From contig JAJYJM010000012.1 of NCBI GenBank assembly GCA_021789495.1, positions 8,262 to 53,651 on the forward strand: 45,390 bases of DNA. Direction: 5' to 3'. Made by a program: the position numbers and the translations under genes. Of this stretch, positions 1 through 45,390 are shown in pieces (position 1 is the stretch's first letter; each line of letters starts with the position of its first letter). The notes beneath the pieces are model-generated. The model was given only the letters and a program-made list of their open reading frames with translations. It was not told where the DNA came from and did no database searches. The DNA is from Nitrospirota bacterium. GTDB lineage: Bacteria > Nitrospirota > JACRHJ01.

Positions 1-1109
1 GTCATTATGACCAGGCGTTCGATGATATTCTTCATCTCCCGGACGTTGCCCGGCCACGGGTATGCGGAGAACAGGCGGAGCGCGTCGGGAGAAGCCCTTT
101 TGGCTCTGCCTCCGCTTTCGGCGGCATATTCTTTCAGAAAATACTCGACAAGGAGCGGAATGTCCTTTCTGCGTTCCCGAAGCGGCGGGACTTCTATGGG
201 GATAACGTTCAGGCGGTAGTATAAATCCTCGCGGAACCGATTAGCCCTGATTTCGTCCTCCAGTATCTTGTTCGAGGCCGCAATCACCCGCACGTCCACC
301 TTTATCGTCCTCGTGCCGCCGACGCGCTGTATCTCCTGCTCCTGGAGCGCCCGGAGGACTTTTGCCTGCGTGGAGAGGCTCATGTCGGCGATTTCGTCCA
401 GGAATATAGTCCCGCCGTGCGCCAGCTCGAACTTGCCTTTTCTCTGCGCGGTGGCGCCGGTGAAGGAGCCTTTTTCGTGTCCGAAGAGCTCGGATTCGAT
501 TAAATCCTCCGGGATGGCGGCGCAGTTTATCGTAACGAACGGGCCTGATGAACGGAGCGAGTATTTATGTATAGCCCTCGCAACTAATTCCTTTCCCGTG
601 CCGTTCTCGCCGAAGATCAGCACGCGCCCGTTCGTCGGCCCGGCGCGGAAAATCTGCTCCCTAAGGTCGATGATTTTGGGCGAGTTCCCTATTATCGAGC
701 ACCGGCCCTCGAATTTTTCCTTTAAGCTTCGGTTCTCCTCTTCCAGGCGGGATTTCTCCAGTGCGTTCTTTACGGAAAGAGAGAGCTTGTCGAGCGACAG
801 AGGCTTCTCGATAAAGTCGTACGCGCCGAGCTTCACAGCCTTCACGGCGGTGTCGATTGTTCCGTGTCCGGACATGACGATGACGGGCAGGGCGGGCGCG
901 GCTTCCTTGAGCTTTGCGAGCGTCTCGATTCCGTCCATCCCCGGCATCCAGACATCGAGAAGCACCAAATCCGGCAATGCGTCCTTCGCGGCCTTTAAGC
1001 CCTCCGCGCCGCTCTCCGCCGTGGAGACCTCGTATCCCTCGTCCATGAGGATGTCCCGCACGGATGAACGGATCGCTTTTTCGTCGTCGATTATGAGGAT
1101 GTGGGACAT
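1..1109 (-). CDS. ntrX: NtrX-type sigma-54-dependent response regulator (partial, C-terminus off window)
   Basis: Read on the minus strand from ATG at 1109. A receiver domain comes first (residues ~3-118, acidic pair at D8-D9, phospho-acceptor D52 in LLDVWMPG). An AAA+ domain follows with Walker A GENGTGKE, the sigma-54-contact loop as GSFTGA and the Walker B region GGTIFLDEIADM. The window ends near ...GNVREMKNIIERL, so about 80-90 residues including the Fis-type helix-turn-helix are missing. GSFTGA instead of GAFTGA is usual for NtrX. The cognate kinase ntrY lies upstream in the same direction but is separated from it by two small ORFs. The pair normally senses nitrogen or redox/envelope state and activates RNA polymerase-sigma-54. 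The start is supported by MSHILIIDDE beginning directly at the receiver fold; its Shine-Dalgarno is weak. Identity as NtrX rather than another NtrC relative rests on the neighbouring ntrY. Confidence 0.9.
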   Translation of the reverse strand, partial: MSHILIIDDEKAIRSSVRDILMDEGYEVSTAESGAEGLKAAKDALPDLVLLDVWMPGMDGIETLAKLKEAAPALPVIVMSGHGTIDTAVKAVKLGAYDFIEKPLSLDKLSLSVKNALEKSRLEEENRSLKEKFEGRCSIIGNSPKIIDLREQIFRAGPTNGRVLIFGENGTGKELVARAIHKYSLRSSGPFVTINCAAIPEDLIESELFGHEKGSFTGATAQRKGKFELAHGGTIFLDEIADMSLSTQAKVLRALQEQEIQRVGGTRTIKVDVRVIAASNKILEDEIRANRFREDLYYRLNVIPIEVPPLRERRKDIPLLVEYFLKEYAAESGGRAKRASPDALRLFSAYPWPGNVREMKNIIERLVIM

Positions 1110-1198
1110 GTCAAATTGGCTTTCTCTTTGCCGATTGCTTTTTTAGCGATGGTGTATTTTGCCGCTTTAGCTTTAGAAAAATCGTATTGTTTTCTCAT
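1091..1198 (-). CDS. 35-codon ORF with antitoxin-like N-terminus, possibly a remnant
   Basis: A short ORF runs from ATG at 1198 to TAA at 1091-1093 and overlaps the start of ntrX by 19 nt. It begins MRKQYDFSKAK, which resembles the N-terminus of small CopG/BrnA-type antitoxins that start M-(K/R)-K-x-Y-D-F-S-K. It then becomes lysine/alanine-rich and lacks the ribbon-helix-helix body. It may therefore be a truncated antitoxin gene fused out of frame into the ntrX start region, or a coupling ORF for ntrX. No convincing Shine-Dalgarno is seen. It lies directly downstream of an AT-rich foreign-looking gene. The family resemblance is from memory only. Confidence 0.4.
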   Translation of the reverse strand: MRKQYDFSKAKAAKYTIAKKAIGKEKANLTCPTSS

Positions 1199-1207
1199 GG
1201 ATTAACT

Positions 1208-1720
1208 TTACCAACGCTTGTTGATTTTTGTAGCTTCGAGTTGAATAACCTCTAAGAACTTCTTCTCCCATTCATCCAAAAGATCAAAAGCATCTCGAAT
1301 TGCTTTGTAATGCTTTTCGCTCGAAGAATCTATGTTTTGATAGTAATTTTTAAAATCTTTTGTAACATCTAAGGCTAAACTTTTTGCCTTCTGAATTCTC
1401 TCAAAGTAAAATTTTAAATGAGGAAAATATAAATTTAAAATCATTAAAATTTTATCTATTTCCATGTCGCTTACTTTTGAATTAATTATTATGTCTAAAG
1501 CCTGATTATAGGTAATTTTGCCTGCCATTGCGGAACTATAAGGGTAAAAATCAGCATTAAGTTGAGCGCAATAGCGAATTAATGCCAAATTCAGTTCTTC
1601 AAGCTTAAGACGTAGATATTGTTTCTCATCCTTTCTTGCATTTAATTTAAAGGCTATTAAAACGGAAGCAACCCCGCTGCCTACAATTGTTATTAGGGGA
1701 ATAATTATTTGAGGTACCAT
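1208..1720 (-). CDS. membrane-anchored hypothetical protein inserted in ntrYX
   Basis: This 170-residue protein is not assigned to a family. Residues ~3-25 form one hydrophobic segment (PQIIIPLITIVGSGVASVLIAF), followed by a charged, mainly helical domain rich in K, E, Y and N, probably cytoplasmic. It starts 9 nt after the ntrY stop with no good Shine-Dalgarno, so it is probably translationally coupled. Its DNA is strikingly AT-rich compared with the GC-rich genes on both sides, and its codon use (TTA, AAA, AAT) differs. It interrupts what is normally a tight ntrY-ntrX pair, which suggests recent acquisition. Small single-TM proteins with a helical tail are common among phage-defence and toxin accessory genes, but nothing specific supports that here. 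Confidence 0.7.
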   Translation of the reverse strand: MVPQIIIPLITIVGSGVASVLIAFKLNARKDEKQYLRLKLEELNLALIRYCAQLNADFYPYSSAMAGKITYNQALDIIINSKVSDMEIDKILMILNLYFPHLKFYFERIQKAKSLALDVTKDFKNYYQNIDSSSEKHYKAIRDAFDLLDEWEKKFLEVIQLEATKINKRW

Positions 1721-1729
1721 TAATTTTTT

Positions 1730-3931
1730 CTACCCTGCCGGTAACTCAATCACGAACTTCGCGCCTTTGGGATTTCCCGATTCCGCGCGGATGTAGCCGC
1801 CGTGGTCGGAGACGATGCGGCTTACTATGGCAAGCCCCAGGCCGGTGCCGGATTTCGTCTTGGAGAAATACGGCTGGAAGAGCTTCTCCCTGTCCTCCGG
1901 AAGTATGCCGGGGCCGTCGTCCGAGACGACTATGCGCGCGATACGTGAAGCCTTGTTGTAAGCGGTCGCAACGTGTATGTTTCCCTTGCCGTCCATCGCC
2001 GTGACGGCGTTGTCGAATAGGTTTAGGAACACGCGCTTTATCTGCTCTGCGTCAACCTTCACGGCGGGCATGTCCGGGTCGAACTCCCTGACTATCTCGA
2101 TGTCCCTGTGCGCGCCGTCGAAGAGTCCCGCGGCCTCGTCTATTATGCCGTGCAGGTCGCTAAGCGCCGGCTGGCACTCCGGCATCCGGGCAAACCGGGA
2201 GAATTCGTCCACGAGCGTCTTCATCCCGTCCACCTGCGTGATTATCATGGACGTGCACTCGTCGATAATCTTCCCGTAGTCTTCCGCGCCTTCGAGGTAT
2301 TTCTTCCGGAGCCTCTGCGCGGAGAGCTGAATCGGCGTGAGGGGGTTTTTCACCTCGTGGGCGATGCGGCGCGCTACTTCCTTCCATGCCGCCGCGCGCT
2401 GTGCCCGGATGAGCTCCGTCATGTCGTCGAACACGACGAGCGTGCCGATATATCCGCCCTGCGCGTCACGGAGTGGCGAGACGAAGAGCCGGAGGTTTAA
2501 GACCTTCCGTCCGACGCCAAGCTGGACTTCCTTCTCGATGCCGGAGCCGCCCTCGTTCATCGGGCCGATTTGTTCACGGATTTCCTCGAGCTGGTGAAAC
2601 TCGAATACGTCCCTGTAGCCCTTGCCCAGGACGCTGTCCGCGTCCATGCCAAGTATCCGCTCGGCGGCCTCGTTAAAGGTGATAATCCTTCCGCCGCGGT
2701 CTATCGTCAGGACGCCGGTATTGACGTTTTCGAGCACGGTCTCCATGAACTGGCGCCTCTGCTCCAGGAGCTCGTTTGCATGGCTCAGGGTCTCGTTCGT
2801 CTGGTTCAGCCTGTGGCGCGAGAACTTCAAATCTCGCGTCATCCGCTTGAAGGAGTCCACGAGAACGCCGATTTCGTCGCTCGCGGATACGTCTATTTGC
2901 ACTTCATAGTCGCCCCTGGATATTCTGTCCGCGGCCTCGGCAAGCTTTGTGATGGGCACGGTGATGATGCGCGAGAGATACAGGCCGAACCACAGCGCGG
3001 CAAAGAGTATGACAAGGGTTATGAGCATGAAGGAGAGCAGGTAGCTTTCCTTTAGTGGGTTCTTGAATGTGCGCAGGCTCCAGTAGTGCTCGTAGAACCT
3101 CGAAACGTCAAGGAGGTTCGCGGACATGGCTGACGGCATGACATAGCTTGCGACGACAATCCCTGCGGGCCTGCCCGAACGGTCTTTGAATACCGCCGCG
3201 CCGCTTATTACCTCGCGCGAATGCCTGACCCTGGAGATTGAAACCGGCCTTCCTTCCTTCAGGGCCTTTTCGATAAACTTCTCGTCCGACCGCGCCCAGG
3301 AAAGGCCGCTTTGTCCGGCCACAGCCACAAGTTTCCGTTTCCTGGAATAGACCTCGACCATGTCCACCCGGTACCTCGCCCTCGCCTTCACGGAAAGCGC
3401 ATTATAATCGACCGGCGTTTTGTTTCCGGAAAGAGAGCCTGCAAGCCGAAGGGCCGATTTAAGGGCGTCCCTGGTCTTTTCCTCTTTGTATGTGCGCGCG
3501 ATGGATATGGAGTCCAGAACCGCGCGTTCGATGCGCGGGCCGAACCAGTTCTTAACGCTCCCGGAGAGAAGGCCGTTTGCGGCGATGAAAAGGAGAGCGG
3601 CGGGCACAATCGACAGGCCGATAAACGCCGCCACAAGCTTTGTCTTGAACCCCGCCCCGAAGGGGCTGTTTTTCTTCTCGAAATATATCTTGGCAAGCTG
3701 GCGGCCAATCAGGAGCAGGAGGACGACAAGCAGAATTACATTGACGTTCAAGAGGCCGAGCGTTATTACGTTTCCGAGGAGCGGCCTGTGCTGGCGGGAT
3801 TTAAGGATTATCTCAACCGCAGTCGCCGCGACCGTCAGAAGCAGAAAACCGGCGATGACGACAAGCGTCCGAAGGCCCCTGAAAGGCCCTGTGCGAGGCG
3901 TTGGCGGGGGAGATAAGTCGGGCATAAGCAT
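1730..3931 (-). CDS. ntrY: NtrY-type sensor histidine kinase
   Basis: A 733-residue membrane kinase. Three hydrophobic segments lie near the N-terminus (~20-42, 56-78, 97-122). A periplasmic sensor region follows (~123-297), then a fourth TM segment (~298-320), HAMP (~321-372), PAS (~392-505), HisKA with H525 in RRIAHEVKNPLTPIQLSA, and HATPase_c with N box NLFDNAVTAM, G1 DDGPGI and G2 GTGLGLAIV. The four-TM plus HAMP-PAS layout and the ARRIAHEVKNPLTPIQ H-box are diagnostic of NtrY. It autophosphorylates and should pass phosphate to the NtrX-like regulator downstream. ATG at 3931 or at 3925 are both possible starts; the second has GAG at a better distance. The gene follows the NTPase gene across a spacer that carries a palindromic repeat. 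Confidence 0.93.
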   Translation of the reverse strand: MLMPDLSPPPTPRTGPFRGLRTLVVIAGFLLLTVAATAVEIILKSRQHRPLLGNVITLGLLNVNVILLVVLLLLIGRQLAKIYFEKKNSPFGAGFKTKLVAAFIGLSIVPAALLFIAANGLLSGSVKNWFGPRIERAVLDSISIARTYKEEKTRDALKSALRLAGSLSGNKTPVDYNALSVKARARYRVDMVEVYSRKRKLVAVAGQSGLSWARSDEKFIEKALKEGRPVSISRVRHSREVISGAAVFKDRSGRPAGIVVASYVMPSAMSANLLDVSRFYEHYWSLRTFKNPLKESYLLSFMLITLVILFAALWFGLYLSRIITVPITKLAEAADRISRGDYEVQIDVSASDEIGVLVDSFKRMTRDLKFSRHRLNQTNETLSHANELLEQRRQFMETVLENVNTGVLTIDRGGRIITFNEAAERILGMDADSVLGKGYRDVFEFHQLEEIREQIGPMNEGGSGIEKEVQLGVGRKVLNLRLFVSPLRDAQGGYIGTLVVFDDMTELIRAQRAAAWKEVARRIAHEVKNPLTPIQLSAQRLRKKYLEGAEDYGKIIDECTSMIITQVDGMKTLVDEFSRFARMPECQPALSDLHGIIDEAAGLFDGAHRDIEIVREFDPDMPAVKVDAEQIKRVFLNLFDNAVTAMDGKGNIHVATAYNKASRIARIVVSDDGPGILPEDREKLFQPYFSKTKSGTGLGLAIVSRIVSDHGGYIRAESGNPKGAKFVIELPAG

Positions 3932-4024
3932 ATCTCGTTAATTAAAAAGTGTGTCGATATTACCACAGCGAGTGGAGAAATGCAAGAAAAGCGCGGAAGA
4001 ATCGAGCCCGTCATTCCACAGTTT

Positions 4025-4065
4025 CCCCCCTCTTAAGATAAGAGGGGGGCAGGGGGGCGTTATGA
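4025..4065 (+). repeat. palindromic dispersed repeat, copy A
   Basis: The core is an 11-bp inverted repeat, CCCCCCTCTTA / TAAGAGGGGGG, around AGA. It is followed by CA, a run of G and CGTTATGA. The same unit recurs at 40617-40658 and 45017-45057 in the same orientation. This copy sits in the 185-nt spacer between the NTPase gene and ntrY. The adjoining stretch 4071-4107 (GGGTCCCTCCGCTTTGG then GTCGGGACGAC) looks like a second type of dispersed repeat often translated as spurious SLRFGRDD ORFs. The short ORFs crossing this spacer are not considered genes. Confidence 0.85.
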
Positions 4066-4116
4066 AGATTAACGGTGGGTCCCTCCGCTTTGGTCGGGAC
4101 GACATCCACTTCCGGT

Positions 4117-4728
4117 TCACCCGCAGCCTCCCGTCCCCGGCTGCAAGAGCCTCAGTATCTCCTCGTCCGGACTGACAAACCGCGCCATCGGGCATATCAA
4201 TGCGGTTGGATTACGCTCCCGGAGAGCTTTTTCAAGCTCCGAGACCATCCCCGGCGGGCCGTCCGTGTCCTGCGGATTCAGGACGATTACATCCGCCTTT
4301 TCAAGGATTGGGAGAGCGTCCTGCTTTATCCCGGCAAGGTCCATATCCGTAACAAAAAACGATATATCCGGCTTTAAAAGCCGCGCGGCGACGTTGCCCT
4401 CGATTACTACGCCCGGCGCGCCGGACTTATATACCAAATCGAAGGCGATAGAGAGCGCATCGGAGACATCCCTCTCCCCGGCGCGCACAAGAATGACTTC
4501 CCGCGCCCCCGCCTCTTTCAGCGCTCTTGTGTCCTTGCCCTCGCGCATAATCTCGACCAGGTCGTCCGTAACGAAGACCATCAGGTCGGCATGGCTTATC
4601 TTTATCGCGGCGAAACCGGGGAGGATTTTTATCAGGAGCGTCGCAAGGAGCGTCTTTCCGACGCCGCTGTGCGAGCCGGAGACGGTGATTATTCGGGGAT
4701 GACGGGGCGGGGACAAGGTTTCGTTCAT
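4117..4728 (-). CDS. P-loop NTPase, MobB-like
   Basis: A 203-residue protein with a Walker A motif GSHSGVGKT at ~18-26, preceded by the beta strand PRIITVS. This matches the SIMIBI-class NTPases that include MobB and dethiobiotin synthetase. Later strands VVIEGN and ADVIVLNP fit the Walker B and base-recognition positions. MobB itself is 160-180 residues and acts in molybdopterin guanine dinucleotide assembly, but no other molybdenum cofactor gene is nearby, so that role is not claimed. The start lies 5 nt after the dehydrogenase stop without a clear Shine-Dalgarno, implying coupled translation. The substrate is unknown; a shared pathway with the dehydrogenase is an inference from position. 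Confidence 0.75.
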   Translation of the reverse strand: MNETLSPPRHPRIITVSGSHSGVGKTLLATLLIKILPGFAAIKISHADLMVFVTDDLVEIMREGKDTRALKEAGAREVILVRAGERDVSDALSIAFDLVYKSGAPGVVIEGNVAARLLKPDISFFVTDMDLAGIKQDALPILEKADVIVLNPQDTDGPPGMVSELEKALRERNPTALICPMARFVSPDEEILRLLQPGTGGCG

Positions 4729-4733
4729 TGGCT

Positions 4734-5735
4734 TTAATTGAAAACCACCACCGCCTTGAGGGATTCACGCGCCCGCGCGGTCAGCCGGAAGGCGTCCCCG
4801 GCATCCTCCAGGGGGAAGGTATGTGTTATGACCTTTTCTACTGGAATCGCTCCAATCGAGAGGAGCCTTAACGCCTCGCGCGTGTCGTCCGGGCCGCAGG
4901 AGTAGCTTTGTATTATATTGATTTCCTTGAAATAAAGCGCGTTCGGCTCGATATTTAAAATCTCTCCGGGCGGCGGCGGCGTAAAGAATAAAACCGTCCC
5001 TCCAGGGGCCGCACAGGCTATCCCCTGCGCCATTGCAGAGGCGTTTCCAGGCCCAACAACCACTCTGTCTGCCATTGGCAAACCTGTTTTGCGGCTGTTT
5101 GCGTCTACCACCTCGTCCGCGCCGATTTCCATAGCCTTTTCAAGCCGATACGGGACCATGTCCGCCCCGGTTATATGCCCCGCCCCCATGTGCCGGGCCA
5201 AAGCCACAAATAGCGCCCCCATGACGCCCAGGCCGATTATAATCACGCTCTCGCCGGGTTTCAGGCCCAGGCGTCTCATGCCTTTTACGACGCAGGCCAG
5301 AGGCTCCACAAGGGTCCCGGCCAGAAAATCCATATCCGGCGGGAGGTTAAGCGTGTCGCGCGAGAGGTTCACGGCGGGGATTTTGACAAATTCCGACAGT
5401 CCGCCTGGCACGATATGGGAGCGTTTCCATGTCTCGCACAGGACAAAATCGCCCCGTCTGCACTCCCGGCACTCCCCGCAGGGCGCATGGTGGTGGACGA
5501 ATACCCTATCCCCCGCCTGGAAGTCCGTAACCCCTTCTCCAACCTCGACAATCTCCCCCGCAGGCTCATGCCCCAGAACCAGCGGCGCCTTCTTCTCGAT
5601 GTACCACGGCATGACGTCGCCGGAACATATGCCGCAGGCCCTTATTTTGACGAGCGCCTCGCCCGGCCCCACCTCCGGGACGGGCCGCTCCTCTATGCGG
5701 ATGTCGTTAAAGCTATATAATACGGCGGCTTTCAC
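4734..5735 (-). CDS. zinc-dependent medium-chain dehydrogenase
   Basis: A 333-residue MDR-superfamily oxidoreductase. The N-terminal GroES-like domain carries catalytic zinc ligands in ACGICSGD (C37) and GHEPAGEIVEVG (H56-E57). The structural zinc lobe is CGECRECRRGDFVLC. The Rossmann nucleotide fold has GLGVMGALF (~168-176) followed by an acidic residue in GADMVPYRLEKA, favouring NAD(H). It resembles sorbitol, threonine or other polyol dehydrogenases, but the substrate cannot be read from sequence. The start codon is GTG at 5735, seven nt after the small membrane gene stop, with no strong Shine-Dalgarno. It is probably cotranscribed with smpB, the 53-residue gene and the NTPase gene. Confidence 0.9.
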   Translation of the reverse strand: MKAAVLYSFNDIRIEERPVPEVGPGEALVKIRACGICSGDVMPWYIEKKAPLVLGHEPAGEIVEVGEGVTDFQAGDRVFVHHHAPCGECRECRRGDFVLCETWKRSHIVPGGLSEFVKIPAVNLSRDTLNLPPDMDFLAGTLVEPLACVVKGMRRLGLKPGESVIIIGLGVMGALFVALARHMGAGHITGADMVPYRLEKAMEIGADEVVDANSRKTGLPMADRVVVGPGNASAMAQGIACAAPGGTVLFFTPPPPGEILNIEPNALYFKEINIIQSYSCGPDDTREALRLLSIGAIPVEKVITHTFPLEDAGDAFRLTARARESLKAVVVFN

Positions 5736-5742
5736 TTTAATT

Positions 5743-5904
5743 TCAGTCCAGGAATGCGTGGTTTATACGCACCCCGATATACCAGCCGATTATGCTTGCG
5801 GCAAAGCTGACGAATATCGCGGTCGTAAACCCAATGAAATCTCCGAGCCACCAGCCAAGCCAGCCCACGAGTGTCGAAATCATTAAAGGCATAAGACGTT
5901 GCAT
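5743..5904 (-). CDS. 53-residue membrane protein
   Basis: A small integral membrane protein of unknown function. ATG is at 5904, preceded by AAGGAGG nine nt upstream. That Shine-Dalgarno lies inside the last codons of smpB, whose stop is at 5909-5911. The protein is almost entirely hydrophobic: two Gly/Trp-rich helices (LMISTLVGWLGWWLGDFIGF and TTAIFVSFAASIIGWYIGVRI) joined by a short turn, with a basic and His-containing tail. Small two-helix proteins of this kind appear in many bacterial annotations as hypothetical membrane proteins. A longer frame exists upstream but would overlap smpB deeply, and the strong ribosome-binding site supports the short form. Confidence 0.75.
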   Translation of the reverse strand: MQRLMPLMISTLVGWLGWWLGDFIGFTTAIFVSFAASIIGWYIGVRINHAFLD

Positions 5905-5908
5905 AATA

Positions 5909-6379
5909 CTACCCCTCCTTCTGCCGTCCCCTGACGGCTCGCTCCACCTCGCGGCGGGCCTCTTTTTCCTTGAGGCTCTCGCGCACGTCGTAGAGCTTCT
6001 TGCCCTTGGCGAGGCCAAGCTCAATTTTAGCTTTGTTACCTTTGAAATATATTTTTAACGGAATTAATGTGTATCCCTTCTGCGTAAGCGAACCCTGCAA
6101 GCTTTTTATTTCCCGTTTATGCAAAAGGAGTTTTCTGGTTCTCTCCGGGTCGAGGTTCCAGATGTTGCCGTGAGAATACGGCGAGATGTGGCAGCCTATA
6201 AGCCAGGCCTCCTCGCCCTTTATCTGGACGTATGAGTCCTTAAGCTGCGCCCGGCCCTCCCGGAGGGACTTTACTTCCGTCCCGGCAAGGGATATTCCGG
6301 CCTCGAAGGTCTCCTCTATGAAGAAGTCATGGTAGGCCTTGCGGTTGGTTGTTACGGGCTTTATTTCGTCTTTCGGCAT
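5909..6379 (-). CDS. smpB: SsrA-binding protein SmpB
   Basis: A 156-residue tmRNA-binding protein needed for trans-translation rescue of stalled ribosomes. Family hallmarks are all present: NRKAYHDFFIEETFEAGI, LAGTEVKSLREGRAQLKDSYV, PYSHGN, RTRKLLLHKREI, QKGYTLIPLKIYFK and the basic C-terminal tail KGKKLYDVRESLKEKEARRE. Length is typical. The start ATG at 6379 has no Shine-Dalgarno, but an extended -10-like element ends six nt upstream. The tmRNA gene ssrA, often nearby, was not found in the flanking 100-nt spacer. The gene heads a run of minus-strand genes toward ntrX. Confidence 0.98.
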   Translation of the reverse strand: MPKDEIKPVTTNRKAYHDFFIEETFEAGISLAGTEVKSLREGRAQLKDSYVQIKGEEAWLIGCHISPYSHGNIWNLDPERTRKLLLHKREIKSLQGSLTQKGYTLIPLKIYFKGNKAKIELGLAKGKKLYDVRESLKEKEARREVERAVRGRQKEG

Positions 6380-6385
6380 AAGGGA

Positions 6386-6394
6386 AATTTAGCA
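6386..6394 (-). promoter_or_regulatory. candidate extended -10 element of smpB
   Basis: On the minus strand TGC-TAAATT ends six nt before the smpB ATG. The TGn extension compensates for a poor -35. If used, transcription would start at or one base from the A of the ATG, giving a leaderless mRNA, which fits the missing Shine-Dalgarno. Confidence 0.4.
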
Positions 6395-6410
6395 CAACGG
6401 CGGGAAATTA

Positions 6411-6449
6411 AAAAGGAATAAATAAAACGCCCGCATATTGCGGGCGTTT
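6411..6449 (-). terminator. intrinsic terminator after the 100-residue gene
   Basis: A perfect 11-bp hairpin AAACGCCCGCA / TGCGGGCGTTT with loop TAT occupies 6425-6449. On the minus strand it is followed by a T-rich tail (TATTTATTCCTTTTT). It closes the monocistronic unit 6480-6782 and insulates smpB. Confidence 0.88.
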
Positions 6450-6479
6450 CAATATACATCCGTATAAAATATCCCCCGT

Positions 6480-6782
6480 TTACGCCGCCTTTTTGTATTC
6501 CGCCTTCATGTATTCGCCCATTTCCTTGTACGCGACTACCGGGTGAATCTCGACCTCGAAGTTCTCCCAGAACACGCGGCCAAGCAGGCTTAAGAGCTCC
6601 GAGGGCCTGTCTATATCGAAGATGAAGTAGCCGCCGCCGCCCTTGCCGAGGATTGCGCCGCCCTCCTTCATCTTGCCGGACTTCTCGATGTGCTCGAACT
6701 GCCGCGACATCTCGTCCTCGATATGCGAGGACTTAACCTCTGATCTCGCGCCCGCGCACGTCCATTTCACGAAATACTTCAT
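6480..6782 (-). CDS. small dimeric alpha/beta-barrel-type protein, DUF3303-like
   Basis: A 100-residue cytoplasmic protein beginning MKYFVKWTCAGARSEVKS. The pattern of strand, helix, strand GGAILGKGGGGYFIFDIDRPSELLSLLG, then a final strand VEIHPVVAYKEMGEYM matches ferredoxin-like dimeric barrels such as YciI, muconolactone isomerase and DUF3303. The Gly-rich hairpin GKGGGGY is distinctive. ATG at 6782 has a good Shine-Dalgarno (GGAGGT, about seven nt away). The gene is monocistronic, with its own TATAAT upstream and terminator downstream, and diverges from uvrA. The function is unknown; the family assignment is by pattern only. Confidence 0.75.
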   Translation of the reverse strand: MKYFVKWTCAGARSEVKSSHIEDEMSRQFEHIEKSGKMKEGGAILGKGGGGYFIFDIDRPSELLSLLGRVFWENFEVEIHPVVAYKEMGEYMKAEYKKAA

Positions 6783-6814
6783 ACTGCACCTCCGTACACT
6801 ATGTTACATATTTA

Positions 6815-6820
6815 ATTATA
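6815..6820 (-). promoter_or_regulatory. -10 box of the 100-residue gene
   Basis: A perfect TATAAT on the minus strand, 32 nt upstream of the ATG at 6782. No good -35 is visible 16-18 nt further up. It faces away from the uvrA promoter. Confidence 0.5.
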
Positions 6821-6869
6821 GCACTTCTATGCTTCCCGCGCCTGCCTTCCGCCCCCTGGTTGATTCCCC

Positions 6870-6899
6870 TTGCGCCCGCCCGCGTTTAAATGGTAGAAT
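6870..6899 (+). promoter_or_regulatory. sigma-70-type promoter of uvrA
   Basis: TTGCGC at 6870-6875, 18-nt spacer, TAGAAT at 6894-6899, about 48 nt before the chosen uvrA start. No LexA-like palindrome is evident in this divergent spacer, so SOS control is not supported from what is seen here. Confidence 0.55.
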
Positions 6900-6947
6900 T
6901 TATGTTTCACTCCATTGTTTTTTAATGGGTTAAGGGGAAAGAGGCAG

Positions 6948-9797
6948 ATGCAGGACAAGCTTATCATCAAAGGCGCCAGGGAACACAACCTCAAAAATAT
7001 CGACGTGGAGATTCCGAGGGACAGGCTCGTCGTAATAACGGGGCTGTCGGGCTCCGGGAAGTCCTCGCTCGCGTTCGACACCATCTACGCCGAAGGCCAG
7101 AGGCGTTACGTCGAGTCCCTCTCCGCGTACGCCCGGCAGTTCCTGGAGCAGATGGACAAGCCGGACGTGGACGCAATCGAGGGCCTCTCGCCCGCCATCT
7201 CCATAGAGCAGAAGACGACATCGAAAAATCCCCGCTCCACCGTCGGCACCGTGACGGAGATATACGATTACCTCCGGCTTCTCTTTGCCCGCATAGGACA
7301 CCCGTACTGCTACAACTGCGGGAAGGAAATCACCTCCCAGACCGTCTCGCAGATGGTGGATAAAATAACGGCTATGCCGCCGGGAACGAAGATAAGCATA
7401 CTGGCTCCCATCGTGCGCGGGCGCAAAGGAGAATACAGAAAAGAACTCGCGCAGATGAAGAAGGAGGGCTATGTCCGGGCGCGCATAGACGGGCAGGCCC
7501 GCGAACTCTCGGAGAATATCGTCATCGACAAAAATAAAAAACACACCATAGAGATAGTCGTAGACCGGCTCGTCATAAAGGAAGGAATAGAGAAGCGGCT
7601 CGCGGACAGCCTTGAGATTGCGCTCAAGCTTTCGGAAGGGATTGTCGTAATATCTCCGGCGGCCGGCGGACCGGCGGACGGGGGGAAGGACATGCCGAAG
7701 CCGGTAGACCGGCTATATTCCGAGAAACTCGCCTGCATAGAGTGCGGCATATCCTACCCGGAGATGACGCCAAGGATGTTCTCGTTCAATAACCCGCACG
7801 GGGCGTGCCCGGAATGCGACGGGTTGGGCGCGAAGATGGACATAGACCCGGACCTTGTCGTCCCGAACAAGGAGCTTTCGATACGCGAGGGAGCCGTCAA
7901 GCCGTGGTCGAAGCGCACCACGGTGTTCTATTATCAGATGCTCGAGGCGCTGGCGGATCACTTCGGCTTCTCGCTCACCGCGCCCTGGAAGAAGCTATCG
8001 AAGAAGGCGCAGGACGTAATACTTTACGGCTCCGGCGGCGAGGAGGTAAAGTTCTGGTTCATGCGCGAGGGCAGGAAGCAGTTCTACAGCCGGGAGTTCG
8101 AGGGAGTGGTGCAAAACCTCGCCAGGCGGCACATCGAGACCGAATCCGCATACATCCGCGAGGAGATAGAGCAGTACATGGGCGCGCACCCATGCCCGGT
8201 ATGCAAAGGCGACAGGCTCAGGAAGGAATCGCTCGCGATAAAAGTGGGAGGACGGAATGTCTCGGAGGCGACGAGGCTCTCGGTAAAGGCGGCGCGGGAG
8301 TTTTTTACGGCGCTCCCGCTCAGCGAGAAGGAATCGTTCATCGCGCAGAAGATACTTAAGGAGATAAACGAGCGGCTTGGGTTCCTTATAAACGTGGGAC
8401 TGGATTACTTAACGCTCGACAGGCGGGCCGCAACGCTCTCCGGAGGCGAGGCGGAGAGGATAAGGCTTGCGACGCAGATAGGCTCCTCGCTCATGGGCGT
8501 GCTCTATATCCTCGACGAGCCTTCCATCGGCCTGCACCAGAGGGACAACGACAGGCTCCTTGACACGCTTCTGTCGCTTCGGGACATAGGCAACACGGTG
8601 CTTGTCGTCGAACACGACGAAGACACGATAATGCGTTCGGACTACGTGATAGACATGGGGCCGGGCGCGGGCGAGCACGGGGGCTATATCGTCGCGCAGG
8701 GGACGCCAAGCGAGATAATGAAGAACGAGGACTCGCTCACCGGGGCATACCTCTCAGGACGCAGGAAAATCCTCGTCCCGTGGAGCCGGAGGACTGCAAA
8801 AAAATATATAACCATAAAAAAGGCCCGCGAGAATAACCTGAAGGGCATAGACGTTCGCATCCCGCTTGGCGTTTTGACTTGCGTCACGGGCGTATCCGGC
8901 TCCGGCAAGTCTTCGCTCGTCCTTGAGGTGTTGTACAAGACGCTCGCCCAGCAGTTCTACCGCACCACGGAGCGCGCGGGAATCTCGGACGGAGTCCTGG
9001 GCCTAAGCGAGGTAGACAAGGTCATAGACATAGACCAATCCCCCATCGGCAGGACGCCCAGGAGCAACCCGGCGACATATACCGGACTGTTCACGCACAT
9101 ACGGGAACTCTTTGCGCAAGTGCCGGAATCCCGGATGCGCGGCTACAGGGCCGGGCGGTATAGCTTCAATGTCAAAGGTGGACGGTGCGAGGCCTGCCAG
9201 GGCGACGGAGTCATAAAGATTGAAATGCACTTCCTGCCGGACGTGTTCGTCACCTGCGACGTCTGCAAGGGAAAGCGCTACAACAGAGAGACGCGTGAGA
9301 TAAAATACAAGGGGAAAAACATCACCGACGTATTGGAGATGACCGTATCGGAGGCGATGGAGTTCTTCGAGAACGTGCCGGCTATACATAACAAACTGTT
9401 GACTATAAACGACGTGGGGCTTGGATATATAAAACTCGGCCAGGCCGCGACGACTCTCTCCGGCGGCGAGGCGCAGAGGGTGAAGCTGTCGAAAGAGCTA
9501 TCGAGACGGAGCACGGGCCGGACGCTCTATATCCTCGACGAGCCGACCACGGGTCTTCATTTCGCGGACATCCAGAAGCTCCTCGACGTCTTGAACCGCC
9601 TGGTTGAGTCCGGCAATACGGTGGTGGTCATAGAGCATAATCTGGACGTTATAAAGACGGCGGATTATGTGATAGACCTTGGCCCGGAAGGCGGAGACGC
9701 CGGAGGAAGAATCGTCGCCGCAGGCACGCCGGAAGACATAGCGAAGGTAAAGGAATCGTATACGGGGCAGTTCCTGAAGAAGGCGCTGAATACTTAA
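6948..9797 (+). CDS. uvrA: excinuclease ABC subunit A
   Basis: A 949-residue DNA damage-recognition ATPase of nucleotide excision repair. Two ABC modules are seen. The first has Walker [13 protein letters not shown] and signature [17 protein letters not shown] with [16 protein letters not shown]. The second has [12 protein letters not shown] and [17 protein letters not shown] with [15 protein letters not shown]. Zinc-module cysteines are visible in CYNC, CIEC/CPEC, CPVC, and in the late CEACQGDG...[10 protein letters not shown] module. ATG at 6948 ([17 protein letters not shown]) is preferred because homologues start there and AAAGAGG precedes it closely; an upstream in-frame TTG at 6915 lacks support. 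The gene is transcribed alone; the next gene has its own -10 box. Confidence 0.98.
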
Positions 9798-9801
9798 AAC
9801 C

Positions 9802-9833
9802 GTTACTTTTCTTTCAGGTGAAATAAAAGTAAC
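9802..9833. repeat. hairpin repeat GTTACTTTT / AAAAGTAAC
   Basis: A 9-bp inverted repeat with a 14-nt loop, followed by CAAAAGAAAG. This resembles a widespread dispersed hairpin (GTTACTTTTCTTT...AAAAGTAAC). There is no T-tract on the plus strand, so it is a poor terminator for uvrA. Confidence 0.55.
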
Positions 9834-9853
9834 CAAAAGAAAGCCGGACTTGG

Positions 9854-9859
9854 TATAAT
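9854..9859 (+). promoter_or_regulatory. -10 box of the DUF2156 gene
   Basis: A perfect TATAAT ends eight nt before the ATG at 9868. No -35 match is evident at the usual distance. There is no Shine-Dalgarno between it and the ATG, so the predicted start site makes the mRNA leaderless or nearly so. Confidence 0.5.
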
Positions 9860-9867
9860 CCACCACT

Positions 9868-10776
9868 ATGACCCATTTCCCGAAATTCCCGGAGTTCCGC
9901 CCCATAGAGCTTTCCGACCGCGGGCCGGTGGAGGCGATATTCAAGGGCCTTCAGCCGGAGGTGTCTGAATTCTGCTTCACAAACCTATTCATGTACAAGC
10001 ACGTCCACGACTATCGCGTAAGCGAGCTGCACAAAAATCTCCTCATCTACGCGAGGTCGTACCAGGGCGAGTATTACTTCTTCCCGCCCATCGGAGATAA
10101 TAAAATCCCGGAGACACTGGATGTGCAGATGGACTTCATGCGGGAGGTGGACGAGATGCCCGTGGTGCAGCTCGCGGGGCGGGAATTCATAGAGAGATAC
10201 GTGAAGGACAACCCGAAATACGATTACGCCCCAAGCCGCAACGACTCAGACTACGTCTACAGGACAGCCGAGCTTATCTCGCTTTCCGGCAGGAAGTTCC
10301 ACGACAAGAAAAACCTGCTGAACCGCTTCCTTCGCAATAACAGCCCCGAATACCGGCGTCTCACAAAAGAGCTTGTTCCCCAAGCCAAGGATCTGGCTGA
10401 TCGCTGGTGTCAGGAGAAATGCATCGCCAGCGCCCCGTCCACATTCGGAGAGACCGAGGCGACCATGCACGCGCTGGATCATTTAAGCGAGCTTGGGACT
10501 GTCGGAGGCGTCGTCCTGATAGACGGCGTAGTCGAGGCGCTTGCGCTTGGCGAGCTTTTAAACGAGCATATGGCCGTCGTGCATGTCGAGAAGGCGAACC
10601 AGGAATACTCCGGGCTGTACCAATACATCTCAAGCGAGTTCCTTGGGCGGGAGTTCCCGCACGTGGAGTTCGTGAACCGCGAGCAGGACTTGGGCGAGCC
10701 GAACTTAAGGAAATCCAAACAGTCCTACAACCCCGTGCGTATGGTGGAGAAGTTCAGGGTCTGGCCGAAGGAGTAA
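9868..10776 (+). CDS. DUF2156 / phosphatidylglycerol lysyltransferase C-terminal-like protein
   Basis: A 302-residue soluble protein of the DUF2156 (LPG_synthase_C) family. This is a duplicated GNAT-like fold also used by the aminoacyl-lipid transferase MprF. Recognisable blocks are FRPIELSDRGPVEAIF at the start, EFCFTNLFMYKH, the RKFHDKKNLLNRFLRNN block (~141-157) and the C-terminal EKANQEYSGLYQYISSEFL...VEFVNREQDLGEPNLRKSKQSYNP. It lacks the membrane-flippase half of MprF, so it may aminoacylate or acylate another substrate; no reaction is established for the stand-alone members. The ATG at 9868 has no Shine-Dalgarno. It stands between uvrA and thiS, each with its own promoter, so context gives no pathway. 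Confidence 0.88.
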   Translation: MTHFPKFPEFRPIELSDRGPVEAIFKGLQPEVSEFCFTNLFMYKHVHDYRVSELHKNLLIYARSYQGEYYFFPPIGDNKIPETLDVQMDFMREVDEMPVVQLAGREFIERYVKDNPKYDYAPSRNDSDYVYRTAELISLSGRKFHDKKNLLNRFLRNNSPEYRRLTKELVPQAKDLADRWCQEKCIASAPSTFGETEATMHALDHLSELGTVGGVVLIDGVVEALALGELLNEHMAVVHVEKANQEYSGLYQYISSEFLGREFPHVEFVNREQDLGEPNLRKSKQSYNPVRMVEKFRVWPKE

Positions 10777-10784
10777 ACAATTAC

Positions 10785-10813
10785 TTGATTATCCGGAAAT
10801 ACGCAATTATAAT
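10785..10813 (+). promoter_or_regulatory. strong sigma-70 promoter of thiS, leaderless geometry
   Basis: TTGATT at 10785-10790, 17-nt spacer, TATAAT at 10808-10813, then six nt to the ATG at 10820. The expected transcription start falls on the A of the ATG. No Shine-Dalgarno and no TPP riboswitch fit in the 43-nt spacer. Confidence 0.75.
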
Positions 10814-10819
10814 CTCACC

Positions 10820-11023
10820 ATGAAGATTTCCGTAAATGGCGAGGCCTTTGAGGCCGCCCCGGAAGTGCGGACGGTCGGAGAACTTTTATGCTCCCTGGGG
10901 CTTTGCGACCAGCGCGTGGCCGTGGAGTATAACCGGACGATACTTCCGAAAAACTCCTACGCCGAGACGAAGATAAGCGAGGGAGACGCCCTTGAAATAC
11001 TCAGCTTCGTCGGCGGCGGGTAA
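10820..11023 (+). CDS. thiS: sulfur carrier protein ThiS
   Basis: A 67-residue ubiquitin-fold sulfur carrier for thiamine thiazole synthesis. It begins MKISVNGEAFE and has the conserved VAVEYNRTILPKNSYAETKISEGDALEILSFVGGG. The Gly-Gly terminus that is adenylated and thiocarboxylated is present, here with one extra Gly. Its usual partners thiG, thiF and thiH are not in this window, so it is an orphan copy at this locus; a carrier role in another sulfur-transfer pathway is possible. The last 23 nt overlap the 3' end of the convergent rlmD. Confidence 0.92.
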   Translation: MKISVNGEAFEAAPEVRTVGELLCSLGLCDQRVAVEYNRTILPKNSYAETKISEGDALEILSFVGGG

Positions 11024-12251
11024 GCACAGCCAGGGCCTCGATGTGATACGTCTGCGGAAAGAAATCCACAAGCCTCACCGATTCCACCTCGTAGTTCTTC
11101 CTTAAACGCCCCATGTCCCTCGCAAGCGTCGCGGGGTTGCAGGAAACATAGACGATTACCGATGGCGTGCCCGCCAGGATTTTCTCCACGCCCGTTTTCG
11201 AGACGCCGGCTCGCGGCGGGTCAAGGATTGCGGCGTCGAACCGCTCCCGGATTTTAAAGCCGTCCACGCCGGACGAGACAAACTCGCAGTTGTCAATCCC
11301 GTTAAACCTTGCGTTCTCCTTTCCGTCGCGGATAGACGCCCGGTTCTCTTCCACGGCGACGACTCTGCGCGCGAGACGGGCGACAGGCAGGGCGAAATTC
11401 CCCGAGCCTGAGTAGAGGTCTAGGACGGTCTTCCCGCCAAGCGGCGACAGGCTCTCAAAGACGAGTTTCACGAGCGCGCGGTTAAGATTCCAGTTAGACT
11501 GGAAGAAGCTCCCCGTGGATACCGAATATTTCAGGTCGTCCAGGTCGAGAGTCAACCTCTCCGCGCCGAAAATCAGTGAATTGACTCCTTCGGCTTCAAC
11601 GCGGACTCCCGCGAACCCTCCGTCAAGCAGCAGCCTGCAAATGTGACTCCAGTCCTGTCCGGCGCCACGGCCCTTTATCAGCGCAAGGGTTTTGTCTCCC
11701 CGGAAGATATGAATCTCGCGGGCGTCCGTGCTCTTCAGGATGTTTTTCGCGTTTATGAAGGCCCCGTTTATTTCCGGCGTCATCAAATGGCATTCGTCTA
11801 TATCCACGAGCCGGTTTGAGCGCTCCACGAAATATCCTGCGCGCCCGCCGGATATTTTGAACTGCCCCCGGCGCCGGTAGCTCCACGGCTGCCCCGTCAG
11901 AGGCTCGGACAATCGTAATTCCAGCTTACCGATTCTTCTCAGAGACGACGCCAGGACTTCCTCTTTTAGACCCACCTGCATGGGATATGAGACGTATTGC
12001 AGATGACAGCCGCCGCAGACAGTCGACTGCCCGCAGGCGGTGAAGTGCGGACATGGCGGTTCCACGCGCTCCGGGGACGGCTCAAGAATTTTTACCGTTG
12101 TTGCGAGCGAGTAATCTTTCTTCTCCGACAAGATTTCTGCCTCGACCGTCTCGCCCGGTATGGCGCCCTTGAGCATTACGACCTTGCCGTCCAGCCTCGC
12201 GACGGTATGGCCTTCGTATGCCGGCGGCCCGGCTGTGAGAACAGCTTTCAT
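11001..12251 (-). CDS. rlmD: 23S rRNA m5U methyltransferase, RlmD/RumA family
   Basis: A 416-residue SAM-dependent RNA uridine-5-methyltransferase. From the N-terminus there is a TRAM domain (YEGHTVARLDGKVVMLKGAIPGE) and an iron-sulfur motif PPCPHFTACGQSTVCGGC with a fourth Cys in IDECHL. The catalytic domain has SAM motif VLDLYSGSGNFALP, DPPRAG and catalytic Cys in VYVSCNPATLARD. The start is taken at ATG 12251, which overlaps the stop of the upstream U32 gene in the ATGA arrangement; an earlier ATG would add ten residues inside that gene. The extra C-terminal RRRRS is read through the antisense of the thiS Gly-Gly-Gly codons. RlmD versus RlmCD/TrmA-like specificity is not resolved. Confidence 0.92.
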   Translation of the reverse strand: MKAVLTAGPPAYEGHTVARLDGKVVMLKGAIPGETVEAEILSEKKDYSLATTVKILEPSPERVEPPCPHFTACGQSTVCGGCHLQYVSYPMQVGLKEEVLASSLRRIGKLELRLSEPLTGQPWSYRRRGQFKISGGRAGYFVERSNRLVDIDECHLMTPEINGAFINAKNILKSTDAREIHIFRGDKTLALIKGRGAGQDWSHICRLLLDGGFAGVRVEAEGVNSLIFGAERLTLDLDDLKYSVSTGSFFQSNWNLNRALVKLVFESLSPLGGKTVLDLYSGSGNFALPVARLARRVVAVEENRASIRDGKENARFNGIDNCEFVSSGVDGFKIRERFDAAILDPPRAGVSKTGVEKILAGTPSVIVYVSCNPATLARDMGRLRKNYEVESVRLVDFFPQTYHIEALAVLTRRRRS

Positions 12252-13186
12252 ATCGGGAAATAGCAGACGTACGGACTGCATTTCCTGCCGAACATCCCGT
12301 GGTATTTCTTCTTAGCTAACTCGGCAAGCTCTTTTTCGGATGCGCCGGACCCGGCAAGCGCGAGAGCTTCCTTCACCGCGCGCACAGAGCCGACCTTCAT
12401 GGAAATCGGCCCACCCCTGCCGACGATTTTAAGCGAATATACGCCTGCATCCCGAAGCCCTTTAACGGCGCAAAGCCCGCAGGCCTGCCGCCTGTTCACC
12501 CTGCTCCACGTATCCTGTGCCGCGATTATAGAACCAGCTCTGCTATCCCCGCGTAACGCCCTGATTTCGTATTTCTCTTCGCATGGCCAGATTAACTCCG
12601 GGTTGTTGTGGGTGAAGCCGCAGAAGCTCTCGACGTTCGGACACTTGCCGATGAATATGAAGGCGTCGAAGGAACAGTCCGGGTTATTTTTTATAACCTC
12701 CGCGCCCTCTGGAACCGTAAGCTCGCGCGGCAGGACAAAACGTGAGACGCCGAGCTTTTTGAAAAATTTCGGCGTCATGGAGTTGAATACCGCGCCCAGC
12801 GTGCTCAAGTGTAATTCAAGTTTCGGGAACCGCTCCCGGAGCCTTAAAATCAGCCCCAGGTCTGCCGCGATAACCGCGTCCGCGCCGGCGGAGAGGGCGT
12901 CCTGGGCGTCCTCAAGCAGGAGCGCATACTGGTTCTGCGAATAATACGGCGCGTTCATCGCAAGAAAGAATCTTGCGCCTCCCGCGTGCGCCGAACGAAT
13001 TATTTTTTTTAGTTCTGTGAGAGTCGCAACCTGAGCGTTCGGGAAATACCTGTGGTTGGGCGAGCCCAGGAGCGAGAATTTTGTTGCCCACCTCCGGGAG
13101 ACGTATCCGCCGTAGAGCTCGTCCGCGCCCGCTTCCGTCAGGAGCTCCGCCTCATCCGCCTTGTCGATTGGGGAGAGTATCTTCAA
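12248..13186 (-). CDS. U32 family protein, UbiU-like
   Basis: A 312-residue U32 (peptidase/hydroxylase-like) TIM-barrel protein starting MKILSPIDKADEAELLTEAGADELYGGY. Candidate [4Fe-4S] ligands follow the UbiU spacing closely: C182 and C189 (GKCPNVESFC), C202 (WPCEEKY) and C236/C239 (QACGLC). In E. coli UbiU these are C169, C176, C193 and C232. A further CSPYVC lies at the C-terminus. Known pairs act in oxygen-independent hydroxylation of ubiquinone precursors or in tRNA/rRNA modification. It overlaps both neighbours by 4 nt (ATGA), so translation is coupled with the UbiV-like gene before and rlmD after. The substrate is unknown; ubiquinone synthesis is unlikely in such an organism and no other ubi gene is present. 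Confidence 0.85.
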   Translation of the reverse strand: MKILSPIDKADEAELLTEAGADELYGGYVSRRWATKFSLLGSPNHRYFPNAQVATLTELKKIIRSAHAGGARFFLAMNAPYYSQNQYALLLEDAQDALSAGADAVIAADLGLILRLRERFPKLELHLSTLGAVFNSMTPKFFKKLGVSRFVLPRELTVPEGAEVIKNNPDCSFDAFIFIGKCPNVESFCGFTHNNPELIWPCEEKYEIRALRGDSRAGSIIAAQDTWSRVNRRQACGLCAVKGLRDAGVYSLKIVGRGGPISMKVGSVRAVKEALALAGSGASEKELAELAKKKYHGMFGRKCSPYVCYFPI

Positions 13187-14019
13187 GGCACGTTCTCCAT
13201 ATATACTATGCGATTTATCCCATCAGGCAGTATCGCCGGCAGACTGGTATTCTTTACAAACTGGGTGTTCCCGCGCATCAGGAGCGGCGTGTCCGACGCC
13301 GGTCGACCGGCTTCGGTAGGATTCCTAAGCTCAAGGATATTTTTGGCGCAGCCCTTTATCCTGCAGCCCGTCTTATTGAATGCCTGCCACATCCTTCCGT
13401 CGAACGATGCCGGGCAGTGCCGTGTAAGGGTTACGAATGCGTAAGGCGTATAAATAGAGGCCTTCAATTTTGCCGCGCCGAGGTCTGTATCAAGACCCTG
13501 GAGCGGATAATCAAGCTCGATGCGCTTCACGCCGTAACGCCTCAGAAGTCTCGCCGAAACCGGGTCTTCCGCACCCGCGCGCATGTAAATCTCGCGGCCT
13601 TCCGGCGGCATATTATTTATTATGCCGGGCACACGCGGGCAGCGTCTCTGCCGTATTAATACCCGTCCCAGCACGGGCGTGAGGCCGGGGAACTCATCGT
13701 TCAGCAGAACAAGCGCGCCAAGGTCGTTTATTACGACTTCGGATTCCGGAGCTTCGTCCCTAAGAACTGAGAAAAGTTTCCTAAGCCTCTCTATCCCCGC
13801 GTCCGTTACCCACGGTGTGAGAAGCGTAAAGGGCGAGCCGATTTTCCGGGCTGCGGAAAGCGCGAGCGCGAGCACTCCAGCCGAAGACAGCCTCCACTGG
13901 CAGAACTCCGCGCCGAAGTAAATGCGGGCAGGGGGGGTATACGCGCCCGGCTTGGCGCGCCTGATGTCCGCGACGGACGCCGCATAATACGCGCTCTCGA
14001 TTTTCCTATTCCTTGGCAT
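13183..14019 (-). CDS. U32-related protein, UbiV-like partner
   Basis: A 278-residue protein that pairs with the U32 gene downstream. It lacks an obvious protease signature. Its cysteines C40, C202, C219 and C224 resemble the four cluster ligands of UbiV (C39, C180, C193, C197). The N-terminal IYFGAEFCQWR and barrel strand VINDLGALVLLNDEFPGLTPVLGRVL fit the U32 fold. UbiV-type proteins form a heterodimer with UbiU. The reading overlaps the methyltransferase gene by 14 nt upstream and the UbiU-like gene by 4 nt downstream. Family membership is inferred from spacing and gene pairing rather than strong motif identity. Confidence 0.75.
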   Translation of the reverse strand: MPRNRKIESAYYAASVADIRRAKPGAYTPPARIYFGAEFCQWRLSSAGVLALALSAARKIGSPFTLLTPWVTDAGIERLRKLFSVLRDEAPESEVVINDLGALVLLNDEFPGLTPVLGRVLIRQRRCPRVPGIINNMPPEGREIYMRAGAEDPVSARLLRRYGVKRIELDYPLQGLDTDLGAAKLKASIYTPYAFVTLTRHCPASFDGRMWQAFNKTGCRIKGCAKNILELRNPTEAGRPASDTPLLMRGNTQFVKNTSLPAILPDGINRIVYMENVP

Positions 14020-14785
14020 TCTTTTTAAGCCGCTCGTCCCGGATGTCCTTGCGCCTGTCCCACCAGGACGGGTCTTCCGAGGCAGTGAGCGCCTTCCCTA
14101 CGACGACAATCTTGAACGCGTCCTCGTCCGCGAACCACGCCGGGTCTATGTCTTTCGGCAGCCCGCCGACAGTGGAGTATACGATTCCCTCTCCCGGCAG
14201 GGAAATCCTCGATACTATCGCCACGGGCGTGTCCGGCGGGTATCCCTCGGATAGCTCTGCGGCGAGCGCGTCGGGCGTCTTGTTGTTCATAAAGAGCACG
14301 AGCGTCGAGCGGTGGCGGGAGAGCGCGCCGATGGTGTCCGGGCTGTTGTTTATTGTCTTGGGAGATGTGGCGATGGTGGAGTGCGAGACGCCGGGGAGGT
14401 CGAAGGTTCTCTTAAGGGCCGCAGAGGCCGCGTTCAGGGCGCTCACGCCGGGGATTACCTCGGCCTCCGGGTAGCGCGAGATTATCGACTGCACGGGCGA
14501 GAATATCGCCAGGTCTCCCGGCACAAGGAACACGACGGCCCGGCCCGCATCGAGAGCGGAGTCGATTTTGCCTACCAGGTCTTTGTAGTGGAAATCGAAC
14601 GGGTCGTGGAACTCCTTGCCCGCAAGCTCGGCGGCGTAGGAATCTTTATAGTGTCCCGGCGCGAAGACGAGAGACGCGCTTCTCAGTATCTCCATCCCCC
14701 TGAGCGTCATCAACGCCGGGTCTCCCGGCCCCCCGCCGACGAAAAAGAGCTTGCCGATAGCTTTGGAACATATAGTAGATTCCAT
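14006..14785 (-). CDS. tetrapyrrole (precorrin-4-type) methylase
   Basis: A 259-residue SAM-dependent class III methyltransferase. The SAM-binding GKLFFVGGGPGDPALMTLRG opens the protein, followed by LVPGDLAIFSP and PGVSALNAASAALKRTFDLPG. The PGVS...LP.VS.S layout is closest to CobM/CbiF, which methylates C11 of precorrin-4 or cobalt-factor IV, but other tetrapyrrole methylases share it and no other cobalamin-synthesis gene is here. ATG at 14785 is preferred because AAGGTG precedes it; the longer frame to 14869 would run into the nuclease gene. It sits between a nuclease and the U32 pair, overlapping the latter by 14 nt. Confidence 0.85.
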   Translation of the reverse strand: MESTICSKAIGKLFFVGGGPGDPALMTLRGMEILRSASLVFAPGHYKDSYAAELAGKEFHDPFDFHYKDLVGKIDSALDAGRAVVFLVPGDLAIFSPVQSIISRYPEAEVIPGVSALNAASAALKRTFDLPGVSHSTIATSPKTINNSPDTIGALSRHRSTLVLFMNNKTPDALAAELSEGYPPDTPVAIVSRISLPGEGIVYSTVGGLPKDIDPAWFADEDAFKIVVVGKALTASEDPSWWDRRKDIRDERLKKNAKE

Positions 14786-14792
14786 AATCACC

Positions 14793-15713
14793 TTAGCATG
14801 AAAATCCATTAATTGACAAGAATGCTTCACCGGTCTGCGACGCATGTCGTTTAATTCGGCCAATAACATCTGGCAAAGAAAGAATGCCGGATAAAATAAG
14901 ATTGTATATATGTGAATAATCCATCAAAAGCAAGGGTGTTCTCTCTCTAGAAGCTGTTTTTATAGCTCCTTCATTAAAACCGGCCATGGAAACGAAGATT
15001 CCCATAGTATTGTCAGCTTTCGATGTAACTTTACTATTGAAAATATCAATGGCAGGTGAGTCAATCTTTTCTTTTGTGAATTTAGTCTCTATCAGAAAAG
15101 TTGTCCCGTCAAGTGTTAAGGAGCCATCTATCTGTCTCCCATCCGCATTATATGGAGGACGCGCTATAATTTCAAAAAAATTGACAAGATTATAAAACCA
15201 TTTCTCAAAGGCATAGCCGCCCTCTTGGGTTCCTTGTTTTATAACAAGACAATTTAATTCTTGAGCTAATTTTTCAAGCGACTGGCGAATTGCAATCGAG
15301 GCCTGTCGTTTCTCTTCCGCTTCTTTTCTCCTGCGCATTGATTCTTTTTCATCTCGCACCTGCTGATTGAGCTTATCAACTTCCCACCTCAGCCGTTCAA
15401 CTGCTTTATACGCAGCGGAAATTTTCTCAGAGGAATCTTCCCAATTTTCTAAATCTGGAAAATGCTTTATCTCTGCAAGAGACCGCGCTAATTCAAGGAT
15501 AATTTCATGTCCCTTGTTATCTTTTATCTGAATCAGTTCATCAAATAACCTGTAAATAAAATCTCTCTTTGATTCGTCCTGCCACGCAGATAGACGTGCG
15601 TCGGTAATACGATGTTGCTTGAGAAACGTACGTAAGGCAGATTTACGCCAGAAGGCTTTTAGACAGGCGTCCTGCGTAAGTTGTATGAAATTAGGCGCAA
15701 GTTTTTTGTTCAT
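14793..15713 (-). CDS. Mrr-like PD-(D/E)xK nuclease with coiled coil
   Basis: A 306-residue candidate restriction endonuclease. The N-terminal ~100 residues are helical. A charged coiled coil follows (~100-155, AVERLRWEVDKLNQQVRDEK then MRRRKEAEEKR). The C-terminal domain has the Mrr/PD-(D/E)xK pattern GGYAFEKWFYNLV, then RQIDGSLTLDGTTFLIETKF, where D of QIDG and E and K of IETK fit the catalytic triad. The segment GIFVSMAGFNEGAI is usual in this nuclease class. DNA is AT-rich relative to both neighbours, pointing to acquisition. It starts 3 nt after the beta-helix gene and ends 7 nt before the methylase gene. No methylase or specificity subunit is present, so a type IV or stand-alone defence nuclease is the best guess. 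Confidence 0.8.
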   Translation of the reverse strand: MNKKLAPNFIQLTQDACLKAFWRKSALRTFLKQHRITDARLSAWQDESKRDFIYRLFDELIQIKDNKGHEIILELARSLAEIKHFPDLENWEDSSEKISAAYKAVERLRWEVDKLNQQVRDEKESMRRRKEAEEKRQASIAIRQSLEKLAQELNCLVIKQGTQEGGYAFEKWFYNLVNFFEIIARPPYNADGRQIDGSLTLDGTTFLIETKFTKEKIDSPAIDIFNSKVTSKADNTMGIFVSMAGFNEGAIKTASRERTPLLLMDYSHIYNLILSGILSLPDVIGRIKRHASQTGEAFLSINGFSC

Positions 15714-15716
15714 TGA

Positions 15717-16139
15717 TTACTTAAATTTCATGTCCTTCAAAACCACCTTCTCCGTCTTCCCTATAATCCTTTCCCGCGCATGTTCAATTATGCAGTTCTC
15801 GATATTACCTCCCCCGCCCTGGGCGAACTCAATTCCCCGCCAGTATCCCTTGTTATCCTTCGGGATGAATTGTATCGGCCTGTCCTTCGTCCCGACGGCG
15901 ACGAGCTTCCCGCTTACGACGATGCCATTGCTTGCCGACGGCTCGAACCGCACAATCGTCCCCGGCTCTATCGTCAGCTTCACGTCCTTCGGCACCGTCA
16001 GGGTCTTCACGATGAGGATGTCGCCGGATAAGTCCATGTCAACCGGCACCTCGCCCCAGAAACGGTTCATCGGGCTGTGCGCGAGCGCGGGGACGGAGAA
16101 ACATAAAATCAGCAGAAGCGCCGGGATAAACTTTTTCAT
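15717..16139 (-). CDS. short exported beta-helix protein
   Basis: A 140-residue secreted protein. A signal peptide MKKFIPALLLILCFSVPALA (cleavage after ALA, ~20) is followed by a few rungs of right-handed parallel beta-helix: DILIVKTLTVPKDVKLTIEPGTIVRF, then GKLVAVGTKDRPIQFIP and YWRGIEFAQGGGGNIENCIIEHA. Full beta-helix proteins are several hundred residues, so this is a minimal or truncated version. The ATG overlaps the permease stop as ATGA. A much longer frame through the permease gene is an artefact. Role unknown; envelope location and coupling to the permease suggest a joint function. Confidence 0.8.
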   Translation of the reverse strand: MKKFIPALLLILCFSVPALAHSPMNRFWGEVPVDMDLSGDILIVKTLTVPKDVKLTIEPGTIVRFEPSASNGIVVSGKLVAVGTKDRPIQFIPKDNKGYWRGIEFAQGGGGNIENCIIEHARERIIGKTEKVVLKDMKFK

Positions 16140-17086
16140 CTCGTAACCAGCCAGATATACTGCCAGAGATAGCCCAAGGCAATCGAGCCGATGAGCCCCA
16201 CGGAGACGTACAGGACGAATATCCTCTTCTTCATCATGCCGAGCATCGCGGCCATCGCGGGTATGGACGTGACCGGCCCGGCAATCATAAACGCGACAGC
16301 AGGCCCGAAGCCGATATGCCCGGTGTCCATCATGCCCTTGACAATCGGCACGGCGGAGAGGCCGTTTATCGGGAACGGTATGCCGATGAGCGCGGCATAG
16401 ACGACGGAGAATCTGCTCCTGCCCGCCAGCGCGTAGATCCAGTTCGCCGGGACGAACGCCTCGATTATCCCCTGGATGAAGAGCGCGATGAGCAGGAACT
16501 TCCCGACTATGAGGAGCGTGTCTTTCGCGCGGGCGAAAAAGAACGGGACTTTCCTGTCGGAAAGGACGGTGTCGATAGGGACTGTTTTGGGGGCGGCAGA
16601 GTCGATTTTCGCGTCGCAATAGCCCCTGCGGGGAGCGCCGTTCCAGGGGTTTTCGCCGTCGATAAGTCCAGCCTCCGTAAGCCATTTCGCAGCGAATCCG
16701 GCGAATAGCCCCATAAAAATCGCGCCGGTTATCTTTGCGATAGTCAGAGGCAGGCCGAGGGCGGAGTAACTGACCATTATCGATGCCGGGTCTACGATAG
16801 GGGCGGAAATCAGGAGGGCCATGGCAGGGCCGAGCGGTGAGCCCGCCTCAAGCAGAGTCACGGCGATAGGGAGAATGCCGCAGGAACACAAAGGAGAAAA
16901 AACCCCGGCGGCGGCGGCGAGGAATATCACCCAGCCGCCGCCCCGGTTCAGGATTACCCAGAGTCTTCTGTCAAGCTTCCAGGTCTTGATAAGCGCGGAA
17001 ACGGCTACCCCGGCAAGGGCATACGGTCCCATCCTCAAAAGACCGTCCCATACGACCCCAAGGACTTCGAGGATGGCGCTGTTCAT
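16136..17086 (-). CDS. DUF318/ArsP-type permease
   Basis: A 316-residue integral membrane protein with about eight predicted segments in two halves separated by a charged cytoplasmic loop (~140-185). The family signature is clear: GVFSPLCSCGILPIAVTLLEAGSPLGPAMALLISAPIVDPASI in the first half, with the CSCG Cys pair, and the symmetrical GIPFPINGLSAVPIVKGMMDTGHIGFGPAVAFMIAGPVTSIPAM in the second. Related proteins (PF03773) include the organoarsenical exporter ArsP, but no ars gene is present. The gene follows the DUF1573 gene by 24 nt and overlaps the beta-helix gene by 4 nt. A GGAAG-like ribosome site is weak. Confidence 0.88.
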   Translation of the reverse strand: MNSAILEVLGVVWDGLLRMGPYALAGVAVSALIKTWKLDRRLWVILNRGGGWVIFLAAAAGVFSPLCSCGILPIAVTLLEAGSPLGPAMALLISAPIVDPASIMVSYSALGLPLTIAKITGAIFMGLFAGFAAKWLTEAGLIDGENPWNGAPRRGYCDAKIDSAAPKTVPIDTVLSDRKVPFFFARAKDTLLIVGKFLLIALFIQGIIEAFVPANWIYALAGRSRFSVVYAALIGIPFPINGLSAVPIVKGMMDTGHIGFGPAVAFMIAGPVTSIPAMAAMLGMMKKRIFVLYVSVGLIGSIALGYLWQYIWLVTR

Positions 17087-17110
17087 ATTGCTTCCGCCTC
17101 TTCTTTAAAA

Positions 17111-17863
17111 CTACTGTACCATCCCCTGCACGATGAAGTCCCTTACGGGGTTTCTCGTGGAGTTAGACCGGATAATCAGCACCTCCTGGTAATTGCCCTT
17201 CTTAACCTTCGGACTTATAGTAACGTCCATTTTTTCGGACTGGCCGGGCTTGAGCTTCATGGAGGTATTTACCGTCTTGCCCTCCGCCACATTCACGCCG
17301 CCGATTCTGGCCGTGATGCCCTGGGAGGCGGTTATCTGGTTGATTGTCAGGTCGAGCTGGCCCGGATTGGAAACCGAGATGGTCCTTTTGGTGCTGCCGC
17401 CGGAAGGGATCTGGACGTTGGCGAGCATGTATATGGAAAGGGCAATATCCGGGGCCGGCTTGGTTTTTACGTTCGCGGAGAGGGTAAGGGTGAGGACGCC
17501 GTTGCCGGTCTTGACGTCGTTTGTCGAGACGGTTATGAACTTGCGGATTTCGCCGCTTGCGTTCATGGAATTGTAAATGGCGACAAGCGTGGCGGTTTTG
17601 CCGGGAGCTAATGTTTTTGTGCTCAAGTTCGCTATGGTGCAGCCGCAGGTGGGCCTGACGTCGTAAATGACAAGCGTCGCGTCGCCATCGTTCTTTATGG
17701 TGAAAGTCGCCTTGGACTTGACGCCCTCGTCGATAGTCCCGAAGTCGAAGTTCATTGGGGTTATCACCACCTTCGGTTGGGCAGCCCTGGCGAAGGGAGC
17801 GACGTAAATAGATAGACATAAGAACAAGGCCGTGGCCGCACAGATCAATGCCGGTTTTTTCAC
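17111..17863 (-). CDS. exported DUF1573 protein
   Basis: A 250-residue secreted protein with a GTG start at 17863, chosen because AGGAGG lies eight nt upstream and a signal peptide (KKPALICAATALFLCLSIYVAPFARA) begins immediately. Two Ig-like ASH/HYDIN-type domains follow. The first (~32-130) is a classic DUF1573 unit: FDFGTIDEGVKSKATFTIKNDGDATLVIYDVRPTCGCT, with the conserved CGC. The second (~150-250) repeats the fold (RTISVSNPGQLDLTINQI...GNYQEVLIIRSNS) without the Cys pair. The role is unknown, probably periplasmic scaffolding. It heads the tight minus-strand run that continues to rlmD and diverges from the TPR gene. Confidence 0.88.
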   Translation of the reverse strand: MKKPALICAATALFLCLSIYVAPFARAAQPKVVITPMNFDFGTIDEGVKSKATFTIKNDGDATLVIYDVRPTCGCTIANLSTKTLAPGKTATLVAIYNSMNASGEIRKFITVSTNDVKTGNGVLTLTLSANVKTKPAPDIALSIYMLANVQIPSGGSTKRTISVSNPGQLDLTINQITASQGITARIGGVNVAEGKTVNTSMKLKPGQSEKMDVTISPKVKKGNYQEVLIIRSNSTRNPVRDFIVQGMVQ

Positions 17864-17957
17864 GCTGACAACCTCCTGTTTATTATGTATTGAAATTGGC
17901 ACCCGGATTAAGTTATCACAACCGTGGCTATTATGCAAGAGCCGCGCCACATCGTCG

Positions 17958-17985
17958 TTGACTTTCGATGTCCGAAAATGTTAAT
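17958..17985 (+). promoter_or_regulatory. candidate promoter of the exported TPR gene
   Basis: TTGACT at 17958-17963, 16-nt spacer, GTTAAT at 17980-17985, then seven nt to the ATG at 17993. As for thiS, the expected start point falls at the start codon and no Shine-Dalgarno precedes it. Confidence 0.45.
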
Positions 17986-17992
17986 CTTTCTC

Positions 17993-19534
17993 ATGCGTTT
18001 AAATTCCGCAAAACGGCTCTTTCTCCTGTTTTTTGTCCTGGCGGTGATGCTTGTTCCCAAGGCCGCCGTATCCGATACCATAAAACCCGTCCTCGACACA
18101 AACGGAAGGCCCCCGAAGGCCCACCTCGTTGAGCTCCCGCAGGAGTCGATAAGGATATGGAAGGAGCGCCGCATCAGAAAGCCCATAACCCTGCTCCTGA
18201 TTTCCTCCTCCCCCGGCCTCTCTCCGCTAGATTGGAGAAGCCTCAGAAGGGCCCGCGTCCTTTACAGAAAGGGCAGATGGAATGAGCTTTTCAGCAAGGG
18301 CTATCCCACCGTAGAGAACTATCCCCTCGGTCCCGGCAATTTTCTGTGGTTTGCGGCAATGGAGCGGATTATAAGGGAGATTTACTGGGCTGCGCCGGCC
18401 AAAAAATCCGTGGAAACCGAGCCTATCGCGCGGTTCAGGAAGTTTTTGAAGTCCATCGGCCTTCCGAAGAGAGATATTCGTTCATTCAGACATTACAAAA
18501 AAGGAATACGCGGGACGGTGGCCGGAATCCCGGTAAGGATATACGCCCTGAAGGACCTTCCGAGGATCAGGCGGCGGATGGTTGTGCTGGCCGACCCGGG
18601 ATTTTTCAAAGACCTGTATAAAAACGAGGTGAAGACGCCGTTTCTCGACCTCTTCGGGGGCGTAATGAACTCGCTCGGCGCATCCGGCATAAGGGTATCG
18701 GACGCGACGGTATCGTATTCCAGCTCCCTGCCTCCTTTAAGCGTGAAAGACAGGTTCATAGCCCGCTATCTATACACCTACTTTTCCGAACCGAAGAAAC
18801 TCAAAAACGGTCCTCCCGCCACTTGGAAACTCCGCTCTCAGGCCATGTACGACGGGACATTCTACCAGCTTAACCAGGTGGCCCAGTCCTATGCGGACGC
18901 CATTAAAAAAGACCCGAAAGACCCCTCCCTCCAGTACGACATGGCGCTCGCCCTTTTCGAGCTTAAAGACCTGAAGGGTGTTAGAATGGAGCTTGCCGAT
19001 ACAGTCGGCCTCGACAAGAACTACTACCCCGCGTATCTCGACATGGCAAGTTATTTCTACTCCCGGAAGATGCCGCCGGATTCGGAGTATTTCGCCAGGA
19101 TTGCCGCCAAGATCAACCCGAAAGACCCGCGGTGCTGGACGGCCCTTTATAACGCCCTGTATGCCGAGAAGAGATACAAGGAGGCCGCGGGCGCCCTGGA
19201 GAAAAAGATGGCGCTCGGCTTCAATAACCTGTACGTAATGGAGGATTACGCCCAGACGCTCCTGCTCGCGGGGGATTACAAGAGAGCGGCGGGAGAATAT
19301 GAGAAAATCCTTCCGCGCATAACGCCGATAGACCGAAAGACAAGGCCATCCATTCTTGGGGAGCTTGCGGAGGCATATGAGGGCGAGGGCAAAATAACCA
19401 AGGCCCTTGACGCCTACGACCAGGCTGCCGAGGGCATGACGGATGCGACAAAGAGGCACATTCTGCTGGAAAGGGCTAAGAAGCTGAGGGAGAAATGGAA
19501 ACCGTTCCTTTCAGCGCCCCGGAAAGCCCGGTAG
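17993..19534 (+). CDS. exported TPR-repeat protein
   Basis: A 513-residue protein with a signal peptide (MRLNSAKRLFLLFFVLAVMLVPKAAVSD, cleaved near 27). A basic N-terminal domain (~30-290) contains ITLLLISSSPGLSPLDW and LDLFGGVMNSLGASGIRVSDATV; I do not recognise it. The C-terminal half carries about five tetratricopeptide-like repeats (QSYADAIKKDPKDPSLQYDMALALFEL, then YKEAAGALEKKMALGFNNLYVMEDYAQTL, then ITKALDAYDQAAEGM). It probably acts as a periplasmic or membrane-associated scaffold. ATG 17993 is chosen over upstream ATGs because it gives a clean signal peptide and sits at the candidate promoter. It converges on a HEAT-repeat gene, which may be functionally linked. Confidence 0.85.
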   Translation: MRLNSAKRLFLLFFVLAVMLVPKAAVSDTIKPVLDTNGRPPKAHLVELPQESIRIWKERRIRKPITLLLISSSPGLSPLDWRSLRRARVLYRKGRWNELFSKGYPTVENYPLGPGNFLWFAAMERIIREIYWAAPAKKSVETEPIARFRKFLKSIGLPKRDIRSFRHYKKGIRGTVAGIPVRIYALKDLPRIRRRMVVLADPGFFKDLYKNEVKTPFLDLFGGVMNSLGASGIRVSDATVSYSSSLPPLSVKDRFIARYLYTYFSEPKKLKNGPPATWKLRSQAMYDGTFYQLNQVAQSYADAIKKDPKDPSLQYDMALALFELKDLKGVRMELADTVGLDKNYYPAYLDMASYFYSRKMPPDSEYFARIAAKINPKDPRCWTALYNALYAEKRYKEAAGALEKKMALGFNNLYVMEDYAQTLLLAGDYKRAAGEYEKILPRITPIDRKTRPSILGELAEAYEGEGKITKALDAYDQAAEGMTDATKRHILLERAKKLREKWKPFLSAPRKAR

Positions 19535-19619
19535 AAACCGCCCGGAACCTTATAGTTCCCCCCCCATATACTGGCAGGAATTTGCCGGATAAACGTACCA
19601 AGACAGTTTTCCGCCAAAC

Positions 19620-20891
19620 CTACCCCAGCTTGCCGAGGAGAGTTCTGACCTTGTTCTTGTAGCGGTCGTCTACCGGCATTTTTATGTAATTTCTGAGCGC
19701 TTCCTTTACCTTTACGTCCTGGGGCGAGGCCGAAATATTCCACGCCCGGATGACCGAACGGACGACATAGAGATCATTCCAGTTGATATACGGGAGCAGT
19801 ATGTTGGCGTTGAACTTCATGCCGATGTCGGCGAGCGCGCCTGCCACTGCGTCCACAACGTCGTCCGATTGTTTTCCTTTGTTTTCAAGCAGTTCCTGCA
19901 ATGGCACGAGCGCTTGGGCCGCCTTGAGCGCGCCGAGCCGCCTGGCCGCCGCCGCCGCGACGGAGGTGTCTTTGTCCTTAAGCGCGGCAATAAGCGGAGC
20001 TGTGGCCTGCCCGTTTTCGTTGCACCTGAAGACGGCCTCTGCGGAAAGCGCCCGCACCTGAGGGTCCGGGTCGTTCAGGAGGATTTTTGTAAGGATTGGG
20101 AAGCATTTTACATCTCTTAACTTTGTAGCCAGCTGGACGGAATTCCTGCGCACCTGGGCGTCCGGGTCCTTCAGGAGCGCCGGGATCTCTTTTACGGAGA
20201 AATTGGGGGCAAAGGCCAGAAAATATGCCGATGCGTCCCGGCGGATTTTCACGTTTTTATCGCCAAGCAGCCCTTCCATGTCTGCCCTGGCTGACGGGTC
20301 GAGCCAGGAAAGCTCCACATCCGCCGCCGCCCGCCTCACGTAAGTTTGTTTATCTTTAAGGTAGTTCTTAAGTTTTTCCCGGTATTCGGGGGCCTTTACG
20401 GATGCAAGAACCTCCGCCGCCGGCTGGCAGCGGGACGGGTCCTCGATGGCCGCAAAAAGGTATGGGACGGAATGGCTTCCGAGAGAGAAAAGCGCGTTCT
20501 TTACGGATTCAAGTGATTTTTTGTCTTTTAAATTCAGGAGGTTGGCAAGCGGCTTGGCCGAGCGTTCGTCCTTTATTCCGTTAAGGACATACACCAGTTG
20601 CGGTATATATTCCCGTTTGTCGAGCGCATGGAGGAGGTCCGGCACCGCCCGTCCGCCCATGTTTATGAGCGCAAACTGGGCCTGGGCCCTCGTCTCAGGC
20701 GAGCCTTTCTCGGCCAAGTTTATCAAGCTGCTGTAGTCGTTTTCCTTTGCCGGACGGGCGACAGATACCGGCGCTCCGGCTTCAAGTGCGGCGGAAGCGC
20801 CTGCGGAACCGGCGGGCCTGTTCGCCAGCGCATGGACGGGCGAGGGGATTAATAACGGGGCAAAAAGGAGGGCGGCGGCAAGGGCTTTCAT
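19620..20891 (-). CDS. exported HEAT-repeat protein
   Basis: A 423-residue secreted protein. The signal peptide is MKALAAALLFAPLLIPSPVHALA. An Ala-rich segment follows, then tandem HEAT/PBS-lyase-type helical repeats fill ~55-400, for example PETRAQAQFALINMGGRAVPDLLHAL, LLKDPDAQVRRNSVQLATKLRDVKCFPILTKIL, LNDPDPQVRALSAEAVFRC and LKDKDTSVAAAAARRLGALKAAQALVPLQELL. Such repeats bind proteins or assemble complexes; no enzyme motif is present. Two ATGs are adjacent; the second (20891) has GGAGG at a workable four nt, the first is too close. It is convergent with the TPR gene and lies just downstream of the peptide unit's terminator. Partner unknown. Confidence 0.88.
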   Translation of the reverse strand: MKALAAALLFAPLLIPSPVHALANRPAGSAGASAALEAGAPVSVARPAKENDYSSLINLAEKGSPETRAQAQFALINMGGRAVPDLLHALDKREYIPQLVYVLNGIKDERSAKPLANLLNLKDKKSLESVKNALFSLGSHSVPYLFAAIEDPSRCQPAAEVLASVKAPEYREKLKNYLKDKQTYVRRAAADVELSWLDPSARADMEGLLGDKNVKIRRDASAYFLAFAPNFSVKEIPALLKDPDAQVRRNSVQLATKLRDVKCFPILTKILLNDPDPQVRALSAEAVFRCNENGQATAPLIAALKDKDTSVAAAAARRLGALKAAQALVPLQELLENKGKQSDDVVDAVAGALADIGMKFNANILLPYINWNDLYVVRSVIRAWNISASPQDVKVKEALRNYIKMPVDDRYKNKVRTLLGKLG

Positions 20892-20937
20892 CATTCCTCC
20901 GGATTGAAAGTGCTTGATACTGTTCGGTTATGCGGAT

Positions 20938-20979
20938 TAAAAAAGCAAGGCGCGTCCCGGTATAAGGAGCGCGCCTTGC
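20938..20979 (-). terminator. intrinsic terminator of the 20-codon peptide unit
   Basis: On the minus strand GCAAGGCGCG pairs perfectly over 10 bp with CGCGCCTTGC (arms 20970-20979 and 20945-20954). The inner part can extend the stem with mismatches. TTTTTTA follows at once. It ends the transcript that starts at the sigma-54 promoter and separates it from the HEAT-repeat gene. Confidence 0.9.
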
Positions 20980-20987
20980 GGAGAACT

Positions 20988-21011
20988 GGAAGCTGGCCTT
21001 TTCGAGCCTCC
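20988..21011 (-). other. 3'-UTR hairpin in the peptide transcript
   Basis: Between the peptide stop and the terminator the RNA can form GGAGGCU / AGCUUCC, seven pairs with one G-U, around a 10-nt loop CGAAAAGGCC. With the terminator this gives two stacked hairpins in a predicted ~165-nt transcript, so a regulatory RNA role alongside the ORF is possible. Confidence 0.45.
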
Positions 21012-21015
21012 CGCT

Positions 21016-21078
21016 TTAGCAGGGATGCACGCTGGAGCTCCCGACAACCTGGGGTTTGGAATATTTTATCTTCCTCAC
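21016..21078 (-). CDS. 20-residue Cys-ended peptide under sigma-54 control
   Basis: A minus-strand mini-ORF from GTG at 21078 to TAA at 21016-21018. The product is 20 residues: a basic start (M/V-RKIK), then YSKPQVVG, then SSSVHPC with Cys as the last residue. Support: a purine-rich ribosome site (GGGGGTGA six nt before GTG, with AAGGAG slightly upstream), a perfect sigma-54 promoter ~26 nt upstream of the ORF at the predicted start site, and an intrinsic terminator after it. The YxxPxxxG pattern resembles leader motifs bound by RRE/PqqD-like domains in some RiPPs, with GSSSVHPC as a possible core; this is inference and no maturase gene is in the window. No hydrophobic segment is present, so it is not a signal peptide. 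It follows the NtrC-type regulator gene, its likely activator. I know of no assigned function. Confidence 0.65.
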   Translation of the reverse strand: MRKIKYSKPQVVGSSSVHPC

Positions 21079-21114
21079 CTGTTCACCCCCTTTCTCCTTA
21101 TGAGCAAAATATAA

Positions 21115-21130
21115 AGCAAACTGCGTGCCA
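21115..21130 (-). promoter_or_regulatory. consensus sigma-54 promoter
   Basis: On the minus strand TGGCAC-GCAGT-TTGCT, an exact match to the -24/-12 consensus TGGCAC-N5-TTGCW. The predicted start is near 21104. The 70 nt upstream to the regulator stop are AT-rich; no clear activator dyad was found there, only a short CCG(N4)CGG element at ~21166-21175. The gene just upstream encodes a sigma-54 activator. Confidence 0.85.
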
Positions 21131-21201
21131 GAAGAAGACAGAAAGGCAACCGTTTTTATTTTATCTCCGTATCCGGAAAAAGGCAAGGACGATATTAAAA
21201 C

Positions 21202-22572
21202 TTAGAGCAGGCCGAATTTTTTCATGCGCCTGCGAAATGCGTCTCTCTGCACGCCCAGGAGGTCTGCGGCCTTGCTCTGGTTGCCGCCCGCCACGGTAAG
21301 AGCCTGTTTTACAAGCTCTTCCTCTACTTTTTCAAGGGACATCCCTTCCTTGGGGATACATATCGAAGAAGCAGCCGGGGATGCGGGCGCCATTCCCCCC
21401 ACGAGTTCCACGGGCAGGTGTTCGAGAAGGAGAATATCCTCGCTCTCCAGTATCATTGCGCGCTCTATGACATTTTTCAGTTCCCGGATGTTGCCGGGCC
21501 AGTCGTACCTGATAAGGAATTCCCTGGCTTTTTCCGAGATTTCACGGACGTTTTTGCGGAACTCCGAGTTGAACAACTCTATGAAATGTCTTGTAAGCGG
21601 AAGAATGTCCTCCTTGCGTTCCCTTAAGGGCGGCAGGTATATGGGCACGACCTGGAGGCGGTAGTACAGGTCTTTCCTGAACCTGTTCTCCATCATCAGC
21701 TTCTTTATGTCCTGGTTCGTGGCAGATATGACCCGGACGTCCACCTGTATGTCCTTTACGCCTCCGACGCGCTTGAATATCTTGTCTTCCAGAATGCGAA
21801 GGAGCTTGGCCTGCATGGAGTAAGGCATGTCGCCTATCTCGTCTAAGAATACCGAGCCTCCGTCCGCAAGCTCCAGGAGTCCTTTTTTCTGCAATTTGGC
21901 GTCCGTAAAGGCGCCTTTTTCGTGCCCCAGCAGTTCGGATTCAAGGAGGTTTTCGGGGAGCGAGGCGCAGTTTATTGCCATGAAGGGCCTGTCCGCGCGC
22001 GAACTGTTTGCATGGACGGCTCTGGCCACCACTTCCTTTCCGGTCCCGGACTCACCCTGGATAAGAACAGTGCTGGCATCGGACTGGGCTATTTTCTGAA
22101 TCATTTCGAGGACGTTTAAGATTGCGCGGCTTTTCCCGATTATATTGCAGGAGCGGACGGCGGTTTTCTGCTGCTCTTTTAAGAGCCTTACCTCTTCGCG
22201 GAGCGAGACTGTCTCCAAGGCCTTCTTTATGGTAAGGGTAATCTCATCGAGGTTGAACGGCTTGCTGATATAGTCGTACGCGCCGAGCTTCATAGCCTTT
22301 ACCGCCGTTTCAAGCAGCCCATGCGCGGTTATCATTATGATGATAATGTCTTTGTCTATTTCCTTTATCCTGCCCAGCGCCTCGATTCCCTGTATGCCGG
22401 GGAGCTGATTGTCGAGCAGGACCAGATCCGGCGACAGGTCAGCCGTCATCTGAAGCGCCTTCTCCCCGTCCTCCGCGGTATATACGTCGTAACCTTCCTT
22501 GCCTAAGTGCTGCTCCAGGGTCCATCTGATTAAGTGCTCGTCGTCCACTACCAGTATCTTGGCTTTTTCCAT
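21202..22572 (-). CDS. NtrC-family sigma-54-dependent response regulator
   Basis: A 456-residue regulator with three domains. The receiver (~4-118) has acidic residues D10/D11, phospho-acceptor D54 in LVLLDNQLPG and SKPF lysine. The AAA+ domain (~145-380) has Walker A GESGTGKE (173-180), GGSVFLDEIGDM as Walker B region and the arginine-finger region RFRKDLYYRL. The Fis-type helix-turn-helix is at the C-terminus (GGNQSKAADLLGVQRDAFRRRM). The sigma-54 contact loop reads GAFTDA (220-225) instead of GAFTGA, a natural variant in part of the family. The gene lies 18 nt after the kinase gene and 72 nt before a consensus sigma-54 promoter, its most obvious target. It may also act elsewhere, for example on pilin or cytochrome genes. 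Confidence 0.95.
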   Translation of the reverse strand: MEKAKILVVDDEHLIRWTLEQHLGKEGYDVYTAEDGEKALQMTADLSPDLVLLDNQLPGIQGIEALGRIKEIDKDIIIIMITAHGLLETAVKAMKLGAYDYISKPFNLDEITLTIKKALETVSLREEVRLLKEQQKTAVRSCNIIGKSRAILNVLEMIQKIAQSDASTVLIQGESGTGKEVVARAVHANSSRADRPFMAINCASLPENLLESELLGHEKGAFTDAKLQKKGLLELADGGSVFLDEIGDMPYSMQAKLLRILEDKIFKRVGGVKDIQVDVRVISATNQDIKKLMMENRFRKDLYYRLQVVPIYLPPLRERKEDILPLTRHFIELFNSEFRKNVREISEKAREFLIRYDWPGNIRELKNVIERAMILESEDILLLEHLPVELVGGMAPASPAASSICIPKEGMSLEKVEEELVKQALTVAGGNQSKAADLLGVQRDAFRRRMKKFGLL

Positions 22573-22590
22573 TCGCGTAATCCTCGTGGT

Positions 22591-24135
22591 TTATGCAGCC
22601 GTCTCCGGCATCCTGTCTTTCGCCGCAGGCAGATAAATCGTGAAGACCGTCCCTTTGCCGGGCGTGGAATCCACGGTAATGTTCCCTCCGTGCTGCTCGA
22701 TTATCTTCTGGGTAATGGACAGGCCAAGGCCTGTTCCCTGCTGCCGTGTTGTAAAGAAGGGGTTGAATATCTTTTCCATGTTCTCGGGCAATATGCCCTT
22801 TCCGGTATCGGATATGGCTATGGAGACCGTTTCCGAATCCTGCTCGCGGAGGTCTTCGCCGGTTTCCAGCGCCGTCTTTTGCGCCGCCGCGCCGGAATCC
22901 GGTTTTACGGAGGTCGTTATCAGCATTTCGCCGCCTTCCGGCATGGCCTGGACGCCGTTAAGAATTATGTTAAGGAATACCTGCTGGAGTAGTTCCGGGT
23001 CTCCTGAAACGTCGGGGATGTCCGGTAAAAGTTCCCTGCGCACGCGTACCCTGTTCTTCGAGAACTGCGGCGAGAGGAAGGCTATTATCTTTTCCAGGAG
23101 ATCGTTTATATTCAATTCGGCGAGGTTCGGCGCCGGCGGCCTGGCAAAGGAAAGCAGGTTTTTTACGGCCTTGTCCAGCCGGTCTATCTGCTCCAGGACT
23201 TCCTTTATTATCTTATGTCTGGAGTCCTCCGGCGGGAAGTCCCTGCCCAGGATCTGTATCACTCCCGCTATACCCGTGAGGGGATTTTTTATCTCGTGGG
23301 CAATCCCCGCAGCCATCTCGCCCACGGTAGCAAGCCTGTCCGCCCTCCTCATCTGCTCGTAGTGCAGCTTCTCGACCTTTCTCTTTGTCTTGTTGAGTTT
23401 TATGATCATGGAATTGAAGCTGTGAGCAAGCCTGCCGAGCTCGTCCTCGGATACGACCTTCGCCCGGACGTCGAGACCCTCCTCGGCCTTGGACATGGTA
23501 TTAGTAAGGTCTATTATCGGGGTCGTGACAATCCTGGACAGGAGCGCGGAGAGCGCAAACGCAAGGAGCACGGTTATGGAGGCGGCCCAGATTACCATAG
23601 TCTTCTTGAGCTTTGCCACGTGTCTTTCCATCTCGTCAAGCGAGACGTCCACCTCCAACACGCCGTTTATTCTCTGGTTTGCGTCGTGGCATCGGAAGCA
23701 CTCCGGGCGGTTCAGTATGGGGCGGAGGTTCCGGAGTATTATGTCCCCCCGGTCATTTTTGTCCTGGATAATGATGTTCGATTGATCTTCTATCTGCATG
23801 GAGGAGAAGTCGAGGTTCGCGCGCATGCCTATCTCGGATTCCCGCGCAGACCGGAGCACGAATCCGTCCGCGTCGAGAACCCTGATTGCGTATATCTTGT
23901 TATGCGTTCCCACCATCTCCACTATCCTCTGCACGTCCTGGCTTCTGCCTTCGAGCATGGCGGTCTCCAGGGAGCGCTCGATGGTATTGGCAAGGATGGT
24001 GAGCTTATCCTCCGTAAGTTTCCGAAGCTCCATTATCTGGAGATCTACGATTATCCATGTGCCAAGACCTATGGCCAGGATGAGAATGGCGACGGTAAAG
24101 AAGATTATTTTAGTTCTTAAACTCTTGAAAAACAT
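22591..24135 (-). CDS. sensor histidine kinase with periplasmic heme-c motif
   Basis: A 514-residue membrane kinase. The first TM is ~10-30. A periplasmic domain (~31-178) contains CFRCH at 146-150, a CxxCH heme-attachment motif in a region facing the cytochrome c maturation machinery. The second TM is ~179-200, then HAMP (~201-255) and HisKA with H280 in GEMAAGIAHEIKNPLTGI. The HATPase_c domain has N box NIILNGVQAM, G1 SDTGKGI and G2 GTGLGLSI. A short insertion (~405-437, DSGAAAQKT...) splits the ATPase domain. It is probably a redox, NO/CO or oxygen sensor, by analogy with heme-c sensor proteins. Partner: the regulator 18 nt downstream. The prepilin genes are just upstream in the same direction (63-nt gap). 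Confidence 0.93.
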   Translation of the reverse strand: MFFKSLRTKIIFFTVAILILAIGLGTWIIVDLQIMELRKLTEDKLTILANTIERSLETAMLEGRSQDVQRIVEMVGTHNKIYAIRVLDADGFVLRSARESEIGMRANLDFSSMQIEDQSNIIIQDKNDRGDIILRNLRPILNRPECFRCHDANQRINGVLEVDVSLDEMERHVAKLKKTMVIWAASITVLLAFALSALLSRIVTTPIIDLTNTMSKAEEGLDVRAKVVSEDELGRLAHSFNSMIIKLNKTKRKVEKLHYEQMRRADRLATVGEMAAGIAHEIKNPLTGIAGVIQILGRDFPPEDSRHKIIKEVLEQIDRLDKAVKNLLSFARPPAPNLAELNINDLLEKIIAFLSPQFSKNRVRVRRELLPDIPDVSGDPELLQQVFLNIILNGVQAMPEGGEMLITTSVKPDSGAAAQKTALETGEDLREQDSETVSIAISDTGKGILPENMEKIFNPFFTTRQQGTGLGLSITQKIIEQHGGNITVDSTPGKGTVFTIYLPAAKDRMPETAA

Positions 24136-24198
24136 TAACCACCGCGTGTGACTTAAGAAAGCTGCCGCCCGGCCATTCGCCTGGCGTGAGCCGCTGAA

Positions 24199-24864
24199 CT
24201 ATTGTAAAACACTTTGCCCTCCGCCGAAAGGAGTCTGCGTTCCGGTGGGGCCTTGTCCGGTGGGAACCTGTCCAGGAAGTGGCGTTGTTGTTCCCCCTGG
24301 GATCAGAGGTGTCGCCGCTCCCCCGGGGGTTATCTGGGTCTGGATGGTCGTTGTATTCGGGTTGTAATCGAACATCCACTCGGAGTATTTGGTTTTGCCC
24401 GTGAAGCTCATATCGTCCAGATCAAAATTGCTCGTCTTCAACGGCCTCTCGTCGCTTATGCTGTGCACGCCGCCGATGGCCTGGCCGGCCACGACCGTGC
24501 CGCCCTCGATAGTGTTGGGGGCGATGCCTGGCGGCGGAGGCGGCGGATCAAGCGCCCAGTCGGCCTTTCCGGTCATAGGGTCTTTATACAACTTTCTTAA
24601 GTCCCTCACAGGGTTAAGGTATGCGGGGTCTTCCAGGAGGTCTTGCAGGGATGTCGGATACTTGCCCTTGTGCCTTGGGTCGTTGTAATACCGCTTGATA
24701 GCCAGGCGGAACTGGTTCCCGCGCCAGAGCAGTTCTTTTTCTTTTTCTTCCCTGGTAAAAAGCTTCCATGAGCGTCCAAGCTCCGCCGAGGTTATGCCGA
24801 TAATCAGGATGATTATCAGCATGCCCATATAGGTGAAACCGGCGTTATTTTTACCAGTCCGCAT
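24199..24864 (-). CDS. type II/IV minor prepilin lacking Glu5
   Basis: A 221-residue pseudopilin. The leader MRTGKNNAG precedes the cleavage site G|FTYMGMLIIILIIGITSAEL, so the mature protein has Gly at position 5 where the conserved Glu is expected. That is typical of GspK-like or tip-type minor pilins. The next segment, EEKEKELLWRGNQFRLAIKRYYNDP then KYPTSLQDLLEDP and MTGKADW, is a GspG-like motif set. It has PPPPPP in the middle and a Thr/Pro/Gly-rich, probably disordered C-terminal third (ITPGGAATPLIPGGTTTPLPG). The ATG overlaps the end of the preceding prepilin gene by 14 nt. It is the last structural gene before the kinase. Confidence 0.88.
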   Translation of the reverse strand: MRTGKNNAGFTYMGMLIIILIIGITSAELGRSWKLFTREEKEKELLWRGNQFRLAIKRYYNDPRHKGKYPTSLQDLLEDPAYLNPVRDLRKLYKDPMTGKADWALDPPPPPPGIAPNTIEGGTVVAGQAIGGVHSISDERPLKTSNFDLDDMSFTGKTKYSEWMFDYNPNTTTIQTQITPGGAATPLIPGGTTTPLPGQVPTGQGPTGTQTPFGGGQSVLQ

Positions 24865-25288
24865 AGCTCACACCGTTCGTTCCTATCTTGTCGCTTCCGC
24901 TGTGGACGTCGTAGATGCCGCCGGAGTCGCCGCCCGAGGAGTCTGACGAATCAGAGGAGTCGGAGGAACCTGAATCCGAGTTGTCGCCCGTGTAGTATTC
25001 AAGACGCCAGGTGGTTTTAGATCCCGTCATGGGGTCCGGCGGAATCGAGCGCATGTAGCCTTTGGCCACGAGGTCGTCCAGCGTGTCCGGGTATTTGCCG
25101 TTGTCCGCGTAATACTGGTCAAGGACATTCCGGAGGTTAAAAAGGTCTTCTTTCAGCGTGGCTTCCTTGGCTTTGAGGACCGCCGTCTTGAACATCGGCT
25201 GGGCAAGTGTCGCCAGTATGCCGATTATGGCTATAACCACCATCAGTTCCAGGAGCGTAAAGCCTTTTTTCCCTTTTAAAACCTTCAT
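24851..25288 (-). CDS. GspG-type major pseudopilin-like prepilin
   Basis: A 145-residue prepilin with leader MKVLKGKKG and cleavage G|FTLLELMVVIAIIGILATLA (Glu5 present). The GspG pattern LKEDLFNLRNVLDQYYADNGKYPDTLDDLVAKGYMRSIPPDPMTG follows. A Ser/Asp-rich stretch (~105-127, repeated SDSSDS) replaces part of the usual calcium-binding loop and may bind calcium. ATG at 25288 is chosen because AAAGGTG precedes it; an ATG at 25321 would overlap the upstream prepilin gene by 14 nt in the same way as the next gene pair does. Likely role: the pseudopilus shaft of the secretion apparatus. Confidence 0.9.
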   Translation of the reverse strand: MKVLKGKKGFTLLELMVVIAIIGILATLAQPMFKTAVLKAKEATLKEDLFNLRNVLDQYYADNGKYPDTLDDLVAKGYMRSIPPDPMTGSKTTWRLEYYTGDNSDSGSSDSSDSSDSSGGDSGGIYDVHSGSDKIGTNGVSYADW

Positions 25289-25307
25289 GTTCACCTTTCC
25301 CCGCGCC

Positions 25308-25862
25308 TTACCAGTCCGCATATTTCGTTCCGTCCAGCGCGGTGCCGGTGGAGAACGAATAGACGTCGAACACGTCTTGTCCGCCCCATACGGTGCTGGC
25401 CGGGTCGTCCGCGTTGCTCCTTAAGCCCCATTTCGCTTTCCCGGTCATCGGGTCTACGGGGATTTTACGGAGGAGTCTTATCGCCTTCGGGAACTGCTGC
25501 ATCGGCGTTCCCCCCGCGAGCGCCGTCGCAAGCGCCCCAGGCGGGGTTTGGAGCGGTATCAGCCTGGTCAGAGTCTCCAGGGTGGGAGGATACCCCGTAG
25601 GGGCGTTATCGGTTACGCTGGTCTGTGTGCCGGCGGTCTGCGCGATCCTGCCGTCGTCGTAGAGCTTCTTGTATTCGTCGATGGCGTCGCGCATCTCCCG
25701 TAAGTCGGCTCGAAGCTCCGCTTCCTTTTCGCGTTTGACGGTCATGCGTTCGACCGGCATCACTATGGCCGCCAGGATGGATATCACCACCATAACGACC
25801 ACGAGCTCGGTCAGGGTAATGCCGCGCCTGTCAAAGTAGTTTGTTACTGCCGGTATTTTCAT
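25308..25862 (-). CDS. prepilin-type protein
   Basis: A 184-residue prepilin with a longer leader (MKIPAVTNYFDRRG) and cleavage G|ITLTELVVVMVVISILAAIV. Position 1 is Ile rather than Phe and Glu5 is present. The soluble part keeps EAELRADLREMRDAIDEYKKLYDDGRI, YPPTLETLTRLIP and IPVDPMTGKAKWGLRS, with a Thr/Ala/Pro-rich insertion between. It ends in KYADW, nearly the same as the next prepilin (SYADW), suggesting tandem duplication. It lies 23 nt after the secretin gene. Confidence 0.88.
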   Translation of the reverse strand: MKIPAVTNYFDRRGITLTELVVVMVVISILAAIVMPVERMTVKREKEAELRADLREMRDAIDEYKKLYDDGRIAQTAGTQTSVTDNAPTGYPPTLETLTRLIPLQTPPGALATALAGGTPMQQFPKAIRLLRKIPVDPMTGKAKWGLRSNADDPASTVWGGQDVFDVYSFSTGTALDGTKYADW

Positions 25863-25885
25863 AACTCACTGCCGCCTTCTGCCTG

Positions 25886-28375
25886 CTACCTTACATACAG
25901 CGTGCCCGTTTTGAGGTCCGCCGGGACCGTAGCGCCGTGCACGTCCTTCAGGTCGTTCTGTTTGAACACCAGCGGGCTGATGCCCGGTGCTATGCCCTTG
26001 AAGGTCAGGGAGAAGAGGGTCCCGGAACCCGCGATTCCGGGAATCCTGCCGAGCCGGGTGAGCATGACCTTTATCAGCCCTATCTTCTCGTTGGCGCTGG
26101 CCATGAACGATGTCGGCTGCTTGTCCACGTTCATATAGTTGCCCTCGGTCGCCTTTACGAACTTGACGAGCTTCGGGTTGTAGATTATCGAAAGCGGCGC
26201 CTCGAACGTGGAGTCCAGGTTCGTCGCCTTGATGTCTATGGTTATCTCCTGACCCACTCCGACAGGCGTAACCTCCGGTGCGAACGAGAGCGTTCCCACG
26301 CGGCCTATTTTTTGGAAACTGGGGACGGATTGCGGCGGAGTCTCAACGGGTTTCTCCGCCTGCGTTGTTTTTGCCCCTGGTTTTACGGGCGCGCCGGGCT
26401 TGGCAGGCGTCTGCGGCTTTGCGGGCGCGCCGGGCTTGGCAGGTTTGGACTCAGGCGCGGCGGCGGGGCCTTGCGGGGCCGCGGGCGTCGGGGCCTGGGA
26501 CACTTCCTCCTGTGGGGCGGCCTCCGTCTCCGGGATGGAGAGATTCGTCTTCTTCTCCTCGAAGAGGGGCTTCGTGTCGTATGCCTGCTCCGTCCCGGAC
26601 CAGAACGACGTATCCCGCTCGCTGGGGAGTTCAAGCGGCCTGATTATGTGCGGCGTGAGCGTCATTACCAGTTCGCGCTTGCTGTTCGGGCCGACAGTGT
26701 TGGACGAGAACAGCTTGCCGAGGATGGGAACGTCCATCAGCCCGGCGACGCCGCTGTCCGTGAGCGCCGTTGAGTTGTCCATAAGGCCGCCGATGATGAC
26801 TGTCTCGCCGTCCCTCAGGCTCAGCGTCGTGCTGGCCGTGGTGGTGTTGAAGGTCGGTTCGCTCTGGCCGCCCACGGTAATGCTGCCGCCCAGGGAGCTT
26901 ACCTCCAGCGTGACCTTCATCTTCACGTCTCCGCCGATGCCGATGTTCGGTACGACGGTGAGCGTTATGCCCACGTCCCTGTATTCGAACGTGGAGGTAG
27001 TTATCGCGCCGGCGACGGCTGTGCCCGTCTGGACGGGTATGCGGCTGCCTATGAGTATCTTCGCGGGCTGGTTGTTGAGCGCCCTTATCTGCGGGTTGGT
27101 TAAGGTCTCGGCGTGAGATTTTGTCTCGGAAAAATTGGCCGTTACGCTCGGATATGAGAAAAAGATGTTGTTTTTAGCCTTCCCCTGTTTCTGCGTAAAG
27201 GCGCCGAGACTGGTAACAATACTTGTTGGAATAGCGGTCAGGTTGCCCCCGATTGAACTTGAACCGCCGAATACTACGTTTCCGGGAGGTATGTATGTCC
27301 CCGTAACCGACGTGGGCCAGGAGATTCCGTAGGTCGTCGTGTTCGGCCCCTTGTCCACGGACATGACGTCGCAGTCTATGATGACCTCGGAGTCCTGCCG
27401 GTCGTTCGCATCGATGAGCTTCTCCGCGAGCTTGAGCTTGTCCGGAGTCTCCCGGAGCGTGATGGAGTTCAGGGTATCGTTTATTATTATCCTCCTCGTC
27501 TCAAGCATCGTGCGCAGGATGTTCACCATATTCTTCGCCTGGATGTGGGAGAGGTAGAAGGTCTTTATCTTGAGGTCCTGGTACTGGTCTTCCTTCGCCT
27601 TCGTCTTGGGAATTATTATGATGGCGTCCGCCGCAATCTTCTTCATAAAGAGCTTGTTCGTGGCAAGGAGCAGGTTCAGCGCCTCCTTGAAAGAGACGTC
27701 CTTTGCAAAGACGGTAACGGGCTGGTTCTTCACGTCCTCGTCGAAGAGAATGCTTATGCCGGAAATCTTCGAGAGGAACTCGAAGACCTCCTTGAGTTTC
27801 GCGTCCTTGAAGGAAAGAGTTATAGGCTCCTTTGACGCAAGAGAAAGCTCGTCCTCTTCGTTCTCCTGCACCTTTCGCTTCGTTATCTCCTCCACGTATT
27901 TCTTGGCGGTCTTGTTTTTCGGGTCGATGTCGAGCGCCCTGTAGAATTCGTTTAAAGCCTCGTTGGGCCTGCCCGCGGCGAGATAGCTCCTGCCGTCGGT
28001 TATATACTCCTGTATTTTTTTAAGCTTCCGGGCCATCTCCATAAGCTGGCGCGCCTTGGCGCTGCCGGGGTCGTAGATATTCGCCTGCTGCGCCTCGAAG
28101 ATGGCGGCGTCGGGATTTTTCTGTTTGAGATAATACGCGGCCCTGTCCATGTGCCGGATGGCGGCCTCCTGCTGGACCCTTGCAAGCCTGGTCATGTAGG
28201 TTATGTTGTCCGGGTCGTGCTGGAGCGCATCCCTGTAGAACGCTACCGCCCGGTCAAAGTCCCCTTCCACGTCGTATTGTTCCCCTTTTTTGAAAGCGAC
28301 GTCTCCGGCGCAGCCCGCGGCAAGGACCACGCATAGAAGGATGAGCGCCATGAAAAGCCTGGTGAACCTGTGCAT
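25886..28375 (-). CDS. gspD: TPR-secretin-cohesin outer-membrane lipoprotein
   Basis: An 829-residue outer-membrane pore subunit with an unusual domain order. A lipoprotein signal has lipobox LAAGC (C22). Tetratricopeptide repeats follow (~25-165, FDRAVAFYRDALQHDPDNITYMTRL...). Next are secretin N-domains (~185-345, ITLSFKDAKLKEVFEFLSKISGISILFDEDV; LNSITLRETPDKLKLAEKLI). The secretin core (~350-600) includes GTAVAGAITTSTFEYRDVGITLTVVPNI and GETVIIGGLMDNS...VPILGKLF, ending KRELVMTLTPHIIRP. A Pro/Ala/Lys-rich linker leads to a C-terminal cohesin-like domain (~705-829). The TPR part may replace a separate pilotin. Shine-Dalgarno AAGGGGGA is close to ATG 28375. It forms the exit channel for the pseudopilus operon. 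Confidence 0.92.
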   Translation of the reverse strand: MHRFTRLFMALILLCVVLAAGCAGDVAFKKGEQYDVEGDFDRAVAFYRDALQHDPDNITYMTRLARVQQEAAIRHMDRAAYYLKQKNPDAAIFEAQQANIYDPGSAKARQLMEMARKLKKIQEYITDGRSYLAAGRPNEALNEFYRALDIDPKNKTAKKYVEEITKRKVQENEEDELSLASKEPITLSFKDAKLKEVFEFLSKISGISILFDEDVKNQPVTVFAKDVSFKEALNLLLATNKLFMKKIAADAIIIIPKTKAKEDQYQDLKIKTFYLSHIQAKNMVNILRTMLETRRIIINDTLNSITLRETPDKLKLAEKLIDANDRQDSEVIIDCDVMSVDKGPNTTTYGISWPTSVTGTYIPPGNVVFGGSSSIGGNLTAIPTSIVTSLGAFTQKQGKAKNNIFFSYPSVTANFSETKSHAETLTNPQIRALNNQPAKILIGSRIPVQTGTAVAGAITTSTFEYRDVGITLTVVPNIGIGGDVKMKVTLEVSSLGGSITVGGQSEPTFNTTTASTTLSLRDGETVIIGGLMDNSTALTDSGVAGLMDVPILGKLFSSNTVGPNSKRELVMTLTPHIIRPLELPSERDTSFWSGTEQAYDTKPLFEEKKTNLSIPETEAAPQEEVSQAPTPAAPQGPAAAPESKPAKPGAPAKPQTPAKPGAPVKPGAKTTQAEKPVETPPQSVPSFQKIGRVGTLSFAPEVTPVGVGQEITIDIKATNLDSTFEAPLSIIYNPKLVKFVKATEGNYMNVDKQPTSFMASANEKIGLIKVMLTRLGRIPGIAGSGTLFSLTFKGIAPGISPLVFKQNDLKDVHGATVPADLKTGTLYVR

Positions 28376-28406
28376 GTTCCCCCTTTCAGGAAAATAAGTC
28401 CCGTAT

Positions 28407-29264
28407 CTATCTTAACGAAAAATTGTTCAGAGGATTTGTTGAAGGCCTCTGCGCCGCCGTGCCCTGGACTGCCGGAGCGCCCGGCAGCGCGATTCCCGGC
28501 TGGATATAGCCACTGCCCCCCATAGGCCCGGGGAGCCTCCTTCCGGCGGGGCCTGGATAACCCATGCCGGGAGACGGCATCCTTCCTGCGTATGGATTAT
28601 AACCCATCCCGCCCATCGCCGGGCCGCCTCCTCCGCCATATCCGGGAGAAGGATAAACTTTGGCGGAAGCGTTTTTAGAGAAATCAGTGTTGATCTTCAC
28701 GGAAACGCCCGTCTTCTTGTCCGATATGGTAACGGAGTTGGTCGTCACGTCCGTCAGATAATAGTCCTTAGTTATCTTGCCGCCCTTGGCCACTACATAA
28801 CTTTCCTGGCCGAGGGACAGGAATACGTTCGTTTTCAGTTTTCTTTTAAGGAAGCCCAGGACCTTTATTTTGTTTATTTCCTCGCGGGCGTTGTCCTCGG
28901 CTATCTCCGCCGGTGATTTCGGCGGCGGGGGCGGCGGAAGCGGCTTCAGAGGGGTCACGGTAATGTTTCCCTTGCCGCTTGCCCCAAGCATGCCCTTCCC
29001 GATAAGCTTGGGCAGAGAAGGCTTCACGTATACCGGGGCGAATATGTTCCTCGATGCCGTAAAGTCCGCCTTCGGCCTGTTAAGCAGGGAGAGGTTTACG
29101 TTAATGGCCGTTTTAGGGATAGCGACCCTTGCGGCTCTTTTATCAACATGCGCGGCGGAGACGGCGGTTTTGCTCGATGAGTCTGAGTGTATTCTCAGGA
29201 ATATCAATATGCCCATAAGGGCGAAAAGCGCCGCCGCGAGTATAGCTTTTTTCTTGTCCTTCAT
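28407..29264 (-). CDS. PilP/GspC-like periplasmic alignment protein
   Basis: A 285-residue protein with one N-terminal TM (~7-24, AILAAALFALMGILIFL). The linker includes SRNIFAPVYV, typical of the region before the homology-region domain, and PLPPPPPPKS. A small beta domain follows (~130-200, KIKVLGFLKRKLKTNVFLSLGQESYVVAKGGKI...YYLTDVTTNSVTI), which should dock with the secretin N-domains. The C-terminal ~80 residues are Gly/Pro/Met-rich and probably disordered. The start overlaps the pilO stop by one base (TGATG). Whether it is closer to PilP or GspC is unclear. Confidence 0.82.
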   Translation of the reverse strand: MKDKKKAILAAALFALMGILIFLRIHSDSSSKTAVSAAHVDKRAARVAIPKTAINVNLSLLNRPKADFTASRNIFAPVYVKPSLPKLIGKGMLGASGKGNITVTPLKPLPPPPPPKSPAEIAEDNAREEINKIKVLGFLKRKLKTNVFLSLGQESYVVAKGGKITKDYYLTDVTTNSVTISDKKTGVSVKINTDFSKNASAKVYPSPGYGGGGGPAMGGMGYNPYAGRMPSPGMGYPGPAGRRLPGPMGGSGYIQPGIALPGAPAVQGTAAQRPSTNPLNNFSLR

Positions 29265-29809
29265 CAGGACCTCACGTAGGCGCTGAGGCCGAGAGTTACG
29301 GATATGTCGCCCGTCTTTGCGCTGCCGTTGAAGCCGAGATGGTCTATGGTCAAAAACAAGGAAGAGTTTTCCATGTCGTAAATAAGCTTCCGGACATCTC
29401 TGTAGCTGCCGGAGACGGGCATGGAAAAGACAATCTGGTCGATGTCTCCGTGCGCCACCTGCCTCTTTTCCACGCTTATTGAATTGCTTTCCACGCCGTC
29501 TTCGCGGGCCATCTTGAAAATATTCTTAATTATACCGGTGTAATCTGATTTTGTCGGGAGCATTTTCTTAAAAGACTCAAGCTGCGCCTTCCCGCGTCCG
29601 AAAGAGGCGTAAAGCCGGTACCGGGCCTGCTTCTTCAATATTGCCTGCCGGTTAGCCTCAAGAGTCGTCTCGAGGCCTGAGGCTTTCTCCGTGGCAGGTT
29701 TTGTCTTCAGCAGGTAAAATCCGCCGTTTACCACGAGCATAACACCAAGAAGAAGCGCCAGCGCCTGCGCTTTTCTATCCTTAGTTATCAGGCGGCCCCA
29801 CTCCTTCAA
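29264..29809 (-). CDS. pilO: PilO/GspM-like inner-membrane protein
   Basis: A 181-residue bitopic protein. A short cytoplasmic N-terminus and one TM (~16-34, ALALLLGVMLVVNGGFYLL) are followed by a coiled-coil region and a ferredoxin-like periplasmic domain (FKKMLPTKSDYTGIIKNIFKMAREDGVESNSISVEK...FSMPVSGSYRDVRKLIYDMENSSLFLTIDHLGF). It should form a heterodimer with the PilN-like protein in the assembly platform. The start overlaps the pilN stop as ATGA; the stop overlaps the pilP start. Confidence 0.88.
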   Translation of the reverse strand: MKEWGRLITKDRKAQALALLLGVMLVVNGGFYLLKTKPATEKASGLETTLEANRQAILKKQARYRLYASFGRGKAQLESFKKMLPTKSDYTGIIKNIFKMAREDGVESNSISVEKRQVAHGDIDQIVFSMPVSGSYRDVRKLIYDMENSSLFLTIDHLGFNGSAKTGDISVTLGLSAYVRS

Positions 29810-30423
29810 TGCAGTCCCTCCTTGTTTACGTAGGGGCTTTTGAAGGCGCGCGAGCCGTCAGGGCTGTACCTTATCGCCAGACCGAATGCCCTAAGGGTCT
29901 TGCCGGTGTCCTTGTCCGCCAGTAACTTGTTTGTATGGAAAGTCGGCGGTATTTCCTCGAAATATTTGGATGTTGTAAGCCTGTTCAAGAATTCCATCAG
30001 CCTGTCCGACGAAACTGCTTTTCCAGAAATACTGATAGTCAGCGACTGAAAATCCGGGGATATGTTGTCTATACCCACCCCTTCCGGCACCACATCTTCA
30101 AGCCGGTTTAAAAAGGTCGTCCAGGAAAACGCCCTTATGGCGATGACGCTGTTGGCGAAATCAGCCTCGCCAAGCGCCGCCTTGACGTCGGCGGCGTTGA
30201 CGCTTTTTTCAATCGCCGCAAGCTTTAAGTCCATCTCGGCGGCTATATTCTTTTGCTCGGAGAGCTGTTTCGAGAATACGTCTGCCTTCTGCGCCGAATT
30301 TCTGTATGCGCCCATGTTATAGACAAAAACCAGAACCGAGGCGGCGATTGCGGCAATGAGGGCAAGGTAAACCTTCCTTGCCAGCATATAGTCCCTTGAC
30401 GCGAAATTTATATCTATACGCAT
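29806..30423 (-). CDS. pilN: PilN-like inner-membrane protein
   Basis: A 205-residue protein. ATG 30423 is chosen because it begins MRIDINFASRDY, the conserved N-terminal peptide that PilN inserts into PilM, and AGGA lies six nt upstream; the longer frame would run into pilM. One TM (~17-37, VYLALIAAIAASVLVFVYNMG) is followed by a coiled coil and a ferredoxin-like domain (WTTFLNRLEDVVPEGVGIDNISPDFQSLTISISGKAVS...FLNRLTTSKYFEEI). It links the cytoplasmic PilM ring to the periplasmic parts. Confidence 0.9.
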   Translation of the reverse strand: MRIDINFASRDYMLARKVYLALIAAIAASVLVFVYNMGAYRNSAQKADVFSKQLSEQKNIAAEMDLKLAAIEKSVNAADVKAALGEADFANSVIAIRAFSWTTFLNRLEDVVPEGVGIDNISPDFQSLTISISGKAVSSDRLMEFLNRLTTSKYFEEIPPTFHTNKLLADKDTGKTLRAFGLAIRYSPDGSRAFKSPYVNKEGLH

Positions 30424-30433
30424 AATATTCCTG

Positions 30434-31378
30434 TCATATCCCAAAAGCTGCGCCGCAGGCCGCCGAAAAACAGGCCGGGAGATTCGCGGCAGACACAGGC
30501 CGGACGGCGCTCTCAAGCGAAAATACCCGCGCGTCTATACCGGATCTCGCGGAGGCCTCTTTAGCCAGCTCATACACCCCCCCGGTGTCGCTTGTCAGAT
30601 ATACAGTCCGTATTGGCGCAGACGAAAAATTCTCCTTGTAATAAATCAGGGACGCGCTCAGTTCCCTTAGAATCCGGATAACGTCTATGGAATATTCCAC
30701 GGAATCATCGGACTTTCCCAGGTCCTTAAGCCGCATGAAATGCGGGGAGCCTTTCGAGAATATTATAACCGAAAGCTTCCCGGCGGACAGGTTCATGACG
30801 GCGAAATCGGCCCCTTCTCCCAATTCCCCGGCAATGTTTGCGCGGAATAGATTCCAGATGGAAAAGGTCGCCAATCCAAGGCTTTTGGCGTTCAGGCCCG
30901 CGACGGCTAAGGCGCCCTGGTACTGGGAGAGTATCTCCGTTTTTATTATCGAGGCGAGGTATCGGTGTTGCTCCTTTTCATTCACGACGAACCTGCCCAG
31001 ATACTGCCACCTGAGCGTCGCCTGGTCTATTTCGAAAGGCAGGGCTTTTTTTAGCCGCCACCTCAACATCTGCTCCGCATCGTCCTTTTTGGGGGCGGAA
31101 TCGAAATCCAGCACCTGGACCCGCGCAACATAATCCGGCAGCGCCACCGCTACGCGACTCCCGCGCGCATTGCCGTTCAAAAGGCCCCTGACAGCCGCCG
31201 CGAATTCCGGGACGTCGCGGAGATTCGGCTCCGTGAAAGAGTCCTGGACAAGCCCCTCCGGAAGAGGGGCTTCCTTGAGCCACAGGACCTCGAAGGCCCC
31301 GCCGTTTTTCTTCAGTTTCGCGGCCCGGAGTGCCTTCTGGCCTATCTCAAGACCCAGGTTCTTTTTAAAGGAGAACAT
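30434..31378 (-). CDS. pilM: PilM-like actin-fold protein
   Basis: A 314-residue cytoplasmic actin-fold protein. It begins MFSFKKNLGLEIGQKALRAAKLKK, the phosphate-1 strand. Other PilM features are RVQVLDFDSAPKKDDAEQMLRWRLKKALPFEIDQ, ADFAVMNLSAGKLSVIIFSKG and RILRELSASLIYYKEN. ATG 31378 has GGAG five nt upstream; a GTG two codons earlier overlaps the ATPase stop and is the alternative. It should bind the PilN N-terminal peptide and connect the motor ATPase to the membrane platform. It is separated from pilN by 10 nt. Confidence 0.9.
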   Translation of the reverse strand: MFSFKKNLGLEIGQKALRAAKLKKNGGAFEVLWLKEAPLPEGLVQDSFTEPNLRDVPEFAAAVRGLLNGNARGSRVAVALPDYVARVQVLDFDSAPKKDDAEQMLRWRLKKALPFEIDQATLRWQYLGRFVVNEKEQHRYLASIIKTEILSQYQGALAVAGLNAKSLGLATFSIWNLFRANIAGELGEGADFAVMNLSAGKLSVIIFSKGSPHFMRLKDLGKSDDSVEYSIDVIRILRELSASLIYYKENFSSAPIRTVYLTSDTGGVYELAKEASARSGIDARVFSLESAVRPVSAANLPACFSAACGAAFGI

Positions 31379-31380
31379 AA

Positions 31381-33576
31381 TCACTCCACGAACGTAACCC
31401 TGTTTATCTCGCGCAGGGTGGTCTCTCCGGCCAAGGCCTTTTGAAGCGCGGACTGCCTGAGCGTACTCATGCCTTCCTCAAGCGCCGCTTTCCTCAGCTC
31501 CGAGACGGGCCGCCTCTCAAGCATCATTTCCTTTATGCGGTCGGAGAGGTCAAGGAATTCCGTTATGGCCTTCCTGCCCTTGTATCCCGTCCCGTTGCAC
31601 TCCGCGCAGCCCCTGCCTTCGTAAAACACGACGCCTTTTTTCACCACGTCGTCGTAATCAAGCCCGGAATCTGCGATAAGCTCCCTGGAGAGCTTGGCCG
31701 GGCGCTTGCAGCTCTGGCATATCATTCTGACCAATCTCTGGGCCAGGATGCAGTTAAGCGAACTGACGAAGTTATAAGGCTCCACTCCCATGTTGGTGAA
31801 CCGCCCTATTACGTCGAAGGCGTTGTTCGCATGGACGGTGGTAAAGACAAGGTGCCCCGTCAGGGCCGCCGCAACCGCTATCTGGGCGGTCTCCTGGTCT
31901 CTTATCTCGCCCACCAGTATTTTGTCAGGGTCGTGCCGGAGTATTGAGCGCAGTCCTCGCGCAAAGGTAAGTCCTTTCTTTTCGTTAACCGGTATCTGCA
32001 CTACGCCCGGAAGCTGATACTCGACGGGGTCTTCGATGGTTATCATCTTGTCTTCCGTCGTGTTTATCTCGCTGATGGCGGCGTAGAGCGTGGTGGTCTT
32101 TCCGGAACCCGTCGGGCCGGTGACCAGCACCATCCCGTACGGCTCCAGGACTGCCTTCCTGAACCGCTTCAGGTCGTTTTCGGAGTAGCCCAGGCGGTCG
32201 AGCCGAAGCTCGTGGAGGTCGGCGGTTATCGACTCCTTGTCCAGTATCCTGATGACCACGTCCTCTCCGAATATGGACGGCATTATGGATACGCGGAAGT
32301 CTATCTTTTTGTCCTTGAGTTTTATCTTGAAGCGCCCGTCCTGCGGGATGCGCCGCTCGGCGATGTCGAGCTCGGACATAATCTTTATGCGCGAAATTAT
32401 GTTTGTCTGGAAACGCGCGTCAATAGGGTCCATGGCCCGGTAGAGCACGCCGTCTATCCTGTACTTTACAATGACATGCATCTCGTCCGATTCTATATGT
32501 ATGTCGGACGCGCGCTTCTGGATTGCGGAGAAGAGTATCGTGTCCACCAGCTTTATAATCGGGCTTATCTCCTCGCCCAGGCGGTCCATGGAAAGCGTCT
32601 CTTCGCCCTCCTCGGTCTCCTTGACCAGGTGAAGCTTGAACTCCTCGGTAACCTCCTTCAGTACCCTCTGGGAACCCTCGCTCCGCTTCAGGGCCTCGGC
32701 GATGGCCGCCTTTGTCGCCACGCATATCCCCAGCGGCCGGCCCAGGAGAAGTTCCAGTTCGTCAACCATGATGATATTCGTCGGGTCGGAGACAGCGATT
32801 ATAAGCCTGCCGCCTTCCTCTTCGTACGGCACGAACTGGTAACGGTCCATAAGCTCGTAGGAAATTGTCTCGAAGAAGCGCGGCTCGATGTGGAAATTGA
32901 AGAGGTTTATGAACTTGACGCCGTGCTGGAACGCGAGGCTTCTTGCAAGCTGCTCCTCGGATATTACCCCGGCCTCGAGCAGTAACTGCCCCACCCTCTT
33001 TTCGACATTCTTTGCGGTATCCAGGACGCTTTCTATCTCCGTCGGGCTTGCATAGCCCTTTGAGGTAATGACATCGCCTATTCTCTGCTTGCCGACCATC
33101 CTGGATATCTTTACAATCTCCTGGTCTTCGGCCTCAAGGCGCTCCTTGCGCTCGCTCAAGGCGCGCCTCACAGCGCCTATGAGACTTTCCTTGTCGAACG
33201 GCTTGGGTATATAGCCAACCGCACCCATCTTTATTGAGTCCGCTGCAGTTGTCTCGCTTCCGCGGCCTGTTATGATTATTACCGCCGTATCCGAGCGCAG
33301 CTTCTTTATCTCCTTCAGGACGTCCAGGCCGTTCATGCCGGGCATCATGTAATCAAGCAGAACAAGGTCGGGAGAGGTTTCCTTCACCTTTTCCAGGGCG
33401 TCGATGCCGTTGGAGGCGGAAAGGACGGAAAAACCGTTCGACGTAAGAATCTTGGAGATCAGCGCAAGCAGGTCGCGCTCGTCGTCCACAACGAGAATGG
33501 AGGCCTTTTCATCCGATGTATCCGGCGCCGGCTCAACGGATGCGCTTCTTCCGGAGGTTTTAATATTCTCTTCCAT
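31381..33576 (-). CDS. gspE: REC domain fused to GspE/PilB-type secretion ATPase
   Basis: A 731-residue motor ATPase with an unusual N-terminal receiver domain (~25-140): acidic pair D31/D32, phospho-acceptor D75 in LVLLDYMMPG, IIITGRG threonine and PKPF lysine all present, so it looks phosphorylatable. Next come two GspE N-terminal/MshEN-type domains (~150-310: GDVITSKGYASPTEIE; GQLLLEAGVISEEQLARSLAFQHGVKFINL). The ATPase core has Walker A GPTGSGKTT, Asp box DIHIESDEMHVIVKYRIDG, Walker B LVGEIRDQETA, the His box GHLVFTTVHANNA and the zinc tetracysteine CQSC...CAEC. MshEN domains often bind c-di-GMP; an HD-GYP protein is encoded 3 kb away. It drives pseudopilus assembly. Confidence 0.95.
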   Translation of the reverse strand: MEENIKTSGRSASVEPAPDTSDEKASILVVDDERDLLALISKILTSNGFSVLSASNGIDALEKVKETSPDLVLLDYMMPGMNGLDVLKEIKKLRSDTAVIIITGRGSETTAADSIKMGAVGYIPKPFDKESLIGAVRRALSERKERLEAEDQEIVKISRMVGKQRIGDVITSKGYASPTEIESVLDTAKNVEKRVGQLLLEAGVISEEQLARSLAFQHGVKFINLFNFHIEPRFFETISYELMDRYQFVPYEEEGGRLIIAVSDPTNIIMVDELELLLGRPLGICVATKAAIAEALKRSEGSQRVLKEVTEEFKLHLVKETEEGEETLSMDRLGEEISPIIKLVDTILFSAIQKRASDIHIESDEMHVIVKYRIDGVLYRAMDPIDARFQTNIISRIKIMSELDIAERRIPQDGRFKIKLKDKKIDFRVSIMPSIFGEDVVIRILDKESITADLHELRLDRLGYSENDLKRFRKAVLEPYGMVLVTGPTGSGKTTTLYAAISEINTTEDKMITIEDPVEYQLPGVVQIPVNEKKGLTFARGLRSILRHDPDKILVGEIRDQETAQIAVAAALTGHLVFTTVHANNAFDVIGRFTNMGVEPYNFVSSLNCILAQRLVRMICQSCKRPAKLSRELIADSGLDYDDVVKKGVVFYEGRGCAECNGTGYKGRKAITEFLDLSDRIKEMMLERRPVSELRKAALEEGMSTLRQSALQKALAGETTLREINRVTFVE

Positions 33577-33592
33577 TCAGCCCGATAGTCCC

Positions 33593-34798
33593 TTACTTGA
33601 CTGTACCGGCCAGTTCGAATATCGGCAGGTACATTATTATCACTATTGTGCCCACAACGGCGCCCATGGAAAGCATTATTACCGGTTCGATAAGGTTGGT
33701 CATTCTCTGGACCTTGACGTTCACCTCGTCCTCATAAAAGGTCGAAATGTCGTCCAGCATGTTCTCAAGGGCGCCCGTGGCCTCCCCTACCTCTATCATC
33801 CTGATTGTCATAATGGGCATTATCTTGGTTTCCTCAAGCGACGCGGCCAGACTTACCCCCTCCCGCACCCTCTCCTGAGTGTATCTAAGCTTTTCGGAGA
33901 TTTCGCGGTTAGTAACGGATTTGGCGACCATCTCCAGGGCCTGGAGCATCGGGATGCCGCCGGAGAGAATCGTCGCCAGGGTCTTGGTCATGGTGCTGAT
34001 GATGTAGCCCCTTATGGTTTCGCCGAGAAGCGGGAGTTTCAGAAGATAAGAATCCGCTTTAAGCCTGCCGGCGTCGGTTCTATACCATGCCCGGAAGGCA
34101 AAGACCAGGGCTGCGCCCAGGGCTATGAAAAACAATATATATGTTTTCAGGAACCCCGTGACGTTCATCAGTATTATTGTCGGCATCGGCAGTTTCGACT
34201 GGGTGTCCGCGTATATCTGGGTAAAAGAAGGCACAACGTAAGTAAGAAGGAATATCAGGAGGAGGATTGTTACGCCGACGAGGAATATCGGATATGTTAC
34301 AGCCGTCTTCAGTTTCCTCTTCACGTCGAGCAGTTTTTTCTGATATATTATGAAGCGTCCCAGCACTTCGGCCAGGTTGCCCGTCCGTTCGCCCGCCCGG
34401 AGGGAATTGCAGTAAAGCTCCGGGAAGAACCTGGGATGCCTGGCCATGGAATCGGACAGGGCCTTGCCGCCCCGTATCTCCGTCTTGACGTCCACAAGGG
34501 TGTCCTTGAACGCCGGGATTGGCGTTCTGTCTGCCAGAATGTCAAGGGACTGGACTATGGGCAGGCCTGCCTTGATTAATACCAGCAGCTCCTGGTTGAA
34601 CACCAGGAAGTCCTCGGTCTTCAGCCGCTTCTGAAAGAAATCCGCTCCCAGTCCAAGGGCACGGCGTTTCGCGAGATGGAGCACGAGATAGCCGCTATCT
34701 TCCAGCTCCTTCCTGAGCGCCTCCGGGTTTTCGGCTTCCGCCTCCTTTATGAAAACGCTTCCGTCTTCTCTCCCGGCCTTATAAACAAAAACTGGCAT
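33593..34798 (-). CDS. gspF: GspF/PilC inner-membrane platform protein
   Basis: A 401-residue polytopic protein with two T2SSF repeats. Hallmarks are MPVFVYKAGREDGS at the start, LVFNQELLVLIKAGLPIVQSLDIL, the first hydrophobic region TYPIFLVGVTILLLIFLLTYVVPSF and the second repeat FAFRAWYRTDAGR...TKTLATILSGGIPMLQALEMVAK. The last TM is NLIEPVIMLSMGAVVGTIVIIMYLPIFEL. It is the first gene of the operon: a sigma-70-type promoter lies ~50 nt upstream, and AAAGGT precedes ATG 34798. The next gene starts 16 nt after its stop. Confidence 0.95.
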   Translation of the reverse strand: MPVFVYKAGREDGSVFIKEAEAENPEALRKELEDSGYLVLHLAKRRALGLGADFFQKRLKTEDFLVFNQELLVLIKAGLPIVQSLDILADRTPIPAFKDTLVDVKTEIRGGKALSDSMARHPRFFPELYCNSLRAGERTGNLAEVLGRFIIYQKKLLDVKRKLKTAVTYPIFLVGVTILLLIFLLTYVVPSFTQIYADTQSKLPMPTIILMNVTGFLKTYILFFIALGAALVFAFRAWYRTDAGRLKADSYLLKLPLLGETIRGYIISTMTKTLATILSGGIPMLQALEMVAKSVTNREISEKLRYTQERVREGVSLAASLEETKIMPIMTIRMIEVGEATGALENMLDDISTFYEDEVNVKVQRMTNLIEPVIMLSMGAVVGTIVIIMYLPIFELAGTVK

Positions 34799-34849
34799 CG
34801 GTACCTTTCAGAGCGCGGCCTGTGCTCCTTCAGAGCTTTTTCGTTTCTG

Positions 34850-34879
34850 ATTATATATTAAAAATGGATTTTTATTCAA
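34850..34879 (-). promoter_or_regulatory. promoter of the secretion operon
   Basis: On the minus strand TTGAAT (34874-34879), 18-nt spacer, TATAAT (34850-34855). The start is predicted near 34843, leaving a ~45-nt leader to gspF. The surrounding 245-nt spacer (34799-35043) is very AT-rich near the promoter and holds no other supported gene. Confidence 0.65.
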
Positions 34880-35043
34880 GTTAAATTTCGCAAAAATGCG
34901 CACCTCGAACTTCTTAAATCCCTTAAATTTTTTTAACTTAGAGCGTCGCAGGGAGGGGCAATGAGCGAAAACGAGCTAACCCTGCGGAATAATACAGGCA
35001 AACGCGCAAGCCCTTCCATGCCCGGTCGTCTGAACAGGGATGG

Positions 35044-35253
35044 TTATTTTTTTGAAAGGGTCTCGTTTATCTCGTCAACCACCTTCTGGGGGTCGAGATT
35101 ATGCATGAGCGAGCCAAAACCTATCGACTCCATGTTTATACCGGGGCAGGTAAAGCACCCGCTGCCGAAATGCTTCTCGATAACCTTCCTGATTTCGGGA
35201 TCCGCTTTAATGGCTTCGCCTATTATTGTATTTTTATCGACCTTTATTGACAT
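35044..35253 (-). CDS. DUF1858 hybrid-cluster-associated redox disulfide protein
   Basis: A 69-residue protein of the DUF1858 family, often next to hybrid cluster protein or fused to redox enzymes in anaerobes. It begins MSIKVDKNTIIGEAIKADPEIRKVIEKHFGSGCFTCPG; the CxxC pair C33/C36 is the hallmark. The remaining helix GSLMHNLDPQKVVDEINETLSKK is standard. GGGAGGT lies nine nt before ATG 35253. It is apparently monocistronic, with a TATAAT upstream and a separate promoter for gspF downstream. Likely role: small redox or sulfur-handling protein in the cytoplasm. Confidence 0.93.
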   Translation of the reverse strand: MSIKVDKNTIIGEAIKADPEIRKVIEKHFGSGCFTCPGINMESIGFGSLMHNLDPQKVVDEINETLSKK

Positions 35254-35291
35254 GTGCCAGACCTCCCGTTTTTAGTTGAACCATTGTTATT

Positions 35292-35297
35292 ATTATA
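35292..35297 (-). promoter_or_regulatory. -10 box of the DUF1858 gene
   Basis: A perfect TATAAT on the minus strand 38 nt upstream of the ATG. No consensus -35 at the right spacing. It faces the divergent cytochrome promoter 50 nt away. Confidence 0.4.
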
Positions 35298-35350
35298 CAT
35301 TAAGCTGCATTACAAGACACCATTTTTATCGAATTTTCATAATAATGCTA

Positions 35351-35379
35351 TTGACATTTTAATTTTTGAATAGTATTTT
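35351..35379 (+). promoter_or_regulatory. sigma-70 promoter of the triheme cytochrome gene
   Basis: Perfect TTGACA at 35351-35356, 17-nt spacer, TATTTT at 35374-35379. The start is predicted near 35386, giving a ~85-nt leader. Confidence 0.7.
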
Positions 35380-35470
35380 TATTGGATTGTCAACCTTGTT
35401 CGTGTTCAAGTCGTCTAATGCCGAGAGGTATTTCTCCCTCAAAGCTCTCAAAAAGAAAGGAGGTGAAAAA

Positions 35471-35800
35471 ATGAAAAAATTGCTCATACTTACGATGGCG
35501 GCTGTTATGGCCCTCGCAATCGCGGGTGTAGTCTTTGCCGCTCCCCCGGATTTCCAGCTCACGAACGTCGGCAGTGAAGGCGCAGTTACCTATTCCCACT
35601 CCTTCCACCTGAAGCAGAAGGTAAACGGAAAGCAGGTAACCTGCAAGAACTGCCACATGAAGCTCTTCCACATGAAGAAGGGAGCCGACAAGATCACGAT
35701 GTCGGGCATCAAGGCCGGTAAGTTCTGCGGCGCGTGCCATAACGGCAAGATAGCGTTCGGCGTCTCCGCCAAGACCTGCAACAAGTGTCATAAGAAGTAG
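35471..35800 (+). CDS. periplasmic triheme c7-type cytochrome
   Basis: A 109-residue exported cytochrome. The signal peptide MKKLLILTMAAVMALAIAGVVFA is cleaved near residue 23. Three heme-attachment motifs follow: CKNCH (58-62), CGACH (86-90) and CNKCH (103-107). Further histidines H43, H46, H62-adjacent H67 and others can serve as distal ligands, as in the PpcA/c7 family that shuttles electrons across the periplasm of metal- and sulfur-respiring anaerobes. AAGGAGG lies seven nt before ATG 35471; an upstream in-frame ATG is not supported. The gene has its own promoter and terminator. No quinol oxidase or outer-membrane conduit gene lies beside it. Confidence 0.95.
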   Translation: MKKLLILTMAAVMALAIAGVVFAAPPDFQLTNVGSEGAVTYSHSFHLKQKVNGKQVTCKNCHMKLFHMKKGADKITMSGIKAGKFCGACHNGKIAFGVSAKTCNKCHKK

Positions 35801-35826
35801 TTTTATAAGCTCTTTTTACCGAACAG

Positions 35827-35859
35827 GGCCGCCTGGGATTTCCGGGCGGCCTTTGTTTT
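35827..35859 (+). terminator. intrinsic terminator of the cytochrome gene
   Basis: GGCCGCC / GGCGGCC, a perfect 7-bp stem with an 11-nt loop that can pair further, followed by TTTGTTTT. It lies 26 nt after the stop codon. Confidence 0.9.
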
Positions 35860-36234
35860 ATAAATAATCCTTTATTGTTTGCCGCCATAGCGCCAAAATC
35901 GGGCGGATGCCTGAAGAAATTTCCTTAATTTACAATCGCTTGCAGAATCGCATTTTGGGGTTTCCACATCGCAAAATTTAGCCTTTTTGCGGGCGTAACC
36001 CCTTTTAAAAACAAGGTAAAATAGCCGGTTTATCCCCCAAAAAAGAATAGTGTCCGCGCCCCCCTTGAAATGCGGGAAAGCCGCCAATTTCCCCCATAAA
36101 ACCGCCCGGATTCGCTACCGGATAAAATCAGTTGATTTTTCCATTTATGTGTCAGTTAATGTGAACCGGCAAGGACTTGGCGGGCGGAGCAGGAATTGGT
36201 ATTAGTAGCAGTATGGGAAAGGAATGACTGACGC

Positions 36235-36254
36235 GGGCGCAATAAATTGCGCCC
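36235..36254. repeat. perfect palindrome GGGCGCAAT-aa-ATTGCGCCC
   Basis: 9-bp arms with a 2-nt centre. Flanking GCG and CTGC resemble a common dispersed unit in bacterial spacers. No T-tract follows, so it is not called a terminator. Confidence 0.75.
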
Positions 36255-36282
36255 CTGCAAAAAACGCCACACGCACACGTTC

Positions 36283-36315
36283 GTCATTCCTGAACGCCTT
36301 AATCGGGAATCCAGA
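36283..36315. repeat. GTCATTCC...GGAATCCAG dispersed repeat
   Basis: CGTCATTCCTGAACG, then a short centre, then ATCGGGAATCCAG. This is the familiar interspersed element that gives spurious VIP..NRES ORFs in many bacterial genomes. One copy is seen in this window. Confidence 0.7.
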
Positions 36316-36344
36316 TTTTCCGCGTTCACCGGCGCGGACGAGCC

Positions 36345-37661
36345 TCAGTCCATTATGTCTTCTTTTTTGAAATTTGCGGCGAAGACGTCTACGACGGTGG
36401 GGTCGAACTGGGTACCGGAATTGGCCTTGAGCTCGGTAACGGCCTCCTCGAAGCTCTTCGCGGGCTGGTAGGACTTTGTGCTTATCATGGCGTCGAACGC
36501 CTCGGCCACGCCGATTATCCTCGCGCCCAGGGGTATCTCCGTCCCGGCGATGCCCCTGGGGTAGCCGTTGCCGTCGTAGCGCTCGTGGTGGGAAAGCACA
36601 AAGGACGCCGTCGGCCCCCAGATGCTGATGGTTTTTATCATGTCGTAGCCGAGCGTTGGATGAAGCTCGAACTTCTGCATGCTCCAGTGCTCATCCTTGC
36701 CGAACTTCAAAAGCCCTATGTCGTGCAGGAGCGCGCCGAAATAGATCTTCTTTTGCTCGTCTTCGTTAAGCCCCATGTCCTTGGCGATCTTTACGGAATA
36801 CCTGGCGACGCGCCTCGCGTGCCCTTTCTTTTCAGGGATGTGATAGTCCATCGCGGAAAGGAGAATCTCGGTTACCTGTATAAAATCGCTGTGTGAGGAC
36901 TCGTTGGACTTCGTCCGGTAAATGGACAGGGCGGCATGGTCTGCGAGAGAGAATAGAATCTTCGTGTCCTGTTCCGAGAACTCTTCGCCGTCCTTCTTGT
37001 TCAGAACCTCCAGTATGCCGATGTTTCGGCCCTCAAGCTTGAGCGGGACACAGAGTATGGAGCGGGTCGCAAACCCCGTCTCGTTGTCGTATCTGCCTGA
37101 GAAGCGCGGGTCGGAATGCGCGTCGTTCACCATTACGGGCGTCCCCTCCTTTGCCACCCAGCCTGTAATGCCCTCGCCGGTTTTCACATACCTGCCCTTC
37201 AGCGCGCCGGAGCCTACGCCAAAGAGATGCACGAACCTGAGGGCGCCTGCGTCGTCGTATAGGAGTATTGAGCTTGCCTCGGCGTTTAAGAGCTTCGCCG
37301 CGGAGCTCGCGATGGAATCGAGAAGGACGTCTACGTAGAAGCCCTCCCGGAAGCTCTTGGTGAGGTCGAGCAGGGCGTCCATCCTGGTATTCAGCTTTTT
37401 AAGCGTGCTTATGGACTCGCCCGCGGCCCGGTTCGTAAGCATAAATCCCATTACGGAGAGGAAGATGGTAAGGAGGAGCACTGCGGCTATCGTCGAGTTC
37501 ATGCCGATGCCGCCCTTGCCCTGCATCTGGGGAGAGATGTAGGAGAGGTAGAAGTATGTCATTACGGCAAGCGGGATAATGGAGGCGATGAAATAGGAGA
37601 GCTTCAGCTTGCTGCTGATACCGGTTCCGGCGGACTGCTGTTTCTTTTGCTGGCGCGGCAT
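36345..37661 (-). CDS. GAF and HD-GYP domain c-di-GMP phosphodiesterase
   Basis: A 438-residue membrane signalling protein. Two TMs lie near the N-terminus (~22-42 and ~57-75). A GAF domain follows (~100-245, LLDLTKSFREGFYVDVLLDSIA...VAKEGTPVMVNDAHSDPRFSGRYDNETGFATRSILCVPL). The HD-GYP domain (~265-430) has the HD pair in GALLHDIGLL, LSHHERYDGNGYPRGIAGTEIPLGARIIGVAEAFDAM and the GYP motif. It should hydrolyse c-di-GMP in response to a GAF ligand. ATG 37661 has AAGGGGGG five nt upstream. It may set the c-di-GMP level felt by the MshEN domains of the secretion ATPase, but that is inference. It is a single gene, separated from the TPR gene upstream by 62 nt. Confidence 0.93.
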   Translation of the reverse strand: MPRQQKKQQSAGTGISSKLKLSYFIASIIPLAVMTYFYLSYISPQMQGKGGIGMNSTIAAVLLLTIFLSVMGFMLTNRAAGESISTLKKLNTRMDALLDLTKSFREGFYVDVLLDSIASSAAKLLNAEASSILLYDDAGALRFVHLFGVGSGALKGRYVKTGEGITGWVAKEGTPVMVNDAHSDPRFSGRYDNETGFATRSILCVPLKLEGRNIGILEVLNKKDGEEFSEQDTKILFSLADHAALSIYRTKSNESSHSDFIQVTEILLSAMDYHIPEKKGHARRVARYSVKIAKDMGLNEDEQKKIYFGALLHDIGLLKFGKDEHWSMQKFELHPTLGYDMIKTISIWGPTASFVLSHHERYDGNGYPRGIAGTEIPLGARIIGVAEAFDAMISTKSYQPAKSFEEAVTELKANSGTQFDPTVVDVFAANFKKEDIMD

Positions 37662-37723
37662 ATGTCCCCCCTTTCGGTAGAACGAACCTGCAACGCCATT
37701 ATCCGACAAATCCGGCCCTGTTG

Positions 37724-38953
37724 TCAAGGGGCAGGGGGCGAATTGTTTATGACGGAGAGAAATTCAGGCGAATCCCGGACGGGGTCGAAGTCATGGTCTT
37801 TCTTCGCCTGGGCCAGGACATCCCTGCTTTGCTGGGCGGCCCTCCTGAGGGCGTTCGCGCAGGACTTTGCGTCGCCGGCACTGGCATACGCGCAGGCACG
37901 GTTGTAGTTCGCCATGACGTTCTTTTTATCGGTCTTCAGGACTTCGTCAAAACATACAAGGGCCTCCTTTTCTCTGCCAAGCGGGATAAGGACGCTCCCC
38001 TTGTTGTTCAGGGCGTCGACATTACCCGGCTCAAGGCGAAGGACGCGCTCGAAGTCATCAAGGGCAGCCTCGAATCTTCCAAGCCTCGCAAGCGATATGC
38101 CACGGTCAAAGCATATCAGAGGATTGTCCGGGTTCCTTTTCGCCTCTCGGTCGTAAATCTTTATCGCTTCCTCGTCTGCGCCCATGTCCCCCAGTATGTT
38201 TGCCTTCTCGAGGGCGGCCCCCGGGAAGGCCGGGTCGAGCTCAAGGGCGCGGTCGAGCGCCATGACCGCGTCTTCCTGGTGCCCCAGCTTTTCGAGCATC
38301 AGCGCGGCATTGTAGGACAGTCCGGCATTATCGGGAGTGGCTACGAGCGCCTTCCGGTAGAGTTTGAGCGCATCGGCGTATTGTCCCAGGCGGCTCAGGG
38401 AGTAGGCCCGGCCCTCAAGCCAGGACGGCTCGTCAGGGCCGTCCTTCAAGAGCGTCCTGAATACCGCCTCCGCCTCCTTGAAGCGCTCCGCCCGGTTTAA
38501 GGTTATGCCTTTATTGTAGAGCGCGTCCTTAAGACCGGGATTTATCCTTAATGCTTCATCGTAGGCTGCGAGCGCAGCCTCAACCTGCCCCGTCTCGCCC
38601 AGCGAATCCGCAAGCGAGAGATATACCTCCGCCGATTCCTGGTCAAGCGCAAGGGCTTCGCGGTATACCTTGATGGCGCCCTTGTGGTCGCCCATTCTGG
38701 CCATCAGAAGCCCAAGGTTATGATATACCTCCGGCGTTTCGCCCTGGATGACCAGCGCCTGCTCATACAGCGCCGCGGCCTTGCCGTAATCCCCGAGCCG
38801 CGTCGCGGCTATGGCCGCAGTATTTAACGCTTCAAGGTTATACTGGTCTCTCGCCAGGGCCTTCATGGCGTAATCAAAGGCTTTCCGGTAATCAGAGGCC
38901 TTCAGCGCCTGCCATGCCGAATCCCTGTAGTATTTGAAATAGCGTCCTTCCAA
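37724..38953 (-). CDS. TPR-repeat protein
   Basis: A 409-residue protein made of about eleven tetratricopeptide repeats (~10-375), for example DYRKAFDYAMKALARDQYNLEALNTAAIA and FEAALDDFERVLRLEPGNVDALNNKGSVL. It has no signal peptide or TM, so it is probably a cytoplasmic scaffold. The start codon is TTG at 38953, one base after the stop of the preceding TPR gene, with GGCGG upstream; reinitiation is likely. The C-terminal ~35 residues carry DHDFDPVRDSPEFLSVIN, a common TPR tail. The partner is unknown. Confidence 0.88.
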   Translation of the reverse strand: MEGRYFKYYRDSAWQALKASDYRKAFDYAMKALARDQYNLEALNTAAIAATRLGDYGKAAALYEQALVIQGETPEVYHNLGLLMARMGDHKGAIKVYREALALDQESAEVYLSLADSLGETGQVEAALAAYDEALRINPGLKDALYNKGITLNRAERFKEAEAVFRTLLKDGPDEPSWLEGRAYSLSRLGQYADALKLYRKALVATPDNAGLSYNAALMLEKLGHQEDAVMALDRALELDPAFPGAALEKANILGDMGADEEAIKIYDREAKRNPDNPLICFDRGISLARLGRFEAALDDFERVLRLEPGNVDALNNKGSVLIPLGREKEALVCFDEVLKTDKKNVMANYNRACAYASAGDAKSCANALRRAAQQSRDVLAQAKKDHDFDPVRDSPEFLSVINNSPPAP

Positions 38954-38954
38954 A

Positions 38955-40193
38955 CTATTGTCCGCCCTCTCTCAACACCCGCTCCAGCCGGGCCTTCACG
39001 TCATCAGAGGCGGCGCTGTCGGGCGCGTAGTAGAGGTACCTGTCATATGCTCGGGCGGCCCTGTCGTAGTCTCCCATGTCGGCGTATGCGTTACCCATTA
39101 TGAAGTAAGCCTCGACGAGGTTCGGCTCATACGAGACTGCCTCCCTGGCCTCCGTCACGGCCTGCTCGTAATAGCCCTGCCGCAGGTATATCCCCGCGAG
39201 GTTGCTGTGCGCGATTGCCATGTCAGGTTTCTGGGCGATGGCTATCTTGAATTCCTGCACAGCGCGCGCAACGGAGCCTCGCTTATAAAACGCGGTGCCT
39301 AAGTCGGCGTGGGCCTCCGGATAGTCCTTCCTTAGCTGCACTGCCTTCCTGAAAGAATCTATGCTCTTGTCCAGGTAATCTATGCGCTTTGCGGAGTCGG
39401 CGCTCTCCACGCCGAGCACGCCGTAGAGAAGGCCCTTGTAGTAGTGCGCCTCCGGGAGCCGCGGGTCGAGCTTTTCCGCGCGGTCGAGGTCTGTCATCGC
39501 CTTGTCGAACTTTGATTTTTTGTAATATACGAATCCGAGCATGGCATAGGCCTGGGCATAGTCCGGCCTGAACTCAAGGGCCTTATGGAGTTCGGTTATC
39601 GCGCCGTTGAACATGTCCTGCCGCGCGTAGGACATGCCGAGGCCCAAGTGAGCCTCCTTGTCCTTCGGGTCTTCATCGAGGGCGAGGAGGTATTTGTCAA
39701 TGGCATCGTCGTATTTCTTCTGGGCGTAGTATATGTCTCCAAGGCGGGTATTCACCTGCGGATATGCCGGGTCGAGCTCGAGCACGCGCATGAGGTTATA
39801 TTGCGCCTCGTTGTATTTCTTCAGGTATATAAACTCGCGCCCAAGCAGAAACCGCACCTGCGCGTCGTCCTTGTCCATCCCGACAAGCGCCTGGTAAAGC
39901 TCCACAGCGCCTGGATGGTCGCCGTCCCCGGACATCCTGGCCGCCTTCTTCAGCACCTGCCTGTATGCGGCGTAGTCCTTGAGCGTCTTTTTCATGTCTA
40001 TCTTTTTTTCCCGGAACCCGGTCTCCCCGCTCGGCATCTTCAGGTATACCATGTCCCCCTGCACCCTGTGGGACAGGACCTCCATCGTGGAGCCGCTCTT
40101 GAAGTAAACCAGGTATGCATCGGCGGGGGCGGCGGATATAAAGAGCAAAAGGGCCGCGGGAAGGATAACGGCGGGTAATTTACGCATATTCAT
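38955..40193 (-). CDS. exported TPR-repeat protein
   Basis: A 412-residue secreted protein. The signal peptide is MNMRKLPAVILPAALLLFISAAPADA. A small beta domain follows (~27-70, YLVYFKSGSTMEVLSHRVQGDMVYLKMPSGETGFREKKID), of a type common at the start of periplasmic TPR proteins. Nine or so TPRs run from ~75 to 400 (YDDAIDKYLLALDEDPKDKEAHLGLGMSYA; YEQAVTEAREAVSYEPNLVEAYFIMGNAYA). ATG 40193 has AAGGG eight nt upstream. It lies 25 nt after metG and 1 nt before the cytoplasmic TPR gene, so one operon is likely. Confidence 0.88.
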   Translation of the reverse strand: MNMRKLPAVILPAALLLFISAAPADAYLVYFKSGSTMEVLSHRVQGDMVYLKMPSGETGFREKKIDMKKTLKDYAAYRQVLKKAARMSGDGDHPGAVELYQALVGMDKDDAQVRFLLGREFIYLKKYNEAQYNLMRVLELDPAYPQVNTRLGDIYYAQKKYDDAIDKYLLALDEDPKDKEAHLGLGMSYARQDMFNGAITELHKALEFRPDYAQAYAMLGFVYYKKSKFDKAMTDLDRAEKLDPRLPEAHYYKGLLYGVLGVESADSAKRIDYLDKSIDSFRKAVQLRKDYPEAHADLGTAFYKRGSVARAVQEFKIAIAQKPDMAIAHSNLAGIYLRQGYYEQAVTEAREAVSYEPNLVEAYFIMGNAYADMGDYDRAARAYDRYLYYAPDSAASDDVKARLERVLREGGQ

Positions 40194-40218
40194 ACATTTA
40201 CCCTTGGAGGTTTAACTA

Positions 40219-42366
40219 TTATTTGACCTTCGTGCCCGGAGCCGGTTGACCGGCATCGTCCCCGGCGCCGAATCCGGCGAGTTTCAGCGTATGCACGTCT
40301 CCCGCCGCCAGCACCATCCCCTGAGACTCTATGCCCATAAGTCTCGCAGGTTTCAGGTTCGCCACAACCACAACGGTGCGCCCGACAAGCTCCTCAGGAG
40401 AATATGCTTTCCCGATGCCCCCGACGATTTGGCGCGTCTCCGCGCCTATATCGATTCTCATCTTTACAAGCTTTTCCGACTTCGGCACGCGCTCGGCCGC
40501 CAGAATCTTGCCGACGCGGAGGTCGATTTTCATAAAGTCGTCTATCGTTATCCGGTTATCCACGGCGGCCTGCGGCTCACTGGCTGATTCCAATTTTTTC
40601 TCCTTCACTTCCTCAACCCCCCTCTTAAGATAAGAGGGGGGCACGGGGGGCGTTATGATTCCGGCCTTCTTCGCCTTTATCCTCTCCGTCTCAATCCTTG
40701 GGAACGGCGCCGGGCCGCGCTTGATTTTCTGGCCCGGTTCAAAGGCAAAGAAAACCTCGTCAGGATTAATCCTTACCGATTCAAGCGGCTCATCGTGTCC
40801 AAGCTGTTCCCAGATCATCTGCATCTTTGAGGGCATGAATGGAGAAAGGAGGATTGCGGATGCTTTTAAGACCTGCGCAGATACGCCGAGCACGTCTCTT
40901 AATAGCACTTTATCCTCTTCTTTATTGCTTTTAGCAAGAGCCCACGGAGCAGAGTAATCTATAAGCCTGTTCGCGTCGCTTATAAGCTCCCATGCGGCTT
41001 GAAGTGCGTCGCCGAATTCCATCGAAGCCGTTTTCTCGGAATAATAATTAAAAATTGCATGGAGACGAATCCGTAATGCTGGTATTAGATGTGAGGAAAT
41101 ATCGAGGTCAGTCCCGAACATATCTCGGGTCCTAAGCCAGTCGCGTATGGATTCGTAGGCTTCCCAAGGCGTACTTTGAGCACTCGTTATCGCACGGATT
41201 TTTTCTTCCTCAGACAGCACCGGTATCTCCCCGCCCAAGTACTTCTCAATCATGTTTATCGTCCGGAAGTGCAGGTTCCCCAGGTCGTTAGCGAGGTCGG
41301 AGTTTATGCGGTTAATCAGCGCGTCCTTCGAGAAATCGCCGTCGAGGCCGAACGGGACTTCGCGGAGCAGGAAATAGCGGAAGCCGTCCACGCCGATGCC
41401 GTGGCGGTCGAGCTCCTCTACGACGGCGTACGGGTCAACCACGTTGCCCCTGGACTTCGACATCTTCTCGCCCTCGATTGTCCACCAGCCGTGAGACATG
41501 ATTGTCTTCGGGAGCGGCAGGCCAGCCGCGAGAAGGAAACACGGCCAGTATACCGCGTGGAAGCGGAGGATGTCTTTGCCGATGACGTGAACCGAAACCG
41601 GATTGTCTTTCGACCAGAATTTTTTGAACTTTTCCGTGCTCGTGTCCGGGTAGCCGAGGGCTGTAATATAATTCGCCAGAGCGTCCAGCCAGACGTAAAT
41701 TACGTGCCGCTCGTCGCCCGGCACGGGTATGCCCCATTTGAAAGTCGTGCGCGAGATGGAAAGGTCCCGGAGGCCGGTCTTGATGAAGCTGACGATTTCG
41801 TTCCTGCGGGATTCAGGCTGAATGAATTCCGGGTGCGCTTTGATATGTTCAAGCAGGGCATCCTGATATTTCGACATACGGAAGAAGTAGCTTTCCTCCT
41901 TCAGTTTCTCGACGGGTCTGCCGCAGTCCGGGCATTTCTCGCCTTCTTTTAATTGGAGGGTGGTCCAAAAACTTTCGCACGGGATGCAATACCAGTCCTC
42001 GTATTCGCCCTTGTAGATGTCGCCCTTGTCCTGAAGGAGTCTGAAGAGATGCTGGACGGATTTCTTGTGCCGCTCTTCCGTCGTGCGGATGAAGTCGTCG
42101 TTGGAGACGTTAAGGAGCTTCCACAGCTTTCTGTAGCGGGGGACGATGGAGTCCACGAACTCCTGGGGTCTTAGCCCCTTCTCGGCTGCGGTTTTCTCAA
42201 CCTTCTGGCCGTGTTCGTCCGTACCGGTGAGGAAGTATACGTCCTCTCCGACAAGGCGCTTGTAGCGCGCCATTACGTCCGCGGCGACGGTGGTGTATGC
42301 GTGCCCGATGTGCGGCACGTCATTGACGTAGTATATGGGAGTCGTGATGTAGAATGCGTTTTTCAT
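40219..42366 (-). CDS. metG: methionyl-tRNA synthetase with two unusual insertions
   Basis: A 715-residue class I synthetase. The catalytic core begins FYITTPIYYVNDVPHIGHAYT (HIGH at 19-22). It has zinc knuckles CIPC and CPDC, the WLDALANYI pocket and EKMSKSRGN (KMSKS). The C-terminal EMAP-II/Trbp111-like tRNA-binding domain (~605-715) starts IDDFMKIDLRVGKIL and has the GIGKAYSPEELVGRTVVVVANLKPARLMGIESQGM block. Residues ~571-584 (ITPPVPPSYLKRG) are encoded by the palindromic repeat found elsewhere in the window, in frame within the linker. A second extra segment (~393-442) lies in the anticodon-binding helical domain. ATG 42366 overlaps the ricT stop as ATGA. Confidence 0.97.
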   Translation of the reverse strand: MKNAFYITTPIYYVNDVPHIGHAYTTVAADVMARYKRLVGEDVYFLTGTDEHGQKVEKTAAEKGLRPQEFVDSIVPRYRKLWKLLNVSNDDFIRTTEERHKKSVQHLFRLLQDKGDIYKGEYEDWYCIPCESFWTTLQLKEGEKCPDCGRPVEKLKEESYFFRMSKYQDALLEHIKAHPEFIQPESRRNEIVSFIKTGLRDLSISRTTFKWGIPVPGDERHVIYVWLDALANYITALGYPDTSTEKFKKFWSKDNPVSVHVIGKDILRFHAVYWPCFLLAAGLPLPKTIMSHGWWTIEGEKMSKSRGNVVDPYAVVEELDRHGIGVDGFRYFLLREVPFGLDGDFSKDALINRINSDLANDLGNLHFRTINMIEKYLGGEIPVLSEEEKIRAITSAQSTPWEAYESIRDWLRTRDMFGTDLDISSHLIPALRIRLHAIFNYYSEKTASMEFGDALQAAWELISDANRLIDYSAPWALAKSNKEEDKVLLRDVLGVSAQVLKASAILLSPFMPSKMQMIWEQLGHDEPLESVRINPDEVFFAFEPGQKIKRGPAPFPRIETERIKAKKAGIITPPVPPSYLKRGVEEVKEKKLESASEPQAAVDNRITIDDFMKIDLRVGKILAAERVPKSEKLVKMRIDIGAETRQIVGGIGKAYSPEELVGRTVVVVANLKPARLMGIESQGMVLAAGDVHTLKLAGFGAGDDAGQPAPGTKVK
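40617..40658 (+). repeat. palindromic dispersed repeat, copy B, inside metG
   Basis: Same unit as 4025-4065: CCCCCCTCTTA-AGA-TAAGAGGGGGG, CAC, six G, CGTTATGA. It is one base longer than copy A. The whole element is read through by metG on the minus strand without breaking the frame and falls in the linker before the tRNA-binding domain. Confidence 0.88.
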
Positions 42367-43454
42367 TTGCGGCCTTCAGGCGCGCCTCCGCCGCCGCCGG
42401 CCGGTCCCGCATCGCCGGGTTTTTTCCTGCGGTGTTTGCGCCATGCATTGCGCTTTTTCTTCTTGTCGGGCGACGGAGCCGCCTGCCCGCCCTGGGCCGG
42501 TTTGTTCTCTCCCTGCCTTGGCTGCTGCGTCTGCCTGACGGGCGGGATCATGACTTCTTCCACTCCGGCCTCGTCCTTGCCGCACGGGCGGTCCTGGCAG
42601 CACCTCTTTTTCTCGCTCTTCTTTGCTTCGTCGTAGAGACTGTACTCGTATCCCAGGCAGCACATGAGCCGCCCGCAGATGCCGGAAATCTTGGCCGGGT
42701 TCAAGACCAGGTCCTGTTTCTTGGCCATTCTTATGGATACCGGTTCAAAATCCCGGAGGAACGTGGAACAGCAAAGCGGCCTGCCGCACGGCCCGAAGCC
42801 CCCGAGCATCTTCGCCTCGTCCCGAACGCCTATCTGGCGCATTTCTATCCGTATATGGAAGCGGTGCGCGAGGTCTTTTACAAGATCCCGGAAGTCCACC
42901 CTGCCGTCGGCGGTGAAATAGAACGTGGCCTTGGAGTTGTCGAAGGCCCATTCCACCCGTACGAGCTTCATCACCATCTCGCGTTCCAACACCCGCTGCT
43001 GGCATACCCTGAACGCCTCGTCTTCCAGCTCGCGGTTTCTCGCCATCCTTCTCATGTCGTCCTCGGTCGCCTTCCGCAGGACTCTTTTGAGCGGCTTGTC
43101 GGAAGGCCCGCGCTCCTCAGTGTGCGTCTCGCTTGCGACCATCGCAACGCCAAGCCCCTGTTCCGAGTCCACGATTACCCTGTCCCCAACGGAAAGCGAG
43201 AGAGATCCCGCATCGAAGTTGTAGATCTTGCAGCCCTCGCGGTAGCGCACTCCGGCGACGTTAAAAGTCCCCGCACGCCCGGCGCTTGCGTTCGCCGCCT
43301 TTCCGGCCTGCTCCGGCGTGGAATCTCCGCTCAGACCAGGATTTCCGTTTTCAGCCTCAGAAACAGGCCCTCCGCCGTCAACCGCCTGTTGAACGTCCTC
43401 GTGAGCGCCGCACCCGCCTGTTCCAGGAGCGTAATCGCCTCCTCCGACCTCCAT
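42363..43454 (-). CDS. ricT: PSP1-domain protein RicT (YaaT)
   Basis: A 363-residue cytoplasmic protein. The PSP1 region starts at FNVAGVRYREGCKIYNFDAG and contains YREG, DKPLKRVLRKATEDDM, VEWAFDNSKATFYFTADGRVDFRDLVKDLAHRFHIRIEMRQIGVRDEAKMLGGFGPCGRPLCC and ISGICGRLMCCLGYEY. The Cys-rich motifs CGRPLCC and CGRLMCC are the family hallmark and ligate an iron-sulfur cluster in the RicAFT complex. The C-terminal ~70 residues are Lys/Pro/Gly-rich. ATG 43454 is chosen for GGGAGG eight nt upstream; it gives a ~65-residue N-terminal extension read inside the 3' end of holB (124-nt overlap). The true start may be nearer the PSP1 fold. Confidence 0.9.
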   Translation of the reverse strand: MEVGGGDYAPGTGGCGAHEDVQQAVDGGGPVSEAENGNPGLSGDSTPEQAGKAANASAGRAGTFNVAGVRYREGCKIYNFDAGSLSLSVGDRVIVDSEQGLGVAMVASETHTEERGPSDKPLKRVLRKATEDDMRRMARNRELEDEAFRVCQQRVLEREMVMKLVRVEWAFDNSKATFYFTADGRVDFRDLVKDLAHRFHIRIEMRQIGVRDEAKMLGGFGPCGRPLCCSTFLRDFEPVSIRMAKKQDLVLNPAKISGICGRLMCCLGYEYSLYDEAKKSEKKRCCQDRPCGKDEAGVEEVMIPPVRQTQQPRQGENKPAQGGQAAPSPDKKKKRNAWRKHRRKKPGDAGPAGGGGGAPEGRK

Positions 43455-44353
43455 CCGCCTATCCTCCCAACCCATATCCTTAACTCGTCGGTTAAGTCCC
43501 GGTTGATTGCGAGCGAGTAGTCCGCGCCCGCGCTTAATATCATTATGTCCCTGAACCACGCGCTCCCGAAGTTCACGATGTCTTCGAGCGCGCCTCCTTC
43601 GGCGGATACCTTCTCCGCCTCCTTCAAAACCTGCGGGAGAGCCAGCCCCGGAAGCCTTGTAATAAGCTTCAGCGCATCACTCCTTCGCTCCATAAGCTCG
43701 GACGGCTCGACAGCCAGGGCGTCGCCGGGTCTGCCGCTTGTCAGCCGTGCGGCCATCAACGCAGTATCATGCGATAGCCCCTTCCGTTCCATCAGAAGAC
43801 CGGCCACCGCTTCCTCGCTCAGGGCGGAGAACCCTATAGCGCGACACCTGGAAAGCACGGTCGGAAGGAGCGAGTCCGGTTTCGAGCTTATCAGCGCCAC
43901 GTGGCTTGAATCCGGCGGCTCTTCCAACGTCTTGAGAAATGCATTCATCGCCTCATTGTTCATCAGGTGCGCGTTGTCAACAATCAAAACTTTCCTGCCG
44001 GCGCCGACGGCCTTCAGCGATATGAACTCCTGCGCTGCACGAACCTGGGAGACGACTATCTCCTGGCGCATCTTGCCCGTGTCCGGGTTAATCTCCAGGG
44101 CGACCGTCATTACGTTTGGATGACAGCCGGAATCTATATTGCGGCAGGACTGGCAGGCCCCGCAAGAATCTCCATCGGGAGCGGGGCTTATGCAGTTCAA
44201 CGCCTTGGCCAGAGCGAGCGCGGCGAGTTTCTTGCCTATGCCCTCCTCACCGTGGAAGAGATATGCCGGGGGAAGCTGCCCCGTGGACATGTCCCGCCTT
44301 ATTATCTCGATCTGCCGCATATGGCCGAGTATGGATGAGAAGTTCAATTTCAT
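43331..44353 (-). CDS. holB: DNA polymerase III subunit delta'
   Basis: A 340-residue clamp-loader subunit. It opens SSILGHMRQIEIIRRDMSTGQLPPAYLFHGEEGIGKK; the P-loop has KK after G, so ATP binding may be weak, as in many delta' proteins. The zinc module is SCGACQSCRNIDSGCHPNV. Then come the Walker B-like VLIVDNAHLMNNEAMNAFLKTLEEPP and sensor-1 VLSRCRAI. The C-terminal collar helices occupy ~210-340. It starts directly after the tmk stop (no gap). The order tmk-holB-ricT-metG is a conserved cluster in many bacteria. Confidence 0.95.
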   Translation of the reverse strand: MKLNFSSILGHMRQIEIIRRDMSTGQLPPAYLFHGEEGIGKKLAALALAKALNCISPAPDGDSCGACQSCRNIDSGCHPNVMTVALEINPDTGKMRQEIVVSQVRAAQEFISLKAVGAGRKVLIVDNAHLMNNEAMNAFLKTLEEPPDSSHVALISSKPDSLLPTVLSRCRAIGFSALSEEAVAGLLMERKGLSHDTALMAARLTSGRPGDALAVEPSELMERRSDALKLITRLPGLALPQVLKEAEKVSAEGGALEDIVNFGSAWFRDIMILSAGADYSLAINRDLTDELRIWVGRIGGWRSEEAITLLEQAGAALTRTFNRRLTAEGLFLRLKTEILV

Positions 44354-45004
44354 TCACCCTCTCACATTAAAGGGCGACGGGAGAGTTTTTCGTATAGCCG
44401 CCTGCACCTCTTCCGGCGTCCCCGACGCATCTATAATTTTAAACCTGTCGGTCTCGCACGAGGCTATGGTCAGATACCCCTGCCGCACTTTCTCGTGGAA
44501 CTCGTCCGGCTCTTCCTCGAACCGACCCTCGCGCGCATGGTTTATGTCGCCGTTCCTTATCCTGGCGCGCCTCAGGCCCTCGACAACCGGGAGGTCCATC
44601 AGGAGCGTAAAATCCGGCGTCAGGCCGTTTGTCGCGGTATTGTTTAAATCCGCGACAAGCTCAAGGTCAACACCCCTGCCGAAGCCCTGGTACGCCGCCG
44701 TCGCATCTGCGAACCGGTCGCATATCACAACCGCTCCATCGGCCAGCGCGGGCTCTATGACTTCGGCCACGTGCTGGGCGCGGTCGGCAAAATAAAGCAG
44801 AAGCTCGGCCCGGCTGTCAATCCCCTTGCTCTCAGGGTCGAGTAATATCTCCCTTATCCTTTTCCCGATGGCCGTCCCGCCCGGCTCCCGAGTGAGGACG
44901 ACGCGCCTGCCGCCGTTTTGAATATACTCGGCCAGGAGCCGCGCCTGCGTTGTCTTCCCGCAGCCTTCTATACCTTCAAAGGTGATGAAGAAGCCTTTGG
45001 ACAT
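44354..45004 (-). CDS. tmk: thymidylate kinase
   Basis: A ~216-residue dTMP kinase. The P-loop is FITFEGIEGCGKTTQ. The DR motif is VICDRFADATAAYQGFGRGVD. The TLTREPGGTAIGKRIREILL segment is next to the active site, and the LID region is RARIRNGDINHAREGRFEE. ATG 45004 is preferred because AAGGA lies four nt upstream; an ATG at 45016 adjoins the palindromic repeat copy C, whose AGAGGGGG could serve as a very close ribosome site. Makes dTDP for DNA synthesis. Confidence 0.96.
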   Translation of the reverse strand: MSKGFFITFEGIEGCGKTTQARLLAEYIQNGGRRVVLTREPGGTAIGKRIREILLDPESKGIDSRAELLLYFADRAQHVAEVIEPALADGAVVICDRFADATAAYQGFGRGVDLELVADLNNTATNGLTPDFTLLMDLPVVEGLRRARIRNGDINHAREGRFEEEPDEFHEKVRQGYLTIASCETDRFKIIDASGTPEEVQAAIRKTLPSPFNVRG

Positions 45005-45016
45005 ATCATCCTTCAT

Positions 45017-45057
45017 CCCCCTCTTAAGATAAGAGGGGGGCAGAGGGGGCGTTATGA
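45017..45057 (+). repeat. palindromic dispersed repeat, copy C, between tmk and the corrinoid gene
   Basis: CCCCCTCTTA-AGA-TAAGAGGGGGG, CAGAGGGGG, CGTTATGA. On the minus strand the unit begins TCATAACG, and its TAA is the stop codon of the upstream corrinoid-protein gene. Its far end is one base from the possible tmk ATG at 45016. Confidence 0.88.
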
Positions 45058-45390
45058 ACGACCCTCCCTGATTATCCTCTTGAATATCTCCACCGCCTCC
45101 ATCGCGTCGCGGGAGAACGCCGCCGCGCCGACGGACTGCGCATATCCCTCCGTAACCACCGCGCCGCCGAGGACGACCGGGATTTTAAGCCCGCGCCTGT
45201 CCCGCTCCTTTATTACCGCGCCCATCTGCGTCATTGTCGTGGTCATAAGCGCGGAGAGGCCGATTACGTCGGGCTTTTGTTTTTCCGCCTCGTCGAGGAT
45301 GGTCTCGGTCTTCACGTTCTTGCCGAGGTCGATTACCTCCAGACCGTGGTTCTCAAGGAGCGTGGCGAGGATGTTCTTGCCGATGTCGTG
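45052..45390 (-). CDS. corrinoid (B12)-binding protein, partial
   Basis: The last 112 residues of a gene that continues beyond the window. It enters at HDIGKNILATLLENHGLEVIDLGKNV, the DxHxxG cobalamin-binding motif of MetH-type or methyltransferase-cognate corrinoid proteins. GLSALMTTTMTQMGAVIKE, then VVLGGAVVTEGYAQSVGAAAFSRDAMEAVEIFKRI follow (the S..L and GG motifs). It ends ...IIREGRS, with the stop codon contributed by repeat copy C. Whether it is the C-terminus of a MetH-like enzyme or a small stand-alone corrinoid protein cannot be seen. Confidence 0.93.
   Translation of the reverse strand, partial: HDIGKNILATLLENHGLEVIDLGKNVKTETILDEAEKQKPDVIGLSALMTTTMTQMGAVIKERDRRGLKIPVVLGGAVVTEGYAQSVGAAAFSRDAMEAVEIFKRIIREGRS

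Follow-up and report, generated by a model that had tools for sequence, protein, structure and literature searches.

The unit at positions 20938–21130 of a 45,390-nt stretch of a Nitrospirota contig, hereafter the window, raises the question of whether an open reading frame (ORF) of 20 codons with its own promoter and terminator is a gene and, if so, what its peptide is for. The unit is read on the minus strand of the window and comprises a sigma-54 site, a ribosome-binding site, the ORF and a terminator. A preliminary description had listed an exact TGGCAC-N5-TTGCT element, a ribosome site and a GTG-started 20-codon ORF, all of which were confirmed on that strand. The ORF, VRKIKYSKPQVVGSSSVHPC, spans 21016–21078, with its GTG start at 21078 and a TAA stop at 21018–21016. 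Column conservation divides it into a putative leader of 13 codons, MRKIKYSKPQVVG (21040–21078, minus strand), and a putative core, SSSVHPC (21019–21039, minus strand).

In terms of conservation, the 20-codon ORF is a genuine coding gene. The peptide is identical in all four congeners, and a comparison of synonymous with non-synonymous change, which had been proposed beforehand, shows that every difference between the ORFs within the genus (five genomes) is a synonymous change at a third position. Homologues were found by profile search in other Nitrospirota families, and 109 places were confirmed when 85,000 species genomes were scanned, mainly in Nitrospirota, Desulfuromonadales and further groups once placed in Deltaproteobacteria; one MAG record each bears the label Actinomycetota or Phycisphaerae. 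Homologues ending exactly in HPC number about 100 distinct sequences; the preliminary description had suggested a search for short ORFs ending in SSxVHPC. Their leaders follow the pattern MKK-x(0-2)-[YF]xxPxVVG, of which the Tyr/Phe, Pro and Gly are nearly invariant among 100 distinct 3′ ends, and HPC is invariant and always C-terminal (100/100). In the same set of 3′ ends, third-position entropy reaches 1.8–1.9 bits at the V, V, G and V codons, and the stop codon is TGA in 55, TAA in 37 and TAG in 8 of the homologues. With HPC invariant and C-terminal, but third positions unconstrained and the stop codon variable, sequence comparison indicates that selection acts at the protein level on the exact C-terminus. 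The frame and its C-terminal Cys, whose loss had been named as evidence against such a gene, are both kept among the relatives that keep the promoter.

The same genome (G000) encodes a paralogue, MKIKYTAPKVVASSSVHPC, which has its own ribosome-binding site and, on contig C8, follows the 3′ end of a gene for a multihaem cytochrome; a further example of a VHPC precursor is MKKYMKPRVVGSSNVHPC. Selenocysteine insertion at a TGA stop was considered and ruled out, as the stops vary among TGA, TAA and TAG. Scans of the peptides against Pfam and NCBIfam gave no match at E values up to 10. A search of phage sequences returned none, and a search of plasmids returned one match at chance level (52.6% identity, E = 9).

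A rival explanation holds that the ORF is an attenuation leader peptide or part of a small regulatory RNA, the peptide itself having no role. The arrangement of a short ORF, a terminator and then the gene for a secreted HEAT-repeat protein (19620–20894, minus strand) does resemble the layout of an attenuator, and the transcript can fold. However, it is the amino acids that are conserved across many families while the codons are free, down to an exact C-terminal Cys, and most homologues sit behind maturase or cytochrome genes. The small-RNA alternative of the preliminary description fares poorly for the same reasons, the third positions being free, the stop varying and covariation being absent, and so does its additional 3′ hairpin when taken as a conserved RNA element, since the alignment gives an unfavourable term for covariation (+2.6 kcal/mol) and has the terminator alone in common. 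The window gave no match to Rfam at the gathering threshold. We regard a purely regulatory role as highly improbable.

The sigma-54 −24/−12 promoter TGGCACGCAGTTTGC (21116–21130, minus strand) is kept in G000–G005, and its pattern, TGGCAYN5TTGCT (16 bases), occurs once in the window, as compared with 0.02 occurrences expected. The site lies 52–56 nt upstream of the start codon in all five genomes of the genus. In G005, a genome of the same family, GGGCAC-N5-TTGC is located 53 nt from the start, in the equivalent place downstream of the same regulator gene; judged from these alignments, conservation of the site in the genus and in G005 is beyond chance. Initiation some 12 nt past the −12 GC (21116) would give an untranslated leader of ~26 nt. 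The purine-rich ribosome-binding region, AAGGAGAAAGGGGGTGA, is at 21083–21099 (minus strand), and the equivalent place in G001 reads AAAGGAGGTGA. A sigma-70-like promoter, TTGCCT-N17-TAAAAT (21158–21186, minus strand; 9/12 matches), lies further upstream than the sigma-54 site, and all five congeners keep TTGYCT-N17-TARAAT 105–110 nt upstream of the start codon. Given this conserved second site, which the preliminary description had overlooked, the unit probably has tandem promoters. The 10-bp intrinsic terminator was also correctly described: it lies at 20939–20979 (minus strand) and consists of a stem, GCAAGGCGCG/CGCGCCTTGC (20979–20945), followed by TTTTTT. Stem and T-run are kept in the congeners and are altered yet retained in G005.

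The candidate activator is an NtrC-family sigma-54-dependent response regulator (21202–22572, minus strand), whose orthologue occupies the same place in the congeners and in G005. As the preliminary description had it, this gene lies upstream in the same direction, with 71 nt between its end and the −24 element; the unit thus combines a −24/−12 element at a near-fixed distance with an adjacent gene for a bEBP-type activator, as expected of a sigma-54 regulon. The next gene, 22591–24135 (minus strand), encodes its partner, a sensor histidine kinase that has a periplasmic sensor domain (PF21563) and one CxxCH motif (CFRCH). The orthologues in L022, L024 and L029 retain the motif, and the kinase is a candidate haem-c redox sensor. 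Sigma-54 control as a trait of the whole peptide family was considered and rejected, as sites outside the window's family were near chance level in the first sample. The exception is G263, a genome of another family in which similar sigma-54 sites precede some of the peptides, five of them having sigma-54-like sites. From these sequences, sigma-54 control is a local trait of two Nitrospirota families. Upstream of the peptides of L031, L032 and L039 is a different conserved motif, GTAACATATCG...CGGGTATT, possibly another type of promoter; these peptides have Phe in place of Tyr (MK[KR]IRFA...).

The genomic context of the homologues points to an enzyme system. GeoRSP is represented in NCBIfam by three models, for a PqqD chaperone (TIGR04302, cut-off 100 bits), a radical SAM/SPASM protein (TIGR04303, 400 bits) and a SPASM protein (TIGR04304, 300 bits). 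In many Desulfuromonadales, the peptide is encoded between the radical SAM protein and the second SPASM protein, and the proteins beside it score 445–468 bits with TIGR04303 and 100.3 bits with TIGR04302; they also include TIGR04304-like proteins, at 291.9 bits in L175 and weakly, at 94 bits, in L077 (cut-off 300). Among 296 Nitrospirota genomes, TIGR04303 is above its cut-off in 16, all of which (16/16) have the peptide; in a Desulfuromonadales-type order, 49 of 136 genomes have the maturase and all 49 have the peptide. With these two unrelated sets pooled, the peptide is present in 65/65 maturase-positive genomes. Fisher tests of co-occurrence gave p = 9e-24 and 6e-29, phylogeny being ignored. 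The peptide lies 30–209 nt (median 74.5) downstream of the maturase on the same strand in 42 of the 49 genomes of the Desulfuromonadales-type order, and 18 of 89 plus-strand peptides examined are directly behind a maturase gene. Conversely, the maturase was found at E < 1e-80 in 40 of 48 genomes chosen for the peptide alone; about 15% of peptide-bearing genomes are without a detected maturase, perhaps owing to incomplete MAGs.

The window's own genome encodes the maturase (TIGR04303, 461 bits; cut-off 400) on contig C34, and the chaperone gene (TIGR04302, 103 bits; cut-off 100; L125:9414–9728) overlaps its start. TIGR04304 was not found in this genome, in which the SPASM part of other radical SAM proteins was the sole match, and no peptide gene is located near the maturase on C34. 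For this reason, the two peptides of the genome would be served in trans, and the link between peptide and maturase is drawn there by family. The surrounding island (L125 and L178; C34, about 18–55 kb) has its own kinase/NtrC-type regulator pair and encodes several NosD-like beta-helix proteins, three CarboxypepD_reg-like and two FG-GAP-like proteins, a NapH/NapG-like ferredoxin, a HEAT protein and a NicO-type transporter.

The precursor can be named a GeoRSP precursor on the strength of the adjacency in 42/49 genomes, the 65/65 co-occurrence and the presence of maturase and PqqD protein in the window's own genome. These results also bear out the earlier guess of a precursor of a ribosomally synthesized and post-translationally modified peptide (RiPP) with a YxxPxxxG leader and an SSSVHPC core, and the ORF has the form expected of one, a conserved short coding ORF with a leader and a core, assigned from conservation. 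An alternative is that VHPC peptides and GeoRSP merely share horizontally moving islands, the true GeoRSP substrate being something else. The distribution is indeed patchy, the maturase-positive Nitrospirota falling in at least seven families, several of which have negative members, and the islands carry many accessory genes. Against this, the peptide lies 30–209 nt behind the maturase in those 42 genomes, and even the scattered copies that are distant from it occur almost exclusively where a maturase is present in the genome; the length and layout of the peptide also fit a PqqA/MftA-like precursor. Coincidental sharing of islands is therefore considered quite improbable, and the VHPC peptide is very likely, judged from genomic context, the precursor and substrate of the GeoRSP radical SAM/SPASM–PqqD system.

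The architecture of this system is reminiscent of several characterized ones. In pyrroloquinoline quinone (PQQ) biosynthesis, a PqqD-type chaperone and a PqqE-like SPASM enzyme act on a peptide of ~20 residues. GeoRSP shares the PqqD-type chaperone, the SPASM enzyme and a peptide of similar length, but the VHPC core lacks a Glu/Tyr pair, no PqqB, PqqC or PqqF was seen beside the GeoRSP radical SAM protein, and the latter scores 119–144 bits with the PqqE model (cut-off 381). In the selenobiotic, geopeptide, SCIFF, ACGX and other families, SPASM-type maturases act on short Cys-containing peptides; the VHPC peptide differs in matching no NCBIfam precursor model, and its maturase belongs to TIGR04303. 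The core of the mycofactocin precursor (MftA) is unlike a C-terminal VHPC, and the GeoRSP radical SAM proteins score 173–194 bits with the MftC model (TIGR03962, cut-off 265), that of the window's own genome at 172.9 bits. Mycofactocin nevertheless offers a close parallel in its very short precursor missed by gene callers, its SPASM maturase and its small peptide-binding partner, and its dependent redox proteins were identified through co-occurrence (PMC3023750). All of these elements (short precursor, radical SAM/SPASM maturase, small peptide-binding protein and co-occurring redox proteins) recur here, whereas GeoRSP differs in having several dispersed precursor copies and in that the associated proteins are secreted cytochromes rather than nicotinoproteins. 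By analogy, the VHPC system would work like mycofactocin and PQQ while being a member of neither. A part in the chemistry was also weighed for selenium or sulfur genes (YedE-type, cysteine desulfurase) and set aside; they occur beside Desulfuromonadales cassettes inconstantly and were not seen in L125.

Which proteins might use the product is suggested by the remaining neighbours. Of the 89 plus-strand peptides examined, 27 are encoded directly behind a multihaem cytochrome gene. The commonest cytochrome type beside the peptides is large and secreted and ends in CH-x(n)-WNxxTPW, a tail in which the residues C, H, W, N, T and the last W are invariant in 15 aligned sequences and in which the Cys-His is without the first Cys of a CxxCH motif (for example L082:5515–9930, L096:1877–4339, L048:1074–9776 and G000:C8:546–656). 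The tail was found in 14 genomes of the 296-genome Nitrospirota set and in 37 genomes of the Desulfuromonadales-type order, all peptide-positive (51/51 credible genomes in two sets); one further Nitrospirota match was spurious, a 35-residue frame with an internal stop. The presence of the peptide thus tracks giant multihaem cytochromes of metal- and sulfur-respiring bacteria. A search of the PDB with the C-terminus of a tail-bearing cytochrome gave no match. In some genomes tail-bearing cytochromes outnumber the peptides, G350 and G380 having a single peptide gene, beside the maturase; a product acting in trans therefore fits best.

Other peptide neighbours are secreted FG-GAP, CarboxypepD_reg, NHL, HEAT or Ig-like proteins, and the window copy does not adjoin a cytochrome gene. 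Since several contexts have FG-GAP, HEAT, CarboxypepD_reg or NHL proteins instead, a role confined to cytochromes is too narrow. We give an even chance to the proposal, drawn from these gene neighbourhoods, that tail-bearing cytochromes, or else other secreted proteins, depend on the modified product. In G263 (L166–L171), about 15 VHPC peptides are encoded, in many cases alternating with genes for secreted CarboxypepD_reg or NHL proteins, and these partner proteins often end in a conserved [DN]CP motif. The protein directly upstream of the peptide in L028 (7163–9952) has Ig-like domains and, unusually for its build, a biotin/lipoyl-like domain (PF00364) at the C-terminus, and the proteins upstream of the peptides in L026 and L040 cluster with it.

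The roughly one-to-one ratio of precursors to secreted partners in G263 raises the alternative that the peptide is covalently installed on these proteins as a tag, anchor or cross-link, for instance via the lone Cys-His of the tail, whose Cys is invariant and which is confined to peptide-positive genomes. This reading appears unlikely, as a single peptide gene beside the maturase serves genomes with several tail-bearing cytochromes (G350, G380), other partner proteins are without the tail, and the leaderless 20-mer would need a route out of the cell. Slightly less unlikely, yet still a minority view, is a metal ligand or chaperone, with VHPC holding Cu, Zn, Ni or Fe in the periplasm through its His and Cys residues. 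An ArsP_1/SO_0444-type permease is encoded near the window peptide (16136–17086, minus strand), with relatives directly behind the peptide in L032 and inside the GeoRSP cluster L175; a NicO-type transporter is present in L125 and L174, and NosD-type beta-helix proteins occur in many GeoRSP loci. In the window, a secreted beta-helix protein (15717–16139, minus strand) is encoded 5 kb from the peptide, adjoining the permease gene, and its family occurs in this genome only in the GeoRSP island on C34 and in the window. GeoRSP clusters further share ResB-like and substrate-binding proteins. Against metal binding, the type of transporter is inconstant (ArsP_1, NicO or, in others, YedE-type), the substrates of the permeases are putative, and the likeness of the beta-helix proteins to NosD is at the level of fold.

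The explanation that we favour as a whole, and with good confidence, is headed by the ORF as a ribosomally made GeoRSP precursor peptide. The PqqD-type protein would recognize the leader, and the maturase would modify the short C-terminal core in trans from C34, most likely within the invariant VHPC. A small product would then be released; its users would be secreted proteins outside the cytoplasm, above all the large multihaem cytochromes with the CH-x(n)-WNxxTPW tail, for which it may serve as a cofactor or maturation factor. The window copy would represent, in this genus, a separate monocistronic supply unit in which the sigma-70-like promoter gives basal transcription and the sigma-54 promoter adds precursor supply under the control of the neighbouring haem-c-type sensor kinase and NtrC-type regulator. 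Only tentatively do we extend this to the proposal that GeoRSP makes a previously undescribed cofactor or covalent appendage from the C-terminal VHPC of 18–20-residue precursors on which the tail-bearing giant secreted cytochromes depend for maturation or extracellular electron transfer; that the product is specifically a small redox cofactor, as opposed to a tag, anchor or metal ligand, seems possible but rather doubtful.

The GeoRSP enzymes are named in public annotation and have no described substrate in the open-access literature, in which searches found no relevant paper naming GeoRSP or TIGR04303 (subscription papers and bioRxiv being outside the search) and none on SVHPC; wider RiPP and cytochrome topics gave general papers only. 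The VHPC family supplies a candidate with strong genomic support, a whole family of 18–20-codon genes that escaped family models, and with it GeoRSP chemistry becomes directly testable by co-expression. The C-terminal tail is predicted to mark multihaem cytochromes dependent on the modified peptide. If so, a new peptide-derived component would take part in the extracellular electron transfer of Desulfuromonadales and Nitrospirota, and its supply in the window's genus would be under sigma-54 control that is probably redox-responsive.

Two further features of the window were observed. A DUF1573-like protein encoded at 17111–17950 (minus strand) resembles the OS_HP2 (seleno)protein family (74.5 bits; cut-off 100). 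An operon at 24199–28375 (minus strand), which precedes the kinase/regulator pair, encodes pilin-like proteins with an N-terminal methylation motif together with a secretin-type protein.
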